Assembly (NCBI GenBank): GCA_026005175.1
Contig: BPKO01000010.1
Location: forward strand, 94,344 to 158,343
Source: Candidatus Tectimicrobiota bacterium
GTDB taxonomy: Bacteria > Tectomicrobia > Entotheonellia > Entotheonellales > Entotheonellaceae
Length of the DNA stretch: 64,000 nucleotides
Reading direction: 5' to 3'
The first letter of the stretch is position 1; each line of letters begins with the position of its first letter. The position numbers were made by a program, and so were the translations under genes. The notes beneath the pieces are model-generated. The model had not been told where the DNA came from and did not search any database. It saw nothing but the letters and a program-made list of their open reading frames with translations. Positions 1 to 64,000 of this stretch are shown piece after piece.

Positions 1-207
1 GGCCGCGAGTACATCGGCCGCGCCTTTGCCATCGCCGTGCTGGGCGGCCTAGGCAGCATTGGCGGCACCCTGGTGGCGGCGTTCTTGCTCGGCGTGGCCG
101 AGAGCCTCACCGCCACCCTTTACGGGCCGTCGTGGGCCCTGGCCGTTTCCTTTGGGGCCTTGCTGCTGGTGCTGGCCCTGCGCCCCTCGGGGCTGTTTGG
201 GAGGTAA
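1..207 (+). CDS. livH: LivH-type branched-chain amino acid/amide ABC permease (3' end only)
   Basis: The window opens inside this gene; the last 68 codons are present, in frame from base 1 to TAA at 205-207. The visible part has the LivH hallmark VLGGLGSIGG, another hydrophobic helix and the ending LRPSGLFGR typical of inner-membrane permeases of the Liv/Urt importer family. Three bases separate it from the partner permease, and both ATPase genes follow, so it is the first membrane subunit of a LivHMGF importer. The periplasmic binding protein is not seen and would lie upstream. The substrate cannot be read from the sequence; relatives import branched-chain amino acids, amides or aromatic acids. 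Confidence 0.9.
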   Translation, partial: GREYIGRAFAIAVLGGLGSIGGTLVAAFLLGVAESLTATLYGPSWALAVSFGALLLVLALRPSGLFGR

Positions 208-210
208 GCC

Positions 211-1155
211 GTGCGCGTCTTGCGTCCGCTGGCGGCGGTGGTGGCCGCCGTGCTGCTGGCCTACCTGCTTACCACCGTGGTGCACAACCGCTACTACTAC
301 TTTGCCGCCTACGTGGTGTTGCAGTACGTGGTGCTGGCCACCGCGTGGAACATCCTGGGCGGCTACACCGGCTACGTCAACTTCGGCACCGCGGCTTTCT
401 TCGCCCTGGGCGCCTACACGGCAGTGGTGCTGCTCAAGACCTGGAAGGCTGCCCTGCTGGTCATGGTGGTGGCTGGCGGGGCGGTGGCCGGCTTGCTGGG
501 GTTGGGCATTGGCTACCTCACCCTGCGTCTCAAAGGCGTCTACTTTTCCATTGCCACTTTGGCGCTGGCGGTGGTGCTGCAGACGCTGATCATGAACTGG
601 GACTACGTGGGCGGAGCCACCGGCTACTATGCCATCCGGCCGCGCACCGTGCCGCTGTTTGACGACTACGTCGCCTTTCTCTTTGTGGTCATGGTGCTGC
701 TGGCGGCGCTGAGCCTGAGCGTGGCCTGGGCGATTGAGCACTCGCGCCTGGGCCGCGGGCTGGCGGCGATTCGCGACAACGAGGAAGCGGCAGAATGTCT
801 GGGCGTGCCGACGCTGCGCCTTAAGCTGCTGGCCACCACCCTGAGCGGGGCGCTCATGGGCATGGCGGGGGCACCGTTTCCTTACTTCATCACCTATATC
901 GAGCCGGCGTCGGCCTTCAACCTCGATTATGCGGTCAACAGCCTGGCCATGCCCATGATCGGGGGCACCGCGTCGTGGCTAGGACCGCTGGTAGGCGCCG
1001 TGCTGTTAGGAACAGCGCAACAAGTGGCCACGGTGACCATTTCCTCGGAGCTCAACCTGCTCATTGTCGGCGTGGTCCTGGTGGCCTTCGTCATCCTGGC
1101 GCCCGAGGGCTTGCTCGGCCTGGTGCGGCGCCGGCAGCAAAGGAGACCGGCGTGA
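211..1155 (+). CDS. livM: LivM-type branched-chain amino acid/amide ABC permease
   Basis: The 314-residue protein is almost wholly hydrophobic, with eight to ten predicted membrane helices, and has the LivM core motif GYTGYVNFGTAAFFALGAY near residues 52-70. The cytoplasmic coupling region around residues 180-200 (RLGRGLAAIRDNEEAAE) is where these permeases contact the ATPases. Translation starts at GTG 211, three bases after livH stops, and the TGA at 1153-1155 overlaps the GTG start of livG, so the genes are translationally coupled. The length is normal for the family. It forms the transmembrane pathway with LivH. Confidence 0.92.
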   Translation: MRVLRPLAAVVAAVLLAYLLTTVVHNRYYYFAAYVVLQYVVLATAWNILGGYTGYVNFGTAAFFALGAYTAVVLLKTWKAALLVMVVAGGAVAGLLGLGIGYLTLRLKGVYFSIATLALAVVLQTLIMNWDYVGGATGYYAIRPRTVPLFDDYVAFLFVVMVLLAALSLSVAWAIEHSRLGRGLAAIRDNEEAAECLGVPTLRLKLLATTLSGALMGMAGAPFPYFITYIEPASAFNLDYAVNSLAMPMIGGTASWLGPLVGAVLLGTAQQVATVTISSELNLLIVGVVLVAFVILAPEGLLGLVRRRQQRRPA

Positions 1156-1865
1156 GCGAGGTGCTGCTGGAAGTCCAGCAGGTGACCAAGCGCTTTGGGG
1201 GCTTTCAGGCCCTGAGCGAGGTCAGCCTCACGATCCATGCCGGGGAGCGTTTTGGCCTCATCGGCCCCAACGGCTCGGGCAAAACCACCCTCATCAACTG
1301 CATCTCCGGCGTGTTGCGCCCCGACGCCGGGCGCATTCGCTTTCGCGGCCTCGATATCACCGCCTGGCCGGCGCACCGCCGCACGCGGCTGGGGCTGGTG
1401 CGTACGTTTCAGATTCCACGGCCTTTCATGAGCATGACGGTGCTGCAAAACCTGGCGGTGCCCCTGGAGTATGCTGCCGGCCACGCCGACGCCGGCGCCC
1501 AGGCCTGGCGCCTGCTCGAGCAGCTGAGGCTGGCGGACAAAGCGCACCTCAGGCCGGCCGAGCTCACCCAGATCGACCTGCGCAAGCTGGAGCTGGCGCG
1601 GGCGGTGGCCGCCCGGCCAGTTTTGCTCATGGCCGACGAGGTGATGGCCGGGCTGTCGAGTGGCGAAGTGGACGAGGTGCTGGCCATTCTCTTTGCCCTC
1701 AACGCGCAGGGCATCGCCATCGTCATGATCGAGCACATCATGCGGGCGGTGATGCGCTTTTCCGAGCGCATCGCCGTTCTTGACGCCGGCGTGCGCATTG
1801 CCGAAGGCACGCCGGAGGAAATCGCCAGCAACCGCGATGTGGAGGCGGCCTACCTTGGCGTCTAG
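1152..1865 (+). CDS. livG: LivG-type ABC transporter ATP-binding protein
   Basis: This 237-residue ATPase powers the Liv importer from the cytoplasmic face. Walker A is GPNGSGKTT near residue 40, and Walker B with the catalytic Glu is VLLMADE. The signature region reads LTQIDLRKLELARAVA instead of LSGGQ; LivG proteins often deviate here, so this need not mean inactivity. The start is GTG 1152, overlapping the livM stop as GTGA, and gives MSEVLLEVQQVTKRFGG, the expected N-terminus. A longer in-frame extension upstream would run into livM and is rejected. The 3' end overlaps the likely start of livF. Confidence 0.92.
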   Translation: MSEVLLEVQQVTKRFGGFQALSEVSLTIHAGERFGLIGPNGSGKTTLINCISGVLRPDAGRIRFRGLDITAWPAHRRTRLGLVRTFQIPRPFMSMTVLQNLAVPLEYAAGHADAGAQAWRLLEQLRLADKAHLRPAELTQIDLRKLELARAVAARPVLLMADEVMAGLSSGEVDEVLAILFALNAQGIAIVMIEHIMRAVMRFSERIAVLDAGVRIAEGTPEEIASNRDVEAAYLGV

Positions 1866-2586
1866 ACTGGTGGTACAGGAGGTGGTAGCCGGCTACGGGG
1901 CGGTGCAGGTGCTGCACGGCGTGTCTCTGACGGTCCACGAAGGCGAGACGGTGATCCTGTTGGGCACCAACGGCAACGGCAAGAGCACCCTCCTCAAGTG
2001 CATCATGGGGCTGGTGCGACCGGCGGCAGGCCACATCTTTCTCGAGGTGGACGGCCGGCGCTGCGACCTGGTGGGGCGCACGCCGGAGGAGATCGTCGAC
2101 CTCGGTGTCACCCTGGTTCCCGAAGGCCGCCGCCTCTTTCCCAAGCTGAGTGTGGAAGAAAACCTGCTGCTGGGCGCTTACCGCCGCGAGGCACGGCGCG
2201 ATGCGGACACCACCCTGCGCTACTGCTTCGAGCTGTTTCCGGTGCTCGCCCAGCGCCGGCGGCAGCTGGCCGGCAGCCTCAGCGGCGGCGAGCAGCAGAT
2301 GCTGGCCATTGCCCGCGCCCTCATGTCGCGGCCACGCTTCCTTCTCGTCGACGAGCCTTCGGTGGGGCTGGCGCCCTTGCTGGTGCGCCACGTCATCACG
2401 CAAGTCAAGGAAATGCAGCAGCGCTACGGATTGACGGTGCTCATGGCGGAGCAGAACTTCCACCAGGCCACGCGCATCGCCGACCGCGGCTACGTGCTCG
2501 TCGAAGGGCGGGTGGTCTTTGAGGGAGCCAGCGCCGCAGCGCTGGGCGAGCACGAGCTGGTCAAGAAGTACTACTTAGGCCTGTAA
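1855..2586 (+). CDS. livF: LivF-type ABC transporter ATP-binding protein
   Basis: Second ATPase of the Liv importer, about 243 residues. It has Walker A LLGTNGNGKST, a canonical signature LSGGEQQMLAIARAL and Walker B FLLVDEPS. The start is uncertain: TTG 1855 gives MASRLVVQEVVAGYGAVQ, which fits the family and overlaps livG by 11 bases; ATG 1837 and GTG 1870 are in-frame alternatives. It ends 18 bases before an acyl-CoA dehydrogenase-like gene, so importer and catabolic gene are probably one transcript. Confidence 0.9.
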   Translation: MASRLVVQEVVAGYGAVQVLHGVSLTVHEGETVILLGTNGNGKSTLLKCIMGLVRPAAGHIFLEVDGRRCDLVGRTPEEIVDLGVTLVPEGRRLFPKLSVEENLLLGAYRREARRDADTTLRYCFELFPVLAQRRRQLAGSLSGGEQQMLAIARALMSRPRFLLVDEPSVGLAPLLVRHVITQVKEMQQRYGLTVLMAEQNFHQATRIADRGYVLVEGRVVFEGASAAALGEHELVKKYYLGL

Positions 2587-2604
2587 GCAAAGGAGGAGCG
2601 TGCC

Positions 2605-3822
2605 ATGGTGCAGGGGTTCTGGCACACGCGGCCGGCACCGTTCACCCCGTTTCCGCTGCCGCCGCTTGCCCCCGAGCAGTATGCCCTGGTTGAGCGCGCC
2701 GCCACCCTGGCGCAGGAGCGCTTTGCCCCGCGTGCTGCCCGCTACGACGCCGAGTCGCGCTTTCCCGTCGAGAACTACCAGGATCTGCATGCTGCCGGCC
2801 TGCTGGCCCTCACCATTCCCAAAGCCTACGGGGGCCTCGGTGCCGATGCCCTCACCTACGCCCTGTGCCTGTTGGAAATCGCCAAAGGCTGCTCGGCCAC
2901 CGCCCTCACCCTCAACATGCACGCCACGGTGCTGGGCTTCCTGGCGGCGCTGGGCACCGAAGCGCAGAAGCAGCGCTACTTTGGCGAAGTGGTGCGGGAA
3001 GGCAAGCTGATTGCCTCCATCACCAGCGAGCCGGAGTCGAGCTTTCGCGACAAGTTCGTGCTGCAAACGGTGTTCCGGCGCGACCACGGGGCTTACCGCG
3101 TGCAGGGGGTGAAACACTTCTGTTCTCTGGGCGATGCGGCTGACTATTACTTCGTCTCGGGCATCCTCGAGGGCAGTGCCTCGGCACGCCAGGGGCTGCT
3201 GTCGGCCCTCATCCCGCGGACCACCCCCGGAGTGACGGTGGAGGCCACCTGGGACGCGGTGGGCATGCGCGGCACGGTGAGCCACACCATTCACTATGAC
3301 TGCCGCGTGGAGCCCGAGGCGATCATCGGGGCTCCAGGGCAGCTGCTGAGTATTGACCTTTCGGGCTTTGCCCTGGGCTATGCCGCCACCTACCTGGGCA
3401 TTGGCGAAGCGGCGTTTACTTACATCGTCGATTTCGTCAAGACCAAGACCTTCAAGCCGGCCACGCAGCCGCTGTGCCACCACCCGCTGACGCAGCGCAC
3501 CGTGGCCGAAATGGCCACCGCCATCCGCACCGCCCGCCTGCTGCTGTACGAAGCGGCCTGCCTGCGCCAGGCCGGGGACCGCCAGGCCACCATGCTGGCC
3601 GTAAACCAGGCCAAGTACCTGGGCGCCGAGGTGGGGGCTATGGTCACCGAGCAAGCCCTGCGGCTGGCCGGCGGCCGCGGCATCCTCAAGGCGCTGCCGC
3701 TTGAGCGCTGGCGCCGCGACGCCCTGGCCGGGCCGGTGATGCCCCCTTCCAACGACCGCTGCTTGGAGACGGTAGGCAAGCTGCTCTGTGGCCTGCCGGC
3801 CGCCACCTTGGAGTTCCAATAG
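2605..3822 (+). CDS. Acyl-CoA dehydrogenase-like flavoprotein
   Basis: The 405-residue product has acyl-CoA dehydrogenase architecture: an N-terminal helical domain, a mid beta-domain and a C-terminal four-helix bundle. A strong Shine-Dalgarno (AAAGGAGG) precedes ATG 2605. The stretch FPVENYQDLHAAGLLALTIP is typical of the broad ACAD/DszC-like clade. Where many ACADs carry the catalytic Glu near the C-terminus (EG-x-NEI), this protein reads MPPSNDRCLETVG, so it may use another base or act as a flavin monooxygenase-like member. It directly follows livHMGF, suggesting that it acts on the imported compound after CoA activation. The exact substrate is unknown. Confidence 0.8.
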   Translation: MVQGFWHTRPAPFTPFPLPPLAPEQYALVERAATLAQERFAPRAARYDAESRFPVENYQDLHAAGLLALTIPKAYGGLGADALTYALCLLEIAKGCSATALTLNMHATVLGFLAALGTEAQKQRYFGEVVREGKLIASITSEPESSFRDKFVLQTVFRRDHGAYRVQGVKHFCSLGDAADYYFVSGILEGSASARQGLLSALIPRTTPGVTVEATWDAVGMRGTVSHTIHYDCRVEPEAIIGAPGQLLSIDLSGFALGYAATYLGIGEAAFTYIVDFVKTKTFKPATQPLCHHPLTQRTVAEMATAIRTARLLLYEAACLRQAGDRQATMLAVNQAKYLGAEVGAMVTEQALRLAGGRGILKALPLERWRRDALAGPVMPPSNDRCLETVGKLLCGLPAATLEFQ

Positions 3823-3828
3823 CCGCCT

Positions 3829-4701
3829 TTAGCCCGCCTCCTCGGCACGCGTGAGCACGAAGTCATACGTGGCGCTGTAGTAAGGCAGCGGCAAGTCGGG
3901 CAGCGGCGCCCCCTCGGCGCTGTCGTGGCGCACCGGAGTAAAGGTGAGCGAGGGCTTAAACGCAAACACGGCATCGCGTTGCAGGTATGGGTCCTCGGCG
4001 TCAAAGAGGTGGGTGACCAGCGGCGTGTAGCCGGGGGCGGTGACGATGAAGTGGATGTGCGCCGGGCGGTAGGGCTGGCGCTTTGTGGCAGCAAAGAGCC
4101 GCCCCACCGGGCCGTCGGTGGGCACGGGGTAGCTGATGGGGCGCACGGTGCGAAAGAGGAAGCGTCCCTGGGCGTCGGTGCGGAACTTGCCGCGCATGTT
4201 GAAGGCCGGCTGCTGCGGGTCCTGCACGTCGTAGAGGCCGTTGGCCGCCGTTTGCCACACATCGAGCAGGGCGCCGGCAATGGGCTTGCCTTCCAAGTCG
4301 CGCACGCAGCCCGAAAAGACCAAAGGCATGCCGCCTTCGGTGCGAACGATGCTGGCGCCCTGGGGCAGCTCAGGGGCTCCTTCCACGTAAAAAGGCCCCA
4401 GCAGCGTCGTTTCCGTGGCGCCGGCGGGCTTGCGGTGGGTGAAGAGGTCGACGAGGATCGACACCCCCAGCACGTCGGAAAGCAGGATGAACTCCTGCCG
4501 CGTGTCCGAGCACATACGTCCCGTCTCGGTCAGGAAGCGGATGCCCTCGAACCACTCCGCTTCGGTGAGCTGCACTTCGCGCACAAAAGCGTGTAGGTGC
4601 CGAATGAGGCTGGTGAGGATCTCTTTGAGCCGCGGCGAAGGCGTCTGCTCCAAATGACGCAGCACATTGGTGGTGATGTCGTCGGCGGTAAGCGAAGCCA
4701 T
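3829..4701 (-). CDS. Intradiol ring-cleavage dioxygenase (catechol/hydroxyquinol 1,2-dioxygenase type)
   Basis: This 290-residue enzyme matches catechol/hydroxyquinol 1,2-dioxygenases, non-heme Fe(III) enzymes that open catecholic rings between the two hydroxyls to give muconate or maleylacetate. The helical linker N-domain (about 1-100) precedes the catalytic beta-sandwich. All four iron ligands can be placed: Tyr157 (LYDVQ), Tyr191 (SYPVP), His215 and His217 (RPAHIHF), with the same spacing as in characterised hydroxyquinol dioxygenases. It is convergent with the preceding ACAD-like gene and divergent from the next one. Hydroxyquinol is slightly favoured by length and spacing; catechol remains possible. 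Confidence 0.87.
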   Translation of the reverse strand: MASLTADDITTNVLRHLEQTPSPRLKEILTSLIRHLHAFVREVQLTEAEWFEGIRFLTETGRMCSDTRQEFILLSDVLGVSILVDLFTHRKPAGATETTLLGPFYVEGAPELPQGASIVRTEGGMPLVFSGCVRDLEGKPIAGALLDVWQTAANGLYDVQDPQQPAFNMRGKFRTDAQGRFLFRTVRPISYPVPTDGPVGRLFAATKRQPYRPAHIHFIVTAPGYTPLVTHLFDAEDPYLQRDAVFAFKPSLTFTPVRHDSAEGAPLPDLPLPYYSATYDFVLTRAEEAG

Positions 4702-4786
4702 AGCCGATTCCTCCGTGGGGATGGCGGTGGTCTTTTGCGGACGTCATGACTTTGCCCCGGGACTGTACGGCTGTCAAGTGCGTCAG

Positions 4787-4815
4787 TTGACCCCGCCCCC
4801 GGGCTTCCCTACCAT
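4787..4815 (+). promoter_or_regulatory. Putative sigma70 promoter for the 4892 acyl-CoA dehydrogenase
   Basis: TTGACC and TACCAT are separated by 17 bases in the 190-base divergent gap between the dioxygenase and the dehydrogenase. The -10 lies about 75 bases upstream of ATG 4892. Sequence match only. Confidence 0.4.
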
Positions 4816-4891
4816 AGGCGCACGGTAAGCCAGGGACGGCCACGGTGTCCGGTGGTCGCGAGCCCTGGCGTGTGGATGAGGAGAAGCAGCC

Positions 4892-6064
4892 ATGGACTTT
4901 GCCCTGCCGGCGCCGATCCTGGAGCGCAAGCTGACGGCGCGCCGCTTTGTCGACGAGACCTGCATTCCGCTAGAGCGCGAGCTAGAACCCGACTGGATCG
5001 AGCTGCCCCCCGAACTGCACCGGCAGCTGGAAGCGCAGATCCGCGCCCTGGGGCTGTGGGCGGTGGGGGTGCCGCGCGAGCTGGGCGGCGAAGGCATGGG
5101 CGCACTGGGCTACACCGCCATCCGCGAAGAGCAGTGCCGCACCGTGATCGGCACCAGCCACTACACGCCTTTTGGCGGCGAGCTGCCAGCGCCCCTTTAC
5201 TTTGCCAGCGAAGAGCAAAAGGCGCGCTACGTGCTGCCCATTCTGCGCGGCGAGAAAAAAGTGGCCTTTGCCCAGACCGAACCCGGCGCCGGCTCGGATG
5301 CCGCCGCCATTGAGACGCGGGCGGTGCGCGACGGCGACGGCTGGCGCCTCAGCGGCGTCAAGCGCTTTGCCACGCTGGCCGACCGCGCCGACGTGCTGCT
5401 GGTGGTGGCGGTGACCGACCCCGAGAAGCGAGCCCGCGGCGGCATCACCATGTTTCTTGTCGACCGCGACACGCCTGGCCTCCGCGTGCACCGCATTCTC
5501 AAAGTACTGCGGCCACAGCACTCGACGGAAATCGTGCTCGACAACGTCTTCGTGCCGCAAAGCAACGTCCTGGGGGAAGTGGGACAGGGCTTCGCCATGG
5601 CCCAGAAGTTCCTGGTGCGCGGCCGCATGAGCATTGCTGCCCGCTGCCTGGGCGTCGCCCGGCGCGCCCTGGAGATGAGCCTGGCCTACGCTCGGGAACG
5701 CCACACTTTTGGGCAGCCGCTGGCCGAGCGCCAGGCGGTGCAGTGGATGCTGGCCGACTCGTACATGGAGTGGCACGCGGCGCGCTTGCTCACGTACGAA
5801 ACAGCATGGAAGGAAGACCAGGGGCACGACCCGCGGGTGGAGGCCTCGGAAGTCAAGTGCTTTGCCACCGAGATGGCCTTCCGGGTGCTTGACCGCGCCA
5901 TCCAGGTGCACGGCGGCATTGGCCTCACCAAGGATTTGCCGCTGGAGCGCTGGTTCCGCGAGATCCGCGTGCTGCGCATCGGCGAAGGCCCCAACGAGAT
6001 CCATCGCTGGGTGGTGGCGCGCAGCCTGCTGCGCGGCCAGCTCGTGCCCGGCCAGCCGTGGTGA
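4892..6064 (+). CDS. Acyl-CoA dehydrogenase family protein
   Basis: The 390-residue protein is a standard acyl-CoA dehydrogenase, an FAD enzyme that introduces the alpha,beta double bond into an acyl-CoA. Visible motifs are FAQTEPGAGSDAA (FAD/substrate loop), RFATLADRAD, and the C-terminal IQVHGGIGLTKDLPLERWFR helix. The expected catalytic Glu is present in GEGPNEI (about Glu365). ATG 4892 follows GAGGAGAAGCAGCC, a good ribosome site. Unlike the 2605 gene, this one looks fully catalytic. It stands alone, divergent from the dioxygenase. Confidence 0.9.
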   Translation: MDFALPAPILERKLTARRFVDETCIPLERELEPDWIELPPELHRQLEAQIRALGLWAVGVPRELGGEGMGALGYTAIREEQCRTVIGTSHYTPFGGELPAPLYFASEEQKARYVLPILRGEKKVAFAQTEPGAGSDAAAIETRAVRDGDGWRLSGVKRFATLADRADVLLVVAVTDPEKRARGGITMFLVDRDTPGLRVHRILKVLRPQHSTEIVLDNVFVPQSNVLGEVGQGFAMAQKFLVRGRMSIAARCLGVARRALEMSLAYARERHTFGQPLAERQAVQWMLADSYMEWHAARLLTYETAWKEDQGHDPRVEASEVKCFATEMAFRVLDRAIQVHGGIGLTKDLPLERWFREIRVLRIGEGPNEIHRWVVARSLLRGQLVPGQPW

Positions 6065-6321
6065 GTCTCCCGGGAGCAAGGGCCTGGCAGCATGACGTGT
6101 ACCCCCAGGACCGCCGGCTGCCTTTGTGGCCCCTGAGGCCGTAAGCCCACCGGTCCTGCTGGCCAAAGTAGCCTTCCCGACACGGGCAGTGCCCCCGGGG
6201 AGGCCCTTCCGCTGCCGCGCATGCCGGTGGTACGATTACGGTGCAAACGGAGTGGCGCGCCGGCAGGGGATGCTCTCAAGCCGGCGTCACCTTCCAAGCA
6301 GGGTCCCGTGGAGCGCGGCCC

Positions 6322-7923
6322 ATGACCTCCCGTATCCCGCCCTCACAGCCCGTTTCTCCTGCGCTGGGGCAGGCAGAGCGGCCTGCGGCGCTGCTGGTGT
6401 CGCCGCAGCGGCCCGCCTACAAGTGGTGGGTGGCGGCCACAGTGATGCTCAGCGCCTTCCTCACCGTCATGAACAGCGCCACGGTGAACATTGCCCTGCC
6501 GCCGATGATGACCGCCTTTGGGCTCAGTCTCGATCAGGCGCAGTGGATCATCACCGCCTACATGATCGCCGGGGCGGTGCTCATTCCCACGGTGGGCTGG
6601 CTGGGCAACTGGCTGGGCAACCGCAACCTCTTCCTGCTTAGCCTGCTGGTCTTCGTGGGCGGCTCGGTGCTGTGTGGCCTGGCCTGGAGCGGCCCGGCGC
6701 TCATCGCCTTCCGCATCCTGCAGGGGATGGGGGCCGGGCCCATCATGCCCATGGCCATGGTCTTCCTCAACAACGCCTTTCCGCCCCAGCAGCGCGGCCT
6801 GGCCATGGGCCTCTACGGCCTCGGCGTTTCCTTTGGGCCGGCAGTAGGGCCGGTGCTGGGGGGCTACGTCACCGAGTACCTCAACTGGCGCATGGTTTTT
6901 TACCTCAACGTACCGCCCGGCTTGCTGGGCCTGTTCCTGGTGATGGCGGTCATTCCCAATACGCGCGAGGCCGCACGCCGCACCCTCGACCTCGCTGGCC
7001 TGCTCACCATGACCGTTTTCCTTGTCAGCCTGCTTATTGCTTTTAGCCAGGGGCATCGTCAGGGCTGGGACAGCCCTTACATCCAGCGCCTCTTCTTGGC
7101 TGCCGGCGTGGCCTTCGTGCTGTTTCTGGTGTTGGAACTCACTCACCCCGATCCCCTGGTCGACCTCAGGCTCTATACGAACTTGGCTTTTGCCGCCGTT
7201 TCCCTACTCATTCTCATCAACGCCATGAGCTTCTGGGGCACCAACTTCTTGCAGACCATCCTGCTGCAGCGGCTGCTTGACTACACCCCGGCACAGGCTG
7301 GCTACGTCATCTTGCCCGGCGCCCTGTCGATGATGGTCACCACCTTGGTCGCCGGCCGCCTGGTGGACAAGCTCGACCGCCGCCTCATCGTGTTGGTGGG
7401 CCTGACATGCTTTGCCCTGGCTTCGTACTGGTTTTCTTTCCTCACCCTGGAGCGGCCCATGAGCTGGATCACGTGGATGATCGTGGGGCGATACTTGACT
7501 ATTGGGCTTATCTTTACACCGATGAACGCCGCCTCGCTCATGCTCCTGCCGCCCGAGAAAGTGCGCATGGGCTCGGGACTCATTAACCTCCTTCAGCAAG
7601 GCATTGGGGGCACTGCGGGGGTGGCGCTGATCACCACCCTCCTGCAGCGCCGCGCCGCCTACCACGCCCACTTGCTCGACGAGCAGCAAGTCTTTTCGTC
7701 TCTGAGCTGGCCGGAGGTGCTGGTCCCGCTGCAGGACCTGGTGGCGCAAGCCGGGGAGGTGGGCAGTATGGTCGAGGTCAAGGCCTTTGCCCTGCTGCAC
7801 CGGCACCTTACGCAGCAGGCCACGGTGGCCGCTTACCAGGACTGCTTTTTGCTGGTGGTGGCGCTGACCGTGGCCGTTATGCCCCTGGTGCTTTTCCTGC
7901 GCCGTCAGGCACCGACGGCCTGA
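6322..7923 (+). CDS. DHA2-type MFS drug/metabolite exporter (14 helices)
   Basis: The 533-residue membrane protein belongs to the EmrB/QacA branch of the major facilitator superfamily, proton-coupled exporters with 14 helices. Helix 1 reads VMLSAFLTVMNSATVNIALP, motif C is seen as GPAVGPVLGG, and motif A-like sequence GWLGNWLGNR follows helix 2. I chose ATG 6322 because it follows GGAGCGCGGCCC and begins a normal cytoplasmic tail; a GTG at 6241 would add 27 unlikely residues. No HlyD partner is adjacent, unlike the second DHA2 gene at 50967. The next gene is convergent, only two bases away. The substrate is unknown. Confidence 0.88.
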   Translation: MTSRIPPSQPVSPALGQAERPAALLVSPQRPAYKWWVAATVMLSAFLTVMNSATVNIALPPMMTAFGLSLDQAQWIITAYMIAGAVLIPTVGWLGNWLGNRNLFLLSLLVFVGGSVLCGLAWSGPALIAFRILQGMGAGPIMPMAMVFLNNAFPPQQRGLAMGLYGLGVSFGPAVGPVLGGYVTEYLNWRMVFYLNVPPGLLGLFLVMAVIPNTREAARRTLDLAGLLTMTVFLVSLLIAFSQGHRQGWDSPYIQRLFLAAGVAFVLFLVLELTHPDPLVDLRLYTNLAFAAVSLLILINAMSFWGTNFLQTILLQRLLDYTPAQAGYVILPGALSMMVTTLVAGRLVDKLDRRLIVLVGLTCFALASYWFSFLTLERPMSWITWMIVGRYLTIGLIFTPMNAASLMLLPPEKVRMGSGLINLLQQGIGGTAGVALITTLLQRRAAYHAHLLDEQQVFSSLSWPEVLVPLQDLVAQAGEVGSMVEVKAFALLHRHLTQQATVAAYQDCFLLVVALTVAVMPLVLFLRRQAPTA

Positions 7924-7925
7924 GG

Positions 7926-8981
7926 CTAGGGCCCGGAGGTGGGCGGGCGGGTATGGCGCCAGGCCAGCCAGGCCAGCCAGGCCAGCACCGCCGTCCCCGC
8001 GGCCAGGGTGGCGCCAAACAGCGCCACGCTTCCCCATTCTCCCCGCACCGGCAGCGCCGAAAGGTCGAGCCACGGCCTGAGCTTGGCCACCTGTACTTGC
8101 TGCCGGGCCAGCGTGTTGAGCAGCAAGACCCCCAGTTGCGCCAGCAGCAGGGCGGCACTGCTGGCACGCCCCGGCCAGCGCCAGTAAAGCACCGCCAGGC
8201 CCGCGGCCAGCGGCATGCTCAGCGCGGTGGCAGTGCCCAGCAAGGGCGGTAGCTTGTCACGCACCGCCGGCAGATACCGGAGCCCGGCCAGGCCATACAC
8301 GAGCAGACCACAGCCAAAGAGAAAAGGAACCAGGTGTCGGGGAGGCCTCCCTTCCTCGGCGGGCTGCCGGCGCCACGCGCCGTCCACGGCCAGCACGGCA
8401 GCCACGGTGCCCAGCGCCATGCCCAGGACCAGGCCGTAGCGTAGCACTGCACGCCCGCGCAGATAGAAGTAGCCGCCGTGCACGGCGCCGCCGCGGGCAG
8501 TGCGTAGAAAGATCTCCCACCAGTGCTCCGGGGCGGTGGTAAGACTCAGGGCGGCCGAAAAGGTGAGGCCAATCCACCCCAGCAGCACGCAGGCCACCGC
8601 GCCGCTCAGCCGCGGCCAGCGCTCAAAAGCAGCCAGGTAGAGGGCGTAGTAAGCGACAAGGAGCAAGGGAATAACCAGGAACCAGAACCAGGCCTGCAGG
8701 ATGGTCGCCGGGTAAAAGAACTGGGGATAAAGGGTCTGCACGAACAGCAGGGGAACGAGGCCGGCGTTGATGCCAAAGGCCATGGCAAAAGGCAGCCAGC
8801 GCAGCAGGCGCCGGGCCACCTCCGGGTACCTGCGGTAGAGCACGAGCGCCGCGGGCAGCCCGCCGACCCAGAGGTTCATGAAGAAAAGGTGAAGGAAGAA
8901 CCCTGCTCCTTTGAGCCACAGCAGCAAGGAGGCAGGCACCGGCAGCCCCAGCGGGTCGGGCGGCGGAATGGGCGGCGGCAT
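7926..8981 (-). CDS. Membrane subunit partnered with the cytochrome bd-like protein
   Basis: The 351-residue, strongly hydrophobic protein has about nine predicted helices and several membrane-embedded Trp and His residues (for example APEHWWEIFLR). It starts at ATG 8981, two bases after the stop of the cytochrome gene, so the two are co-translated. I do not recognise a named family with certainty; its position, size and topology make it a candidate second subunit (CydB-like or family-specific) of the adjacent bd-like complex. The open frame extends upstream into the cytochrome gene, but that part lacks membrane character and is rejected. Confidence 0.7.
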   Translation of the reverse strand: MPPPIPPPDPLGLPVPASLLLWLKGAGFFLHLFFMNLWVGGLPAALVLYRRYPEVARRLLRWLPFAMAFGINAGLVPLLFVQTLYPQFFYPATILQAWFWFLVIPLLLVAYYALYLAAFERWPRLSGAVACVLLGWIGLTFSAALSLTTAPEHWWEIFLRTARGGAVHGGYFYLRGRAVLRYGLVLGMALGTVAAVLAVDGAWRRQPAEEGRPPRHLVPFLFGCGLLVYGLAGLRYLPAVRDKLPPLLGTATALSMPLAAGLAVLYWRWPGRASSAALLLAQLGVLLLNTLARQQVQVAKLRPWLDLSALPVRGEWGSVALFGATLAAGTAVLAWLAWLAWRHTRPPTSGP

Positions 8982-8983
8982 GC

Positions 8984-10312
8984 TCAGCGCCCGCGACGGC
9001 CAAGCTGCACCAAGTAGGCGGTCAAGGCCTGCCGTTCGGCCTCGTTGCCCAGCCAGGGCGGCATCGCCGGGTTGGTGAGGTGGAGGTGCTGCGTGGCGTG
9101 CGCCACCAGCTCCGGTGTCCAGGGCAAAACCAGCGGCACCATGCCGTTGTATCCCCACAGGGCGTGGCAGGAAGCGCAGTGGTAACGAAAGATCCCCTCG
9201 CCCACGGTCTCTTGCTGTGGCGCCGGGAGCGCCGCGAGGCGGGCGGGATCAAAGCCGGGCAGCCGCGCCTGCAGGTAGGCCCGCAGCCAGGGCGTGCGGG
9301 CGATGAAGCCTTGCTCGTGGAACTGCGGCACCTCGGCCACGCGCACCCCGGGGGCCAGGATGTAATTCTCGATGCGGTAAGGCTTGCGGGCCCCTTCGCG
9401 GATAAACTCCCCGGTGGTAATAGCGACGATGCCGGCCAGCACCAAGAAGAAGGCGCTGGGCGGCGTGAGCCAGGCAGAGCCGGCGGCATGGCCAACCGCA
9501 AGCGCCACGATCACCGCCAGGGTGACGGCCAGGTTGAGCAGCAACATGATCAGGAGCATGGGAGCGCGAAGGAGGTTGAGGGTGGCGTGCTCGGGCATGA
9601 CGAGCAAGTACCACACGCCGCCGGCGAGCAGCAGTCCCATGCCCAGCAGCGCCCAGCGGGAGATCCAGCCAATGAGCAGATCCTTGTGGGCAGTGGCCAG
9701 CGCCTGCAAGGACACAAAGAGGCCGATGCCCAGGGCAGCCAGGGCCAGCGAGCCGCCGCTGCGCAGCAGCACCTGCGGCACAAAGGAAGGGTTGAAGAAG
9801 GCGGTAAAAAAGCCCCGCTGCGGGGTCCAGCTGCCCGACGTGAGCATGAAGGCGGTAATGCCGGTAATCAGGACGAGGCTGACCCAGGCGGCGATGGCGT
9901 AGACCCAGCCCACCGCCACGTGCTGGCGCGGCGGCAGGCGGTCCCACAAGGCGTAAAACGCAAAGGCCGCCGCCAGCTCTACCAGAAAAGCCACCCACTC
10001 GCTGGCCCAGCCAAAGACAAACGTATGGATCAGGGCGCTGGTGGTTTCCGGGCTGGTAAGGCCGATGGTCCACCAGATGCCAACGCCTGTGACGGCACCA
10101 AAGACCAGGGTGAGAAGCACGAAGAAACGCGCCAGGCGCCTGAGGCAGGCCAGCAGCGCCTCATTGCCGGTGCCGTAGGCGCGCCGCACCAGATCGGCCA
10201 GCAGAAAGCCTCCGCCCACCGCAAACTGGGCAACGATGACGTGCGGGATGGCCACCGCAGGGATGAGCATCGGTGCCGTTACAAAAGGAACGTACCAGAC
10301 AGGATAGTCCAC
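8984..10312 (-). CDS. Cytochrome bd-like oxidase subunit I fused to a C-terminal heme-c domain
   Basis: The 442-residue protein has eight to nine helices resembling CydA, the heme-bearing subunit of bd-type oxygen reductases, followed by a soluble C-terminal domain with one c-type heme site, CASCH at 379-383, and a likely Met ligand in NPAMPPW (about Met417). His near the N-terminus (AIPHVIVAQF) is in the place of a CydA heme ligand. The quinol-loop signature GRQPW is replaced by EGARKPYRI (about 306-314), and the long Q-loop is absent, so a c-type cytochrome may be the donor rather than quinol. The start is GTG 10312 behind AGGGAGAACGCC. The partner subunit is immediately downstream. Confidence 0.8.
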   Translation of the reverse strand: MDYPVWYVPFVTAPMLIPAVAIPHVIVAQFAVGGGFLLADLVRRAYGTGNEALLACLRRLARFFVLLTLVFGAVTGVGIWWTIGLTSPETTSALIHTFVFGWASEWVAFLVELAAAFAFYALWDRLPPRQHVAVGWVYAIAAWVSLVLITGITAFMLTSGSWTPQRGFFTAFFNPSFVPQVLLRSGGSLALAALGIGLFVSLQALATAHKDLLIGWISRWALLGMGLLLAGGVWYLLVMPEHATLNLLRAPMLLIMLLLNLAVTLAVIVALAVGHAAGSAWLTPPSAFFLVLAGIVAITTGEFIREGARKPYRIENYILAPGVRVAEVPQFHEQGFIARTPWLRAYLQARLPGFDPARLAALPAPQQETVGEGIFRYHCASCHALWGYNGMVPLVLPWTPELVAHATQHLHLTNPAMPPWLGNEAERQALTAYLVQLGRRGR

Positions 10313-10497
10313 GGCGTTCTCCCTCTCTGGTCTCGCAGCGCCGGGTTTTACCTCGCAAGGGTGCGGTGGTCAAGAGGCTTTTCCCGGGGCTTGCCCCTGA
10401 TCGGCTGCCGTGTCATGCTTTGGGGGCCTTAGTGCCGTACCGACTGCGGCCTGTTTTGTGGGCCGACGGGCTCGTTTGCGATGAGGGAGGAGCGCAG

Positions 10498-10917
10498 ATG
10501 CGCAAGCTCAACAAAAGCGTGCGCCAGATGGTCGAAGAGGCGCGGGCGCAGATCGTCAACCTGACGCCCGCCGAGGCGCGGCGGCGGGTGGAGGAAGAAA
10601 ATGCCCTGCTCGTTGACATTCGCGACGTGCGCGAGCTGCAGCGCGACGGTGTCATCCCCGGGGCGTTCCATGCGCCGCGCGGCATGCTGGAGTTCTGGGT
10701 AGATCCCGAGTCGCCTTACTTCAAGCCGGTGTTTGGCGAAGAGCGGGAGTTCATTCTCTTTTGAGCCGGCGGCGGGCGGTCAAGTTTGGCCGCAAAAACC
10801 CTGCAAGAGATGGGGCTGCGCGTCTCGCACCTGGTGAGCGGCTTTCGCGGCTGGCAAGAAGCCGGCTTTCCCGTTGTCCCTTACTCGGCCAAGCGCCGCC
10901 CCACGGAGGACGCGTAG
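10498..10917 (+). CDS. Rhodanese-like protein with in-frame TGA at the catalytic Cys (putative selenoprotein)
   Basis: ATG 10498 (after GAGGGAGGAGCGCAG) opens a single-domain rhodanese: VDIRDVRELQRDG at about 39-51 and IPGAFHAPRGMLEFWVDP at 53-70 are typical of this family. The frame meets TGA at 10762-10764 (codon 89) and then continues without interruption to TAG 10915-10917. The TGA sits exactly where the active-site loop needs Cys: FILF-TGA-AGGGRSS, equivalent to the C-x-x-G-x-R loop. After it come LAAKTLQEMG and GFRGWQEAGFPV, the normal C-terminal half. A read-through product would have 139 residues, the usual family length. Sec insertion is inferred; a TGC/TGT-to-TGA mutation or base error is the alternative. 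The next gene is convergent, two bases away. Confidence 0.7.
10765..10793 (+). promoter_or_regulatory. Bacterial SECIS-like hairpin after the in-frame TGA
   Basis: Bases 10776-10782 can pair with 10787-10793 (GCGGTCA with TGGCCGC, seven pairs including one U-G), leaving the tetraloop AGTT at 10783-10786. The loop starts 18 bases after the TGA. A 4-16 bp stem, a small loop with G in its first two positions and roughly 16-37 bases spacing are what I recall as the bacterial SECIS rules. GC-rich DNA forms hairpins easily, so this is supportive rather than proof. Confidence 0.45.
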
Positions 10918-10919
10918 GC

Positions 10920-12221
10920 TTAGTGCATGGTGCGCGGCAGCCAGGTGGCCAGCCAGGGGCAAGCCACCAGCAGGGCGATGAGCAGCACTTGCGCGATGAC
11001 AAACGGCACAACGCCGCGGTAAATCGTGTCGAGCCCCACTTCGGGCGCCAGCCCCTTGATGACAAAAACGTTCATGCCAATGGGCGGAGTAATGAGCCCG
11101 AGTTCGACGACCATGACCACAATGACCCCAAACCAGACGGGGTCAAAGCCCAGGTGCGCGACGATGGGGAAAAAGATGGGGATGGTGAGCAGCACCATGG
11201 CCAGGGAGTCGAGGGCGCAGCCCATGAGGAAATAAAGCAGCAACATGATCACCAGGATGCTGTGCGGCGCCACGTGCAGGGTGCTGATCCAGCGGCCCAC
11301 CACGCCCGGCAAGTCGCTGAGCACAAGGAAGTTGTTGAAAACAATGGCCCCAATGAGAATGGTGAAGATCATTGCCGTGGTCTTCACCGTGTCAACCAAG
11401 CACTGGAGGAACAACTGCGGCGTCATCTGCCGCGCCAGGATCCCCAGCAGCAAGGCACCGGCGGCGCCGATGCCGGCGGCTTCGGTGGGCGTAAAAATAC
11501 CCAGGTAAATACCGCCCATCACCAGCAAGAACAGCGCCAGCGTGCCCCAGACGCCCCGCAGGGTGCGCAGCTTCTCGCCCAAACCCGTCACCGGACCGCG
11601 CGGTCCCAGTTCGGGACGGCGCCGGGTGACGAGGGCCACGGTGAGCATGAAGCCAAGCACGGTCAGCACCCCGGGCACGATGCCGGCAAGGAACAGTTCG
11701 CCGATGCTGGTCTCGGTGAGAATCCCATACAGCACGAGGATAACGCTGGGCGGAATGAGGATGCCGATGGTGCCACCGGCGGCAATGGCGCCGGTGGCCA
11801 GCTGCTCGCTGTAGTGGTAGCGGCGCATCTCGGGCAGCGCCACCTGGGTCATGGTGGCCGCCGTAGCCAGGCTGGAACCGCAGATGGCGGCAAAGGCGCC
11901 ACAGGCGCCGATGGTGGCCAGCGCCAGGCCGCCGCGGCGGTGGCCGAGCCAGGCGTGACAGGCACGGTAAAGCGCGCGGCTCAGCCCGGCGTGGGTGGCA
12001 AAAGACCCCATGAGCACAAAGAGGGGCACAACGCTAAGGCTATACGTGATGGCCGTTTCGTAAGCCGTCTGCCCAAGCAGCGCCAGGGCAGCCCGCGCGT
12101 CCAGCAGCACCAGCGTTCCTGCCGTGCCGGCAAGGCCCATGGCCAGCCCGATGGGCATGCCGGCGGCCAGCAGCAGGAACATGAAGGCCAGGCTGCACAC
12201 GGCGACGAGCGTGGGGTCCAT
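10920..12221 (-). CDS. dctM: TRAP transporter large permease (DctM)
   Basis: The 433-residue protein is the large membrane subunit of a tripartite ATP-independent importer, an Na+- or H+-driven system for organic acids. About twelve helices are visible, with family motifs LLAAGMPIGLAMGLAG near the N-terminus, AAICGSSLATAATMTQVALPEM and the C-terminal GLITPPIGMNVFVIKG. ATG 12221 gives MDPTLVAVCSLAFMFLLLAA; an upstream extension overlaps the small permease and is rejected. It lies downstream of the dctQ and dctP genes on the same strand. Confidence 0.92.
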   Translation of the reverse strand: MDPTLVAVCSLAFMFLLLAAGMPIGLAMGLAGTAGTLVLLDARAALALLGQTAYETAITYSLSVVPLFVLMGSFATHAGLSRALYRACHAWLGHRRGGLALATIGACGAFAAICGSSLATAATMTQVALPEMRRYHYSEQLATGAIAAGGTIGILIPPSVILVLYGILTETSIGELFLAGIVPGVLTVLGFMLTVALVTRRRPELGPRGPVTGLGEKLRTLRGVWGTLALFLLVMGGIYLGIFTPTEAAGIGAAGALLLGILARQMTPQLFLQCLVDTVKTTAMIFTILIGAIVFNNFLVLSDLPGVVGRWISTLHVAPHSILVIMLLLYFLMGCALDSLAMVLLTIPIFFPIVAHLGFDPVWFGVIVVMVVELGLITPPIGMNVFVIKGLAPEVGLDTIYRGVVPFVIAQVLLIALLVACPWLATWLPRTMH

Positions 12222-12243
12222 GGCCGTCGTCTCCGCCAGCCGC

Positions 12244-12777
12244 TCACGAAGGCTTCTGCGTTCCCAAAGCGCGCAGGGCGCGCAGCCACTGCAGCAGCAG
12301 GCCCAGGGGCAGGGTGAGGCTACAGGCCGCCATGGCATAGGCCACGGGCCACACCGGCAGGCGCCAGAGCTGGGTGAGGTCGCCCAGGGCGGCGGTGTCG
12401 AGGGCTTTGCGCCACAGCTGCCAGGAAATGAGCAAGGAAAAGGTCACCCCCAGCCCCAGGGTGAGGACGTCGAGCAGCGCCTGCCGCCGCGGCGACAGGC
12501 GGGTGATGACCAGGTCGACGCGGATGTGGCCGCGCGTCACCGTGGTATAGCCCAGCCCCCCGTAAATCAGCAGCCCCATGAGGAGCTCGGTCACCTCCAC
12601 GGTGCCGACGATGGGGCGGTTGAAGAAAAAGCGGCCCACCACGTCAGCAAACGTCAACCCCATCATCCCCGCCAGGGCCACGGCACCCACACGGGCCAGC
12701 CACAGAGTAAGGCGCTCTTCCAGGGCGGCCAGAGGCTTGCTGGCCAGTCCGAACCGCTTGCCAGGCCTAGTGGGCAT
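12244..12777 (-). CDS. dctQ: TRAP transporter small permease (DctQ)
   Basis: The 177-residue, four-helix membrane protein has the DctQ-typical sequence FADVVGRFFFNRPIVGTVEVTE followed by GHIRVDLV. ATG 12777 overlaps the end of the binding-protein gene by 11 bases, and its stop lies 22 bases before the large-permease start, so dctP-dctQ-dctM form one operon in the usual order. The small subunit links binding protein and large permease in the inner membrane. Confidence 0.9.
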   Translation of the reverse strand: MPTRPGKRFGLASKPLAALEERLTLWLARVGAVALAGMMGLTFADVVGRFFFNRPIVGTVEVTELLMGLLIYGGLGYTTVTRGHIRVDLVITRLSPRRQALLDVLTLGLGVTFSLLISWQLWRKALDTAALGDLTQLWRLPVWPVAYAMAACSLTLPLGLLLQWLRALRALGTQKPS

Positions 12778-13780
12778 ACTCGCGCATGGCGGCCTCGAGG
12801 TCGGCCAGCAGGGCCTGGCCGTCGTAGCCGGCCTTGTTGATCTGCGCCACCCATTCATCAAAGAGGGGCTGGAGGCGCTGGCGCCAGCGGGCGAGCTCGG
12901 CCGCGTCGATGGTGCGGATGGTGTTGCCGTTGGCCTGGGCCAGCTGCTTGCCGGCCAGATCTGCCATGTCCCAGTGCTTGCCGATGAAGCGCGATCCCCA
13001 GGCTCCCCCCACTTTGCGCAGCGCTTCTTGCTGCGCTGGCGAGAGGCTGTCCCAGCTCCGGCGGTTCATCACCAGGTAAAACGGGGTGGTGTACAGTCCG
13101 CCCGGCACCTCCAGGTGATAGCGCACCAGCTCGGCAAGACGAAAGCCCTTGATGGCCTCCCAGGGAAACAGGGTACCGCTGGTGATGCCCCGCTGCAGGC
13201 TCTCGTGGGCCTCGGTGGCCGGCAGAGCCACCGGCACCGCTCCCAGCTTGGCGGCCAGCGCCACGCCGCCACCACCGACGCGCAGCTTCATGCCCTGTAG
13301 ATCGGCCAGGGTAGACACCGGCGTCTTGGTGTGCAGCACGCCCGGGCCGTGTACCCAGAGGGCGATCAGCTTGGTGTCGCCGAATTCCTTGTCGATCAGG
13401 CCATTGCGCTCGTACCAGTGCCACAGGGCCAGGCTGCCCAGCTCGGCGTTGGGCGACAGGAAGGGCAACTCCAGCAGGCGAATGACAGGGAAGCGCCCCG
13501 GGGTGTAGGCAGGCACCCCCCAGGCGAGGTCGACGACGCCGTTGCGTGCCAAGTCGTACTGCCCGGGGGGCTTGGCCAGCGGCGCCTTGAGGATTTCGAC
13601 GTCGAGCGTGCCGCCGGAGGCCTTGCGCACTTCGGCAGCCCAGTTTTCCAGGGTCTGCGTCATGTGGTGCACCGGCGGCACCCAGTTGGCCATGCGCAGC
13701 GTGCGCTCGGCAGCCAGGCCTCCCCTGGTCACCAGCAGCAAGAGACCGATCCACACCGTGCCCCTGACAAGCGATGCCAT
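12767..13780 (-). CDS. dctP: TRAP transporter substrate-binding protein (DctP)
   Basis: This 337-residue periplasmic solute receptor begins at ATG 13780 behind GGGAGGAAACATC, with a signal peptide ending near GGLAAERTL. Family landmarks are RMANWVPPVHHMTQTLENWA at the N-terminus, and PVSTLADLQGMKLRVGG (about 145-161), the conserved region carrying the Arg that binds the substrate carboxylate. It captures an organic acid for DctQM. The neighbouring CoA transferase 66 bases upstream on the same strand suggests that the acid is activated to a CoA ester. The specific ligand cannot be read. Confidence 0.9.
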   Translation of the reverse strand: MASLVRGTVWIGLLLLVTRGGLAAERTLRMANWVPPVHHMTQTLENWAAEVRKASGGTLDVEILKAPLAKPPGQYDLARNGVVDLAWGVPAYTPGRFPVIRLLELPFLSPNAELGSLALWHWYERNGLIDKEFGDTKLIALWVHGPGVLHTKTPVSTLADLQGMKLRVGGGGVALAAKLGAVPVALPATEAHESLQRGITSGTLFPWEAIKGFRLAELVRYHLEVPGGLYTTPFYLVMNRRSWDSLSPAQQEALRKVGGAWGSRFIGKHWDMADLAGKQLAQANGNTIRTIDAAELARWRQRLQPLFDEWVAQINKAGYDGQALLADLEAAMREYAH

Positions 13781-13846
13781 GATGTTTCCTCCCTGCCGTT
13801 TGGATTGGCGCATTGTAGCGCCAGCCGTCCTCCCGCGCAAGCCGCT

Positions 13847-15058
13847 TCAGGCCACCACCCCGGCCTGGCGCAGGCGCTGGCGCGCAGCGGCGTCGTAGCC
13901 CAGGGCAGCCAGCACTTCGTCAGTGTGCTCGCCCAGGGTGGGCCCCAGGCGGCGGATGCGGCCCGGAGTTTCGGAGAGCTTGATGGCAATGCCGGCTTGG
14001 CGCACGCGCCCCACGCGCGGGTCGTCCACCTCCACCACCATTTGCCGCGCCTGCACCTGCGGGTCGCTGAAGGTCTCGGCCACGGTGTACACAGGGCCGA
14101 CGCAGACGTTTTTGTCCCGGAAGTAAGCGAACCACTCGTCACGCGTTTTTTGGCGCAGGATGGCCTGGATTTCCTGCTTGGCCTGCTGGGCTTCGGCGTC
14201 GGCAGCGCGGGTGAAGTGCTCGGGCCGGCGCGCAAAGCGGCTCAGGTCGGGGCGGCCGATGGCCTTGCAGAAGTTGTCCCACAGCCAGGGCTCGGTGCAG
14301 CCCACCGAGAGCAGCTTGCCGTCGGCGGTCTCATAGGTGGTGTAGTAGGGGTACGAGCCGCCCAGGGCGCCTTCGCCGCGGCCGCAGACCTCACCGGTGA
14401 GGAAAAACTCGCGCAGTACCGGAGTGGCTGCCAGCAGTGACACCGTGGTGTCGAGGTAGGCGATGTCGACGAACTGGCCGCGGCCGGTGCGCTGGCGCGC
14501 CAGAAGCGCCAGCAGGATGCCCACCACGCCGTGCAGGGCAGCGCCGGCGTAGTCGGCGATGATATTGAGGGGGATGGCCGGCGGCCGCCCTGGCTCGCCG
14601 ATGAGGTTGAGCACGCCGCCGATGGCGAGGTAGTTGATGTCGTGGGCCGGCAAATCGCGGTAAGGCCCTTCCTGGCCAAAGCCGCTAAGCGAGCAGTAAA
14701 TGAGCCGCGGGTTGAGCTGGCGCAGGGTCTCGTAGTCGCCGCCCAGGCGCGCCATGACCCCGGGGCGGAAGCCCTCTACCAGCACGTCGGCCTCTGCCGC
14801 CAGCTGGTGCAGGAGGCGCTGGCCTTCCGGGGTTTTGAGGTTGATGGCGATGCTGCGCTTGTTGCGCTCCACGAAGTTAAACGCCGCCCGCCGCGTGGCC
14901 TCCGGCGCCGGCGGCGAGCCATGAGGCGGGGCGGCAGCTGGCGGCGTCTCGATTTTCAGCACCTCGGCCCCCATGTCGGCCAGCATCATGGTGCACAGCG
15001 CCCCGGGAGCCACCCGCACCAGCTCCAGAACGCGGATACCGTCGAGGGGACTGCTCAT
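13847..15058 (-). CDS. CaiB/BaiF family CoA transferase
   Basis: The 403-residue protein is a class III CoA transferase, which moves CoA between carboxylic acids, or a racemase of the same fold. Family motifs are visible: GIRVLELVRVAPGALCTMMLADMGAEVLKIE at the N-terminus, NKRSIAINLKTPEGQ with the conserved lysine/arginine, and DINYLAIGGVLNLIG around the catalytic Asp. ATG 15058 follows GGAGAGCGAGGC. It lies upstream of the TRAP operon on the same strand with 66 bases between, so uptake and CoA activation of one acid is plausible. Confidence 0.88.
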   Translation of the reverse strand: MSSPLDGIRVLELVRVAPGALCTMMLADMGAEVLKIETPPAAAPPHGSPPAPEATRRAAFNFVERNKRSIAINLKTPEGQRLLHQLAAEADVLVEGFRPGVMARLGGDYETLRQLNPRLIYCSLSGFGQEGPYRDLPAHDINYLAIGGVLNLIGEPGRPPAIPLNIIADYAGAALHGVVGILLALLARQRTGRGQFVDIAYLDTTVSLLAATPVLREFFLTGEVCGRGEGALGGSYPYYTTYETADGKLLSVGCTEPWLWDNFCKAIGRPDLSRFARRPEHFTRAADAEAQQAKQEIQAILRQKTRDEWFAYFRDKNVCVGPVYTVAETFSDPQVQARQMVVEVDDPRVGRVRQAGIAIKLSETPGRIRRLGPTLGEHTDEVLAALGYDAAARQRLRQAGVVA

Positions 15059-15182
15059 GCCTCGCTCTCCTTATACAAAGCGGACTCGCTTCAGGCGCGC
15101 GCAGGAGCGGCCAGCACCGCTGCGGCCGCCTCCTCCCACCGCGGTGCCTTATCCTGGCACAGCGGCGCCGGCAAGGCAACCA

Positions 15183-15211
15183 TTGCGCCGCCGGCCGGGC
15201 TGGGCTACAGT
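15183..15211 (+). promoter_or_regulatory. Putative sigma70 promoter for the WbqC-like gene
   Basis: TTGCGC and TACAGT are separated by 17 bases, with the -10 about 20 bases upstream of ATG 15233. They lie in the 174-base divergent gap next to the CoA transferase. Sequence match only. Confidence 0.38.
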
Positions 15212-15232
15212 GAGGGCGAGCGAGGCCGTGCC

Positions 15233-15934
15233 ATGGTCGTCACCACCCACCAGCCCATTTTTCTGCCCTGGCCGGGCTTTTTTTACAAGGCCCTGTGCGC
15301 CGACGTCATGGTGCTGCTCGACCAGGTGCAGTTTCCCCTCGGGCGCAGCTGGCTGACGCGCAACCGCCTCAAGAGCGACCAGGGGGAGCTGTGGCTGCGA
15401 GTGCCGGTGTGGAAGCGCGGCAAGGGCAAGCAGATAATCGCCGAAGTGACCATTTGCGAGGAGAGCTTCTGGCGGCGCAAGCACCTGTGCAGCATTCGCC
15501 AGCAGTACGCCCACGCCCCTTACCTGGAAGAGCACTTGCCGGCGCTGGAGGCCATTTACGGCCGCGGCCAGCAGCGCCTGTGCGCGTTCAACCTCGATCT
15601 TATCCGCTACCTCTGGCAGGCCCTGGGCCTTTCCACCCGCCTGCTGCTGCAATCGGAGCTGGGGGTGAGCGGCAGCGGCACGGCCCTGCTGGTGGCCATT
15701 TGCCGGGCCTTGCAAGCCGACACCTACGTGACCCTGCCCATGGTGGAGAAGTACCTCGACCTGGATGCCTTCGCAGCAGCGGGCCTGGCCGTGCGCTTTG
15801 CCCGCTTTCGCCCGCCGGTTTACCCGCAGCTATGGGGCGACTTTCGCTACAACCTCTCGGTACTCGACTTGCTGCTCACCTGCGGCCCCAAAAGCTTGGC
15901 GATCATAAAAAGGGGACAGGCTACTTTTTCGTAA
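15233..15934 (+). CDS. WbqC-like family protein with altered C-terminus
   Basis: The 233-residue protein belongs to the WbqC-like family, usually found near polysaccharide or surface-glycan genes and of uncertain enzymology. The diagnostic N-terminus MVVTTHQPIFLPWPGFFYK is present, followed by DQVQFPLGRSWLTRNRLK. The last residues (IIKRGQATFS) are not family-like: they are read from a short palindrome, AAAAAG...CTTTTT, that enters the frame and supplies the stop, so the natural end may have been replaced by an inserted repeat. No other glycan gene is adjacent. Confidence 0.82.
   Translation: MVVTTHQPIFLPWPGFFYKALCADVMVLLDQVQFPLGRSWLTRNRLKSDQGELWLRVPVWKRGKGKQIIAEVTICEESFWRRKHLCSIRQQYAHAPYLEEHLPALEAIYGRGQQRLCAFNLDLIRYLWQALGLSTRLLLQSELGVSGSGTALLVAICRALQADTYVTLPMVEKYLDLDAFAAAGLAVRFARFRPPVYPQLWGDFRYNLSVLDLLLTCGPKSLAIIKRGQATFS
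15907..15929. repeat. Short palindrome resembling a REP/IS-end element
   Basis: AAAAAG at 15907-15912 and CTTTTT at 15924-15929 flank GGGACAGGCTA. It forms the last codons of the WbqC gene. From memory, palindromes of this style occur near IS200-type/REP-associated transposases in high-GC bacteria; I could not verify that here, and only one copy is in the window. Confidence 0.4.
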
Positions 15935-15993
15935 CCCCCGGCCGGGCCGCGTGCGGCCGTCGCGGCAGATCTCATCGAGCAAGCGTACAAGGC

Positions 15994-16515
15994 TTACGGC
16001 CAGGCCAGCACCCAGTAGCCCTGACACTGGCGCACGCGCAGCGAGGGCGCCGCCTCGATCGGCGGGTGTCCGAGCCGCTGGCGCATCTCCTGAATCCAGC
16101 AGTCGTGCTGGTACTCGTGGTTGATGAGACTTACCAGGATGGGCACGATCACCTGGGCCCGCGGCGCTGCCGGCTGCCGGCCACTGCACAGCGCCTTGAG
16201 ATGGGCGTGGGTGCGCTGCGCCACTGCCTCGCGGTAGGCGATGATTTCTACCAGCGGCGGGGTGTCGCCTCGGGTTTCCTCGGGATTGGCAGCATCGAAG
16301 AAGGCATCGAAGCGCGGATTGAGGCTGGGCTCGGCATCGACCAAGTTGCGCAACAGGTAGTGGTTCACTGCCGCCTGATGCCCGAGGTGCCAGGCGATGG
16401 CGCTGCTTTTTGGCGCTGGGCGCCACTGCACCTCGGCTTCGCGCAAGTCGGCGTACAGGCACTCGGTATAGCGCCGGGCCAGGTCGTATTCGTGCCGCAA
16501 CGTTTCCAGATCCAT
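15994..16515 (-). CDS. DinB-like metal-binding four-helix protein
   Basis: The 173-residue protein fits the DinB/YfiT fold, a four-helix bundle that binds a divalent metal through His residues and in several families acts as a thiol (mycothiol or bacillithiol) transferase or as the N-terminal part of ergothioneine synthase. The candidate ligands are His43/His46 (AWHLGHQ) and His133/His137 (INHEYQH). It ends 60 bases from the convergent WbqC gene. The cellular role cannot be inferred from the neighbours. Confidence 0.75.
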   Translation of the reverse strand: MDLETLRHEYDLARRYTECLYADLREAEVQWRPAPKSSAIAWHLGHQAAVNHYLLRNLVDAEPSLNPRFDAFFDAANPEETRGDTPPLVEIIAYREAVAQRTHAHLKALCSGRQPAAPRAQVIVPILVSLINHEYQHDCWIQEMRQRLGHPPIEAAPSLRVRQCQGYWVLAWP

Positions 16516-16560
16516 AACGCCCTCCGGTTGGCCACGCAGCTCCCTGCCAGGCTGCCGGCC

Positions 16561-16944
16561 TCACGCCCCCTCCCCTGCCGGCGTCAGGGGGACCAGGTCT
16601 TTCACCACCGCCACCACTTGCCCGATGCTCACCGGACGGCGGATAATCCGGTCCCAGCGCCCCGGCGGCAGGGGACCAAAGCCGCGGGCCAAGAGCACCA
16701 CCTTGGCCTGCGGGTGCAGGCCGCGCAGGGCCTCGACAACGCGCGGCGGGCGCTGTTCGGCCAGGGCCTGGTCGATGAGGATCAGGCGCACCGGGCCGCG
16801 GCCGGGCTCCTCCGTGGGACAGCGCATGGCCAGCGCCCAGTTGGGCACGCCAATGGCGTCGTAGCCTTCTTCGAGCAGCTGCGCCCGCAGCAAGGCGCGT
16901 GGCCAGTGCTCGTCCCAGACGAGGAGCACGCGAGGGGCTGGCAC
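16561..16944 (-). CDS. Stand-alone degenerate response-regulator receiver domain
   Basis: The 127-residue protein resembles a lone receiver domain: strand 1 ends in VWDEHW (acidic pair Asp11/Glu12), strand 3 carries the phospho-acceptor candidate Asp58 in LILIDQAL, and strand 5 precedes IIRRPVS. The switch Thr/Ser position appears as Ala in VVLLARG, and the invariant Lys before cis-Pro is Arg, so phosphorylation switching is likely altered. No kinase or output gene is nearby. It ends 45 bases before the DinB-like gene on the same strand. Confidence 0.6.
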   Translation of the reverse strand: MPAPRVLLVWDEHWPRALLRAQLLEEGYDAIGVPNWALAMRCPTEEPGRGPVRLILIDQALAEQRPPRVVEALRGLHPQAKVVLLARGFGPLPPGRWDRIIRRPVSIGQVVAVVKDLVPLTPAGEGA

Positions 16945-17009
16945 CGCATTGACTCCCAGGGCAGCCCGGCGTATAGGTGCACCGCGGGCAGAGTACGCGT
17001 TTTGTCGCG

Positions 17010-18065
17010 TCAGCGCAAGCGGGCAGGTTCGGCTTTCTGAGGCGCGTAGCGGGCCAGGCTTTCCCGCAGCTGCTTTTCCCAGTCCCCGTGGTAGGCGTCG
17101 ATGGCGTGCTGCAGCACGGCAATCGCCTCGGCCTGGCGACCCGCCCGGGAGAGGGCCTGGGCGTGGACCAGGGCCAGCAACTCGAGCATGTGGTCGTTGA
17201 TCTCCTTGCCGCGCTCCTTGAGCAGCCGCTCGATGAGCGCCACGGCGCGCTCCGGCTCCCCTTGCCCCAGGTAAATCCTGGCGAGGTCTTCGACGATGCC
17301 AGCGATGGTATCCCCGGCCATGCCCCCGTAGTTGGCTAGCGGCTGTCGGTAATGGAAGTAGTGCGCCACGGCAAACTCCAGCAGCTGGCGCAGGTGCGGG
17401 TAGCTGCTGTCACCGTAAGGCATGAGCTTGATGGCCGTCACCACCAGGTCGGTGTCCTGAGGATGGTCGAGGATGGCCTGATAGGCAGCCTTGAAGAACT
17501 GCCTCTTGGAGCGCGACTTGTTTTGCCAGTAGGCGAGGAGGTCGTCGTAAGAGTTGATGGCCACGCCGCGGATGGACTCGTGCTGCCACCAGGCCGGGCG
17601 CGGACAGCAGCGCAGGAAGGCTTCGCGAATCGCAGCCGCGGCAGGGTCAAGGGGAACGGACGCCTCGGCCTCCTGCGCTTGCGGGGCAACCGCCGCGGCT
17701 GGCGGGGGAGGGCTGGCTGGGGGTGGCGCCCCGCGCGAGGGGGCAGGCGGGGCCGGCACGGGAGCCGGCGCGGGCAGGAACCACCGGCCCAGCAGCGCCA
17801 GGGCCGCCACCAGGACCCCGCCCAAAAGCGGCAGCAAGGCGCGCCGCCAGGTGCGGCGTCGCGGCGCAGGCGGTGCCTGGTACTGGGCGCGCACCTGGCG
17901 CGCCACGGCAACGATTTCTTCCCGCGACAGGTCGGTGATCTCGGCCAGGGCGTCGATAAGGTCTTCTTCACGCGCCTCAAGGGGAAACGACTGGCGGGCG
18001 CTGTCCAGTCCCACCACGCGGCGCACCAGCTCGTCGCGGATCTGCTGTTCCCGGGCGTCCTCCAT
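17010..18065 (-). CDS. Membrane-anchored protein with a TPR-like C-terminal region, function unknown
   Basis: The 351-residue protein has a charged cytoplasmic N-domain (1-70), one membrane helix (about 76-96, ALLPLLGGVLVAALALLG), a long Pro/Ala linker (97-145) and an extracytoplasmic helical region. The part from about 250 to 330 looks like TPR-type repeats (LARIYLGQGEPERAVALIER; ALSRAGRQAEAIAVLQHAI). The start ATG 18065 follows GCGAAGGAGGATGGCGCC. It lies 63 bases from the TauE/SafE gene. I recognise no named family; a scaffold or envelope role is inference. Confidence 0.7.
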   Translation of the reverse strand: MEDAREQQIRDELVRRVVGLDSARQSFPLEAREEDLIDALAEITDLSREEIVAVARQVRAQYQAPPAPRRRTWRRALLPLLGGVLVAALALLGRWFLPAPAPVPAPPAPSRGAPPPASPPPPAAAVAPQAQEAEASVPLDPAAAAIREAFLRCCPRPAWWQHESIRGVAINSYDDLLAYWQNKSRSKRQFFKAAYQAILDHPQDTDLVVTAIKLMPYGDSSYPHLRQLLEFAVAHYFHYRQPLANYGGMAGDTIAGIVEDLARIYLGQGEPERAVALIERLLKERGKEINDHMLELLALVHAQALSRAGRQAEAIAVLQHAIDAYHGDWEKQLRESLARYAPQKAEPARLR

Positions 18066-18128
18066 GGCGCCATCCTCCTTCGCTCTCTTTCATCGGCAAG
18101 TTGCCGCCTGCACTCAACCGCGCGGCCC

Positions 18129-18881
18129 TTACCGAACGAGGCGCCCTACCAGGGTAAGGCCGATGAGCAGCAAGAAGAGCAGCACCGCCTTGCGGAAGTG
18201 CGCCTCGGGGAGCCGGCGCCGCAGCCGCCCGCCCAGGGCGATGCCCAGGGCCACCGGCAGGATGCCCAGGGCCGCCACGGCGGCCAGCCCGGGGGTAAGC
18301 AGGCCCACCCGGCCGAGCACCGCCAGCATGACCAGGCTCGACAGGGTGAACGAGACGTTGATGGCCTGTACGAAGGCGTCCTTCGACAGCGGCAAGGCAA
18401 GCAAGAAGGGAAGCACCGGCATCACCTGCGAGCCGGTCAGGCCATTGATCACCCCGGTGGTAAAGCCCACCGGTACGGCAAGCCAGGCGGCGGCGCGTTT
18501 GGAGAGCACCAGCGGCTTGCTCCACAGCGCCCACAAGGCGTAGAGGCACAGCACGCTCCCCAGGACGCCGCGGCTCAAGTCGCCCGGCGTGCTTCTGAGC
18601 ACCTGCACGCCCAGCACCAGCCCCGGCAGCGCCGACACGTACAGCGGCCAGAAGCGGCGGCAGACCGGCCAGAAGTGACCGGCCTGCACCATCACCAGCA
18701 GGTTGCTGCTCAGCGAAGGAATTAGGACCAGGGGAATGCCGACTTGGAGGTCGAGAAAGCTCGACAGCAGGGGTAAGCTGATGGTGGAAAACCCCAGCCC
18801 AGTAATGCCTTTGAGAAAGGCCGCCAGGAAGAAAACGGCATAGACCAGGCCCAGGGTTAGCAGCGTCACGGCAGCGTGCAC
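18129..18881 (-). CDS. TauE/SafE family membrane exporter
   Basis: The 250-residue, eight-helix protein belongs to the TauE/SafE (DUF81) family, carriers for sulfonate- or sulfite-like anions. The duplicated family motif appears as LKGITGLGFSTISLPLL at the N-terminus and again as TTGVINGLTGSQVMPVLPFL in the second half. GTG 18881 gives the normal length and has GGGGTGAGGGA in front; GTG 18869 is an alternative. It starts 28 bases after the ABC permease stops, so it may be transcribed with the importer. Confidence 0.82.
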   Translation of the reverse strand: MHAAVTLLTLGLVYAVFFLAAFLKGITGLGFSTISLPLLSSFLDLQVGIPLVLIPSLSSNLLVMVQAGHFWPVCRRFWPLYVSALPGLVLGVQVLRSTPGDLSRGVLGSVLCLYALWALWSKPLVLSKRAAAWLAVPVGFTTGVINGLTGSQVMPVLPFLLALPLSKDAFVQAINVSFTLSSLVMLAVLGRVGLLTPGLAAVAALGILPVALGIALGGRLRRRLPEAHFRKAVLLFLLLIGLTLVGRLVR

Positions 18882-18909
18882 TCCCTCACCCCACGTTCTG
18901 TGACCCCAT

Positions 18910-19731
18910 TTATCCCCGCAAGCCGGTGTGGGCAAAGGACTCGATGAAGAAGCGCTGGAAGCAGACAAAGGCCACCACCAGCGGTGCCGCCACCAGCACC
19001 GCACCGGCGGCAATCAGCCCCCACTCCGCCCCCGACTCTGCCGAGCGGGTAAAGCTGGCAAAGCCCACCGACAGCAAGCGCTTCTGCGGGCTGTTGATGA
19101 CCACCAGCGGCCACAAGAACTCGTTCCAGTGGTAGACGAGGCTGACCAGCGAAAACGCCGCGATGTAAGGCTTGACCAGCGGCAGAGCCACGTACCACAG
19201 GGTCTGCAGCGGCCCGGCGCCGTCGAGCTGGGCCGCTTCTTCGAGTTCGATCGGGATCTGGCGAAAGCCCTGGCGCAGCAAGAAGACCCCGGTGGCCGAG
19301 CCGATGTAGGGCAGCGCCACCCCGGTGAGGGTGTCGGCCAGTCCCAACGCGGTCAGGATGCGGAAGTTGGGCACAATGAGGGCCACCGGTGGCAAAAAGA
19401 GCTGAAAGAGAATGAGGTAAAAAATCGCCCGCTGCAGGCGAAAGCGGAAGCGGGCCAGGGCGTATGCCGCCAGGATGACGGCCGGCAGCTGCGCCAGAAG
19501 CAAGCCCACCGTGTACATCACGGTGTTTTTGTACAGCAGTGGGAAATTGGCCGAAGCCAGGGCAAGGTGAAAGTTCTCCCAGGTCCACTCCCGGAAAAAC
19601 TGGTTCAGGTTGATGGCGTAAGTGGGCGTCACCGCTGCCACCAGCACCCAGAGCGCCGGCAGCAGAAGTGGCACACTGACGAGCAGCGGCAAACCCCAGG
19701 CAAGCAGGCGGCGCATAGGCCTAGTCCGCAT
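18910..19731 (-). CDS. MalG/UgpE-type ABC sugar importer permease
   Basis: The 273-residue inner-membrane permease has six helices and the EAA loop that docks the ATPase, seen as IELEEAAQLDGAGPLQTLWY followed by VALPLVKP. It matches the CUT1 class, which imports disaccharides, oligosaccharides or glycerol-phosphate compounds. Its start overlaps the preceding permease stop by 11 bases, so the two are co-translated. The ATP-binding subunit is not in this cluster and must come from elsewhere in the genome. Confidence 0.9.
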   Translation of the reverse strand: MRTRPMRRLLAWGLPLLVSVPLLLPALWVLVAAVTPTYAINLNQFFREWTWENFHLALASANFPLLYKNTVMYTVGLLLAQLPAVILAAYALARFRFRLQRAIFYLILFQLFLPPVALIVPNFRILTALGLADTLTGVALPYIGSATGVFLLRQGFRQIPIELEEAAQLDGAGPLQTLWYVALPLVKPYIAAFSLVSLVYHWNEFLWPLVVINSPQKRLLSVGFASFTRSAESGAEWGLIAAGAVLVAAPLVVAFVCFQRFFIESFAHTGLRG

Positions 19732-20584
19732 AGTAAATGCCTTTCTCGATGCGCGGAATGCTGATCAGTGCGATGAGCGTAAACAAAAAGAAGAACAGAA
19801 TGGAGAGGGCACTGGCCTTGGGAAGGTTGTAGTAGAAAAACCCTACCATGTAGATGTGAAAGAGAAACACCTCTGCTTCGCCGGTCACCCCGCCTTGCGG
19901 GGTGAGGATCCAGATGTGGTCGACGTTGCGCAGCGCCGTCATGGTGGCAAAGACGCCGACAAAGAACAGCGTCGGGCCAAGCAGGGGCAGGGTGATGCGG
20001 GTAAAGCGCACCCACGCCCCGGCGCCGTCGACCAGCGCCGCTTCGTAGAGCTGGCGCGGGATGCTCTGCAGCCCGGCCAGAAAAAAGAGCATGTAGAGGC
20101 CAAAATCCTTGAGTACTGCCACCGCGGCCACGGTGTAAAGCGTCAGGTCGACGTCGGTCAGCGGGCTCACCCGCCGCCCCAGTAGCGCGCTCAGCCCCAA
20201 GGTGAGCGGGCCGCTGGTGGGATTCAAGAAGTAGAGCCACATCGAGGCAAAGGCCACCATGGGCAAGATCACCGGGTGAAAGAGCACGGCACGGCTGAAG
20301 AGCTTGACGCGCGTGGTGCCCTCGACAAGAAGGGCACTCACCAAGCCCAGGAGCACGGTGCTGGGGACCACGACGAAGGTATAAAGGAGGGTAATTCTGG
20401 CCGCCCGCAGGGTGTCGGGCGAGCGCAGTACTTCTTTGAGGTGCGGCCAGCCTTCCAGGAGCGCGTAGCCGATGGGGAGGTAAGTAAACACCAGCAAAAA
20501 GACCAGGGTGGGCGCCAGAAAAAGACCGATCGTCCACCAGGGCACGCGGCTGGGAGGTCTGGGGGTGGCGCGTTGGCTGAGCAT
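19721..20584 (-). CDS. MalF/UgpA-type ABC sugar importer permease
   Basis: The 287-residue partner permease of the CUT1 importer has six helices and an EAA loop reading LYEAALVDGAGAWVRFTRI followed by TLPLLGP. ATG 20584 lies 59 bases after the binding-protein stop. Together with the MalG-type subunit it forms the heterodimeric channel. The short gaps and overlap show a single operon in the order binding protein, MalF-type, MalG-type. Confidence 0.9.
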   Translation of the reverse strand: MLSQRATPRPPSRVPWWTIGLFLAPTLVFLLVFTYLPIGYALLEGWPHLKEVLRSPDTLRAARITLLYTFVVVPSTVLLGLVSALLVEGTTRVKLFSRAVLFHPVILPMVAFASMWLYFLNPTSGPLTLGLSALLGRRVSPLTDVDLTLYTVAAVAVLKDFGLYMLFFLAGLQSIPRQLYEAALVDGAGAWVRFTRITLPLLGPTLFFVGVFATMTALRNVDHIWILTPQGGVTGEAEVFLFHIYMVGFFYYNLPKASALSILFFFLFTLIALISIPRIEKGIYYAD

Positions 20585-20643
20585 CCGGCGGTGTCAAGGA
20601 TGCCCGGCAAGGGCCGTGCGCCCCTGCCGGGCGTCGCCTCCCT

Positions 20644-21948
20644 TTACGCGCAGAAGGGTGCCAGAATCTCTTCGATCCGCTGCTGGCCGTCGGCCAGCGC
20701 CTGCGGCACGGGCTTGCGCTTGAGGATGGCGTCGGCCATGGCGCGCTCTACGGCGACGTGCACTTCCGGGCGGTTGTACGTCGACAGCTCGGGCTTGGCA
20801 TATTCGAGCTGGTCCCTGGCCGTTACCGCCTGCGGCACCTCGGCCACGTAGTCGCGCATGCGGGGGAGCTCCCAGGCCGAGCGGCGCGTGGCCACGTAGC
20901 CCGAATCGATCGACCACCGCGCCGCCATCTCCGGGGTGGTCATCCACTTGATAAACGTCCAGGTGGCTTCGCGCTTGGCGGGAGCTTGCCCTTTGAAGAG
21001 GTAGAAGTTTGCCCCTCCGGTGGGGACGCCAAAGCGCACTTTCTTTGCCTGAAACGCGGTACCAAAAGCAAAGCGGGCGTTGCGGCGGATGAAGCCCAGG
21101 CTGCCCGTGGAGTGGTAGGCGATGGCCACCGCTCCGGTGGCAAAGTCGTTGGGGGTGGTGCGCCAGCGGGTGAGGTCCGGCGGGCTGACCCCTTCTTCTT
21201 TGAGGCGCATCAGGAAGCGGATGGCGGTGGCGGTTTCCTCGGTGTTGAGCTTGACCACGCAGCCGCGCCCCGCGGGGTCCCAGAGCATGCCGCCGGCCTG
21301 AATGGTGAGGCCTTCGAGCATCCAGATGCCCCACGTCTCTTCGGGGATCTGCACGCCGCGGCGGCCTGCCTTAGCCAGCTTTTTGCCAAAAGCCAGCAGC
21401 TCGTCCCAGGTCTCCGGCGGGCGCTCGGGGTCAAGCCCCACTTCGCGGAAGGCCTCCTTGTTGTAGTACATGATGGGCGTCGAGCGCTGAAAAGGGATGC
21501 TCCACACCTTGCCGTCAAAGGTGCTGTTGGCCATAAAGGCGGGGAAGAAGTCGGCCAGCATCGCCTGCCCTTCGGGGTCGCCCTCAAGCAGAGAATCAAA
21601 GGGCTCGATGGCCTCAAGGCCCAGCATGGTAAAGAGGTCCACCGAGAGCAAAATGGCGGTATCGGGCGGGTCGCCGGCCTTGACGGCGGCCACCACTTTG
21701 GTCTGGTTCTCCGCGTAAGTGCCACCGAAGATAGGGGTCACGAGGATGTTGGGGTGCTGTTCGTTGAACTCCCGCACGTACTGCTCGATAATGCGCGCCA
21801 GCGGCCCGGCCACCCCCACGGGATAGAAGAAGTCCAGCCGCACCGGCTGGGGGCGCGCCTGGAGTCCCCGCAGGCCGCCAAGCCCCACCCCGGCGTGCGC
21901 CAGCGCCAGTGCCTTCAGGAACTGCCGGCGAGAAATGCCTCGGGTCAT
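20644..21948 (-). CDS. ABC importer extracellular solute-binding protein (family 1, Tat signal)
   Basis: The 434-residue receptor starts at ATG 21948 behind GGGAGGCAACCGCG. Its N-terminus MTRGISRRQFLKALALAHAG is a twin-arginine signal (SRRQFLK), so it is probably exported folded. The mature part is of the UgpB/MalE type: IEQYVREFNEQHPNI, the ligand-cleft segment NQTKVVAAVKAGDPPD, and the hinge PPETWDELLAFGKKLAKAG. It is the first gene of the importer operon and defines its specificity, which cannot be read from the sequence. Confidence 0.9.
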   Translation of the reverse strand: MTRGISRRQFLKALALAHAGVGLGGLRGLQARPQPVRLDFFYPVGVAGPLARIIEQYVREFNEQHPNILVTPIFGGTYAENQTKVVAAVKAGDPPDTAILLSVDLFTMLGLEAIEPFDSLLEGDPEGQAMLADFFPAFMANSTFDGKVWSIPFQRSTPIMYYNKEAFREVGLDPERPPETWDELLAFGKKLAKAGRRGVQIPEETWGIWMLEGLTIQAGGMLWDPAGRGCVVKLNTEETATAIRFLMRLKEEGVSPPDLTRWRTTPNDFATGAVAIAYHSTGSLGFIRRNARFAFGTAFQAKKVRFGVPTGGANFYLFKGQAPAKREATWTFIKWMTTPEMAARWSIDSGYVATRRSAWELPRMRDYVAEVPQAVTARDQLEYAKPELSTYNRPEVHVAVERAMADAILKRKPVPQALADGQQRIEEILAPFCA

Positions 21949-22184
21949 CGCGGTTGCCTCCCGTGTCAAGGAATCAGGCGGCCACGGCGCACGGGCCACC
22001 GCGGCCGCCGTCGCCGTCACACCAGTTTTTGGCCCGATTCTGCCACAATCTCGCCAGCAGTGCCAGAGGAAAGAAAGCAGCGAAGCGGCCCCTTGCGTCG
22101 GCGGCGGCGGTAGGGTACGCTGCCCCTGCCGGGCGCCGTGGCGCCCGCCGCCGCAATCCCGAGCAAGCAAGTGGAGAAGTGCCC

Positions 22185-23801
22185 ATGGTGCAGAGCCTTA
22201 CCCCGCATGCGCTGCGGGCGCTGCTGGCCAGCGAAGCGCCGCATGCCCTGCTGGACGTGCGCGAGCTGGGCGAGTACAACAGCGCCCACATCCCGGGCGC
22301 CAGCGCCGTGCCGCGGCGGCTGCTGGAGTTCCGCCTGCCGCGGCTGGTGCCGTGCCGCCACACGCAGCTGGTCGTCTACGACGACGACGGCCGCCGCGCT
22401 CGCCTGGCGGCCGCCACCCTGGAACGCATGGGCTACACGCAGGTGGCGGTGCTTGAGGGCGGCCTCAAGCGCTGGGCCAGCCTGGGCTACCGCACCGAGT
22501 GGGGCGTCAACGTGCCCAGCAAGGACTTTGGCGAAAAAGTGCAGGTGCAATACCAGGTCCCGGAAATGCACCCCGAGGCGCTGTGGGCGCGGCTGCAACG
22601 CGGCGAGACCCTGGTGATCCTCGACGCCCGCACCCCCGAAGAGCACCGCCGTGCCACCATCCCCGGCAGCCGCAGCCTGCCCGGGGGCGAGCTGGCGTTG
22701 CGCATTGCCGAGGTGGTCCCCACTGCCGACACCCCCATCGTCGTGCACTGTGCCGGGCGCACCCGCAGCCTGGTCGGCGCGCGGCTGCTGCAGCGCATGG
22801 GCTTCCCTCACGTCTACGCCCTGCGCAACGGCACCATGGGCTGGGCGCTGGCCGGCCTGGCGCTGGAGGAAGGCTCGACGCGGTTCGACCTGCCTGCGCC
22901 GTCGCCGGCAGGACTGGCCGCGGCCGAGCGCTTTGCCGAGCGGGTGGCGGCAGAAGACGGCGTGCAGCGGCTCGGGGTGGCCGAGCTCCAGGCGCTGATG
23001 GCGCGCCGCACGCAGGAAAACATCTATCTTATCGACGTGCGCACGGCCGAAGAATTCGCCCAGGGGCACATTCCCGGCTTTTGGTGGGTGCCGGGCGGGC
23101 AGGCGGTGCAGCGCGCCGACGACGTGGTGGCGGTGCGCCGCGGGCACGTCGTCTTTGCCTGCGACGGCCGCGTGCGCGCCCTGGTCACCGCCTCCTGGTA
23201 CCGGCAGCTCGGCTTTCCCCACGTCTACGCCGTCGACGGCGGCACCCGCGCCTGGCAGCAGGCCGGCCTGCCCCTAGCGCAAGGCGGCCCCGAGAGCCTC
23301 GGCGCCGGCTACGACGCCGGCCTTGACGCCATGCCCTGGGGCTTTGCCGAGGCCCGGGCGCGGGTGACTTGCCTGACGGCCACGGCGCTGCAAGAGCACT
23401 TGCAACGCACCCCCACGGCGCACATCCTCTTCGTCGGCACCAGCCGCGAGTTTAGCCGCGCCCACCTCCCCGGGGCCCGCTGGCTGCTGCGCAGCTGGCT
23501 GGAGCTCGACCTCCCCGCGGTGGCGCCGGACAAGGCAACGCCGCTGGTGCTCACTTGCGCCGACGGCTACCAGGCGGTGCTGGCCGCCGCCACCCTGGAA
23601 GCGCTGGGCTACCGGCAGGTGGTGGTGCTCGACGGCGGCATGCAAGCCTGGCAGCAGGCCGGCCTGCCGGTGGAGCAAGGCCTGAGCGGCGTCATGGCAC
23701 CCCCCAACGACGTGCTGCCCATGGGAACCGAACGCAGTTGGGCCGAGGCCATCCATTACTTGCAGTGGGAAGAGGACTTGGGCGCCAAGTACCACCGCTG
23801 A
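22185..23801 (+). CDS. Four-domain rhodanese-like protein
   Basis: The 538-residue cytoplasmic protein consists of four rhodanese domains at about 1-115, 118-235, 260-370 and 395-515. The active-site position is Asp66 in domain 1 (VVYDDDGRRA, inactive), Cys189 in domain 2 (VHCAGRTRS), Cys326 in domain 3 (FACDGRVRA) and Cys458 in domain 4 (LTCADGYQA). Only domain 2 has a near-canonical loop with the anion-binding Arg at the normal place. ATG 22185 follows GTGGAGAAGTGCCC. Sulfur transfer from thiosulfate or persulfide is the family role; the natural donor and acceptor are unknown. A NIPSNAP gene follows after 77 bases. Confidence 0.88.
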   Translation: MVQSLTPHALRALLASEAPHALLDVRELGEYNSAHIPGASAVPRRLLEFRLPRLVPCRHTQLVVYDDDGRRARLAAATLERMGYTQVAVLEGGLKRWASLGYRTEWGVNVPSKDFGEKVQVQYQVPEMHPEALWARLQRGETLVILDARTPEEHRRATIPGSRSLPGGELALRIAEVVPTADTPIVVHCAGRTRSLVGARLLQRMGFPHVYALRNGTMGWALAGLALEEGSTRFDLPAPSPAGLAAAERFAERVAAEDGVQRLGVAELQALMARRTQENIYLIDVRTAEEFAQGHIPGFWWVPGGQAVQRADDVVAVRRGHVVFACDGRVRALVTASWYRQLGFPHVYAVDGGTRAWQQAGLPLAQGGPESLGAGYDAGLDAMPWGFAEARARVTCLTATALQEHLQRTPTAHILFVGTSREFSRAHLPGARWLLRSWLELDLPAVAPDKATPLVLTCADGYQAVLAAATLEALGYRQVVVLDGGMQAWQQAGLPVEQGLSGVMAPPNDVLPMGTERSWAEAIHYLQWEEDLGAKYHR

Positions 23802-23878
23802 GGCGGCTGCCCTGGACAGGGCGCGGCGCCTGTGGCATGAAAAAGCCAGGCATCACCCAAGAGGCAAAGGAGAAAGCC

Positions 23879-24199
23879 ATGCTCTTTGAACTGCGGCTCT
23901 ACCGTACCAGGCCCGGTCAGCGCGAGCGCTGGGTGCGCTTCATGGAAGAAGAAATCATTCCCTTCCAGGTGGCCAAGGGCATGGTGGTGGTGGGGAGCTT
24001 CGTGGGCGAGGAAGAAGACGACCTCTACGTCTGGATTCGCCGCTTTGCCAGCGAGGAAGAGCGGCAGCAGCTCTACAAAGCCGTCTACGAAAGCGAGCAC
24101 TGGCAGCAGGCCATTGCCCCGCGCATTCCCGAGATGCTCGACCGCGAGCAGATCAAGGTCATTCGCCTCACCCCCACGCCCAAGTCGGTGCTCCAGTAA
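23879..24199 (+). CDS. NIPSNAP family protein
   Basis: The 106-residue protein is a ferredoxin-like alpha/beta barrel of the NIPSNAP family (MLFELRLYRTRPGQRERWV), common in aromatic and amide-degrading bacteria and of unproven function. ATG 23879 has the strong ribosome site AAAGGAG seven bases ahead. A second NIPSNAP of identical length is encoded at 53096. It lies between the four-domain rhodanese and a TPR protein on the same strand. Confidence 0.82.
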   Translation: MLFELRLYRTRPGQRERWVRFMEEEIIPFQVAKGMVVVGSFVGEEEDDLYVWIRRFASEEERQQLYKAVYESEHWQQAIAPRIPEMLDREQIKVIRLTPTPKSVLQ

Positions 24200-24293
24200 C
24201 CCACGCCGGTGGGCCAGGCGTCCCTGGCCCACCGCACTTGCGCCGGTAGCAGACCACCGGCCCTGTCGCCGCGCCCGAGGGGAGCGCATCGCC

Positions 24294-25697
24294 ATGACCT
24301 ATACGGACGTCAAAGGCCTGCCAGTCTCCACTACCTCTGCCGAAGCCTTAGCGGCGTACGAGCAGGGCATCGACCGCTTCCTGCGCTGGCACAGCGGCGC
24401 CCTGCAAGCCCTGGAAGCCGCCGTCACCCATGACCCGCACTTCGCCTTGGCCCACTGCGCCCGCGCTTACATTGCCTGGCGCATGGGACACGTCGAGACG
24501 GGTCTTGCCGCCCACGACCAGGCCCTGGCGGCCGCCGACCACGTGCGCAGCGAGCGCGAGCACCTGCACGTGCAGGTGGTGCACGCCCTGCGGCAAGGCG
24601 AGTCGGCCACCGCGCTTTCTTTGCTGGAGCAGCTCGCCGCGGCCTATCCTACCGACCGCCTGGCCGTGCGCCTGCTGGGCCTGACGTACCTGGCGCAGGG
24701 ACACTACGAAGGCGGTATCGCAGTGGCCCGGCGCAGCCTGGAAGCCAGCCCGCATGACCCGCAGTTCCAGACCATGCTCGGCTTTTTCTTAGAGCAGGCC
24801 GGCTACAACGACGAGGGCTTGGCCCTGAGCCGCCGGGCCCTGGCGCAGGATCCCACCAACCTTTACGCCTACCATGCCGTCGGCCACGCGTACCAGGCGC
24901 GTGGCGACTACCGTGAGGCCTTGGAAACCTTTGCCCGCGCCGTCTCGCTGGAGCGCTACCCGCACCTGCTTTGGCACCTGGCCGAGGCGCAGGCCATTCT
25001 CGGCCACGAGCAGCTGACGCGTGCCTACTGGGGCTCGACCACGCCCCCCCTGCCGCTGCACGAGCGCGTTGCCCTCCTGTGGCGGCTGGAAGTGGTGCGC
25101 CACCGTCCTGCCGAGGAGGCCATCTGGGAAGCGCTGGCCGACGAAGGCGAGCGCCTACTGGCCCACGCCCCTTTTCTTACCGTGTGGATGCGCCACTGGA
25201 TCGCCCTTGCCCTGGGGCGCGCCGGCGCCATGGCCAAAGCACAGGCGCAAGTGGCGCGCCTGCGCCAGCTGCCCGCCGGACGGGCAAGCGGCTACTGGTC
25301 GACCCTGGGTGCCGACTTGCTGGCCGGGGAGCTGGCTTTCATCGAAGGGGACGTGGCGGGTGCGGTGGCGCGCATGGCGCCGGCCATCGCCCAGCTCGAC
25401 ACCCTGGGCGGCGGCAGCCGCGAGCAGAAAGACATCTTTCGCGACGTCTTTCTCGAGCTGCAGCGCCGCCTGGGCAACGCCGAGGCGGTGGTGGCGCTGG
25501 CGCAGCAGCGCTTGCTGGCCAACCCCAACCACCTCCCGTCGCTGGCCGCCCTGGTCTGGGCCTACGGCAAGCTCGGCCATGCCGCCCTGCAACGGCAGGT
25601 GTGCCGGCAGCTGGTGCAGCGTGCCGAAGTCACCGGGGTGCATCCGGAGGCGCCGGAGCTGCGCACCGCACAGCAGCTCTTGCAGCAGGTTCCCTGA
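24294..25697 (+). CDS. TPR-repeat protein (TTC38-like)
   Basis: The 467-residue soluble protein is made of helical TPR repeats from end to end, for example ALEAAVTHDPHFALAHCARA near residues 40-60 and ALAQDPTNLYAYHAVGHAY in the middle. The overall arrangement resembles the TTC38-like group, found beside catabolic enzymes in many environmental bacteria; that assignment is by pattern only. ATG 24294 follows GGGAGCGCATCGCC. It ends 18 bases from the convergent nitrilase gene. Confidence 0.78.
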   Translation: MTYTDVKGLPVSTTSAEALAAYEQGIDRFLRWHSGALQALEAAVTHDPHFALAHCARAYIAWRMGHVETGLAAHDQALAAADHVRSEREHLHVQVVHALRQGESATALSLLEQLAAAYPTDRLAVRLLGLTYLAQGHYEGGIAVARRSLEASPHDPQFQTMLGFFLEQAGYNDEGLALSRRALAQDPTNLYAYHAVGHAYQARGDYREALETFARAVSLERYPHLLWHLAEAQAILGHEQLTRAYWGSTTPPLPLHERVALLWRLEVVRHRPAEEAIWEALADEGERLLAHAPFLTVWMRHWIALALGRAGAMAKAQAQVARLRQLPAGRASGYWSTLGADLLAGELAFIEGDVAGAVARMAPAIAQLDTLGGGSREQKDIFRDVFLELQRRLGNAEAVVALAQQRLLANPNHLPSLAALVWAYGKLGHAALQRQVCRQLVQRAEVTGVHPEAPELRTAQQLLQQVP

Positions 25698-25715
25698 GCC
25701 GGCCGCGGCCCGGCG

Positions 25716-26702
25716 TTAGCTCAGGACCTCGCTTGGCGGTTCGGGAACCTCCCCGGTCGGCCCTTCGGCCACCCGCAGGCACGGGCGCGGGACCCGGTGC
25801 ACGGTGAGCTGGAAAACGTCGGGGCGGGCATAGTGGCCGGCCACGTCCAAGACCCACTTCGGGCCGCGCAGCTGCTGCGGGTCGATCTCGGCATAGAGAA
25901 TGCCCTGCTCCTGGCGCAGCGGACCGGCGATGAAGCGCCCTTCGGGGTCAACGACGGCGCTGTCCCCCACGTTGATCCACTCCGGGGCCTGGGCGTAGTA
26001 CTGGGCCTTAAAGGCCCAGTGATCTGGAAGGTCCGCCTTGCGCATGGCGATCGAGCAGCCCACCACGTAGACACGGCCCTCCTTGGCAATATGGCGCAAG
26101 GTCGAGAGCCAGGGCTGGCCCCGGTCCCAGGTAGGGGCCAGGTACAGCTGCACTCCCCAGGCGTACATGGCGTAGCGCGCCAGGGGCATGTAGTTCTCCC
26201 AGCAAATGAGCCCGCCGAGGCGGGCAAAGGGAGTATCGTACACCGCCAGGGTGCTGCCATCTCCCGGTGCCCACACCATGCGCTCTGGCCCGGTGGGGAC
26301 CAGCTTGCGGTGTTTGCCCATGAGCGCGCCCTGGGCGTCGATGAAAAGCAGGGTGTTGTAGAGGCTGGCATTGCTGGCCTCGCTGTTGCGCTCGTTGACG
26401 CCGATGACCACGTACACGCCGGCCTGGTGTGCTGCCTGGCAGAGCTGGCCGGTGGCGGCATCAGGAACGGTGACCGCCTGGGCCAGGAGTTCGGCGTAGA
26501 GCTCGCCCATAAGGGCGCCCTGCCCTGGGGGGATCGCCCACACCCAGTCGGGGTAAGTGGGGACGAAGGCTTCGGGGAAAACGACCAAGCGTGCCCCGTG
26601 CTGGGCTGCCTCGGCAATGAGGGCGCAGGCCTTGGCCACCGTCGCGCCGCGGTCCAGAAAGACGGGAGCGGTTTGTACAACAGCGATTTTGAAAGTGGAC
26701 AT
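25716..26702 (-). CDS. Nitrilase / carbon-nitrogen hydrolase
   Basis: The 328-residue enzyme has the complete nitrilase triad: Glu44 (VVFPEAF), Lys133 (HRKLVPTG) and Cys167 (GGLICWENY). The CWE(N) surrounding and length match true nitrilases and cyanide hydratases rather than amidases; it should convert an organic nitrile to acid and ammonia. ATG 26702 has GGAG nine bases upstream. A 31-codon reading frame with a stronger ribosome site ends four bases before this start, so translational coupling is possible. Confidence 0.9.
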   Translation of the reverse strand: MSTFKIAVVQTAPVFLDRGATVAKACALIAEAAQHGARLVVFPEAFVPTYPDWVWAIPPGQGALMGELYAELLAQAVTVPDAATGQLCQAAHQAGVYVVIGVNERNSEASNASLYNTLLFIDAQGALMGKHRKLVPTGPERMVWAPGDGSTLAVYDTPFARLGGLICWENYMPLARYAMYAWGVQLYLAPTWDRGQPWLSTLRHIAKEGRVYVVGCSIAMRKADLPDHWAFKAQYYAQAPEWINVGDSAVVDPEGRFIAGPLRQEQGILYAEIDPQQLRGPKWVLDVAGHYARPDVFQLTVHRVPRPCLRVAEGPTGEVPEPPSEVLS

Positions 26703-26706
26703 GTTT

Positions 26707-26802
26707 TCAGTCTCCAAGCAGGCCGGCGGCTGGCACCTCAACCGCGGCTTCTTCCGGGGTTCGGAGGGTGCCGTCTGGGGCGGTTTCTGGTATCTCGCGC
26801 AT
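26707..26802 (-). CDS. Small ORF (31 aa) directly upstream of the nitrilase
   Basis: ATG 26802 is preceded by AAGAGGAGCAAAGTC, a strong ribosome site, and the frame runs 31 codons to TGA 26707-26709, four bases before the nitrilase ATG. The peptide (MREIPETAPDGTLRTPEEAA...) is acidic, Pro/Ala-rich and unlike any family I know. It could be a small protein, or a leader that couples translation of the nitrilase. The remaining 207 bases up to the LuxR-type gene (26803-27009) show no convincing gene. Confidence 0.4.
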   Translation of the reverse strand: MREIPETAPDGTLRTPEEAAVEVPAAGLLGD

Positions 26803-27009
26803 GACTTTGCTCCTCTTGAAGTCAGGGTCTTAACTGCCTCATGTTAACCGGTACGCCATGCGCATGTCGTCTACCCAGGGTTTATTTGGGGGTTTATTTT
26901 GCCTCAAAAGCCCGCCACTCAGCCTCATTCGGGTAGCCAGGTCTCAAGGTCAAAATCTTCGGCAAACAGTACATCGTCTCCACCTGGGGGCATACAGGGC
27001 AAAGGGAAG

Positions 27010-29526
27010 TCACAGCAAATGGAGCTCGCGGGCGCGGGTGACGGCTTGCAGGCGGTTGCGCACCCCGAGCTTGCTGTAAATGCGGTGGGTATGGGCTTTT
27101 ACCGTCCCGGGGGCGACGGCCAAGCGAGCGGCAATGTCGGGATTGGAAAGGCCGCCGGCGAGCAGGCGTAACACCTCCAGCTCGCGAGGGGTAAGGGTGT
27201 CGAGGGGGGTGAAGGCAGGGGGGATTGTCGGCGCCTCTGCGGCGGCCCATTCCACGCGCCACGCCGCCAGCAGCGTCTCCAGCTCGACAGGGGCAGGGGA
27301 AACCGGGTGGCCGGCTTCGCCCAGCAGCCGCTGGGCCATGCTGCGCGTGTCGTGGTCGCTCAGCGGATGTTGGCCGACCCAGGCGATGAGCGCCAGGCCC
27401 TGCTGGGTTTGACCGGTGTGCAGCTTGAGGGCCCCGATCCCCAGGACGATGGCCAGGCGTAGGGGCACGGAGGGCAAGGCGGTCAGCTGCTGCAATGCCT
27501 GAGCAAATTGCGCACGCGCCGTTTGCAACGCCCCGCTGGCCGCAGCCGCATAGCCCAGCCCAATGTGCGCTGCTGCCAGACCACCCCGATCCCCCAGTCC
27601 CTGGTAGAGCGCCACGCTCTGGGCAAAGAATGGCCGTGCCTGCACCGGCTCTCCCTGCTGTAGCGCCAGCCACCCCAGGTGGTGCAACGCCACCGCCATG
27701 CCCTCGGGGTCAGCAAACGCCTGGCGCAGCGCGTAGCTGGCCTGGTAGTGGCGGCGAGCGGCGGCCATGTCGCCTAGGGCACGGGCGACATGGCCCAGGT
27801 TGTTGTGGCAATAGGCCAGGAACCACCGGTTGTCGGTGGCCTCGGCCACGGCAAAGGCCTGACAAGCGCAGTGCTGTGCGGTCACCAAGTCGCCTTGCGC
27901 CAGCGCCGCGTTGCTTAGCACGTGCCAGGCAAACATCACGTTGCCCTGATCGCCACGGGCCTGGCTCTGCTCGCGCGCCAGGGCGCCCAAGCGGGCCGCC
28001 TCGGCGTACGCGCCCTGCACCAGGGCCAGCACCCCCAGAGCCGGCAGCGGATCGGCCTGCCGCCGGCTGGTCACCTCTGGGGGGAGCGCCGCCAGCAGCG
28101 CCTGGCTCTGTTGCAGCGTCGTGGCAGCCGCTTGCAGTTGCCCCAGACGAATCAGCAACCAACCCTGATGCGTCAGGCACTCGGCCAGCGTTCGCTGCGT
28201 CTCAGGGGTGGGCGCTGCCTGCCGCAGGCTGGCCACGGCACGGGCAAACGCCGCCTCTCCTTCCTGGTAGCGGCTCTGGAATTGGCAGAAGAGGGAAAAC
28301 GAGACGGCTGCGGCATCCAGGGCGCTGGCCTCGCGCTGTGCCACAGCCCACGCCCACGCGGCACGAATATCGGCTAGCTCGGCGGCAATGGCCGCCGTGG
28401 CGGCCTGTTGCCCGCCGCCGCGCATGGCAGCGGTATGCCTGCCCAGAAAACGCGTATAGAAACGGCCGTGCGCGGCCTGCACGCGTGCCGCCTCAGCTGG
28501 TGCCGCGTGGAGCCGCTCGCCGGCATACTGCCGCAAGAGGGCGTGCAGCTGGTAGCGGCCGTCAGGGCGAGCCGTCAGCAGGGAATGGTCCACCAGGGTT
28601 GCCAGCAGCGCCGCAGAGGCCCCGGCCACCTGCTGTGCCGCCTCCGGAGCAAACGCGCTCTCAAACACCGACAGGCGCGCCAGCACCGCCTGCGCTTCGG
28701 GGTCGAGGCGCTGCCAGCTCTGGGCAAAAACGGCATGCAAGCTGCGATGCCGCGGCGGCAGGTCTTGCCAGTCGGTGTGCAAGAAGGCAACGCTACGCGC
28801 AATCTCCTCAGCAATAACGGCACAAGGCAGGGTGCGCGTCCAGGCGGCGGCCAGCTCCAAGGCCAGGGGATGGCCCGCCACCAGCCGGCAGATGCGCACC
28901 ACCTCGGTTTTCTGCTCCTGTAAGGAAAAGTCCCAGCGCACGCGGCGCGCCCGCTCTGCAAACAGCTGCACCGCACCAAACGTCTCCGGCCGGTCCGCGT
29001 CGTCTTCTGTCGGGTAGGCCAGTCCGGCTACCGGGTAGCGCCACTCCGGGCGCACTTGGAGCGCCACACGTGAGGTGATCAGCAGCTTGAGAGCGGGGGC
29101 CTGCTGCAGCAGGTCCACCAGCAAGTTGGCACTTGCCAGCAGGCGTTCCAGGCTGTCGAGCACGAGCAGCAGCACCTTGTCGTGCAGAAAGTGACGCAAC
29201 TGGTAGGTCGGCTCGGTGTGGCGGGAACGCGGCAAGCCCAGGGCCTCGGCAAGGGCTATGGCCACCGCTTCAGCGCCGGTGACAGGCTGCAGGGCAACAA
29301 ACACCACACCATCACCAAAAGCCGCCGCCTGGCGCGCGGCGGCCTCCAGGGCAAGGCGCGTTTTTCCGATGCCCCCAGGACCAAGCAGGGTGAGCAGCCG
29401 GCAAGCGGGATCGGCCAGCAAGCGGGCCAGCTCGGCCAGCTCGGCGTGACGGCCGACAAAGGGGGTGGTCGCGGGCGGCAACGCGGACCTGGGCGGCGGC
29501 CGAATGGACCTGGCGCGGCGGCCCAT
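27010..29526 (-). CDS. Large ATP-dependent LuxR-family transcriptional regulator
   Basis: The 838-residue protein is a STAND-type regulator. A P-loop ATPase domain begins near residue 25, with Walker A GPGGIGKT at 49-56 and Walker B LLLVLDSLERLL. TPR-like helical repeats fill about 350-760, and a LuxR helix-turn-helix occupies 778-838 (LTPRELEVLRLLAGGLSNPD, then GTVKAHTHRIYSKLGV). Such proteins sense a ligand or partner through the TPR part and activate nearby operons. ATG 29526 lies 12 bases after the preceding enzyme gene, so it is probably co-transcribed with it. Its target cannot be deduced. Confidence 0.88.
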   Translation of the reverse strand: MGRRARSIRPPPRSALPPATTPFVGRHAELAELARLLADPACRLLTLLGPGGIGKTRLALEAAARQAAAFGDGVVFVALQPVTGAEAVAIALAEALGLPRSRHTEPTYQLRHFLHDKVLLLVLDSLERLLASANLLVDLLQQAPALKLLITSRVALQVRPEWRYPVAGLAYPTEDDADRPETFGAVQLFAERARRVRWDFSLQEQKTEVVRICRLVAGHPLALELAAAWTRTLPCAVIAEEIARSVAFLHTDWQDLPPRHRSLHAVFAQSWQRLDPEAQAVLARLSVFESAFAPEAAQQVAGASAALLATLVDHSLLTARPDGRYQLHALLRQYAGERLHAAPAEAARVQAAHGRFYTRFLGRHTAAMRGGGQQAATAAIAAELADIRAAWAWAVAQREASALDAAAVSFSLFCQFQSRYQEGEAAFARAVASLRQAAPTPETQRTLAECLTHQGWLLIRLGQLQAAATTLQQSQALLAALPPEVTSRRQADPLPALGVLALVQGAYAEAARLGALAREQSQARGDQGNVMFAWHVLSNAALAQGDLVTAQHCACQAFAVAEATDNRWFLAYCHNNLGHVARALGDMAAARRHYQASYALRQAFADPEGMAVALHHLGWLALQQGEPVQARPFFAQSVALYQGLGDRGGLAAAHIGLGYAAAASGALQTARAQFAQALQQLTALPSVPLRLAIVLGIGALKLHTGQTQQGLALIAWVGQHPLSDHDTRSMAQRLLGEAGHPVSPAPVELETLLAAWRVEWAAAEAPTIPPAFTPLDTLTPRELEVLRLLAGGLSNPDIAARLAVAPGTVKAHTHRIYSKLGVRNRLQAVTRARELHLL

Positions 29527-29538
29527 GCGGCGGCCCTC

Positions 29539-30411
29539 TCAGTGTCCCTTTTCCGTGGTTTCGGCTTCTACCTGGTAGAGCGCTGGCAAACCGATGAGGG
29601 CTTCGAGCTGGGCGCGAATAGCCGCCACCTGTTGCGCGGTGAGGGGAAGGCGGCCGGTCTCTTTGAGATGGCGATAGGCTTCGTGCAAGGCGTGCACCGT
29701 CACCACCGCCGGCGTGGTGGCATAGAGGATGAGCTGGTACCCCAGAGCCGCATACTCCTGCACCGAGAGGTCGTCGGCCCCGGCGATGACCACCAGCGGC
29801 ACGTCGGGCACCGCCTGGCGGAAAAACGCCAGGTCCTCGCGCTGCCGCACTCCCCGCGGCATGATGGCGTCGACGCCCAGGTCGCGCAGTGCCCGGCCGC
29901 GGCGCACCAGTTCCTCGCGTCCCCCTTCCACCGCCGAAAAGGCGTCGGTGCGGGCGATGAGCAAAAAGTCCGGGTCGCGGCGGGCCTGCCGGGCATAGGT
30001 GAGGCGCTCGAGGAACACCTCCAGTGGCACGATGTGCTCCAGGCCTTTGTGGTACGAGGCGCGCTTGGGGTAGACCTGGTCTTCGAGGTGAATGCCGGCC
30101 AGGCCGGCGGCTTCGAACTCGCGCACGCAGCGCATGACGTGCAGGGCATCGCCGTACCCGGTGCCGGCGTCGGCCAGCACCGGCACCGCCACCGCCCGCG
30201 CCACCCGGCGCGCCACCGCCACCTGCTCGCTCAGGGTGAGCAGGGGTTCGGTGATGGCCGTGTGCGCCCCGGTGCTGTAGCCGCCCACGTAGACGGCCGG
30301 AAAGCCCAGCGCCTGCACCACCAGGGCGCCCAGCGGGTCGTAGGCACCGGGAACCACCAGGGTTTCGCCCCGGCGCAGGCGCTCGCGCAGCTGCTGTCGC
30401 GGGGTAGACAT
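29539..30411 (-). CDS. Isocitrate lyase/PEP mutase family enzyme
   Basis: The 290-residue TIM-barrel enzyme matches the PEP mutase/isocitrate lyase superfamily, for example carboxyvinyl-carboxyphosphonate mutase, oxaloacetate decarboxylase or 2-methylisocitrate lyase. Visible are YVGGYSTGAH near residue 42, the Mg-binding segment PVLADAGTGYGD, HLEDQVYPKRASYHKG in place of the lyase KRCGH loop, and LIARTDAF. Without the KRCGH cysteine, true isocitrate lyase activity is unlikely. ATG 30411 follows GAGGGAGGAGCGGCC. It is the first gene of an operon with the LuxR-type regulator. Confidence 0.82.
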   Translation of the reverse strand: MSTPRQQLRERLRRGETLVVPGAYDPLGALVVQALGFPAVYVGGYSTGAHTAITEPLLTLSEQVAVARRVARAVAVPVLADAGTGYGDALHVMRCVREFEAAGLAGIHLEDQVYPKRASYHKGLEHIVPLEVFLERLTYARQARRDPDFLLIARTDAFSAVEGGREELVRRGRALRDLGVDAIMPRGVRQREDLAFFRQAVPDVPLVVIAGADDLSVQEYAALGYQLILYATTPAVVTVHALHEAYRHLKETGRLPLTAQQVAAIRAQLEALIGLPALYQVEAETTEKGH

Positions 30412-30679
30412 GGCCGCTCCTCCCTCATGCCGCATTCCCTTGTACCATAATTGTTCAGGTGGGGCAATGGACACAGCGGCGCAGCGCTTCTTCGACCGCC
30501 GCCTGGGGCCTGCGCGGGGGCTGCCTCCGACATGCTGAGGGTCCCCAGGCTGAGCCCCCAAAGACGTCTTGCCGCAGCGGCTGCGGGGTGCGCTTGGCGA
30601 GGCGATAGCTCCTAGACGCCGCGCTACAATGGCCTGCCCGCACGGCCCACAGACCCCGCTTGGGCTGAGAGCGCCCGAA

Positions 30680-30838
30680 TCAGTCCAAGATAAGTTTCGG
30701 CAGACAGAGATTGCCGTCCCAGGCGAACTCCGGCCAAGTGCAACGGGCTGACTTTTCCGCTGCAGCATGAGAACCGCCGCTGAAGCGGACGAGCACCCAG
30801 AGGAGCATGAAAGTACTTGCAATCCAATTATGGGTCAT
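30680..30838 (-). CDS. Small secreted protein (52 aa), unknown
   Basis: ATG 30838 follows ACGGAGGAGACC, a strong ribosome site. The 52-residue product starts with a likely Sec signal peptide (MTHNWIASTFMLLWVLVRFS, then GGSHAAAEKSA) and leaves a mature peptide of roughly 25-28 residues with two Cys flanking an aromatic stretch (CTWPEFAWDGNLC). I recognise no family. It lies at the edge of the transposon-rich island and could be a truncated remnant. The gap 30412-30679 towards the PEP-mutase-family gene shows no other gene. Confidence 0.45.
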   Translation of the reverse strand: MTHNWIASTFMLLWVLVRFSGGSHAAAEKSARCTWPEFAWDGNLCLPKLILD

Positions 30839-30889
30839 GGTCTCCTCCGTACACCATACGGGTATCACCACAAAATGGAGGAGTTCGCC

Positions 30890-31490
30890 ATGACCCTGCC
30901 TCGATGAGACTACAAGCAGAGGGCCAAAGCCAGAGCGCGTCGCCTCCAGGTATCTGTCTCATTAGTAGGTGACAGGCGAGGCCATCGCCCCCTACCCTCC
31001 GCAGAGCAGATGGCCCGCGCGGGTCAAGGGTGCCAAGACACGGACCGGCAGTGGGAAGAGGCTTGCTACCGCATGGGCTGTGAGCAGGCCCGGCAGGAAG
31101 CGCGGTGTTGGCTGCAGGCGATGGAACAACGCCTCCATGAGCAGCGTCCCGCCTCCTGGCGGACCCTTGGTTGGCGAGCGTCTGGTGACGCGCTTTGGCG
31201 AAGTGCAGGTGCAGCGCCGACGCTACCGCGATGCGCAAGGCAGGTGCCGTTTCCTGTTGGACGAATCCCTGGGCTGGGAACAGGGAACGCCCCCCACTTA
31301 CAGGCCCAGCTTCGAGGCCAGCCGGCTGCCCTTGCGGCAGGTCAGCCACACGGTGGCCGCGCTGAGGGCAGGAGTGCTGGCGCCTGCCAGGGGGCATCGG
31401 GGGGTGAGGCGCGTGGCGCACAAGGTGCTGGCCGCCGAGCAGGCCAGCTGGGCGGAGCGGCATCAGGTGCAGGCGCCTGTTGGGCGGCCA
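30890..31490 (+). pseudogene. Decayed UPF0236/ISLre2-like transposase remnant
   Basis: ATG 30890 has GGAGG ahead, but the frame is stopped by TGA at codon 6, continues open as DYKQRAKARARRLQ and later MEQRLHEQRP, then must shift frame near 31160-31185 into RLVTRFGEVQVQRRRYRDAQ and FLLDESLGWEQG. These last segments are characteristic of UPF0236/ISLre2-related transposases (a conserved RTRFGEV-x-RRRYR block). The catalytic half is missing or scrambled after about 31330, where the remnant abuts the FAD monooxygenase end. It is the left boundary of the 31-38.7 kb island. Confidence 0.65.
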
Positions 31491-31497
31491 TTCGCAA

Positions 31498-32825
31498 TTA
31501 CCCCCGCAGCACCCGCCACATGATCCCCGGCCGCATCAGACTCTGCGGCGGGGCCAGCAGGCTGGCCACGTCGTTGAAGGCTTTCGCCACCACCGGGTCG
31601 CGGTGCGCCGCCTTGTGCAGTCGCGCCATGTAAGCGTTGATGAAGCGGAGGGCCGGCGTGCGTTTCCCTTCCGCCTCCGGGAAACGCAGGTCGCCGCTGA
31701 CCACGATCTGCCAGGGGATGTCGATGCTCCGCGCCGCCCGGCGGAAGAAGCGCCGCCACAAGCCCTTCGCCTCCCCGGCGCAACTCGTGCTGTAAATCCA
31801 GCGCCTCCATCGCCGCCACCGACATCCCCTGGCCGTAAATCGGGTTGAAGCTGCACAGGGCATCGCCAAAAACGAGAAAGCCCTCCGGGAATCGGGTCAG
31901 GCGTTCATACCGCCGGCGCTCGTTGGCTCTAACGCGATAGGGCAGAAAATCGGAAAGCGGCTCGGCGTCTTTGATCACCTCATAGACCTCCGGCGCGGTA
32001 AGGCTCCTTGCAAAAGCCAGAAAGCCTTTTTCCTCCCTCGGCGGCGCGTCGCCGGCAAAGCCGATCAGCGTGAGCGTCCAGCGTTCCCCTTCTTGAGCCA
32101 GCATGACGGCGCCTCGTTTGCGTTCCGGGGAAAGGGTGACGATGACCACCTTTGCGCCGTTCAGGTGTTCCGGACGCCGGCGATAAAGCCGGGTCATCCC
32201 GGCCAGGTTGACCGTCACCCGTTCCTCTGCCGGAGGCGTATAGCCCATGTCTGCCAGCCATTTCGGCGCGCGGGAGCCGCGGCCGCTGGCGTCCACCACC
32301 AGGTCGGCTTCCAGCACCTCTTCGGCGCTGCCGCCGGCCCGGCGCAGGGTGCGCACGCCCAGCCACCCGCCCGGCGCGTTCAGACGGAACCAGCCCCAGG
32401 GCGTCACACTGTTCGATGGCCGTCACATTGGGCAGGGCCAGCAGCCGCTGCCGCACATACCCTTCCAGCAGCGGCCGGCTGACCATCAGCGCACCGTTTC
32501 GCCCGTCCTCATTGGTGAAACGGGCGTGATAGCCGCCGCCGTCGAACCAGATCAGCTCGTTTTCGGGCCGGTCGAGGAAGGGCGCGCCCTGTGCCATCAG
32601 GTCGGCCGTCAGGCCGGGGAAGAACCCCTCCAGAATCTCGCCGCCCCGCAGCAGCAGCGCGTGGGTATGCCGGCCCTGGGGCACCCCCTTACGGTTCTCG
32701 CCGATGGGCGGGAAGGCGTCCCGCTCGATGAGGGTCACCTGCTGGTAAAAGTCGGCCAGGGCGCGGGCGGCCAGCAGTCCGCCCATACTGGCCCCGATGA
32801 CGATGGCATGGTTTTGACCTGCCAT
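31498..32825 (-). CDS. FAD-dependent monooxygenase, frameshifted as sequenced
   Basis: Three overlapping frames together encode one flavin monooxygenase of about 440 residues. The N-terminal FAD site is [20 protein letters not shown], the middle has [18 protein letters not shown], and the second FAD motif is [20 protein letters not shown] (GD-x6-P). The frame breaks near 32358-32360 and 31773-31776; deleting one base from each C-run (one G on the coding strand) restores a continuous family-like protein ending at TAA 31498-31500. ATG 32825 follows AAAGGAGAAAACC. It is the last gene of a cluster with a hydrolase, a SnoaL-like protein and a methyltransferase, suggesting secondary-metabolite or aromatic-compound modification. 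Confidence 0.78.
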
Positions 32826-32836
32826 GGTTTTCTCCT

Positions 32837-33706
32837 TTACGCTTCCAGTTGCTTCTGCAAAAACGGAATGAGCGCACCGGCCACGGCTTCAGGATCGTCG
32901 GCGAAGGGCCAGTGGCCGCTCTGCTCCAGAATCACGATCCGGGCGCGGGGGAAGAACTCTTGCTGGCGCTCGGCAAAGCGCACCGGCACGTATGGGTCGG
33001 CCGCGCCCCAGATGACCAATGCTGGCACGTCCAGTTGCCGGAAGAGCGCTCCCAGGGCCTCGGCCATCTGGCCGGGGTTGTTCGTGGCCCGGTAGAGGCG
33101 CAGCACCGCCCGCTTGGTGCCCCGGTCCAGGTCGCGATACATGCGGTCCACCATGGCTTTGGGCAGGCCGCGGGGGTTGGTGCGCTGGATCAAGAAACCA
33201 AACCCGAAGCGGGTCGTTGTGGCCTGGAAGACCTCCCCCAGGATGCGGCGTGCGCCAGATGCGCGCCAGGGAGTGCCAGCGGTAGCCGGGCATGAGGCCG
33301 ATGTTGATCAGGGTCACGCTGCAGAGCCGCTCCGGGTGTTGGGCGGCCCAGGTCAGGCCCCACGGCCCGCCGAAGTCGTGCAGCACCAGGTGCGCCCGCC
33401 GCTTTACGCCCAGGTGGTTGAGGATGCCCTCCAGGTGGCGGGCATAGCCTTCCACGGTGTAGTCGAAGTCCTTGGGCTTGTCGGCCTGGCCGAAGCCGGG
33501 CATGTCCGGAGCCACGGCCCGGGCGAAGCCGCCCACCCGGCCCACCAGGTCGCGCCAGTCCTCCGACGAGCCGGGGTTGCCGTGGACGAAGACCACGGCT
33601 TCAGCGCTGTGCCGGTCGCCGCTCTCCAGATAAGGGGAGCGGATGCCCTGATAGGTGACCGCGCCCGGTTACTTCAGCGGAATGTATTGTGACTGATGGC
33701 GGTCAT
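32837..33706 (-). pseudogene. Alpha/beta hydrolase, frameshifted
   Basis: The sequence encodes an alpha/beta-hydrolase of haloalkane-dehalogenase/epoxide-hydrolase style: oxyanion region VFVHGNPGSSEDW, nucleophile-elbow candidate LVLHDFGGPWGLTWA (Asp as nucleophile), acid-region PALVIWGAADPYVP and a C-terminal His in EQSGHWPFADDP. The frame breaks near 33248-33249 (one extra G/C), and the start region is also disrupted: ATG 33706 behind AAAAGGAGGGCATA reads only ten codons (MTAISHNTFR) before a stop, with the main frame resuming shortly afterwards. It may be a true pseudogene or carry several base errors. Confidence 0.72.
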
Positions 33707-33743
33707 TATGCCCTCCTTTTGTTTTGCCCCGACAAATACGAAT

Positions 33744-34172
33744 TCATCCGCCTTCCCCCCAGGCGGCCCGGAAGTTCGGGCCGGTGTCGAAGATGAAATC
33801 CTGGATGTGCACTGCCTTGCCTCGCCGCAGGGTCGTCACGGTGACGCCGCTGTTTTGACCCTGCCGGCCCTGGCGGTTGACGACCTCCACATCCCAGCGG
33901 GTGACCACCACGTTATTGCCCACCATGTCGAACAGGTTGGCCACCGCCACCCGGCGCACGGTGAAGCGCAGGGTGGGAAACTGCTCGAAGAACTGCTCGA
34001 ACCAGCGGGCCACCGCCTCCTTGCCGGTATGCACGCCGCTGGCGCGCACGTCGCCGGGAAAGATGAAGGTGACCTCATCGGCCAGGTTCGACAGCACCGC
34101 TTTCAGATCGTGGCGGTTGAAGGCCTGATAGATGGCCGGGGTTTTGCGTTGGGCAAGCCAGGCGCCGATCAT
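33744..34172 (-). CDS. SnoaL/NTF2-like protein
   Basis: The 142-residue protein has the SnoaL-like cone fold pattern: IYQAFNRHDLKAVLSNLADE at the N-terminus, FIFPGDVRASGVHTGKEAVARWF, and a terminal beta sheet (VTVTTLRRGKAVHIQDFIFD). Members are polyketide cyclases, ketosteroid isomerase-like enzymes or small-molecule binders. ATG 34172 follows AATAAGGAGAAAAACAGCG. It sits between the methyltransferase and the hydrolase on one strand with 14 and 37 base gaps, so the cluster is an operon. Confidence 0.8.
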   Translation of the reverse strand: MIGAWLAQRKTPAIYQAFNRHDLKAVLSNLADEVTFIFPGDVRASGVHTGKEAVARWFEQFFEQFPTLRFTVRRVAVANLFDMVGNNVVVTRWDVEVVNRQGRQGQNSGVTVTTLRRGKAVHIQDFIFDTGPNFRAAWGEGG

Positions 34173-34186
34173 CGCTGTTTTTCTCC

Positions 34187-35035
34187 TTATTCCTTCCGTG
34201 CCCAGGCAGCGATCAGCGGCGGGGTCATCAAAGTGCAGTCTTTCTCCACCGCCTCCTGTCGCATGCGCTCGGCCAGGGTGTCCACCTGCACCTCTTCGGC
34301 GGTGGCCACGCCGGTCTGCTGCATGAGCGGTAAAACGGTACGGGTCGTCTGGGCGATCCACTCGTAGATAGGCGAATTCACCCCGCGCTCGACGCGCTGC
34401 ATGGCCAGCATCTCCGGCGCCGGCAGACCGGCCTGTTGAAAAATGGATCCCAGCTTGAAGGCGATGCGACCGTCGATGCCGGCGCGGGCAAAGGCCTGAT
34501 TGATCCGGGTGCCGGCTGCAACATAGGTTTCGCATAGAGGGTGGGACATGATTTCCGGCGGAGGCGAAGGCAGCAGATCCAGCTCCTGAAAGGCGACGAT
34601 GCCGCCGGACTTCACGAACGCCAGCAGCCGGCGCAGCACGGCCGCCGGGTCGGGAAAGTACATCAGCACCAGCCGGCCGATCAGGGCGTCTACCGGCTCG
34701 CCGTCGAGCTGAAAATCGGCCAGGTCGGCGGCGATGAACTGCACGTTGCTCAGCCCGGCGCTTTGTGCCCGCTGTTGGGCGAAGGCGATGGCCTCCGGTG
34801 CTTTGTCCACGCCGATGACCGTCCCTTCCGGCCCGACGAATTTGGCGGCCAGGAACGAGACATCCCCGGCGCCGCAGCCCACATCCAGCACCCGCATGCC
34901 GGGCGCCATGCCGGCCTTGAGCAGCATGATTTCGGTCAGCTCGTCGAAGAAGCGCCCCTGTTGCACCAGGCGCTCCAGCTCGGGCTGCGAGTGGCCCAGG
35001 GTGTATAGGTTGGACAGCCTTTGGGTGGATTCCAT
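34187..35035 (-). CDS. SAM-dependent methyltransferase
   Basis: The 282-residue class I methyltransferase has motif I VLDVGCGAGDVSFLAA near residue 50 and an acidic residue after strand 2 (VIGVDKAPEAI), with motif post-II PVDALIGRLVLMYFPD. A C-terminal substrate-binding region follows. ATG 35035 is preceded by AATGGAGGTGCAAA; the longer open frame upstream crosses a terminator and is rejected. As first gene of the island operon it probably methylates the same small molecule that the FAD monooxygenase and hydrolase act on; the product is unknown. Confidence 0.86.
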   Translation of the reverse strand: MESTQRLSNLYTLGHSQPELERLVQQGRFFDELTEIMLLKAGMAPGMRVLDVGCGAGDVSFLAAKFVGPEGTVIGVDKAPEAIAFAQQRAQSAGLSNVQFIAADLADFQLDGEPVDALIGRLVLMYFPDPAAVLRRLLAFVKSGGIVAFQELDLLPSPPPEIMSHPLCETYVAAGTRINQAFARAGIDGRIAFKLGSIFQQAGLPAPEMLAMQRVERGVNSPIYEWIAQTTRTVLPLMQQTGVATAEEVQVDTLAERMRQEAVEKDCTLMTPPLIAAWARKE

Positions 35036-35154
35036 TTTGCACCTCCATTGATGTTGGACATATCTACAAATATCAGCCGGTAGCGTTTCTTCAGAGGGCA
35101 GTATGGTGCAGAGGACTGCTAACTCTCCAGGCAAGAAACTGCTAAATTTTTGCC

Positions 35155-35190
35155 AAAAAAAGAGGACGGTCACCTCCCAGGTGGCCGTCC
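35155..35190 (-). terminator. Rho-independent terminator after the STAND regulator gene
   Basis: Read on the minus strand, a 12-bp stem (35190-35179 with 35175-35164, loop of three G) is followed by TC and seven T (complement of the A-run 35155-35161). One G-U pair is present. It lies 37 bases after the regulator stop and separates it from the methyltransferase operon on the same strand. Confidence 0.85.
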
Positions 35191-35226
35191 CCTTGAGACT
35201 GAGGGATAAGCTTCTGACGAATTGAT

Positions 35227-37351
35227 TCAGGTGGATGCTCCGTACAACTCCCGCTGCCAGAGCCAGTCGGTGACCCGCTGGATGCCTTTGCTCAGGTGGT
35301 AGCGGTAAGTGCTGAAGGGCAGGTCGAGCAGTTCGGCGGCGGCTTCCTGGGTGGGGGCCGGCTGAAAGTAGGTGTGGTACAGCGCCCGGTGGAGTTTCTC
35401 ATCCTTTGGCGTGGTGGTCAGGCTCTCGGCGGCGGTACGCAGCAGGGATTGCAGGTCGCCCGGGGTGGGGGTGGGGCCGGCCATATCCCGCAGGACTCGG
35501 GAGCGCAGCAGGGGGTTGTGGGCCAGGGCATCCGGCCGGCTGTAGTCGCGTAGGGCCTGGCGCACCGCGTCGGCAAATTCGGGCTGAGAAAGAACCATCA
35601 GGGGCGGTGGGGTGGACTGGCTGACCCGTTCTGGCCTGTAGTCCAGGTCGAGTTCCCGTTCGGCCATAATTTCATTCCAGGCTGACAACGGCTCCGCCCG
35701 CCAATCGTGGGCAAAGCCACCGTAGCGCCGGCCGCCCACGTCAAAATCAGCCTCGGCGACGCGGCAGAAGTTGATGTAGGTGAACAGCCCCTCCCAGGAG
35801 GGCGGGTCGGCGGTACAACAGAACGTCCAGGCCAGGTTGGGGGTGGTGAGCCAGGTGATCACGGTGTTCAGAGTGATCATGTTGTGGGTCAGCGGGGTCT
35901 GGTAAGCTCTCGCGCCCCATCCAGAAGCGGGCAATCTGGATGCGTTCGCCGGGGCGCAAGGGGCCGTAGCGGCGCACAAAAGCCCAGATGCGACGCACAG
36001 CCGGATCGGCCTGCTCATCCTCCGGGGTCACGGTGTCCAGCAAGAGATTGGCGGCAAAGCCCAGAAGCTGAGGGCCTGGTCCCCGATACACCACGAAGGC
36101 CTGCGGCTGGCGCTGGAGCCAGTAGGCGGCAATGCGGGCCGAGTCCGCTCCTTCGTGTTGCTCAACCATGGCCAGAAGGTGAGGGTGATCTTGCGAGGTT
36201 GCCGGCTCGTGATAGGCGCCGCCCATGGCTTTCCAGTCATAGTAGGGTTTCATGAGCGGCTGGTGGCGCTGCAGGTAGAGTAGGTCGGAAAAAGCCTGTT
36301 GACGCGCCGGGCCACTGCTGTGGTAGAAGCGGCGCGTGTGGTGGCGGCGCACGCGGCGAAAGAGATCCCGGTAGGCTTCAGGATTGCGCCAGCGCAGGTC
36401 GGCCTCCAGCACATCCCGCACCAGATCGTGGGGGAAGATGCCCTCGGGGCCGGTTTCGATGAAGGACAGACCCCGTAGCCAGGCAAAGAGCGCCGGCGCG
36501 GCTTCCTCGCCGAACACTTCAACCAGCAGGGCTTCGCTCGTCACGCGGGCCAGCGCGCAGGCTTCCAGTGCCCGACGATGGCCGGCGGTGGGCACGTCTC
36601 GCACGAAACGTTCCATCAGCAGGCGGATCACGTCTGGAGCGTGTTCCAGGCTGATTTCTTCCGCTCTGGTCGCGCCCAGTCCCACCCAGTCGGCCAGCAA
36701 GACCAGAGCCAGGGGATGGCCGTAGGCGACATTGAGAACCGCCTCCTGAAGCATGGCGGGCACATGCAGCGTGGTCAAAAGTTGGCGGCTTTCTTCCGGG
36801 CGCAGATTCCGGAGAGAGACGATGCGTGCCAGTTCACGCCAGGCCGGATCCGAGCGCCAAGGCTCCGCAGGGGGCTGGCGGCCGGCAATGACCACCAGCA
36901 GATGCGCGGGCAACGCCGGCAAGAACGTCTCGCGCAGCCAGTCATCCAGGGCTGTCAAGCGCTCATAGGTGTCGAGGATGAGCACGGCGGGTGGCAGATC
37001 GGTCAGGGCGCTGAGGGATAAAGGAGGCGCTTCCGGGTCGATGGCATGAGAGAGGGCAAGGGAAAAACCCTGTGGAGAGGGGTCTATGTCGCGGCCGTCC
37101 AGCCAGTAAACAGAACGGCCGTGTTCAGCCGCCAGATCGGCGTACGCGCGGAGCAAGGTGGTTTTGCCGACGCCACCGGGGCCGAAAAGATGGAGCACGG
37201 CAAAAAGCGGTTCTTTGGCTGACAGCGCCTGACGGAACAACTCCAATTCGGCGAGGCGACCAACGAAGAAGCGTCGGCGAGTTGCGGTCAGCCACTCGGA
37301 CGCGCGCGAGGGCCGAGACGGTTTTCGTTGCTTCCTCATGCGTTCTGACAT
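35227..37351 (-). CDS. STAND-type ATPase regulator, frameshifted as sequenced
   Basis: Two frames form one protein of about 707 residues. The first part (35747-37351) has a P-loop ATPase: FVGRLAELELFRQAL, Walker A GPGGVGKT at about 57-64 and PAVLILDTYERL. The second (35227 to about 35915) ends in a helix-turn-helix-like segment, EAAAELLDLPFSTYRYHLSKG, followed by VTDWLWQREL. Removing one base from the C-run 35915-35918 joins them without loss. The type is common in Chloroflexi-like bacteria and is inferred to be an ATP-dependent regulator, probably of the adjacent methyltransferase operon. The terminator at 35155-35190 belongs to it. Confidence 0.76.
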
Positions 37352-37640
37352 GGGTTGGTCATCCCAATGCCGCCCAAGGCCAAGCTTCAGGCGCGACCGG
37401 AAGCGGGAGCGCAGCGGACCCTGTAGGGCGTCGCTTGCCAGCGGTGGTTCGGCACTCCTCTCAAAAGCCTCTGGCGAGCACGATGTCCAAAAACACCGCG
37501 GCGTAGCTTATATAGGCCAACGATGGCTTGTGGCCGGCCCAGGGATCCTTGGCGATGAAGGGGTCACCCTTGAAATACTCAAAGTTGACAGGTTGAGGGA
37601 TGGAGAATCACAGCAGCCCTTTACCGTCCAGGCCCTCCTA

Positions 37641-37680
37641 AGGAGACGCGATCACCAACGGCCGATAGATCGCGTCTCCT
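37641..37680. repeat. 13-bp perfect inverted repeat upstream of the transposase remnant
   Basis: AGGAGACGCGATC at 37641-37653 is mirrored by GATCGCGTCTCCT at 37668-37680 around a 14-base spacer. It lies nine bases before the first readable ATG of the decayed transposase. It may be an operator or part of the element end. The rest of the 37352-37688 gap holds no gene that I can support. Confidence 0.6.
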
Positions 37681-37688
37681 ACAGGACC

Positions 37689-38731
37689 ATGCGGCTTACC
37701 TGTCTGCCCCCGCGCGTCTCGCAGGCCCTGCGCGTGCGCAAGCCCTGCTTTCGCCACCGTCCTCACCTGGTGTGGTGCTGGCGACTGGGACTCCATATCC
37801 TATACGGCCGGCGGGCCACCTTCAAGGCCCTCGCCCGCCATGGCCCCGCCCACCTGGCCTCCCAGCACGATCGTCGCCTGCTCTGTGCCGCCTCTTGGTG
37901 CCCCAAAGCGGTGGGGGGGGTGCCCATCAGGCCAGGCAGGCCTTGCCCCCGCCCCAAGACGGCTTATCTCGTGGGCGACCGCACCCGCCGCAGCCGGCAT
38001 CCTCCCTGCGGCTTTGGCTTCTGCGTTTGATGGCCCAGGAGGGCGTCTATCGGGCTGCGATGGATGTTGCCCTCTTTGCCGTAAGGACGACCAGGCTATC
38101 AGAAATGCCCGGTTTCGGCAGAGGGTGCAGGATTTTCGCCTGCCCTCCTGGTGCCGCGAAGGGATCGTGGTGGCCGATGCCGCCTCGGCAGCACGGGATA
38201 CCCTGAAACGCCTTCAGAAACTGGACGGGTGGGACTGCCCTGCCGCGCCCCTGGAAGCTGGCCAACGGCAAGCGCCTCAAGGACCTGGTGCGGCATTTGC
38301 CTCGCTTCCCAGCGCCTCTGGCTGCCCGCGCTCCCCACCGGGGGCCGGCGCCCCTTCTGGGTCTTTGCCAAGCGCACGCCGCGGCGCCACGAGGGGCCCA
38401 AACAGACCCGAGTTCTCGTGAGCCATCTTCCCAAGACGCCGGCAGCGCGCCAGATCGTCAGGGTGTATCCGGTGGGCCATAGCGCTGCTTCACCGAGAAG
38501 GGCGTCGTGGGCTTGGAACCGCACCAGGTGAGCGGCAAAGCCGAGCGCGTCGAGCGCTCGGTGGCAGCCGTGGCGCATCTGCTCTTGCTCAAGGGGCAAG
38601 CGCGGGACCTCCCTGCCGATCGTCCCTGGAGCGCCTTTGGCACGGGCGGTTGCCTGGGGGGATGCAGGCGCAGGGCGTGCGCCCCGCGGCAGATAGCCCG
38701 ACAGGGGCTTCAGAGGGGCAAGGCCGCGTGA
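37689..38731 (+). pseudogene. Decayed DDE (IS4/IS701-like) transposase
   Basis: Several frames in sequence give transposase-like segments: ATG 37689 MRLTCLPPRVSQALRVRK, then FRQRVQDFRLPSWCREGIVVAD, then the DDE-region phrases RRHEGPKQTRVLVSHLPKTP and ARQIVRVYPVG, and finally GKAERVERSVAAVAHLLLLK and ADRPWSAFGTGGCLGG. The order matches the C-terminal half of IS4-superfamily transposases, but at least four frame changes separate the pieces, so it is not functional. It is the right boundary of the island. Confidence 0.62.
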
Positions 38732-38921
38732 TCCCATGACCCATACCGGTCAACTTTGAGAACCATAGCGGAGCTGGGGTTCAGCGTGTAGCCTCACTGG
38801 CGTTTTGTCCATTCCGAACCACTTGAATGAGAAGCCCTTTCATGGCATCTTGGGCGCAAAGCCGTGTGAATACAACCCGAGACCACGACGCGGAAAAGTC
38901 ACCAGCGCGGCCGCTGACGCC

Positions 38922-39560
38922 CTATGGTCGCTGCGCCCGGCGCACCAGGTCGGCCATCGCCGCGGCTGCCTCCCCGTCCTCACGCAACAGGCCAGCGATC
39001 ACCCCTTCCCGATCGCGCGGCGAGCGATTCTGGCTCGCCTTCCACTTGCCCAGGAGCCGGGTGATGGGCATTTCAATGCCCACAATCGCCTCTAGCAGCG
39101 CGTCGATGAACGCCGCCGGGGCGTCCGTCACCCTCCAGGGCACCTCGCGGCCGGCTTCGTGCCGGTCGGTGAGCCGGGTGACCAGCGCCCGCAGCCAGCC
39201 GCGATCCTCGATCACGCGCAGCGGGCCGTAAGCATGGACGACCGCGTAGTTCCAGGTCGGCACGACCTTGCCGGTCTCGCGCTTGGTTGGATACCAGGAA
39301 GGCGAAATGTAGGCATCGGGGCCGCAAAAAACGGCCAGGGCCTCGACCTGGGGCGAGAAGGTACGCCAGAGCGGGTTGGCCCGCGCCACGTGGCCTCGCA
39401 GGGTGCCAAAGGGAGCCGGCTCCGGATCGAGCTCGAGCGGAAGATGATGGGCGTCGAGCCCCTCTGGCGTAAGGACCACCAGCGTTGCCAGGGGATGGGC
39501 GCGCATCAGCGCGTGAAGAACCTCGACCCGCGTCTCGGCAAAAAGCGACGGAAGGTACAT
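38922..39560 (-). CDS. PaiB-like FMN-binding protein
   Basis: The 212-residue protein matches the PaiB family (FMN-binding split-barrel, described as negative transcriptional regulator in Bacillus). Landmarks are MYLPSLFAETRVEVLHALMR at the N-terminus, DAYISPSWYPTKRETGKVVPTWNY (about 82-105) and KASQNRSPRDREGVIAGL at the C-terminus. It begins at ATG 39560 and lies 43 bases after the amidohydrolase start of the next operon region, on the same strand. Function as regulator versus flavin enzyme is open. Confidence 0.86.
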   Translation of the reverse strand: MYLPSLFAETRVEVLHALMRAHPLATLVVLTPEGLDAHHLPLELDPEPAPFGTLRGHVARANPLWRTFSPQVEALAVFCGPDAYISPSWYPTKRETGKVVPTWNYAVVHAYGPLRVIEDRGWLRALVTRLTDRHEAGREVPWRVTDAPAAFIDALLEAIVGIEMPITRLLGKWKASQNRSPRDREGVIAGLLREDGEAAAAMADLVRRAQRP

Positions 39561-39602
39561 GGATGCACCCCACCACGCAAGGGAAACCCCACCGGCCCTT
39601 GT

Positions 39603-41282
39603 TCAGGCGGTTTCGTAGCTGCGCAGCACGCGGCCCGGCAGGGCTCCGGTGTGGCGGCCATGGTCGTAGAGCTGCACCCCGGCCACGAACGTGGCAACGA
39701 TGCCCTCGGCCCGGGCGACGAGGCGCCGGCCGCCCTGGGGGAAGTCGCAGACGAACTCCGGCGGCCGGCAGGCCACCGTGTCAGGGTCAAAAAGGACCAA
39801 GTCGGCCACCTTGCCCAGCGCCAGGACGCCGCGGTCGGGAATGCCAAAGAGCGCCGCCGGCACCGCAGTAAGCTTGTGCACAGCCTTTTCCAGCGTTAGC
39901 GCCTGGCGCTGTCGCACCCAGATCTCGAGCAGCGCCGTGGCATAGCCCACGTCGCACAGCAAATCGACGTGGGCGCCGGCGTCGGAGAGGCCGATGAGAA
40001 ACCGGTCCTCGGTGACCAGCCGCGCCACCCCTTCGGGGTCGTAGTTGAACGCCTCCACCTGGAAGCGCGTCTGCAGCTGGTCGGCAAGGCCGATATCGAG
40101 CAGCACGTCTAGGGGGCGCTTGCCCTCGGCGTCGGCGATCTCCAGGATGGTGCGGCCGCAGTAGGCGCGCAGCGCCGGGTTGGCCACCTCCAGCACGCGC
40201 ATGCGCTGCCAGAGGTGGTGGCGCACGTGGCCTTTCATGTCGCGCAGGAAGGCCTCGCGGAACGCCGGCTTCTGGTAGAGAGCCAGCTGTTCGGCCAGCG
40301 GGCGGTTAAATGCCGGCTGCCAGCTCGGGTAGGAAGCAAACATAAACGGATGGCGCAAGTCGCCCTGGGTGATGAGCGGCCGCGGCGTCACCTGAGGCAC
40401 AGCGCGCGCCAGCAGCGGCCCCAGCTTGGCGATGGTCTGCTGGTGAAAGTCGGGCTCCCCTGGACGGGCAAAGAGGGCCAGCCAGGTCACCGGCCGCCCG
40501 CTTTCCTCGGTGAGCAGGCGCAGCAGGGCCACGTCGGCGTCGCTGATGAGGCGGGCGCCGGTAGAGTCAAGGGCAATTTCGATAATCCCGCGGCCCACCT
40601 CGCGCAGCACCCGGCACAGGCCGCGCAGCTCTTCCTGGCTGGCGTTGCGGCAGGCCAAGGGACGGCCCTGGTGGCCGATGTGGTTGCGGATGGTGGTGGT
40701 GGAAAAGCCAAAGGCCCCTGCTGCCATGGCCTGGCGCAGCAGGCGGGCCATGGTGGCCAGCTCCTCAGGCGTGGCGGCGCGCTCGAAAGAGGCCTCGCCC
40801 ATGACGTAGTGGCGCAACGGCGTCAGCGCCACCAAGCCGGCGACGTTGATGCCCAGCCCGCGCCGCGCGATGGCATCCAGGTACTCGCCATAGCTTTCCC
40901 ACTGCCAGTCGATGCCGGCGCGCATCACCTCGTAGGGAATAGCCTCCACGTTCACCAGGTCGTGCAGCAAGATGTCCCGTGTCTGCGGCCTCACGGGCGC
41001 CACGCCTACGCCGCAGTTGCCCATCACCACCGTGGTCACCCCGTGCCAGGGCGAGCAGGTCAGCAGCGGGTCCCAGGCCACCTGGGCGTCGTAGTGGGTG
41101 TGCGGGTCGATGAAGCCCGGCGCCAGCACCAGCCCCTCGGCCCGCAGCCGGCGGTGCGCCGCCAGGCCGCGCTCCTGCCCGAGATAAGCGATGCGGTCGC
41201 CGCGTACCCCCAGGGTGCCGATGAAGCTCGGGCGCCCCGTGCCGTCACAGATGCGGGCCTCCTCGATGACCAAGTCCAGCAT
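39603..41282 (-). CDS. D-aminoacylase / N-acyl-D-amino-acid deacylase-type amidohydrolase
   Basis: The 559-residue metal-dependent amidohydrolase has the D-aminoacylase signature: His61 and His63 in DPHTHYDAQ, and the bridging Cys90 in MGNCGVGVAP, offset by six from the well-studied Alcaligenes enzyme. The C-terminal strand segment includes KVADLVLFDPDTV. ATG 41282 follows GCCAGGAGAGGCGCC; a 23-codon upstream extension is rejected. It is 14 bases from the LLM monooxygenase stop on the same strand, so they share a transcript. It should hydrolyse an N-acyl or cyclic amide; the actual substrate is unknown. Confidence 0.86.
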   Translation of the reverse strand: MLDLVIEEARICDGTGRPSFIGTLGVRGDRIAYLGQERGLAAHRRLRAEGLVLAPGFIDPHTHYDAQVAWDPLLTCSPWHGVTTVVMGNCGVGVAPVRPQTRDILLHDLVNVEAIPYEVMRAGIDWQWESYGEYLDAIARRGLGINVAGLVALTPLRHYVMGEASFERAATPEELATMARLLRQAMAAGAFGFSTTTIRNHIGHQGRPLACRNASQEELRGLCRVLREVGRGIIEIALDSTGARLISDADVALLRLLTEESGRPVTWLALFARPGEPDFHQQTIAKLGPLLARAVPQVTPRPLITQGDLRHPFMFASYPSWQPAFNRPLAEQLALYQKPAFREAFLRDMKGHVRHHLWQRMRVLEVANPALRAYCGRTILEIADAEGKRPLDVLLDIGLADQLQTRFQVEAFNYDPEGVARLVTEDRFLIGLSDAGAHVDLLCDVGYATALLEIWVRQRQALTLEKAVHKLTAVPAALFGIPDRGVLALGKVADLVLFDPDTVACRPPEFVCDFPQGGRRLVARAEGIVATFVAGVQLYDHGRHTGALPGRVLRSYETA

Positions 41283-41296
41283 GGCGCCTCTCCTGG

Positions 41297-42421
41297 CTAG
41301 CGAAACCGCGGCATGACCTTTTCCGCAAAGAGCTCGAGCGTTTTTAGGCACTTGTCGCGCTCTAGCACCCCCTGCCCGAAGAGGAAAAAGGCCTCATTGA
41401 ACTTGACATGGCGCAGGGCCTCTTCGATGGCCCGCGACACGGTATCGGGATCGCCGATGAGCAGCGCCGGCAATCCCTGGCCAAAGGGCATTGACCAGGT
41501 TTCCCAGAACCACAGGCAGTCCTCGGCCCAGGCCTTGGCTTCGGCCTGCGTCGGGGCCAGCACGAGGTAGCCGCCCCAGGCGGCCTCTTCGCCTTCGGGC
41601 ACCTGGCGGCCGTGGCGCTCGGCTTCTTCTCGGTAGCGGCTCCACAGCAGCCGGCAGAACTCGTAGTTGTCCGAGAGCACCACCGGCTTGCCCCCCTCGC
41701 GCGCCCAGAAGAGGGCGGTGCGCAGGCTGTGGGTAAAGCCGCTGTAAAGCGGGATAGGCTGCTGCAAGGGGCGCGGGGCAATGCCCACCTCGCGCACAGT
41801 GCCGTCGGGGTCGACGCCCTGGCCGTAGGTATAGTAGACCGGGTGGTCGTGGGGGTTTTTCTGGCCCTCGATCGGGAACGTCCAGTACTTGCCTTTAAAC
41901 GCAAAGGTATCCCGGCTCCAGGCAAGCTTGATGATGCGCACGCACTCCTCAAAAAGCTCGCGATTGACCTCGTCCTCGTGGGTGTGGCGGTTCCAGGGGC
42001 CAGTGGCCTTGACGCCAGGGATGGCCACGAAGTTGTCGAACCAGCGCGCTTGGTAGCCGCGCACAAAGGCCACGTTGAGGCGCCCGCCCAGCATGTGGTC
42101 AAGGGTGGCCACGTGCTCGGCCACCCGCAGCGGGTTGTGGGTGGGCAAGACATAGCCAAACTGGTTGATGCGCAGGCGCTTGGTCTGCATGCCCATGTAG
42201 AGGGCCATAAGCCCCGGATCCTGGCCGAGCTCGAAGCCCTCAATCTGCAAGTGGTGCTCGGGAATGCCGATGCCGGCATAGCCGGCCTCGTCGCAGAAGC
42301 GGGCGTACTCGCCGATTTCATCGAGCATACGCTGGTACAGCACCGGGTTTTTGCCGGCCATGCCTTGCTCGAGCTCGCGGCGCCGGCCGATGGTGACGTA
42401 CATAAAGGCGTGAAAGTCCAT
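41297..42421 (-). CDS. LLM-class (luciferase-like) flavin monooxygenase
   Basis: The 374-residue TIM-barrel flavoprotein begins MDFHAFMYVTIGRRRELEQG and has the LLM landmarks GYAGIGIPEHHLQIEGF, RLRINQFGYVLPTHNPLRVAEHVA and MLGGRLNVAFVRGYQ. It would use reduced flavin from a partner such as the flavin reductase at 42572-43072. ATG 42421 has AAGGAGGCCCT ahead. A related LLM gene sits at the right window end (63353 onward), ending in the same VMPHF/VMPRF motif. The operon with the deacylase suggests a heterocycle- or amide-degrading route. Confidence 0.88.
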   Translation of the reverse strand: MDFHAFMYVTIGRRRELEQGMAGKNPVLYQRMLDEIGEYARFCDEAGYAGIGIPEHHLQIEGFELGQDPGLMALYMGMQTKRLRINQFGYVLPTHNPLRVAEHVATLDHMLGGRLNVAFVRGYQARWFDNFVAIPGVKATGPWNRHTHEDEVNRELFEECVRIIKLAWSRDTFAFKGKYWTFPIEGQKNPHDHPVYYTYGQGVDPDGTVREVGIAPRPLQQPIPLYSGFTHSLRTALFWAREGGKPVVLSDNYEFCRLLWSRYREEAERHGRQVPEGEEAAWGGYLVLAPTQAEAKAWAEDCLWFWETWSMPFGQGLPALLIGDPDTVSRAIEEALRHVKFNEAFFLFGQGVLERDKCLKTLELFAEKVMPRFR

Positions 42422-42472
42422 AGGGCCTCCTTGCCAGTTCCTAAGCACGGGAGGTGGCGTGGCCAAGCAAGC

Positions 42473-42501
42473 ATTGTATGCCACCCCGCGGTGCCGCACA
42501 A
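42473..42501 (-). promoter_or_regulatory. Putative sigma70 promoter for the LLM monooxygenase operon
   Basis: On the minus strand TTGTGC (42501-42496) and TACAAT (42478-42473) are 17 bases apart; the -10 is 51 bases ahead of ATG 42421. Confidence 0.45.
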
Positions 42502-42571
42502 TGGCCCCTCTTGCCCCCCACTGCGCCCTAGCCTACCGGAGGGGTGGAGCCGCCGTGCTGCCTGACGGCGC

Positions 42572-43072
42572 TCAGAGCGGCTCGTCGGCCAGCTTGCGGT
42601 ACTGGCTGCCGTAGAAGAGCAAGGGCTTCAGCTTGGGGTCGTCGCTGATCGCCGCCTCCTGCACCTCGCCCACAAAGAGGGTGTGGTCCCCGCCGTCGTA
42701 GCGCGCCCACACGGTGCAGTCGATATAGCCCAGGCAATCGGCCAGCACCGGGCTGCCGGTGGTCGCGGTCCGGTGGGGGATGTTGGCGAACTGGTCTGCG
42801 CCTTTGGGCGCCTTACCGGCCCACCACTCCGACCACTCCCGCCGGTGCTCGGGGAGAATGTTGACGCAGAAGGCGTCGGCTTCCATCAAGAAGCGGTGCA
42901 TCTCGGCGCGCTTGTCGACGCTTACCAGTACCAGGGGCGGGTTGAGCGACACCGAGGTAAAGGCGTTGGCGGTCATGCCGTGCTTGATGCCGTCCTTGCA
43001 GACCGTGACCACGGTGACGCCGGTGGCAAAGCGGCCCAGGACCTGTCGAAAGCGGGTGGGATCGAAGGCCAT
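42572..43072 (-). CDS. Flavin reductase-like (HpaC/RutF-type) protein
   Basis: The 166-residue split-barrel protein fits the flavin reductase-like domain family that supplies FMNH2 to two-component monooxygenases: RQVLGRFATGVTVVT, GMTANAFTSVSLNPPLVLVSVD, and YIDCTVWARYDGGDHTLFVGEV are typical. ATG 43072 follows AGGAGAACCCCT. It is upstream of the LLM monooxygenase on the same strand, a natural pairing. Donor (NADH or NADPH) cannot be told. Confidence 0.88.
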   Translation of the reverse strand: MAFDPTRFRQVLGRFATGVTVVTVCKDGIKHGMTANAFTSVSLNPPLVLVSVDKRAEMHRFLMEADAFCVNILPEHRREWSEWWAGKAPKGADQFANIPHRTATTGSPVLADCLGYIDCTVWARYDGGDHTLFVGEVQEAAISDDPKLKPLLFYGSQYRKLADEPL

Positions 43073-43152
43073 AGGGGTTCTCCTGTCGCAGCGGCTCGCT
43101 CGTGCGGTTGTCCTCTCGCCGGGCCGTCGAGCGCCATGCGGCCGGCGGTCGC

Positions 43153-43968
43153 TTAGCGTGTCTGGGGATAGCTGACCGCCATGCCGGCGCGGGCGTCGGC
43201 CTGAATGCCGTACGGCGGAATGGGGTAGCGCAGGCCACGGGCAGAGAGCTGGGCCAGCCCCTCGATCACTTTGGGCAAGTAGCGCGGCGGCAGGGCCATG
43301 AGCAGCTCGTCTTCCATGACCCCTCCGTAGCGGCGCTCGGCATAGCAGGGAATCGACAAGCTGGGCTCGCCGGTGGCCAGGGCCCGTCCCCAGGAATCGG
43401 CGCAGGATGACTCCCCCACGCACCCCCACTGGAACTTGCGGTAACCGCTCCACTGCAGGCCGTTGATGAAGAGGATCATCTGCGCCGGCGTGGCGTAAAT
43501 CAGGCAGACGTCGGGGGGATTGAGCCGTCCGCTGGCCAGTGGCGACACCACCACCGCCCGGTAGCGCCCGTACGGCACCACGTCCATGGCCCGCTGGTGG
43601 GCAGCGGCGTCTTCGATGGTGGCAAACCAGACATTGGCCATGCGCTTGCCCGAAAGCCACTCCTCATCCTGCGGCCGCAAGCCCACCACCGCCCCACACT
43701 GGGGGCTGACCAAGTCCTCGGCGGTGGCCCCCACCGTCCATCCCAGGCGGGCAGCCTGAGCGACGATCTGGTCGAGGGTATGGACGGCTTTAGGACGGCG
43801 CAGGCGCGGGATGGTGTCCAAGTCTTCGACGCGGGGAAAAAGCTTCATGCCCACGGGGGTGGTGCGCAGCCGCAGCCAGCGGTTGAGTTCGTCAACCAGC
43901 TTGGGCCAGTCGTAAGTGGCCGGCTCCGGTGGCCCCTCGGGGGCGCGCAGAACCTCAGGGGGGGTCAT
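43153..43968 (-). CDS. DUF169 family protein
   Basis: The 271-residue protein has DUF169 features: LRLRTTPVGMKLFPRVEDL near residue 35, AVHTLDQIVAQAARLGWTVG, and a Cys-bearing segment WGCVGESSCADSW in the middle. The family is widespread in anaerobes and environmental bacteria and has no proven role. ATG 43968 follows GAGGAAAGCC. It is 80 bases ahead of the flavin reductase on the same strand and may share its operon. Confidence 0.82.
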   Translation of the reverse strand: MTPPEVLRAPEGPPEPATYDWPKLVDELNRWLRLRTTPVGMKLFPRVEDLDTIPRLRRPKAVHTLDQIVAQAARLGWTVGATAEDLVSPQCGAVVGLRPQDEEWLSGKRMANVWFATIEDAAAHQRAMDVVPYGRYRAVVVSPLASGRLNPPDVCLIYATPAQMILFINGLQWSGYRKFQWGCVGESSCADSWGRALATGEPSLSIPCYAERRYGGVMEDELLMALPPRYLPKVIEGLAQLSARGLRYPIPPYGIQADARAGMAVSYPQTR

Positions 43969-44084
43969 GGCTTTCCTCCTCTGCCGGGGAGCATCCCTAG
44001 GATAGCACGATCCTGGGCACGAGTATAGGCAGGGGGCAAAGGCAAGGCAAGCGCGGCGCGGCGAGGGACCCGACAACGCAGGCG

Positions 44085-44375
44085 TTAGCAGCGGGGAGCC
44101 GGCGCTTGCCCGCGCCGCCACAGACGGTAACCGATCCCCAGCAGGCCGGTGCCGACAAGGAGCAGGGTGTGCGGCTCTGGGACAGATAGCGGCTTTGCCG
44201 GCACGCGGTAACCGGTGGCGCCGCCGTGGTCTTCGTGCAGGACCAAGTGCTGCTCTGGGCTTAGGGCTTGATTGAAAAACCCGGGTGTGGTGTCATCGAT
44301 AAGCGTCTCGGGTGCGGCGCTGACGCCAGCCGCCACCCCAAGCACCACAGAGAGAAGGATTATCCGCAAGGACAT
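44085..44375 (-). CDS. Small PEP-CTERM sorting-domain protein
   Basis: The 96-residue exported protein has an N-terminal signal peptide (LRIILLSVVLGVAAGVSAA) and the tripartite PEP-CTERM tail: VPEP at 65-68, a hydrophobic segment (70-84) and a basic end RLWRRG. Such tails are cut by an exosortase in Gram-negative bacteria with extracellular matrix. ATG 44375 directly abuts AGGAG, so TTG 44369 with better spacing is an alternative start. The mature part is only about 45 residues, without recognisable domain. No exosortase gene is in the window. Confidence 0.72.
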   Translation of the reverse strand: MSLRIILLSVVLGVAAGVSAAPETLIDDTTPGFFNQALSPEQHLVLHEDHGGATGYRVPAKPLSVPEPHTLLLVGTGLLGIGYRLWRRGQAPAPRC

Positions 44376-44482
44376 CTCCTGTGCTCCTCTGCTTTAGAGA
44401 CCCGAAGCAAGCCTCCCACAGGCTGCATCGGCAGGGCGGGCCAGTTGCTTGAGCAGAAGGACACCTAGAAGGAGCAAGCCCC

Positions 44483-45910
44483 ATGGCCGTCACTTCCGCT
44501 TCGCGCTCCGCTGCCATCCGAGCCCGGCTGGAGCACCCGGTCATCGACGTCGACGGGCACACGGTGGAGTTCGAACCCGGCTTTCTGGACGTGCTGCAGC
44601 AAGTGGGGGGCAGCGGCGTGGTGGCGCGCTACTTGGCGCAGCGCGACCGCCTCGCCGGTGCCCGCTGGTACCGCCTGAGCCTGGCCGAGCGGCTGGCGCA
44701 GCGCGCCACGCGCCCGCCCTGGTGGTTTCTGCCCACCAAGAATACCCTCGACCGCGCCACTGCCACCTTGCCGCGGCTGCTGCACGAGCGGCTGCCGGAG
44801 ACGGGCATTGACTTTACCATCCTCTACCCTACCGAAGGGCTGGCCTTTCCGCACCTGTCGGACGAGGAGCTGCGCCGCGCTTGCTGTCGCGCCCTCAACG
44901 TGTTTCACGCCGAGATCTTCCGGCCCTACGCCGATCGCATGACGCCGGCAGCGGTAATTCCCTTGCATACGCCGCAGGAAGGCATCGCCGAGCTCGACTA
45001 CGCCGTGCAGCAGCTGGGCCTCAAGGCCATCCTCATCCCGAGCTACGTACGCCGCCAGCTGCCCAACGGGCAGCGGTGGCTTGACGTCCTGGCCCTCGAC
45101 AGCGCCTACGACTACGACCCCTTCTGGGCCCGGTGCGTCGAGCTGGGGGTGGTACCGGCTTGCCATTCCTCGGGGATGGGGTGGGGAAGCCGCACCGCGG
45201 TGACCAACTACATGTACAACCACATCGGCCATTTTGCTGCCGCGGCCGAAGCCCTGTGCAAAGCCCTGTTCTTTGGCGGGGTGACGCGGCGCTTTCCCAC
45301 CCTCAAAGTGGCCTTTCTCGAGTGCGGCGTGGCCTGGGCCTGTAGCCTCTACGCCGACCTCGTGGGCCACTGGGAGAAGCGCAACCGCCAGCGCCTGGAG
45401 AACTACAATCCGGCCAACCTCGACCGCCAGCAGTACTTCGCCCTCTTGGAGCGCTACGGCGGCTCCCTGGTGGCCGACAAGCTGGAAGCCCTGCGCCAGG
45501 CGCCGCCGCGCTTGGGCGAGCAGCAGGAGCCCGAACTCCTCGACGAGTGGGCGGCCTGCCAGATCACCCGCGCCGAGGAAATCCGGGATCTCTTCGTGCC
45601 CCACTTCTACTTTGGCTGCGAGGCCGACGACCCGCTCAACGCCTGGGCCTTCAATACCCGCGTCAACCCCTTCGGGGCCCGCCTGCGGGCCATGCTCAGC
45701 TCCGATATTGGCCACTGGGACGTACCTGATATGACCTCAGTGACCGAAGAAGCTTACGAACTAGTCGAAAAGGGGCTGATCAGTGCCGAGGACTTCCGTG
45801 ACTTTGCCTTTACCCACCCGGCCACCCTCTACGCCGGCACGAACCCCGACTTTTTCCGCGGCACGGCGGTGGAGCAGGCGGTGCGCACCCTCCTCGCTGC
45901 CTCCTCCTAG
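44483..45910 (+). CDS. Amidohydrolase-2 family protein
   Basis: The 475-residue enzyme belongs to the amidohydrolase-related family 2 (decarboxylase/hydrolase type). The N-terminal metal motif is VIDVDGHTVEF, a mid His is in VVPACHSSGMGWGS, and LECGVAWACSLYADLVGHWE precedes the C-terminal part with SSDIGHWDVPDM, which places a conserved Asp. ATG 44483 follows AGAAGGAGCAAGCCCC. Its stop codon overlaps the convergent SDR stop as CTAG. Relatives are seen with LLM and CoA-transferase genes; the substrate is unknown. Confidence 0.86.
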   Translation: MAVTSASRSAAIRARLEHPVIDVDGHTVEFEPGFLDVLQQVGGSGVVARYLAQRDRLAGARWYRLSLAERLAQRATRPPWWFLPTKNTLDRATATLPRLLHERLPETGIDFTILYPTEGLAFPHLSDEELRRACCRALNVFHAEIFRPYADRMTPAAVIPLHTPQEGIAELDYAVQQLGLKAILIPSYVRRQLPNGQRWLDVLALDSAYDYDPFWARCVELGVVPACHSSGMGWGSRTAVTNYMYNHIGHFAAAAEALCKALFFGGVTRRFPTLKVAFLECGVAWACSLYADLVGHWEKRNRQRLENYNPANLDRQQYFALLERYGGSLVADKLEALRQAPPRLGEQQEPELLDEWAACQITRAEEIRDLFVPHFYFGCEADDPLNAWAFNTRVNPFGARLRAMLSSDIGHWDVPDMTSVTEEAYELVEKGLISAEDFRDFAFTHPATLYAGTNPDFFRGTAVEQAVRTLLAASS

Positions 45911-46653
45911 AGGCTGCGGCCGCCGTCGACGGGCAGGCAGACGCCGGTGAGCATGTCGGCGTCGTCAGAAACGAGGTACAGGGCAGCGCGGGCCACGTCC
46001 TCCACAGTGGCCAGACGCCCCCAGGGGATGGAAGCCATGCGGCTCTGCAGGGCCTGCGGGTCATCGCCGACGATGGTGCGCAGCAGCGGCGTATCGGCGG
46101 CCACCGGCGCCAGGCAGTTGACGCGGATGCGGTGCGGCGCCAGCTCCAGCGCCAGGGCTTTGGTCAGGGTAATCACCGCCCCTTTGGAGGTGGCATAGGG
46201 AAGGGTGCCCAGGCGCGGCCGCAATCCGGCCACCGAGGCGGTGTTGAGAATGACCCCGCCGCCCTGGCGCTTCATCACCGGGATGGCGTACTTGCAGCCC
46301 AAAAACACCCCTTTGAGGTTCACTGCCATGATGCGGTCCCACGTTTCCTCGTCGACGTCTTCTGCCGGACGGGGAGGCACACTGATGCCGGCGTTGTTAA
46401 ACAGGATGTCGAGGCGGCCGTAACGCTCGACGGCTGCCTGCACCATGCGCGCCGTATCGGCAGCCCGCGTGACGTCGGCTGCCACCACCGCGCTTTCACT
46501 CCCCTCCAGGGTGGCCTGCGTTTGCCGCGCGGCCGACTCGTTGACGTCGACGAGCACCACGCGGGCGCCTTCCTGGGCAAAGAGCTGGGCGCTGGCGCGT
46601 CCAAAGCCCGAACCGGCACCGGTAATCAGGGCGACTTTGCCTTGCAGCTTCAT
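45907..46653 (-). CDS. SDR family oxidoreductase
   Basis: The 248-residue short-chain dehydrogenase has the NAD(P) motif TGAGSGFG near residue 11, NNAG at about 87-90 and an intact catalytic set: Ser in NTASVAG and Tyr/Lys in YATSKGA. The C-terminus has YLVSDDADMLTGVCLPVDGG. An Asp after strand 2 (VVLVDVN) suggests NAD preference. ATG 46653 follows GCAAGGAGCATTGGA. It resembles 3-oxoacyl reductases and 3-hydroxybutyrate-type dehydrogenases. Confidence 0.9.
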   Translation of the reverse strand: MKLQGKVALITGAGSGFGRASAQLFAQEGARVVLVDVNESAARQTQATLEGSESAVVAADVTRAADTARMVQAAVERYGRLDILFNNAGISVPPRPAEDVDEETWDRIMAVNLKGVFLGCKYAIPVMKRQGGGVILNTASVAGLRPRLGTLPYATSKGAVITLTKALALELAPHRIRVNCLAPVAADTPLLRTIVGDDPQALQSRMASIPWGRLATVEDVARAALYLVSDDADMLTGVCLPVDGGRSL

Positions 46654-46809
46654 TCCAATGCTCCTTGCTTGCCATGCGACCTTGCGCCGCGGCGGGCCCT
46701 CGCCGCAGCGCGGCAACGCGACCGCGCGCTGCCGGCGGCATTGTCTCCCATAGGCCAGGGCAAGGCAAGCCGCCCGCCGCGCGCGTGGCCCGGGACGTTG
46801 CCGGCCGCC

Positions 46810-47298
46810 TCAGGCAGCCAGGCGCCGCCGGCGGCGCAGCCACCATGCGCCCACCAGGAGCAAGAAGAGGTGCTCGGCAACGGTAAAGCCAAAGGTGGTG
46901 TAGTCTACCGGAGCCACAAAGGGCGCCAAGGGTAAGGGAAAGAAATGGTTGTAGGCCCAGCGCTGGTGCGTCAGCAAGTCGGCCACCCCGTGCGCAAACA
47001 TCCCCACCAGGCATGGCAGTAGCGGCCGGTAGGCGGCAGCCGCCAGGGCCAGGGCAAGCCCCACGAGCAGCAAAGAGTGCATCGCCACGGTCACCAGGTG
47101 CAGCGCCGAAAAGTGTAGCAGCGCGTGTAGCTGCGATAGCCACGGCGAGGCGATCAGCGGCTCAAGCGCGTGTGGCACAAAGCCCAGGGCCAGGATGGCG
47201 TCGGGCAGCACGCCGCCCAGCGCAGCCAGCCGCCGCTCGCGCAGCGAGCGCCTGGCGTACAGGAGGTAGGCAATGACGCCGTGGGTGTACATGCGCAC
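46810..47298 (-). CDS. Small membrane protein, metal-dependent hydrolase (YdjM/DUF457)-like
   Basis: The 162-residue protein has three to four hydrophobic helices with conserved-looking His/Asp pairs: MRMYTHGVIAYLL at the start, GGVLPDAILALG, MHSLLLVG and FAHGVADLLTHQRW. This pattern is like the YdjM/DUF457 inner-membrane hydrolase group, but the assignment is weak. It is divergent from the cupin gene. Confidence 0.6.
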   Translation of the reverse strand: MRMYTHGVIAYLLYARRSLRERRLAALGGVLPDAILALGFVPHALEPLIASPWLSQLHALLHFSALHLVTVAMHSLLLVGLALALAAAAYRPLLPCLVGMFAHGVADLLTHQRWAYNHFFPLPLAPFVAPVDYTTFGFTVAEHLFLLLVGAWWLRRRRRLAA

Positions 47299-47359
47299 CG
47301 GGATGCCCTCAGACGATGAGGCCGCCGGCCCATCCCGGCTTGCCTCTTGCCGGGACGGC

Positions 47360-47388
47360 TCGACAGCCGGAGACGAAGCGGATATGGT
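47360..47388 (+). promoter_or_regulatory. Putative promoter for the cupin gene
   Basis: TCGACA and TATGGT lie 17 bases apart in the gap between divergent genes, 44 bases ahead of ATG 47433. Confidence 0.35.
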
Positions 47389-47432
47389 AGGCCCTGGACA
47401 CGCCCAGCAACTCCTGGAGAGGAGGACATCCG

Positions 47433-47786
47433 ATGGCCATTTTACGCCTGTATACCGGAGCCGACGGCCAGTCGCACTTCGAAGACATCGAGCCGGTCTT
47501 TGAGCCCCGCGGCGACCAGTCCGATTACGCCGTGGTGCACGCCGCCAGCGGCATTGTCGCGCGGCGCTTCCACGCGCAGCGCACCAATCCCTGGCACAAC
47601 GCCCCGGGCCGGGTATGCGTGTTCATCCTCTCCGGAGCGGTAGAGATCGAGGTCGGCGACGGGACGGTGCGGCGGCTCGGCCCGGGCGATGTGCTCATTG
47701 CCGAGGACGTAACGGGCCAGGGACACATCACCCGCGAGGTGGGCGACGAACCGCGGGTGTCGATTTTCGTGCCGCTGTCCACGTAG
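47433..47786 (+). CDS. Cupin-domain protein
   Basis: The 117-residue single-domain beta barrel has the cupin pattern: HNAPGRVCVFILSGAVEIEVGDG in the first motif and RRLGPGDVLIAEDVTGQGH in the second, where the metal His set is partly conserved. ATG 47433 follows GGAGAGGAGGACATCCG. Single cupins bind small molecules or act as isomerases and dioxygenases; nothing nearby points to a substrate. Confidence 0.82.
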   Translation: MAILRLYTGADGQSHFEDIEPVFEPRGDQSDYAVVHAASGIVARRFHAQRTNPWHNAPGRVCVFILSGAVEIEVGDGTVRRLGPGDVLIAEDVTGQGHITREVGDEPRVSIFVPLST

Positions 47787-47825
47787 CTTCCCTTCGCTAC
47801 CGCCGGGGAACCAGAGACAGGATGT

Positions 47826-49463
47826 CTAGGACGAGGTTGTGTGCAGGCGACCGTTGGTGACTTGCTGCACGCGCAGGTCTCGTGCCAGCCGCCGTGCCGG
47901 TGGGGTAATCGTGGCCCCGGCCACTACCGGCACGGTGGCGGTACCGGTTTTGGCCAGCAACGCAGCCCTCTCGGCAGCACGCTGCACGTCGGTGGGGCCA
48001 ACGCCCCAGGACACCTCGACCACCAAGTATACGGGGGCGTCGTCCTCGCGACGCCGGCCGGCGACGATGACATCGGCCTGCGTGACTTCGTCGGCCTCAG
48101 CTTCGCTCAACTGGCCCTGTGCTACTGCTTCGGCAAGCATGGCCACCAGCTCATCCCCAAACACCACGTGCGGCCGCCGCACCAGTGGCGCAAAGTAGGC
48201 AAAAGCCCGCTCGCGGTAGCGCCGCTCCAGCGCATCGCCTTTGAGCATCCCCACTTCGGCGGTGAGACGGTCGAGACGACGCTCGGTGCGCGCTTGCGCC
48301 TCGGCCAGCTCGGCTACCCGCTCTTCGAGTCGTGCCTGCGCTTCGGCCAGCTGTGCTACCCGCTGCTCGAGTTGAACCTGCGCCTCGGCCAGCTGCTCCA
48401 GCCGCGCCTCGGTACGCGCTTGCGCCTCGGCCAGCTCGGCTACCCGCTCTTCGAGCCGGGTATGCGCTTCGGCCAGCTGTGCTACCCGCTGCTCGAGCTG
48501 AACCTGCGCTTCGGCCAGCTGCTCCAGCCGTGCCTCGGTGCGCGCTTGCGCCTCGGCCAGCTGCTCAAAGCGCCGCTCCGTCTCTTCCCGCAACGCCGAC
48601 AGCGCCGCTTCCGTACGCGCCTGCGCTTCGGCCAGCTGTGCTACCCGCTGCTCGAGCTGAACCTGCGCTTCGGCCAGCTGCTCCAGCCGTGCCTCGGTGC
48701 GCGCTTGCGCCTCGGCCAGCTGCTCAAAGCGCCGCTCCGTCTCTTCCCGCAACGCCGACAGCGCCGCTTCCGTACGCGCCTGCGCTTCTGCCAGCTGCGC
48801 TACCCGCTGCTCGAGCTGAACCTGCGCCTCGGCCAGCTGCTCCAGCCGCGCCTCGGTGCGCGCTTGCGCCTCGGCCAGCTGCTCAAAGCGCCGCTCCGTC
48901 TCTTCCCGCAACGCCGACAGCGCCGCTTCCGTACGCGCCTGCGCCTCGACCAGCTGTGCTACCCGCTGCTCGAGCTGAACCTGCGCCTCGGTCAGCTGCT
49001 CCAGCCGTGCCTCGGTGCGCGCTTGCGCCTCGGCCAGCTGCTCAAAGCGCCGCTCCGTCTCTTCCCGCAACGCCGACAGCGCCGCTTCCGTACGCGCCTG
49101 CGCTTCTGCCAGCTGCGCTACCCGCTGCTCGAGCTGAACCTGCGCCTCGGTCAGCTGCTCCAGCCGTGCCTCGGTGCGCGCTTGCGCCTCGGCCAGCTGC
49201 TCAAAGCGCCGCTCCGTCTCTTCCCGCAACGCCGACAGCGCCGCTTCCGTACGCGCCTGCGCTTCTGCCAGCTGCGCTACCTGGGTCTGAAGACGCTCGA
49301 GGTGCTCGGCGAGACGCTGTTGCGCCTCGGCCAGCTTCTGCACCAGCGCCGGCAGGCCAAGGAGCTCGTCGGTAAGCACCAGACGGCGCACCTCGTCCAG
49401 CCACTCGGGACGCTCGCGCAGCAGGCGAAGAAAATCGCGCAGGTCGTCAGGGGTAAACGGCAT
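47826..49463 (-). CDS. Long coiled-coil protein with tandem repeats and a PD-(D/E)XK-like C-terminal domain
   Basis: The 545-residue protein has a short N-domain (1-64), five near-identical 53-residue repeats (65-329) and further 14-residue variants (330-399), all Leu/Ala/Glu/Gln/Arg-rich and clearly coiled coil. Each repeat is 25 + 14 + 14 residues; the 14-mers are two heptads (LAEAQVQLEQRVAQ). Residues 400-545 form a globular domain with TQADVIVAG (Asp464) and VYLVVEVSW (Glu483, with Ser485 where Lys is usual), compatible with a restriction-endonuclease-like fold often attached to such coiled coils in cyanobacteria and Chloroflexi-type genomes. ATG 49463 follows GCAAGGAGGGCATA. Function is unknown. 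Confidence 0.8.
   Translation of the reverse strand: MPFTPDDLRDFLRLLRERPEWLDEVRRLVLTDELLGLPALVQKLAEAQQRLAEHLERLQTQVAQLAEAQARTEAALSALREETERRFEQLAEAQARTEARLEQLTEAQVQLEQRVAQLAEAQARTEAALSALREETERRFEQLAEAQARTEARLEQLTEAQVQLEQRVAQLVEAQARTEAALSALREETERRFEQLAEAQARTEARLEQLAEAQVQLEQRVAQLAEAQARTEAALSALREETERRFEQLAEAQARTEARLEQLAEAQVQLEQRVAQLAEAQARTEAALSALREETERRFEQLAEAQARTEARLEQLAEAQVQLEQRVAQLAEAHTRLEERVAELAEAQARTEARLEQLAEAQVQLEQRVAQLAEAQARLEERVAELAEAQARTERRLDRLTAEVGMLKGDALERRYRERAFAYFAPLVRRPHVVFGDELVAMLAEAVAQGQLSEAEADEVTQADVIVAGRRREDDAPVYLVVEVSWGVGPTDVQRAAERAALLAKTGTATVPVVAGATITPPARRLARDLRVQQVTNGRLHTTSS
48477..49271. repeat. Five 159-bp tandem repeats inside the coiled-coil gene
   Basis: The DNA repeats with a 159-base period from 49271 down to 48477, with only a few differences between units (mainly Thr/Ala and Ala/Val codons). 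Partial 42-base-type units continue to about 48265. Near identity indicates recent expansion or ongoing recombination; copy number may vary or be mis-assembled. Confidence 0.9.
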
Positions 49464-49544
49464 ATGCCCTCCTTGCCTCGCGCAATTATAGCACAGGGGC
49501 TAGCAGAGGCGGCGCGGCGGCAAGCAAGCAGTTCGCGCCTCGGC

Positions 49545-49574
49545 TTGACAGCGCCGCGCTGGCGGGCGTATAGT
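49545..49574 (+). promoter_or_regulatory. Putative sigma70 promoter for the EmrAB-type operon
   Basis: Perfect TTGACA at 49545-49550 and TATAGT at 49569-49574 with 18 bases between, 55 bases upstream of ATG 49630. Confidence 0.55.
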
Positions 49575-49629
49575 CCTGCCACCATCCCTACCGCAGCGGC
49601 GTGACGAGTTGTCCCTGAGGAAGACGCCC

Positions 49630-50970
49630 ATGGCAGAGCAGCAGCCCGACACGGCCACCCTGGCGTCTGCGCCGCTATCCTCAGGGTCGGTCGCCGGCCG
49701 ACGGCCGCGGCGACTCCGCCGCCTGGTGGCGCTGGGGGTACTCGCTGCCCTGCTCGCCCTGGGGCTGCCCTATGGCCTGCGGCTGTGGCACTACTACCAG
49801 ACACACGAAACCACCGACGACGCCTTCGTGGTAGGGACTATCGTGCCCGTCAGCCCCCGCGTCAGCGGCACGGTGCTCGAGGTGTTTGTCGACGACCACC
49901 AGCAGGTCGAGGCAGGGCAGGTGCTGGCACGGCTCGATCCGCGGGACTTTGCGGTGCGCGTGCAGCAAGCCGAAGCTGCCGTGGCGGTGGCCCGGGCACG
50001 GCTACAGCAAGCCGAGCAGGAAGTGCAGCTGGCTCAGGACAGCACCCGCAGCGACACCGCGCGCGCCGAAGCCATGGTGCGCGCAGCACGCGCGGCGCTA
50101 CAAGAGGCGCAGCATGCCGCGACCGAAGCGCAGGCGCGCTTGCGTACCCTGGAGGCCGCGGTAGCCGCCGCCCGGGCCGAGGGCGAAGCCGCGCGGGCGC
50201 GCCTGGAGATGGCACGCACCGCCTTTGCCCGCCTGGAGCAGCTGCTTGCCGCCGGCGTGGTCCCGCAGCAGCAAGTGGATGAAGCCAAGGCCACCCTCGA
50301 TGCCGCCGCGGCCCGCTGGCGGGCAAGTCAGGAGCAGCTGCGCCAGGCGCAGCACGAAGTGGAACGGGCTCGCGTCGACGTGCAGATGCGGCAGCAGGCG
50401 GTGGTGCGGGCCCGCGCCCAAGTCGCCGAAATGCAGGCCCTGCACCGCGGCACTCAGGCCCGGCAGCAAGACGTGGCCGTAAAGCGGGCGCAGGCAGAGA
50501 TGGCCAGAGCTTTGCTGCAGCAGGCGCAGGCGGATCTCGAGGAAGCCCGCCTGCAGCTGGCCTATACCACCCTGCGCGCGCCGCTGGCCGGCGTGGTGGC
50601 CAAGAAGAACCTCGAAGTCGGCCAGGTGGTGCAGGCGGGACGGCCGGTGCTGGCCATCGTACCGCTTGACGACGTGTGGGTGGAAGCCAACTTCAAGGAG
50701 ACCCAGCTCACCCACATGCGCCCCGGGCAAAAAGCAACGCTCAAAGTCGATGCCTACCCCGGCCACGTCTTTACCGGCACCGTGGCCAGCATCAGTCCGG
50801 GCACCGGCGCGGTGTTTAGCCTGCTGCCTCCGGAAAACGCCACCGGCAACTTCGTCAAAGTGGTGCAGCGCGTGCCGGTGAAAATTGTCCTCGATGACTC
50901 TCCCGCCCGAGAGCCGGTGCTGCGCCCCGGCATGTCGGTGGTGGTCACCGTCGCCATCCACTCGCCATGA
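49630..50970 (+). CDS. HlyD/EmrA-type membrane fusion protein
   Basis: The 446-residue periplasmic adaptor has one N-terminal membrane helix (about 32-53), a split lipoyl/beta-barrel part (FVVGTIVPVSPRVSGTVLEV at about 69-88 and LRAPLAGVVAKKNLEVGQVV), and a long Ala/Gln/Arg-rich alpha hairpin (about 105-305), longer than in EmrA. It links an inner-membrane exporter to an outer-membrane channel. ATG 49630 follows GAGGAAGACGCCC. Its stop overlaps the DHA2 exporter start as ATGA, so they are a tight EmrA-EmrB pair. No TolC-like gene is in the window. Confidence 0.9.
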   Translation: MAEQQPDTATLASAPLSSGSVAGRRPRRLRRLVALGVLAALLALGLPYGLRLWHYYQTHETTDDAFVVGTIVPVSPRVSGTVLEVFVDDHQQVEAGQVLARLDPRDFAVRVQQAEAAVAVARARLQQAEQEVQLAQDSTRSDTARAEAMVRAARAALQEAQHAATEAQARLRTLEAAVAAARAEGEAARARLEMARTAFARLEQLLAAGVVPQQQVDEAKATLDAAAARWRASQEQLRQAQHEVERARVDVQMRQQAVVRARAQVAEMQALHRGTQARQQDVAVKRAQAEMARALLQQAQADLEEARLQLAYTTLRAPLAGVVAKKNLEVGQVVQAGRPVLAIVPLDDVWVEANFKETQLTHMRPGQKATLKVDAYPGHVFTGTVASISPGTGAVFSLLPPENATGNFVKVVQRVPVKIVLDDSPAREPVLRPGMSVVVTVAIHSP

Positions 50971-52541
50971 ACCGAACCAGGATGCCCTCCCCGGGAACTC
51001 CAGCCGCCAAGTGGCTGATTGCCGCCACTGTGGTGCTGGGCAGCTTTGTGTCGGTGATGGACATCAGCATCGTCAACGTGGCCATGCCACAGATGCTGGG
51101 CACCTTTGGCGTCTCACTGGATGCCATCACCTGGGTGGCGGTGGCTTACAGCATCGCCGAAATCATCCTGGTTACCATGTCGGCCTGGTTCAGCGTCCTG
51201 CTGGGCCGCAAGCGGTTTTATCTCTTCTCTTTCCTGCTCTTCACCGGAGCCTCGGCCTTGTGCGGGGCGGCGCGCTCGCTGGAGATGATGATCCTGGCGC
51301 GGGTGCTCCAAGGCATTGGCGGCGGCGGCCTCATTCCAGTCGCCCAGGCCATCATGCTTGAGACGTTTCCCGAAGAAGAGCGGGGCATGGCCATGGCCCT
51401 CTACATGATGGGGGTGGTGGTGGCGCCGGCGGTGGGGCCGGTGTTGGGGGGCTGGCTGACGGATCACTATGGCTGGCCGTGGATCTTCTACATCAACCTG
51501 CCGGTGGGGGTGCTTGGCATGGCCATGGCAGCGGCGGTGCTCCACGACCCGCCTTATTTGCAGCGCACCCTGGCACGCATTGACTGGGTGGGGATTGGCT
51601 TGCTGGCGGTGGGCCTCACCGCCTTGCAGCTGTTTCTTGAGCGCGGCGAGCGCGAAGACTGGTTTGCCTCGCGCTTCATCGTAGTGGCGGCGCTGGTGGC
51701 ACTACTGGCCTTGGCGGCGCTGGTGTGGTGGGAGCTGCGGGCAGAAGAGCCGGTGGTCAACTTGCGGGTGCTGAAAAACGTGCCTTTCCTGGCCGGCACC
51801 AGCATGGGGTTTATTTTCGGCATCACCCTATTCGGGAGCATTTTTATTTTGCCGCTGTTTTTACAGCAACTGCGTGGCTACTCGGTGTTCGACTCAGGCC
51901 TCATCCAGATGCCGCGGGCTCTGGCCATGCTGGTGCTGGCCCCGCTGGCCGGCCGTCTCTACAATCTGGTGGACAGCCGCCTGCTGGTCGGGGGCGGCAT
52001 CGTGCTGATGATGGTAGGCTACTTCGACATGGCACACTACACCCTGGAGGTGGGCGGGGCGCAGATGCTGCCAGCGCTGGTGCTCACCGGCAGCGGCATG
52101 GCCTTTATGTTCAGCGTCATGTCGGCAGCCTCGATGCGCACCATGCCGCCGCGCCTGCTCACCGCCGCTTCCGGACTCTACACCCTGGCGCGGCGTGTGG
52201 GAGGGAACCTCGGCTATGCCCTGGTCGCCACCCTGGTGGCGCAGCGTACCGCCTTTCACCGCGCCCGTCTCGTAGAGCACGTGACGCCCTATGACGAGCC
52301 GACATGGCGGGCGCTAGCGGCCCTGGGCGAGCGGCTGGCCGGCGGCGGGATGCCGCCCGGCGTGGACACCGATGCCGCCCTAAAGCTGCTCGACCGGGCC
52401 GTGCACCGTCAAGCAACGATGCTGGCATACAACGACGTCTTCTGGGTGATGGCAATGCTCTTCGTGCTCAGCTTTCCCTTTTTGTTGTTGCTTGGCCGCC
52501 GACGGCGCGCCGTCCCCCGCCCGGTGGCCTCACGCTCCTGA
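50967..52541 (+). CDS. EmrB/QacA-type DHA2 MFS exporter
   Basis: The 524-residue, 14-helix proton antiporter has GSFVSVMDISIVNVAMPQM in helix 1, motif A-like MSAWFSVLLGRKRFY, and motif C GVVVAPAVGPVLGGWL. It overlaps the HlyD gene by four bases (ATGA), which indicates translational coupling and a joint tripartite efflux role. It is about 524 residues, the family norm. It differs from the stand-alone DHA2 gene at 6322 in having its adaptor. Substrates are usually hydrophobic toxins or metabolites. Confidence 0.92.
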   Translation: MNRTRMPSPGTPAAKWLIAATVVLGSFVSVMDISIVNVAMPQMLGTFGVSLDAITWVAVAYSIAEIILVTMSAWFSVLLGRKRFYLFSFLLFTGASALCGAARSLEMMILARVLQGIGGGGLIPVAQAIMLETFPEEERGMAMALYMMGVVVAPAVGPVLGGWLTDHYGWPWIFYINLPVGVLGMAMAAAVLHDPPYLQRTLARIDWVGIGLLAVGLTALQLFLERGEREDWFASRFIVVAALVALLALAALVWWELRAEEPVVNLRVLKNVPFLAGTSMGFIFGITLFGSIFILPLFLQQLRGYSVFDSGLIQMPRALAMLVLAPLAGRLYNLVDSRLLVGGGIVLMMVGYFDMAHYTLEVGGAQMLPALVLTGSGMAFMFSVMSAASMRTMPPRLLTAASGLYTLARRVGGNLGYALVATLVAQRTAFHRARLVEHVTPYDEPTWRALAALGERLAGGGMPPGVDTDAALKLLDRAVHRQATMLAYNDVFWVMAMLFVLSFPFLLLLGRRRRAVPRPVASRS

Positions 52542-52594
52542 AACGCCTGCCACGCTGTGCCGACACCGCGAGTGACGAAAGAAGGAGATGACGC

Positions 52595-53056
52595 GTGCAG
52601 CCTGTTCCTGACGCCTTGCGCCAGCGCCTGCAAAGCGACCCTTGGGCGCAGTCCCTGGGCATTGAGTATCTCGATATCCGTCCGGGATACTGCCGCCTGG
52701 CCTTGCAACTCCAGCCGCACATGATCAACTTTTACGGCACGCCACACGGCGGCGTCATCTTTACCCTGGCTGATGCGGCCTTTGCCGTGGCCTGCAATGC
52801 GCACGGGGTCCCGGCGCTGGCGCTCAACGTGACCATCAGTTACCTGGCGACGGTAGCGCCCCAGGCACGGCTGATCGCCGAGGCACGCCAGCGCCAGCAA
52901 GGCCGGCGCACCGGCCTCTACGAGGTCAGCGTGTACGACGAAACGGGCACGCTGGTCGCCCTGGCGCACTGCACGGCGTACCGGGTTGGCCATCGCAGCC
53001 CCCCTGTCCCCGCCTCTGAAGTCGCCTCTTGCCTGCCGCAGCGCCCGTCGCTATGA
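52595..53056 (+). CDS. PaaI-type hotdog thioesterase
   Basis: The 153-residue protein is a hotdog-fold thioesterase like PaaI, which hydrolyses (hydroxy)phenylacetyl-CoA or related thioesters. The catalytic loop reads NFYGTPHGGVIFTLADAAFA, with the Asn, HGG and Asp positions in place. Start GTG 52595 is chosen because GAAGGAG lies eight bases ahead and no better ATG exists. It follows the exporter by 53 bases and precedes a NIPSNAP gene, a context seen with aromatic-acid metabolism. Confidence 0.88.
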   Translation: MQPVPDALRQRLQSDPWAQSLGIEYLDIRPGYCRLALQLQPHMINFYGTPHGGVIFTLADAAFAVACNAHGVPALALNVTISYLATVAPQARLIAEARQRQQGRRTGLYEVSVYDETGTLVALAHCTAYRVGHRSPPVPASEVASCLPQRPSL

Positions 53057-53059
53057 TGG

Positions 53060-53082
53060 ACCCTGCGCCTGAGGCGCAGGGT
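53060..53082. promoter_or_regulatory. Perfect 10-bp hairpin upstream of the NIPSNAP start
   Basis: ACCCTGCGCC at 53060-53069 pairs fully with GGCGCAGGGT at 53073-53082 around a three-base loop. It begins three bases after the thioesterase stop and ends directly before the ribosome site GAAGGAG of the NIPSNAP gene. There is no T-run, so an mRNA-processing or expression-tuning hairpin is more likely than a terminator. Confidence 0.7.
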
Positions 53083-53095
53083 GAAGGAGAAAGAG

Positions 53096-53416
53096 ATGGT
53101 TTACGATTTCCGCATGTACACGCTGGTCCCCGGCGGCGTTCCCGAGTACATGGCGGCGGTGCGGGAGCTGGCCCTGCCCATTCGCCAGCGCTACGGGATC
53201 AAGCTCGCCGGCTGGTACTACAGCGACGTGGGCGAGCTCAATCAGGTGGTACACATCTGGGCGTTTCGAGACCACGCCCACCTCGAGGAAGCCAAGGAGA
53301 AGCTGCGTCAGGATCCGGACTGGCGCGAGAAGTATCTTCCGCGCGTGCGGTCGCTCATCGTGGCGCAGAAAACCTACCTCATGCTGGCGCCTGATTTTGC
53401 GCCCCAGCCCCAGTAA
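53096..53416 (+). CDS. NIPSNAP family protein
   Basis: The 106-residue protein begins MVYDFRMYTLVPGGVPEYMA, the NIPSNAP N-terminus, followed by GWYYSDVGELNQVVHIWAF. ATG 53096 follows GAAGGAGAAAGAG; an earlier in-frame GTG at 53081 lies within the hairpin and is less likely. It has the same length as the NIPSNAP at 23879, but the sequences differ, so these are old paralogs. Role unproven. Confidence 0.84.
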   Translation: MVYDFRMYTLVPGGVPEYMAAVRELALPIRQRYGIKLAGWYYSDVGELNQVVHIWAFRDHAHLEEAKEKLRQDPDWREKYLPRVRSLIVAQKTYLMLAPDFAPQPQ

Positions 53417-53433
53417 GGACCGCGGGGGCCAGG

Positions 53434-54648
53434 ATGCGCGACGCCGCGGCACGGCGCGACCTCCGCCAGCGCCGGGGGTTTATCCTGGGCAGCATGACTG
53501 CCAGCCACGCGGGGTTTCACGCCTTCCGCCAGAGCCTGTGGGTGATGCTGCCCCACGTGCGGGACACCCTGGCCCTCTCTGACGTGCAGGCGGCGGCCCT
53601 GGCCACGGCGCAGGAGCTGGCCGCCGGGGCCGTTGACCTCCCCGGCGGCGTGCTCATGGACTTCTTGCGGCGCTTTTGGGGGCTCATCATGGCGGTGTGC
53701 ACGGGCTGCTTTGGCCTGGGATGGCTGCTCCTCGGCCTGGCCCCCACTTATCCCCTGCTGCTGCTGGGCATGGCGGTGGTGGCAGCTTCCGCCTCCCTGT
53801 GGCACCTGCCGGCCATGGCGGCGCTGTCGCACCGCTTTGCCGAGCGCCGCGGCTTTGCCCTCTCGGTGCACGGCATGGGCGGAAACGTCGGCGACATCCT
53901 TGGGCCTTCGCTCACCGGCCTGCTGCTGGCGATTTTGAGCTGGCGCGGCATCCTCAGCATCTATGCTGTTCTGCCGCTGCTGGCCACGGGCCTGGTTTTC
54001 TGGGCCTTTCGCCACATCGGCACGGACGACGGCGCCGGAGAGCCGCTTTCGCCGGCGCAGCAGCTGGCCTACACGCGGCAGATGCTCACCAATCGCACCT
54101 TCTGGGGCCTCGTCGGGGTGGCCGGACTGCGGGGCATGGCGTTCGTGGCGTTTACCGTCATGCTGGCGCTCTACACCAAGGACGTGCTCGGCCTGCCCGA
54201 CAGCACACGGGGTTTTTACTTTGGTCTGCTGCACCTGGTGGGGCTGGGAGCTTCCCCACTGCTCGGGCATCTCTCAGACCGCTGGGGCCGCAAGGTGGTG
54301 CTCGTTCCCGGCTTGCTCACCCTGGCAGCGGGCACGCTGTTGCTCGTGTGGGTCGGCGAGGGCGTCCCGCTGGTGGTGCTGCTTGCCGTTCTTGGCATCT
54401 TTCTTTACAGCGATCAGCCCATTCTCACCGCCGCCGCCCTCGACGTCGTCGGCCGCCAAGTAACCACCAGCGCCATCGGCCTGGTGTCGTTTTCGCGCCT
54501 GCTCCTGAGCGCTCCCTCGCCGGCCCTCGCCGGCTGGCTGTACGACCCAGCGGCAGCCCACGTGGTGTTTGCATACATCGCCGGTCTTTTCGGCCTTGCC
54601 GCCCTGGCCCTGCTCCTTTTGCCCCTGCCGTCTCCCAGCGCACGGTGA
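53434..54648 (+). CDS. MFS transporter (12 helices)
   Basis: The 404-residue membrane protein has twelve helices and MFS features: loop GVLMDFLRRFWGLI after helix 2, GMGGNVGDILGPSLTG in helix 5 and GHLSDRWGRKVVLVPG (motif A repeat) between helices 8 and 9. It begins at ATG 53434, 17 bases after the NIPSNAP stop, and its TGA overlaps the next start as TGATG. I cannot assign a substrate; organic-acid carriers in this branch are common. Confidence 0.87.
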   Translation: MRDAAARRDLRQRRGFILGSMTASHAGFHAFRQSLWVMLPHVRDTLALSDVQAAALATAQELAAGAVDLPGGVLMDFLRRFWGLIMAVCTGCFGLGWLLLGLAPTYPLLLLGMAVVAASASLWHLPAMAALSHRFAERRGFALSVHGMGGNVGDILGPSLTGLLLAILSWRGILSIYAVLPLLATGLVFWAFRHIGTDDGAGEPLSPAQQLAYTRQMLTNRTFWGLVGVAGLRGMAFVAFTVMLALYTKDVLGLPDSTRGFYFGLLHLVGLGASPLLGHLSDRWGRKVVLVPGLLTLAAGTLLLVWVGEGVPLVVLLAVLGIFLYSDQPILTAAALDVVGRQVTTSAIGLVSFSRLLLSAPSPALAGWLYDPAAAHVVFAYIAGLFGLAALALLLLPLPSPSAR

Positions 54649-55790
54649 TGGCCGGAAAAAAGTTCTCTGACCCCATTTTGGTTCGCCCGGTGCGCTCGCG
54701 CCGTGAGCGGCGGCGTTTCATCACGTTTCCCTGGCGCCTCTACGGGGCCGATCCCCACTGGGTGCCGCCCCTCATCGGCGAGCGCCTTCGCTTTTTCGAT
54801 CCCGCCCGTAACCCTTTCTTTGCCGCCAATCCCCACCAGCTCTTTCTGGCCTACCGCGGCCAGCAGGTGGTGGGGCGCATTGCCGCCATCCACAACCTGG
54901 CCCACAACCGCTATCACCAGGATCGGGCCGGCTTCTTCGGCTTTCTTGAGGCCATCAACGAGGCCAGCGTCTTCCAGGCCCTCCTCGACACCGCCCAGGC
55001 CTGGCTGCGCGCCTGCGGCTGCGACCGCATGCTGGGCCCCATGAACCCCAGCACCAACGACGAGGTGGGGTTTCTCCTCGAGGGCTACGACCGCCCCCCC
55101 TGCTTTCTGATGCCCTACAATCCCCCGTACTACATCGAGCGCATGGAAGCGCTGGGCTACGCCAAGGCCAAGGACCTCTACGCCTACTACCTCGACGAGG
55201 CCACCCTGGCCGTCAGCCCCAAGCTGGAGCGGGTGTGCGCGGCGCTGGCCCAGCGCTATCCCCTGCAGCTGCGCCCCGTTGAGCTGCGCCGCTTCCAGGA
55301 GGAACTGGAGATAGTGCGCGACATCTACAACAACGCCTGGGCCCGCAACTGGGGCTTCGTGCCCATGACGCCGCAGGAGTTTGACTTCGTCGCCCGCGAC
55401 TTCAAGCGCCTCGTCCACCCGCAGCTGGCCCTCATCGGCCAGTACCAGGGCAAGGCGGTGGGCTTTCTGCTTGCCCTGCCCAACTACAACGAAGTGCTGA
55501 TTCGCCTCCGCAGCGGCCGCCTCTTCCCCCTGGGCCTGTTTAAGTTCCTGTGGCACCGGCGCCGCATCCGCGGCATCCGGGTGATCACCTTAGGTATCAA
55601 GCGCGAGTACCAGGCCTTGGGCTTTGGCGCCCTCTTTTACCGCGAGGTCATCCAGCGCGCCCGCCAGGCTGGCTTTACCTGGGCCGAGCTGTCCTGGGTG
55701 CTGGAAGACAACACGCTCATGAACAAAGCGGCTCAGCTGCTGGGGGCACGGCTCTACAAGCGCTACCGCATTTACGAAACGGCGCTGTAA
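54648..55790 (+). CDS. GNAT-like acyltransferase-fold protein (YghO-like)
   Basis: The 380-residue protein is predicted to have two N-acyltransferase-like halves. Typical sequences are FITFPWRLYGADPHWVPPLIGE, MLGPMNPSTNDEVGFLLEGYD, and the acetyl-CoA-loop-like RVITLGIKREYQALGFGALFY. This arrangement is frequent in environmental bacteria and resembles E. coli YghO; no function is established. Start ATG 54648 shares a base with the stop of the MFS gene, so they are translationally coupled. It ends one base before the convergent amidase. Confidence 0.72.
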   Translation: MAGKKFSDPILVRPVRSRRERRRFITFPWRLYGADPHWVPPLIGERLRFFDPARNPFFAANPHQLFLAYRGQQVVGRIAAIHNLAHNRYHQDRAGFFGFLEAINEASVFQALLDTAQAWLRACGCDRMLGPMNPSTNDEVGFLLEGYDRPPCFLMPYNPPYYIERMEALGYAKAKDLYAYYLDEATLAVSPKLERVCAALAQRYPLQLRPVELRRFQEELEIVRDIYNNAWARNWGFVPMTPQEFDFVARDFKRLVHPQLALIGQYQGKAVGFLLALPNYNEVLIRLRSGRLFPLGLFKFLWHRRRIRGIRVITLGIKREYQALGFGALFYREVIQRARQAGFTWAELSWVLEDNTLMNKAAQLLGARLYKRYRIYETAL

Positions 55791-55791
55791 G

Positions 55792-57225
55792 TCACCCGCC
55801 GCACCACCCCAGATCGGGATGGTGCCGGTGCCAGGCGGTGGCCTGCTCGTAGGCATAGCCCACGCGCAGCACCGTGGCCTCGTCGCCGGCTTTGCCCATA
55901 ATCATTAGCCCAATGGGCAGCCCCTTGGCGGTAAGGCCGCAGGGCACGCTGAGGGCACACAGACCCAGCATGTTGGCCACGCGCGTGTTGCGCGAGTAGC
56001 GCGGGTTCCACGCTTGGTAAGTCTCGAGCGAAGCATCAACTTCCGCCACCGGCCGCGCTGGCACCGCGGTGGTGGGCGCCAGCAAGGCGTCGATGTCGCG
56101 CAGCGCCTCCTGCGCCTTGACCTTGAGCGCCTCGTGGGCGCGCAAGGCCTGTAGGTAGTCCGCGGCGCTGGCCGCTTTGCCGGCCAGGATGCGGTACTGG
56201 ACGACAGGGTCGTAGGCCTCAAAACGCTCTCCCAGGCGCTCGTGGTGCACCACGTAAGCCTCGGCCAGGCTGAGCAGGCCGCGGGCGTTGGCTTCCAGGG
56301 CTTCCGCAGCCAGCGCAAAGGGACGGCGGTCGACGTGGGCCCCAAGGTCGGCCAGCACTTCGCCGGCGGCGCGCACCGCGGCGGCCAGCTCGGGGTCAAC
56401 GTCCTCCCACAGCACGCCCTCGGCCAGTACCAGCCGCAAGCCGCGCACCCCGTCTTTGAGCCCGGCCAGCACGTCCTGCAGCGGCGCACCGTGGGTGGTG
56501 GCATCGGCCGGGTCAGGGCCGCGCAGGGCCTGGTAGACGAGGGCAGCATCTTCGACGCTGCGCGCCAGCGGCCCTACCGAGTCGAGGGTCCAGCTCAGGG
56601 GGAAGACGCCGGCGCGGCTGACCTGCCCCATACTGGGCTTCAATCCCACTACTCCGCACAGCGCGGCGGGAATGCGCACCGAGCCCCCGGTGTCGGTGCC
56701 CAGCGCCACCGGCACCAGGCCGGCCGCCACCGCTACCCCGGAGCCACTGCTCGAGCCGCCGGGCACGTGCGGCGTGGGATGCCAGGGGTTGTGCGGCGTG
56801 CCGTGGTGGTGGTTGATGCCCGGTGCCCCCAAAGCAAACTGCACGGTGTGGACTTTGCCCAGCAGCACCATGCCCGCTTGCTGCAAGCGGCGCACCACGG
56901 TGGCGTCGGCACTGGCCACGTGGTCGCGCAACAAGTCGGAACCGGCAGTGGTAGGCAGGCCCTGCACGTCGATGATGTCCTTGACGGCAAAGGGCAGGCC
57001 GTGTAGCGGCCCGAGGTCCACGCCGGCGCGTAGCGCCCGCTCGGCGGCGTGCGCGGCGTCCAGGGCGCGCTGGCGCGTCACCAGGCGAAAGGCGTGCAGG
57101 GTGCCATCAAGGGCCTCGATGCGGGCCAGCAAGTGCTCTACCAGCGCCACCGGCGACAGCGTGCCGCGGCGCAGCTGTGGGGCCAGCTCAGCAAGGGTTT
57201 GCCAGTGCAGCGCCGTGTCGGTCAT
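55792..57225 (-). CDS. Amidase (amidase-signature family)
   Basis: The 477-residue hydrolase has the full Ser-cisSer-Lys machinery: Lys82 (FAVKDIID), the GGSSSGS loop with cis-Ser about 158-159, and nucleophile Ser182 in GTDTGGSVRIP. It is of the amidase/AtzF-GatA-like signature family and cleaves an amide to acid and ammonia. ATG 57225 follows CTGGGAGGTCCGATC; ten further upstream codons are possible but lack a ribosome site. It adds to the amide-processing theme of the window (nitrilase, D-aminoacylase). Confidence 0.9.
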   Translation of the reverse strand: MTDTALHWQTLAELAPQLRRGTLSPVALVEHLLARIEALDGTLHAFRLVTRQRALDAAHAAERALRAGVDLGPLHGLPFAVKDIIDVQGLPTTAGSDLLRDHVASADATVVRRLQQAGMVLLGKVHTVQFALGAPGINHHHGTPHNPWHPTPHVPGGSSSGSGVAVAAGLVPVALGTDTGGSVRIPAALCGVVGLKPSMGQVSRAGVFPLSWTLDSVGPLARSVEDAALVYQALRGPDPADATTHGAPLQDVLAGLKDGVRGLRLVLAEGVLWEDVDPELAAAVRAAGEVLADLGAHVDRRPFALAAEALEANARGLLSLAEAYVVHHERLGERFEAYDPVVQYRILAGKAASAADYLQALRAHEALKVKAQEALRDIDALLAPTTAVPARPVAEVDASLETYQAWNPRYSRNTRVANMLGLCALSVPCGLTAKGLPIGLMIMGKAGDEATVLRVGYAYEQATAWHRHHPDLGWCGG

Positions 57226-57304
57226 GATCGGACCTCCCAGGTCAGAGGGGTTCATCGCATCGTGCCGCGCCTGCTGGCGCAGGGCAAGCCCACCACGCCG
57301 GGCA

Positions 57305-57334
57305 TTGCCCGCCAGCTGGGAAATCCACTACAAT
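57305..57334 (+). promoter_or_regulatory. Putative sigma70 promoter for cinA-like gene
   Basis: TTGCCC at 57305-57310 and TACAAT at 57329-57334 are 18 bases apart; the -10 lies 45 bases ahead of ATG 57380 in the divergent gap. Confidence 0.45.
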
Positions 57335-57379
57335 GCAGGCGGCATTTCTCCGTAGGCCATCAGCGAGAGTAGAGGAACG

Positions 57380-58657
57380 ATGCGTATCGAAATCATCTGT
57401 ACCGGCGACGAGGTGTTGAGCGGCAAAATCGTCAACACCAACTTTAGCTACATGAGCCAGAAGCTCGAGGAAGTGGGCCTCTCGGTGCGCTGGGAAACCA
57501 CCGTGGGCGACAACCGCGAGGACCTGCTGCTGGCCTTCCAGCTGGCAGGGCAGCGCGCCGACGCGGTGATCGTCAACGGTGGCCTGGGGCCGACGGTAGA
57601 CGACTTGTCGCAGGAAGTGGCTGCGCAAGCGGCGGGCGTCGAGCTGGTGCTCAACGAGACGTGGCTGGCGCGCATGGAGGAGTTTTTCCGCCGCCGCAGC
57701 CGCGTCATGCCGCCCAACAACCGCAAGCAGGCCATGCTTCCTGCCGGCGCCGAGCTCATCGACAACCCCATCGGCACCGCCTGCGGCTTTGCCCTCGACA
57801 TCGGCAAGGCGCGCTTTTACTTCACGCCGGGCGTGCCGCGGGAGCTGCGCCGCATGTTCGAGGAGCAGATCATCCCGCGCCTGCTGGCGCGCAGCGGCCA
57901 GCAGACGGCCATTTTCCTCAAGCGCTTCCACTCCTACGGCTTGGGTGAGTCGCACGTCGATGCCCTGCTCAAAGGGGTCGAGGCGCTGGTGCCCGATGGC
58001 AGCGTCAAGCTGGGCTTCCGCGCCCACTACCCGCAGCTGGAAACCAAACTTACCGTGCGCGGCAAGGACCGCGCCGACATCGAGGCCAAGTTGGCGCCGG
58101 TGGTGCAGGAAGTGCGGCGGCGCCTGGGCAACTTCATCGTCGCCGAGGACGACGACACCCTCGAAGGCGTGGTGCTGGCGCAGCTGCAAAAGCGGCAGGC
58201 CTCGCTGGCTATCGTGGAGACGTTCACCGGCGGCCAGATTGCAGCGCGCTTGGTCCCCTTGCCTGGCGCCGAGGCGGTGCTGCGCCGGGGCACCGTGGCC
58301 CGTACCCTGGGCGATGTCTACCGCGCCGTGGGGCTGGCCGAGCCGCCTCCCGAGACCCTTACCCCGGAAGTGGCGGCCCGCGTGGCCACCGCGGCCCGCC
58401 AGCAAAGCGAGACCTCGCTCGCCCTGGCGGTGCTGGTGGAAGTCGACGCCGGCGAGGACCGCATCGACTTGGGCGGCACCCTCTGCCTGGCCATCGCCAC
58501 TGCCGACACCGTGGCCACGCGCCGCAGCCGTATCGTTGGCGGCCGCGAGTGGGTACGCCTGGGGGCCGTGGAAATGGGCCTCGATTGCCTGCGCCGCTTC
58601 CTCCTGGGCATGCCGCTGCACGAGCGCATCGACTTCGAGCGGGTCGAAAGCGCCTAG
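57380..58657 (+). CDS. cinA: CinA-like protein with altered C-terminal deamidase domain
   Basis: The 425-residue protein has the N-terminal MoaB-like/COG1058 domain (MRIEIICTGDEVLSGKIVNT; NGGLGPTVDD; TPGVPRELRRMF), expected to hydrolyse ADP-ribose-type or related nucleotides. The C-terminal half (about 260-425) corresponds to nicotinamide-mononucleotide deamidase, but the catalytic ESCTGG motif reads ETFTGG, and the following GG...Y-x-N-x-x-K region is RRGTVARTLGDVY. So the deamidase part has probably lost or changed activity. ATG 57380 follows AGAGTAGAGGAACG. Its stop overlaps the convergent esterase stop as CTAG. Confidence 0.85.
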   Translation: MRIEIICTGDEVLSGKIVNTNFSYMSQKLEEVGLSVRWETTVGDNREDLLLAFQLAGQRADAVIVNGGLGPTVDDLSQEVAAQAAGVELVLNETWLARMEEFFRRRSRVMPPNNRKQAMLPAGAELIDNPIGTACGFALDIGKARFYFTPGVPRELRRMFEEQIIPRLLARSGQQTAIFLKRFHSYGLGESHVDALLKGVEALVPDGSVKLGFRAHYPQLETKLTVRGKDRADIEAKLAPVVQEVRRRLGNFIVAEDDDTLEGVVLAQLQKRQASLAIVETFTGGQIAARLVPLPGAEAVLRRGTVARTLGDVYRAVGLAEPPPETLTPEVAARVATAARQQSETSLALAVLVEVDAGEDRIDLGGTLCLAIATADTVATRRSRIVGGREWVRLGAVEMGLDCLRRFLLGMPLHERIDFERVESA

Positions 58658-59598
58658 ACGGGCCGCGCTGCCGCGGTGGCAAAGGCCTGGCGCAGGGCGG
58701 CGCTGGCCTCGGCCAGCGCTTCTTTGCCCTTGTCGAGCAGCTCGGGCATGGCAAAGAAGCCGTGGATCATGCCCTCGTAGCAGCGGTAAGCGGTGGGCAC
58801 CCCTGCCTCCTGCAGCCGCCGGGCGTAGGCCTCCCCCTCGTCGCACAGGGGATCGCACTCGGCGGTGATCACCAGCGCCGGCGGCAGGCCGCGCAGGTCT
58901 GAGGCGAGCAGCGGCGCGGCGTAGGGGTGCTGCGCCTCTTCGGGGCGGTTGAGGTATTGGTCCCAGTACCAGCGCATGGTGTCGCGCAGCAGCAAGTAGC
59001 CCTCGGCGTAGCGCTGGTAAGAAGCGGTCTCGAAGTGGCGCGCCGTCACCGGGTAGACGAGGAGCTGGAAGACGAGCGACGGCGTGCCGCGGTCGCGCGC
59101 CATGAGGGCCACCACCGTGGCCAAGTTGCCCCCGGCGCTGTCGCCGCCCACGGCGATTCTCTCCGCCTCGCCGCCGATTTCCGCGGCATGCTGCGCCACC
59201 CAGCACGTGGCGGCGTAGCAGTCCTCGGCCGCGGCGGGAAATTTGGCCTCCGGGGCCAGGCGGTAGTCCACCGAGACCACCACGCACCCCGCCCCCACAC
59301 ACAGGTGGCGCGCGGTGGGATCGGCGGTGTCGAGGTCGCCTACCACCCAGCCGCCACCATGGAACCACATGAGCACGGGGAACGGCCCGCGGCCAGGCGG
59401 GGTGTAGAGGCGCACCGGCAGCGGGCCTGCCGGCCCTGGAAGCAGGCGCGTTTCGACCTTGGCCACGTCCGGGCCGGCGGCGCGCGGCCGTGCTTTCATG
59501 TTGCGGCGAGCCTCTTCCGGGGTGACGGTGTGCGCCGGCGGCAGCCCGAGGGCAGCGAGCTGCTCAAGCACCTGGCGGGCTTGCGGATCAAGCGGCAT
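58654..59598 (-). CDS. Alpha/beta hydrolase of the hormone-sensitive lipase (HSL) family
   Basis: The 314-residue esterase has the HSL signature: oxyanion motif FHGGGW at 79-84, nucleophile Ser154 in GGDSAGGN, Asp249 in TAECDPLCDEG and His279 in MIHGFF. It hydrolyses short acyl esters; relatives occur in degradative and xenobiotic contexts. ATG 59598 follows GTTGAGGAGACACCCG. The very long upstream open frame is a composition artefact. It is convergent with cinA and divergent from the RRM gene region. Confidence 0.9.
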   Translation of the reverse strand: MPLDPQARQVLEQLAALGLPPAHTVTPEEARRNMKARPRAAGPDVAKVETRLLPGPAGPLPVRLYTPPGRGPFPVLMWFHGGGWVVGDLDTADPTARHLCVGAGCVVVSVDYRLAPEAKFPAAAEDCYAATCWVAQHAAEIGGEAERIAVGGDSAGGNLATVVALMARDRGTPSLVFQLLVYPVTARHFETASYQRYAEGYLLLRDTMRWYWDQYLNRPEEAQHPYAAPLLASDLRGLPPALVITAECDPLCDEGEAYARRLQEAGVPTAYRCYEGMIHGFFAMPELLDKGKEALAEASAALRQAFATAAARPV

Positions 59599-59710
59599 CG
59601 GGTGTCTCCTCAACTTGAGGGGAGCGACGAACACGCCCCTCAGCATAGGGCGCCGGCAACGCCAGGTCAAGGCAGCAAGAGGCGCGAGACAACCACCCCC
59701 AGCCAGGGAG

Positions 59711-59739
59711 TTGACAGGGCCACGGGCGCGGGATATGAT
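59711..59739 (+). promoter_or_regulatory. Near-consensus sigma70 promoter with long leader for the RRM gene
   Basis: TTGACA at 59711-59716 and TATGAT at 59734-59739 are exactly 17 bases apart, the best promoter match in the window. The inferred transcript would start near 59746 and have a 5' leader of about 180 bases before ATG 59926. The rest of the 59599-59925 gap holds no gene. Long leaders on cold-inducible RNA-binding protein genes can be regulatory. Confidence 0.6.
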
Positions 59740-59925
59740 TGCCTCGCCACTTCGGTGAGCAATGCTCGAAAAGGCTTTAGCAACCGCTATGTGAGGTCTG
59801 TCTCGCCCTCGTGCCCCTTCCCGAAGGACCAGCCGTGACGTCTCTGTTCTGCCTGTTCTTTCCTGCTCCTTCTGCGGTCGTGCGCCCGGGGCTGCTGGCA
59901 ACCCGCATAGCGTCAGGAGGAGCAT

Positions 59926-60216
59926 ATGGGAAAGAACATTTATGTCGGGGGCTTGCCCTATTCGGTCACCGAGGACCAGCTGCGGGAGCTCTTTTCCCCG
60001 TATGGGGTGGTCGACGCCGTGCGCGTGATCACCGACCGCGCCACCGGGCAGTCGCGCGGCTTTGGCTTTGTCGAAATGCGCACCGAGGCCGAAGCCCAGC
60101 AGGCCATCAAGGCCCTCAATGGCTCGCAGCTGCAGGGACGCCGGCTGGTGGTCAACGAAGCCCGGCCACAAGAGAAGCGCCCTGGGGATAACCGCGGCGG
60201 CCGCCGGCGCTACTAA
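59926..60216 (+). CDS. RRM-type RNA-binding protein
   Basis: The 96-residue protein is a single RNA-recognition motif of the kind found in cyanobacteria and many Gram-negative bacteria (Rbp/glycine-rich type). RNP2 is IYVGGL at 5-10 and RNP1 RGFGFVEM at 44-51, with both aromatic RNA-stacking positions present. A short Arg/Gly tail (DNRGGRRRY) follows. ATG 59926 has GGAGGAGCAT ahead. Such proteins bind single-stranded RNA and are often cold- or stress-induced. Confidence 0.95.
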   Translation: MGKNIYVGGLPYSVTEDQLRELFSPYGVVDAVRVITDRATGQSRGFGFVEMRTEAEAQQAIKALNGSQLQGRRLVVNEARPQEKRPGDNRGGRRRY

Positions 60217-60222
60217 CGCAGC

Positions 60223-60252
60223 GGGAGGGGCGCCCCGCAGGGGGCCCCTCCC
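60223..60252. terminator. Strong GC hairpin between convergent RRM and glycosyltransferase genes
   Basis: GGGAGGGG at 60223-60230 pairs with CCCCTCCC at 60245-60252, with further pairing inside. It starts six bases after the RRM stop and lies 11 bases from the opposing stop. No T-run follows, so termination efficiency is uncertain; it could serve both strands. Confidence 0.5.
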
Positions 60253-60263
60253 AGAAGAGGGTG

Positions 60264-61526
60264 CTAGGCTGCGGCGCGCTCGGGATGAGGAGCAAGGAGG
60301 CGCAGGCGCGGCAGCAAAACGCCCCGCAGCAAGGTGGGCCAGGCGTACTGCAAGGCGGTGCGGCGGCCGGCACGCCGCAGGGCCTGCTCCTGCCGGGGGT
60401 TGGCCCGCAAGGCGGCAAACAGCTCCAGAAACTCCACGGGATCGGCAGTCTCTAGCACCAAGGCGTTGCGGCCCGGTTGCGCATAATCTTCGCCGGTGCA
60501 GCCGGTGCAGGCCACGCCGCCCACCGCCATGGTTTCCAGTCCTACCAGGCCAAAGGGTTCGTGACGGCTGTTGGCCAAGACGGCATCGCTGCCCTGGAAG
60601 AGCACCCGCCGGCTGTCGGGGTCGAGGTGTGAACGCACGCTAAGGACGTCGACGTCCTCGGTCTCGGCCACCAGCTGGAGCAGCCCGCCCACCCCGGGGT
60701 GCGTGGCGCTGCGCTCCACCACCCGCAGTCCGGCGTCGCGAGCCGCGGCCAGCACCTCGGCACCGTAGGGCTCAACGCCGCCGCGCGCCACCAGAAGCGG
60801 CCGCCAGCCCTGGCGCTTCAGCTCGGCCACAATGGCCACCGCCAGCAGCCAGTGCTTTTCGGGGTCCCAGCGCGCCACTTTGCTGAGCACCACCCGGTTT
60901 CCGACTTGGCTGCGGAAGGCGAGCACCGCTTCGCGCCTGGGCAAGCGCAAGGCGGCACTGGCCAGCCCGTTGGGAATCACGAGAGGATCGACGCCCAGCG
61001 GGCGCATCAGATGCTTCATGTAGCGGCTCACCGTGGTAATGGTGGCGGCCGCCGCCAGGCGCCGCCAGTCAATGCGCTCAAAGCCAAAGGTGTTGTTGGC
61101 GTTCCACAGCACCGCCACCTGCGGGCGGCAACCCTGCTCGTGCAGCAAGGCGTCCAGATGCAGCACCGCCTCCACCGTGTGCCACTCCTCGGCCAGCACC
61201 ACGGCGCGACCGCCGCGCTGTAAGTGTGCGGCCAGCACCTCCCGCCACAGAAACGGCGGCAAGGAAGCCGTATAGTCGGCACGCTTGCCCTCTTCTCCGT
61301 CGTAGACACCGGCTGCATGGTAGCGGCTGATCCACTGGCACCAGCGGTGAAGCACCAGGCGTCCCCGGCGCTCGTGCCCGGGCAGGGCCGGATCGCCAAT
61401 GAACCAGAGGTGCGTCTCAAAGCCGGCGGCGGCAAGGGCCTCAGTAAGCCCGGTGACGCGGCTGGCCAGGCCACCGGCATAGCTATAGGGATCAGGCCCT
61501 TCAAACGAGAGCACGTGAAATTGCAC
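60264..61526 (-). CDS. Glycosyltransferase family 4-like protein
   Basis: The 420-residue GT-B fold enzyme has the N-terminal glycine-rich acceptor region (DPYSYAGGLASRVTGLTEAL), a hinge with IPNGLASAALRLP, and the C-terminal nucleotide-sugar site ANSRHEPFGLVGLETMAVGG (the E-x7-E motif, EPFGLVGLE). It transfers a sugar, perhaps to trehalose-, sucrose- or exopolysaccharide-type acceptors. I prefer GTG 61526 (MQFHVLSFEGPD) because GGAGG lies five bases ahead; GTG 61538 overlaps this ribosome site. No other glycan gene adjoins. Confidence 0.85.
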   Translation of the reverse strand: MQFHVLSFEGPDPYSYAGGLASRVTGLTEALAAAGFETHLWFIGDPALPGHERRGRLVLHRWCQWISRYHAAGVYDGEEGKRADYTASLPPFLWREVLAAHLQRGGRAVVLAEEWHTVEAVLHLDALLHEQGCRPQVAVLWNANNTFGFERIDWRRLAAAATITTVSRYMKHLMRPLGVDPLVIPNGLASAALRLPRREAVLAFRSQVGNRVVLSKVARWDPEKHWLLAVAIVAELKRQGWRPLLVARGGVEPYGAEVLAAARDAGLRVVERSATHPGVGGLLQLVAETEDVDVLSVRSHLDPDSRRVLFQGSDAVLANSRHEPFGLVGLETMAVGGVACTGCTGEDYAQPGRNALVLETADPVEFLELFAALRANPRQEQALRRAGRRTALQYAWPTLLRGVLLPRLRLLAPHPERAAA

Positions 61527-61844
61527 GCTCGCCTCCACACCAAAACTCCTTACTTCAGACTGCTGCCGCTTATAGCAAGGGGATCAACGTCGCGTGCGGT
61601 TCGAGCGGACAGGCTCCCGGGGAGTGGCACTGCCCCTCCCACGGCTCACCCGTGCAGGACTGTCGGCAGGATACAAAACCGGCGCTGCCACGACGCGCGG
61701 TCATGGTCAAGGCACCTGGCCTGTCTTGGGAACTGCCCGGCTTCCCGTCCCTCTCTTCCGGTTACTTCTGTGGATAAAGAGTATAGGACGGCGACACGGA
61801 TTGTGCCAGGGGATTTTCTGCGCCGCCGGGTGCCGCAGCGGACA
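61527..61844. other. Intergenic region, no gene seen
   Basis: The 318 bases between the glycosyltransferase start and the SDR stop contain no convincing reading frame, RNA gene or terminator. The promoter of the glycosyltransferase should be here; a TATAAG box near 61575 on the minus strand lacks a good -35 partner. Confidence 0.5.
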
Positions 61845-62633
61845 TCAGATGCAGCGTGTGGCCCCCCCATCGACGGGAATAATGGCACCGTTGATGTACG
61901 AGGCCCGCGGCGAGGCCAGAAACACTGCCAAGGCGGCCACCTCGCGCGGCTCGCCAGGGCGCCGCAGCGGGTTGTCGCGCAGCCACGCCGCCTCGACTTC
62001 CTGCGGCGTCTGCCCCCGCTCTGCCGCCAGGCGGGCCATGAGGCCGTCCCAGCGCTCGGTGCGAATGGGGCCGGGGTTGATGGCGTTGACCAGGATGTTT
62101 TGCGGCCCGCCCTCGTCGGCCAGGGCCTTGGTGATGTTCATCAGCGCCGCGTTGGCCCCGCCGCCGGCCAGGTAGCCGGGGTTGGGCTGGCGGCCGGCGC
62201 CCCCGATGATGTTGATGATGCGCCCCCCGCCCCTAGCCTGCAGCACGGGAAAGACCTCGCGCATCAGGCGCACGTAGCCAAACACCTTCAGCGCCCAGTC
62301 CTCGTGCCACTCCGCGTCGGGCTTGCCCAGCAGCGACCCGGCACGAATGGCCCCGGCGTTGTTGACCAGAATGTCGACCCCGCCAAACCGCTGCACCGTC
62401 TGCCGCACCAGGGTCTGCACTCCGGCCAGGGTGCTCAAGTCGGCAGCCACGGGCAGCACCTGCACGTCGTGCTGGCGCTGAAGCGCGGCAGCCACTTCCT
62501 GCAGCAGGGCCTGGCCGCGGGCGCAGAGGGCCAGGTGCACCCCTTCGGCGGCAAATTCCTCGGCAATAGCCCGGCCGATCCCCTTGCTGGCGCCGGTGAC
62601 GATCGCCACTTTGCCACGTAAGCCCAAGTCCAT
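61845..62633 (-). CDS. Atypical SDR-family protein lacking the usual catalytic Ser and Lys
   Basis: The 262-residue Rossmann protein has the cofactor motif TGASKGIG at 13-20 and NNAG at 91-94, but the active site departs from the rule: the Ser position reads NIIGGAG (Gly144), and Tyr154 is followed by LAGG, so the Lys at +4 is Gly158. The sequence PGYLAGGGANAALMN is seen in a recurrent SDR subgroup, so this may be a distinct mechanism rather than decay. ATG 62633 follows CAGGAGGAGCATGCG. It is divergent from elongation factor P. Confidence 0.82.
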   Translation of the reverse strand: MDLGLRGKVAIVTGASKGIGRAIAEEFAAEGVHLALCARGQALLQEVAAALQRQHDVQVLPVAADLSTLAGVQTLVRQTVQRFGGVDILVNNAGAIRAGSLLGKPDAEWHEDWALKVFGYVRLMREVFPVLQARGGGRIINIIGGAGRQPNPGYLAGGGANAALMNITKALADEGGPQNILVNAINPGPIRTERWDGLMARLAAERGQTPQEVEAAWLRDNPLRRPGEPREVAALAVFLASPRASYINGAIIPVDGGATRCI

Positions 62634-62728
62634 CGCATGCTCCTCCTGTAAGGCCAAAGCCTGCTGCAGCATACGGGCAAGCGGCGAGGGTGTCAAAGCC
62701 CGGCGGCATGGCGCGACACACACGGCGG

Positions 62729-62734
62729 TATAAT
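62729..62734 (+). promoter_or_regulatory. Consensus -10 box (TATAAT) ahead of the EF-P gene
   Basis: TATAAT occurs 32 bases upstream of ATG 62767. No good -35 is seen at 16-18 bases upstream. Confidence 0.35.
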
Positions 62735-62766
62735 AAGGGAGAGGCTCTGGCAGAAGGAGAAGAGGT

Positions 62767-63349
62767 ATGCGTGCCGCCCAGGACCTGCGCGAAGGACACG
62801 TAATCCTCATCGACGGCGAGCCGTACCGGGTGCTGTCCGTCACCCTGCATTCTGGCACCGCTCAGTTTGCCGGCATCGTGCGCGCCACCCCTGCGCCATT
62901 TGCAAAGCGGCCGGCAAACGGAAATGCGCTGGTCGCCTGACGAGCGGGTAACGGACGTGCTGCTCGAGCGCGTTAAAATGCAGCTCCTCTACGTGGATCG
63001 CGATGAGGTGGTCTTCATGCACCCCGAGACCTACGAGCAGGTCTCGCTGCCGCGCGCAGCGCTGGAAAAGGCCCTGCCCTTTCTCAAAGAAGGCGACGAA
63101 GTGCAGGTGGAGTGCTATGAGGGCAAGCCACTGGCCGTGGATTTGCCCAAGGCACTGCCGGTCACGGTGACGGTATGCGGCGCCGGCATCCGCAGCCAGG
63201 GGGAAAAACACCATGAAAGAGGCAACCCTGGAAACGGCATGGTCATCCTCGTACCGCAGTTTATCGAGCCTGGCGACACGGTGCTGGTAGAAGTGGAAAC
63301 CGGCAAGTATCTTGACCGCGTGCGCAAGGAGAGCAAGAAGGGCCGCTGA
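62767..63349 (+). CDS. efp: Elongation factor P, frameshifted as sequenced
   Basis: EF-P rescues ribosomes stalled at polyproline. ATG 62767 (after GAAGGAGAAGAGGT) starts MRAAQDLREGHVILIDGEPYR, a normal N-terminus, but the frame breaks at the C-run 62888-62891; removing one C continues into LRHLQSGRQTEMRWSPDE, VVFMHPETYEQVSLPRAAL and MVILVPQFIEPGDTVLVEVETGKYL. A second compensating pair near 63199-63208 and 63236-63237 would restore KEATLETG, as in other EF-Ps. The modification-loop tip KPGRGAAF of EF-P reads LHSGTAQF here, with no Lys or Arg at the loop tip. Base errors explain the indels best, since loss of EF-P is unusual. Confidence 0.78.
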
Positions 63350-63352
63350 GCC

Positions 63353-64000
63353 CTAGAGAAAGTGCGGCATGACTTTCTCGGTAAACAGGACAAACGACGC
63401 GTGGCTCAGGGGGCGCGCACATGAGGTGCGTGAGGCCCATCTCCTCTTGCAGGCGGTGCAGCTGTTCGATGACCCGCGGCGGCGAGCCGTGCACGATGAT
63501 GTCGTCGAGGTACGCTGCCACCGGGTCGGCAGCCGCCTGGCCGCGGGTGACGGCGGCCAGGGCGCTGGCCGACTTGCTCTGGTTCACGTAAGTGCTCACC
63601 AGCCAGCGGGCGCCGCGGCGGGCCACCTCCTCGGGCCTCACGGTCGTTGGTCGCCACGGCGATAAAGCGCGTCATGGGTACCTCGCGGCCGGCCACCGGG
63701 TGGCCGTGTGCCGCAAGTTCCCGCAAGTACAGCGCATGCTTGGCCGCCATTTCCGCTGGCGGGGCGTGTGGCCCCAGCAAGAGCCCGTAGCCCTGCCGCG
63801 CCGCCCAGCAGAGGGTGGTCTCCGAACCGGCGGCGACCCAGGTGGGCGGATGGGGTTGCTGGAGCGGCTTGGGCAGCACCTCGATGCCCTCAAACCGCCA
63901 GTAGCGCCCTTGCCAGGTGAGCCGCTCCTGGGTCCAGGCGGCCAGGACGATGTCGACGGCCTCGCAAAAGCGCGCAAAGCTCTCTGCCGGCGGCACGCCG
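63353..64000 (-). CDS. LLM-class flavin monooxygenase, 5' end off window, frameshifted as sequenced
   Basis: The C-terminal two thirds of a luciferase-like monooxygenase. The pieces are RFCEAVDIVLAAWTQERLTW, YWRFEGIEVLPKPLQQPHPP, the flavin-phosphate region WVAAGSE, EEVARRGARWLVSTYVNQS and finally VMPHFL before TAG 63353-63355. The frame breaks at G-runs 63633-63635 and 63409-63413 and is restored by deleting one base in each. The final motif equals that of the LLM gene at 41297. The start lies beyond base 64000. Confidence 0.8.

Follow-up and report, generated by a model that had tools for sequence, protein, structure and literature searches.

Does the TGA that interrupts a rhodanese gene of a Candidatus Tectimicrobiota bacterium specify selenocysteine (Sec), or does it mark a damaged gene for an ordinary Cys enzyme? 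The gene lies in a stretch of 64,000 nucleotides, here called the window. The original prediction described a complete rhodanese frame broken only by TGA at codon 89, took this codon for that of the catalytic Cys, and named a single base change from TGC or TGT as the main alternative. The features on which our answer rests are collected in Table 1.

Table 1. Coordinates of the rhodanese gene, its recoding elements (window positions) and the Sec machinery genes (contig:positions in the genome of the window).
Feature	Position	Strand	Details and evidence
Sec-containing single-domain rhodanese gene (predicted)	10498..10917	+	139 aa, U89; PF00581 match, TGA-bearing homologs, 2hhg alignment
UGA codon, putative Sec at catalytic Cys position	10762..10764	+	frame read directly; homolog codons
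bSECIS-like hairpin GCGGUCA-AGUU-UGGCCGC	10776..10793	+	stem of 7 bp; loop of 4 nt, beginning 18 nt past UGA
selA	C3:364895-366268		637.8 bits
selB	C3:366298-368187		directly after selA; 391.5 bits
selC (tRNA-Sec)	C3:375030-375122		7 kb beyond selB; 76.5 bits vs gathering score 47; anticodon TCA by ARAGORN
selD	C9:120631-121554		378.9 bits; one in-frame TGA

Results

A rhodanese frame with one internal TGA

Direct reading and the domain match bear out the first of these claims. From the ATG at 10498 to the TAG at 10915-10917 there is one frame of 139 residues, and its sole in-frame stop is the TGA at codon 89. The PF00581 Rhodanese profile covers residues 23-122 over its entire length (positions 1-102 of 102; E 3.8e-16; 59.8 bits against a curated cut-off of 22.2). 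Third-position GC is high in the codons to either side of the TGA (0.82 and 0.78), a codon-position composition that is coding-like. The nearest solved structure, that of the Cys rhodanese 2hhg (RPA3614), aligns nearly end to end (E 3.5e-40), and the Cys of its C-A-G-G-x-R-S loop falls on residue 89. The corresponding loop of the window protein, U-A-G-G-G-R-S, fits the active-site pattern C-x-x-G-x-R with Sec in place of Cys. Standard gene calling under table 11 halts at the TGA and would give a fragment of 88 residues, or more if an upstream start were chosen. The gene stands alone in the window, between one divergent and one convergent gene. Elsewhere in the window, 22185-23675 (G000:C10:116528-118018) is a long open frame with at least four tandem rhodanese-like stretches.

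Interchange of TGA and Cys codons among homologs

Codon 89 corresponds to TGC in 112 homologs, TGT in 24, TGA in 15 and nothing else, counts that include duplicate views of some loci; the distinct TGA genes number 10, of which 7 belong to this subfamily. The codon interchange to be looked for among homologs is found exactly at codon 89, the catalytic Cys codon, and shows that the TGA did not fall there by chance. Among the first 80 loci retrieved from public genomes, TGA occupied the exact codon in L006, L007, L011 and L046, and the others had TGC or TGT. Searches of the class of L011 and of the phylum of L006 added L142 and L145. Besides the window gene, TGA is therefore carried in six genomes (L006/L172, L142, L007, L011/L144, L046 and L145). 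A viral contig collection contained no relative.

An ordinary Cys rhodanese altered by sequencing error or by a recent nonsense mutation could look like the window gene, given that one base separates TGA from TGC and TGT and that most homologs have Cys. However, the same TGA recurs in the six other genomes in proteins of 58-75% identity, and no different stop codon occurs there. Sharing of the TGA by seven separate assemblies makes sequencing error untenable. Taken with the hairpin and the Sec machinery described below, it also excludes, for practical purposes, the single base change named as main alternative by the original prediction. The sequence past the TGA also stays conserved in the TGA proteins; downstream decay, which had been named as grounds for rejecting the Sec reading, was absent from the close TGA homologs. 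An in-frame UGA where homologs have Cys is one of the criteria by which bacterial selenoproteins are recognized.

A conserved hairpin downstream of the UGA

A Sec codon in bacteria was expected to be followed by a SECIS element, and a SECIS-like hairpin is indeed found after this UGA (Table 1), with an energy of -10.1 kcal/mol. The published bSECIS model calls for a loop of 3-9 nt with G in one of its first two positions, a stem of 4-16 bp, a spacing of 16-37 nt and an energy of at most -7.5 kcal/mol (PMC13188914); the window hairpin lies within each of these limits. Taken from the window sequence alone, it is weak evidence, since 203 of 20000 synonymous re-codings (about 1%) form all seven pairs at the same place and the minimum free energy of the whole 59-nt stretch is ordinary for its composition (z -0.43). 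Its strength comes from conservation across genomes. All seven TGA members have a stem of 6-7 bp capped by AGUU and starting 11-12 nt past the UGA (-7.8 to -10.7 kcal/mol), and 93.9% of cells are paired across the seven, a figure that drops to 49% or less once the strands are shifted against each other. Changes on both sides occur at two pairs: at pair 19-28 four members have A-U, two have U-A and one has U-G, and at pair 15-32 three have G-C and one has A-U, the remaining three being unpaired. In a shuffle test on these seven sequences, a control that leaves their relatedness in, 5 of 500 shuffles reached the covariation score of the real alignment. None of 135 distinct Cys homologs combined at least six pairs with an AGTT loop. 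A covarying hairpin confined to the TGA forms again argues against error or nonsense mutation.

Sec machinery in the genome

The original prediction also called for a search of the same genome for selA, selB, selC and selD, and all four are present (Table 1) in an assembly of 3.99 Mb that is 77% complete. Genes for SelA, SelB, SelD and tRNA-Sec constitute a further criterion for bacterial selenoproteins, and this full set is the third observation that leaves an error or nonsense mutation very improbable. The window itself contained no Rfam family over its gathering score and no tRNA in the Rfam and tRNA scans, selC being on another contig. In the other TGA genomes, selA and/or selB exceeded the cut-off in all six, and tRNA-Sec exceeded its gathering score in three of the four checked; the fourth, that of L007, has selA above the cut-off and a selB fragment at a contig edge.

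The in-frame TGA of selD lies at the usual Cys/Sec site (VACAG-U-ASKMSP; locus L137, G000:C9:120000-122500), as in many SelD proteins that contain Sec, and on this sequence selD too is a selenoprotein gene. The matches to formate dehydrogenase in this genome have no in-frame TGA and so offer no second witness of Sec use, a part that selD serves. The best formate dehydrogenase alpha match (G000:C1:406409-408452) is split across two frames at profile position 100/101, by a frameshift or an assembly error.

Could the UGA be read through in some other way, by near-cognate suppression or by reassignment, for example to Trp? A frame that stays open and conserved past the TGA would agree with this, but among 56 complete ORFs taken from the window TGA is the stop codon of 25, and it is therefore an ordinary stop in this genome and not reassigned. 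With tRNA-Sec present and the site otherwise always Cys, such read-through is scarcely credible.

Discussion

The Sec machinery, the codon interchange, the hairpin and the intact downstream region together uphold the reading of a Sec at the catalytic codon. We put the probability that the gene encodes a selenoprotein, with UGA at codon 89 decoded as Sec, at about 95%, on sequence evidence. Comparison across genomes strongly supports decoding of this UGA by SelB and tRNA-Sec under the direction of the hairpin.

Several rhodanese-like selenoproteins have been reviewed before, including a single-domain UxxG form, UxxS and CxU forms, another UxxG form and the fusion protein TsoB (PMC13188914, PMC9312934, PMC2398784). 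The window protein is well supported as a further member of this catalogued group, with a UxxG motif, and its gene is accordingly less novel than the original prediction implied. Like the window protein, rhodanese-like selenoprotein form 2 (PF00581/COG0607, MBM9537886.1; PMC13188914, PMC9312934) has a single domain and a catalytic Sec in UxxG, a likeness of description and motif, not residue by residue, that does not imply the same subfamily. The CxU form, Rhodanese_LYCAU NF041203, is also a rhodanese (seleno)protein but differs in its Sec motif, and the window protein scores 26.9 bits against it, below the curated cut-off of 115, and is not assigned to it. TsoB (NF045694) likewise has a rhodanese domain with Sec; unlike the single-domain window protein it is a rhodanese/DsbD fusion of 572 positions, and the score is 23.9 against a cut-off of 805. 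Matches to the NCBIfam selenoprotein and rhodanese models all lay far below cut-off.

The same genome has a second, distinct rhodanese (L136; G000:C1:396500-398000, minus strand) with TGA at 692-694, the catalytic position (ILH-U-RRDGRA), about 9 kb from the split formate dehydrogenase alpha match. Its homologs in G002 and G003 also have an in-frame TGA (VTH-U-GGENRA). A stem follows the TGA in all three, CUGCCCU-GGC-AGGGCAG in L136, with a C-G pair of L136 exchanged for U-A in the relatives. The UxxD/UxxE motif of this type is unlike the UxxS, UxxG and CxU forms given in the reviews.

A 144-row tree places all seven TGA members of the window gene's subfamily in one cluster (support 81/69) within a well-supported nine-member set that includes two Cys forms (support 96/92). 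This is consistent with a single gain of Sec in the subfamily, in data too short to exclude more gains. A close copy was absent from the four other genomes of the same phylum that were examined, and the nearest relatives, at 72-75%, belong to other genomes, of which one is labelled an actinobacterium. Together these observations suggest horizontal transfer of the rhodanese gene, with loss elsewhere as the alternative. The wider picture can be drawn only tentatively: a separate subfamily of Sec rhodaneses, shared by horizontal transfer and equipped with an AGUU-cap SECIS of its own, may have arisen a single time from a form with Cys (the tree gives this moderate support), moved between Actinomycetota genomes and the small phylum of the window, and act as natural Se-S sulfurtransferases.

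Rhodaneses take sulfur from a donor on an active-site residue, as an enzyme-bound persulfide, and hand it on. By analogy with this family, the probable role of the window protein is to transfer sulfane sulfur by way of a Se-S intermediate. Its Sec selenolate at the catalytic Cys position would attack thiosulfate or a persulfide as the donor of sulfane sulfur, hold the sulfur as the Se-S intermediate and deliver it to an accepting thiol, for example glutathione or thioredoxin. A different function for the same Sec, mainly in peroxide or thiol redox chemistry or in carrying reduced selenium, would accord with review text in which most characterized selenoproteins are redox enzymes. Active-site Sec is, moreover, reactive toward peroxides. 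We nevertheless regard this as rather unlikely: the U-A-G-G-G-R-S loop retains the rhodanese pattern, the Cys sister forms resemble ordinary rhodaneses, and no conserved neighbor genes point elsewhere. Genes flanking the TGA homologs show no conservation and give no functional clue of their own.

The predicted selenoprotein, compact, single-domain and probably soluble, has close Cys relatives at 60-65% identity in other bacteria that use Sec. Such a natural Sec/Cys pair would offer a clean case for asking what Sec adds to the transfer of sulfane sulfur.
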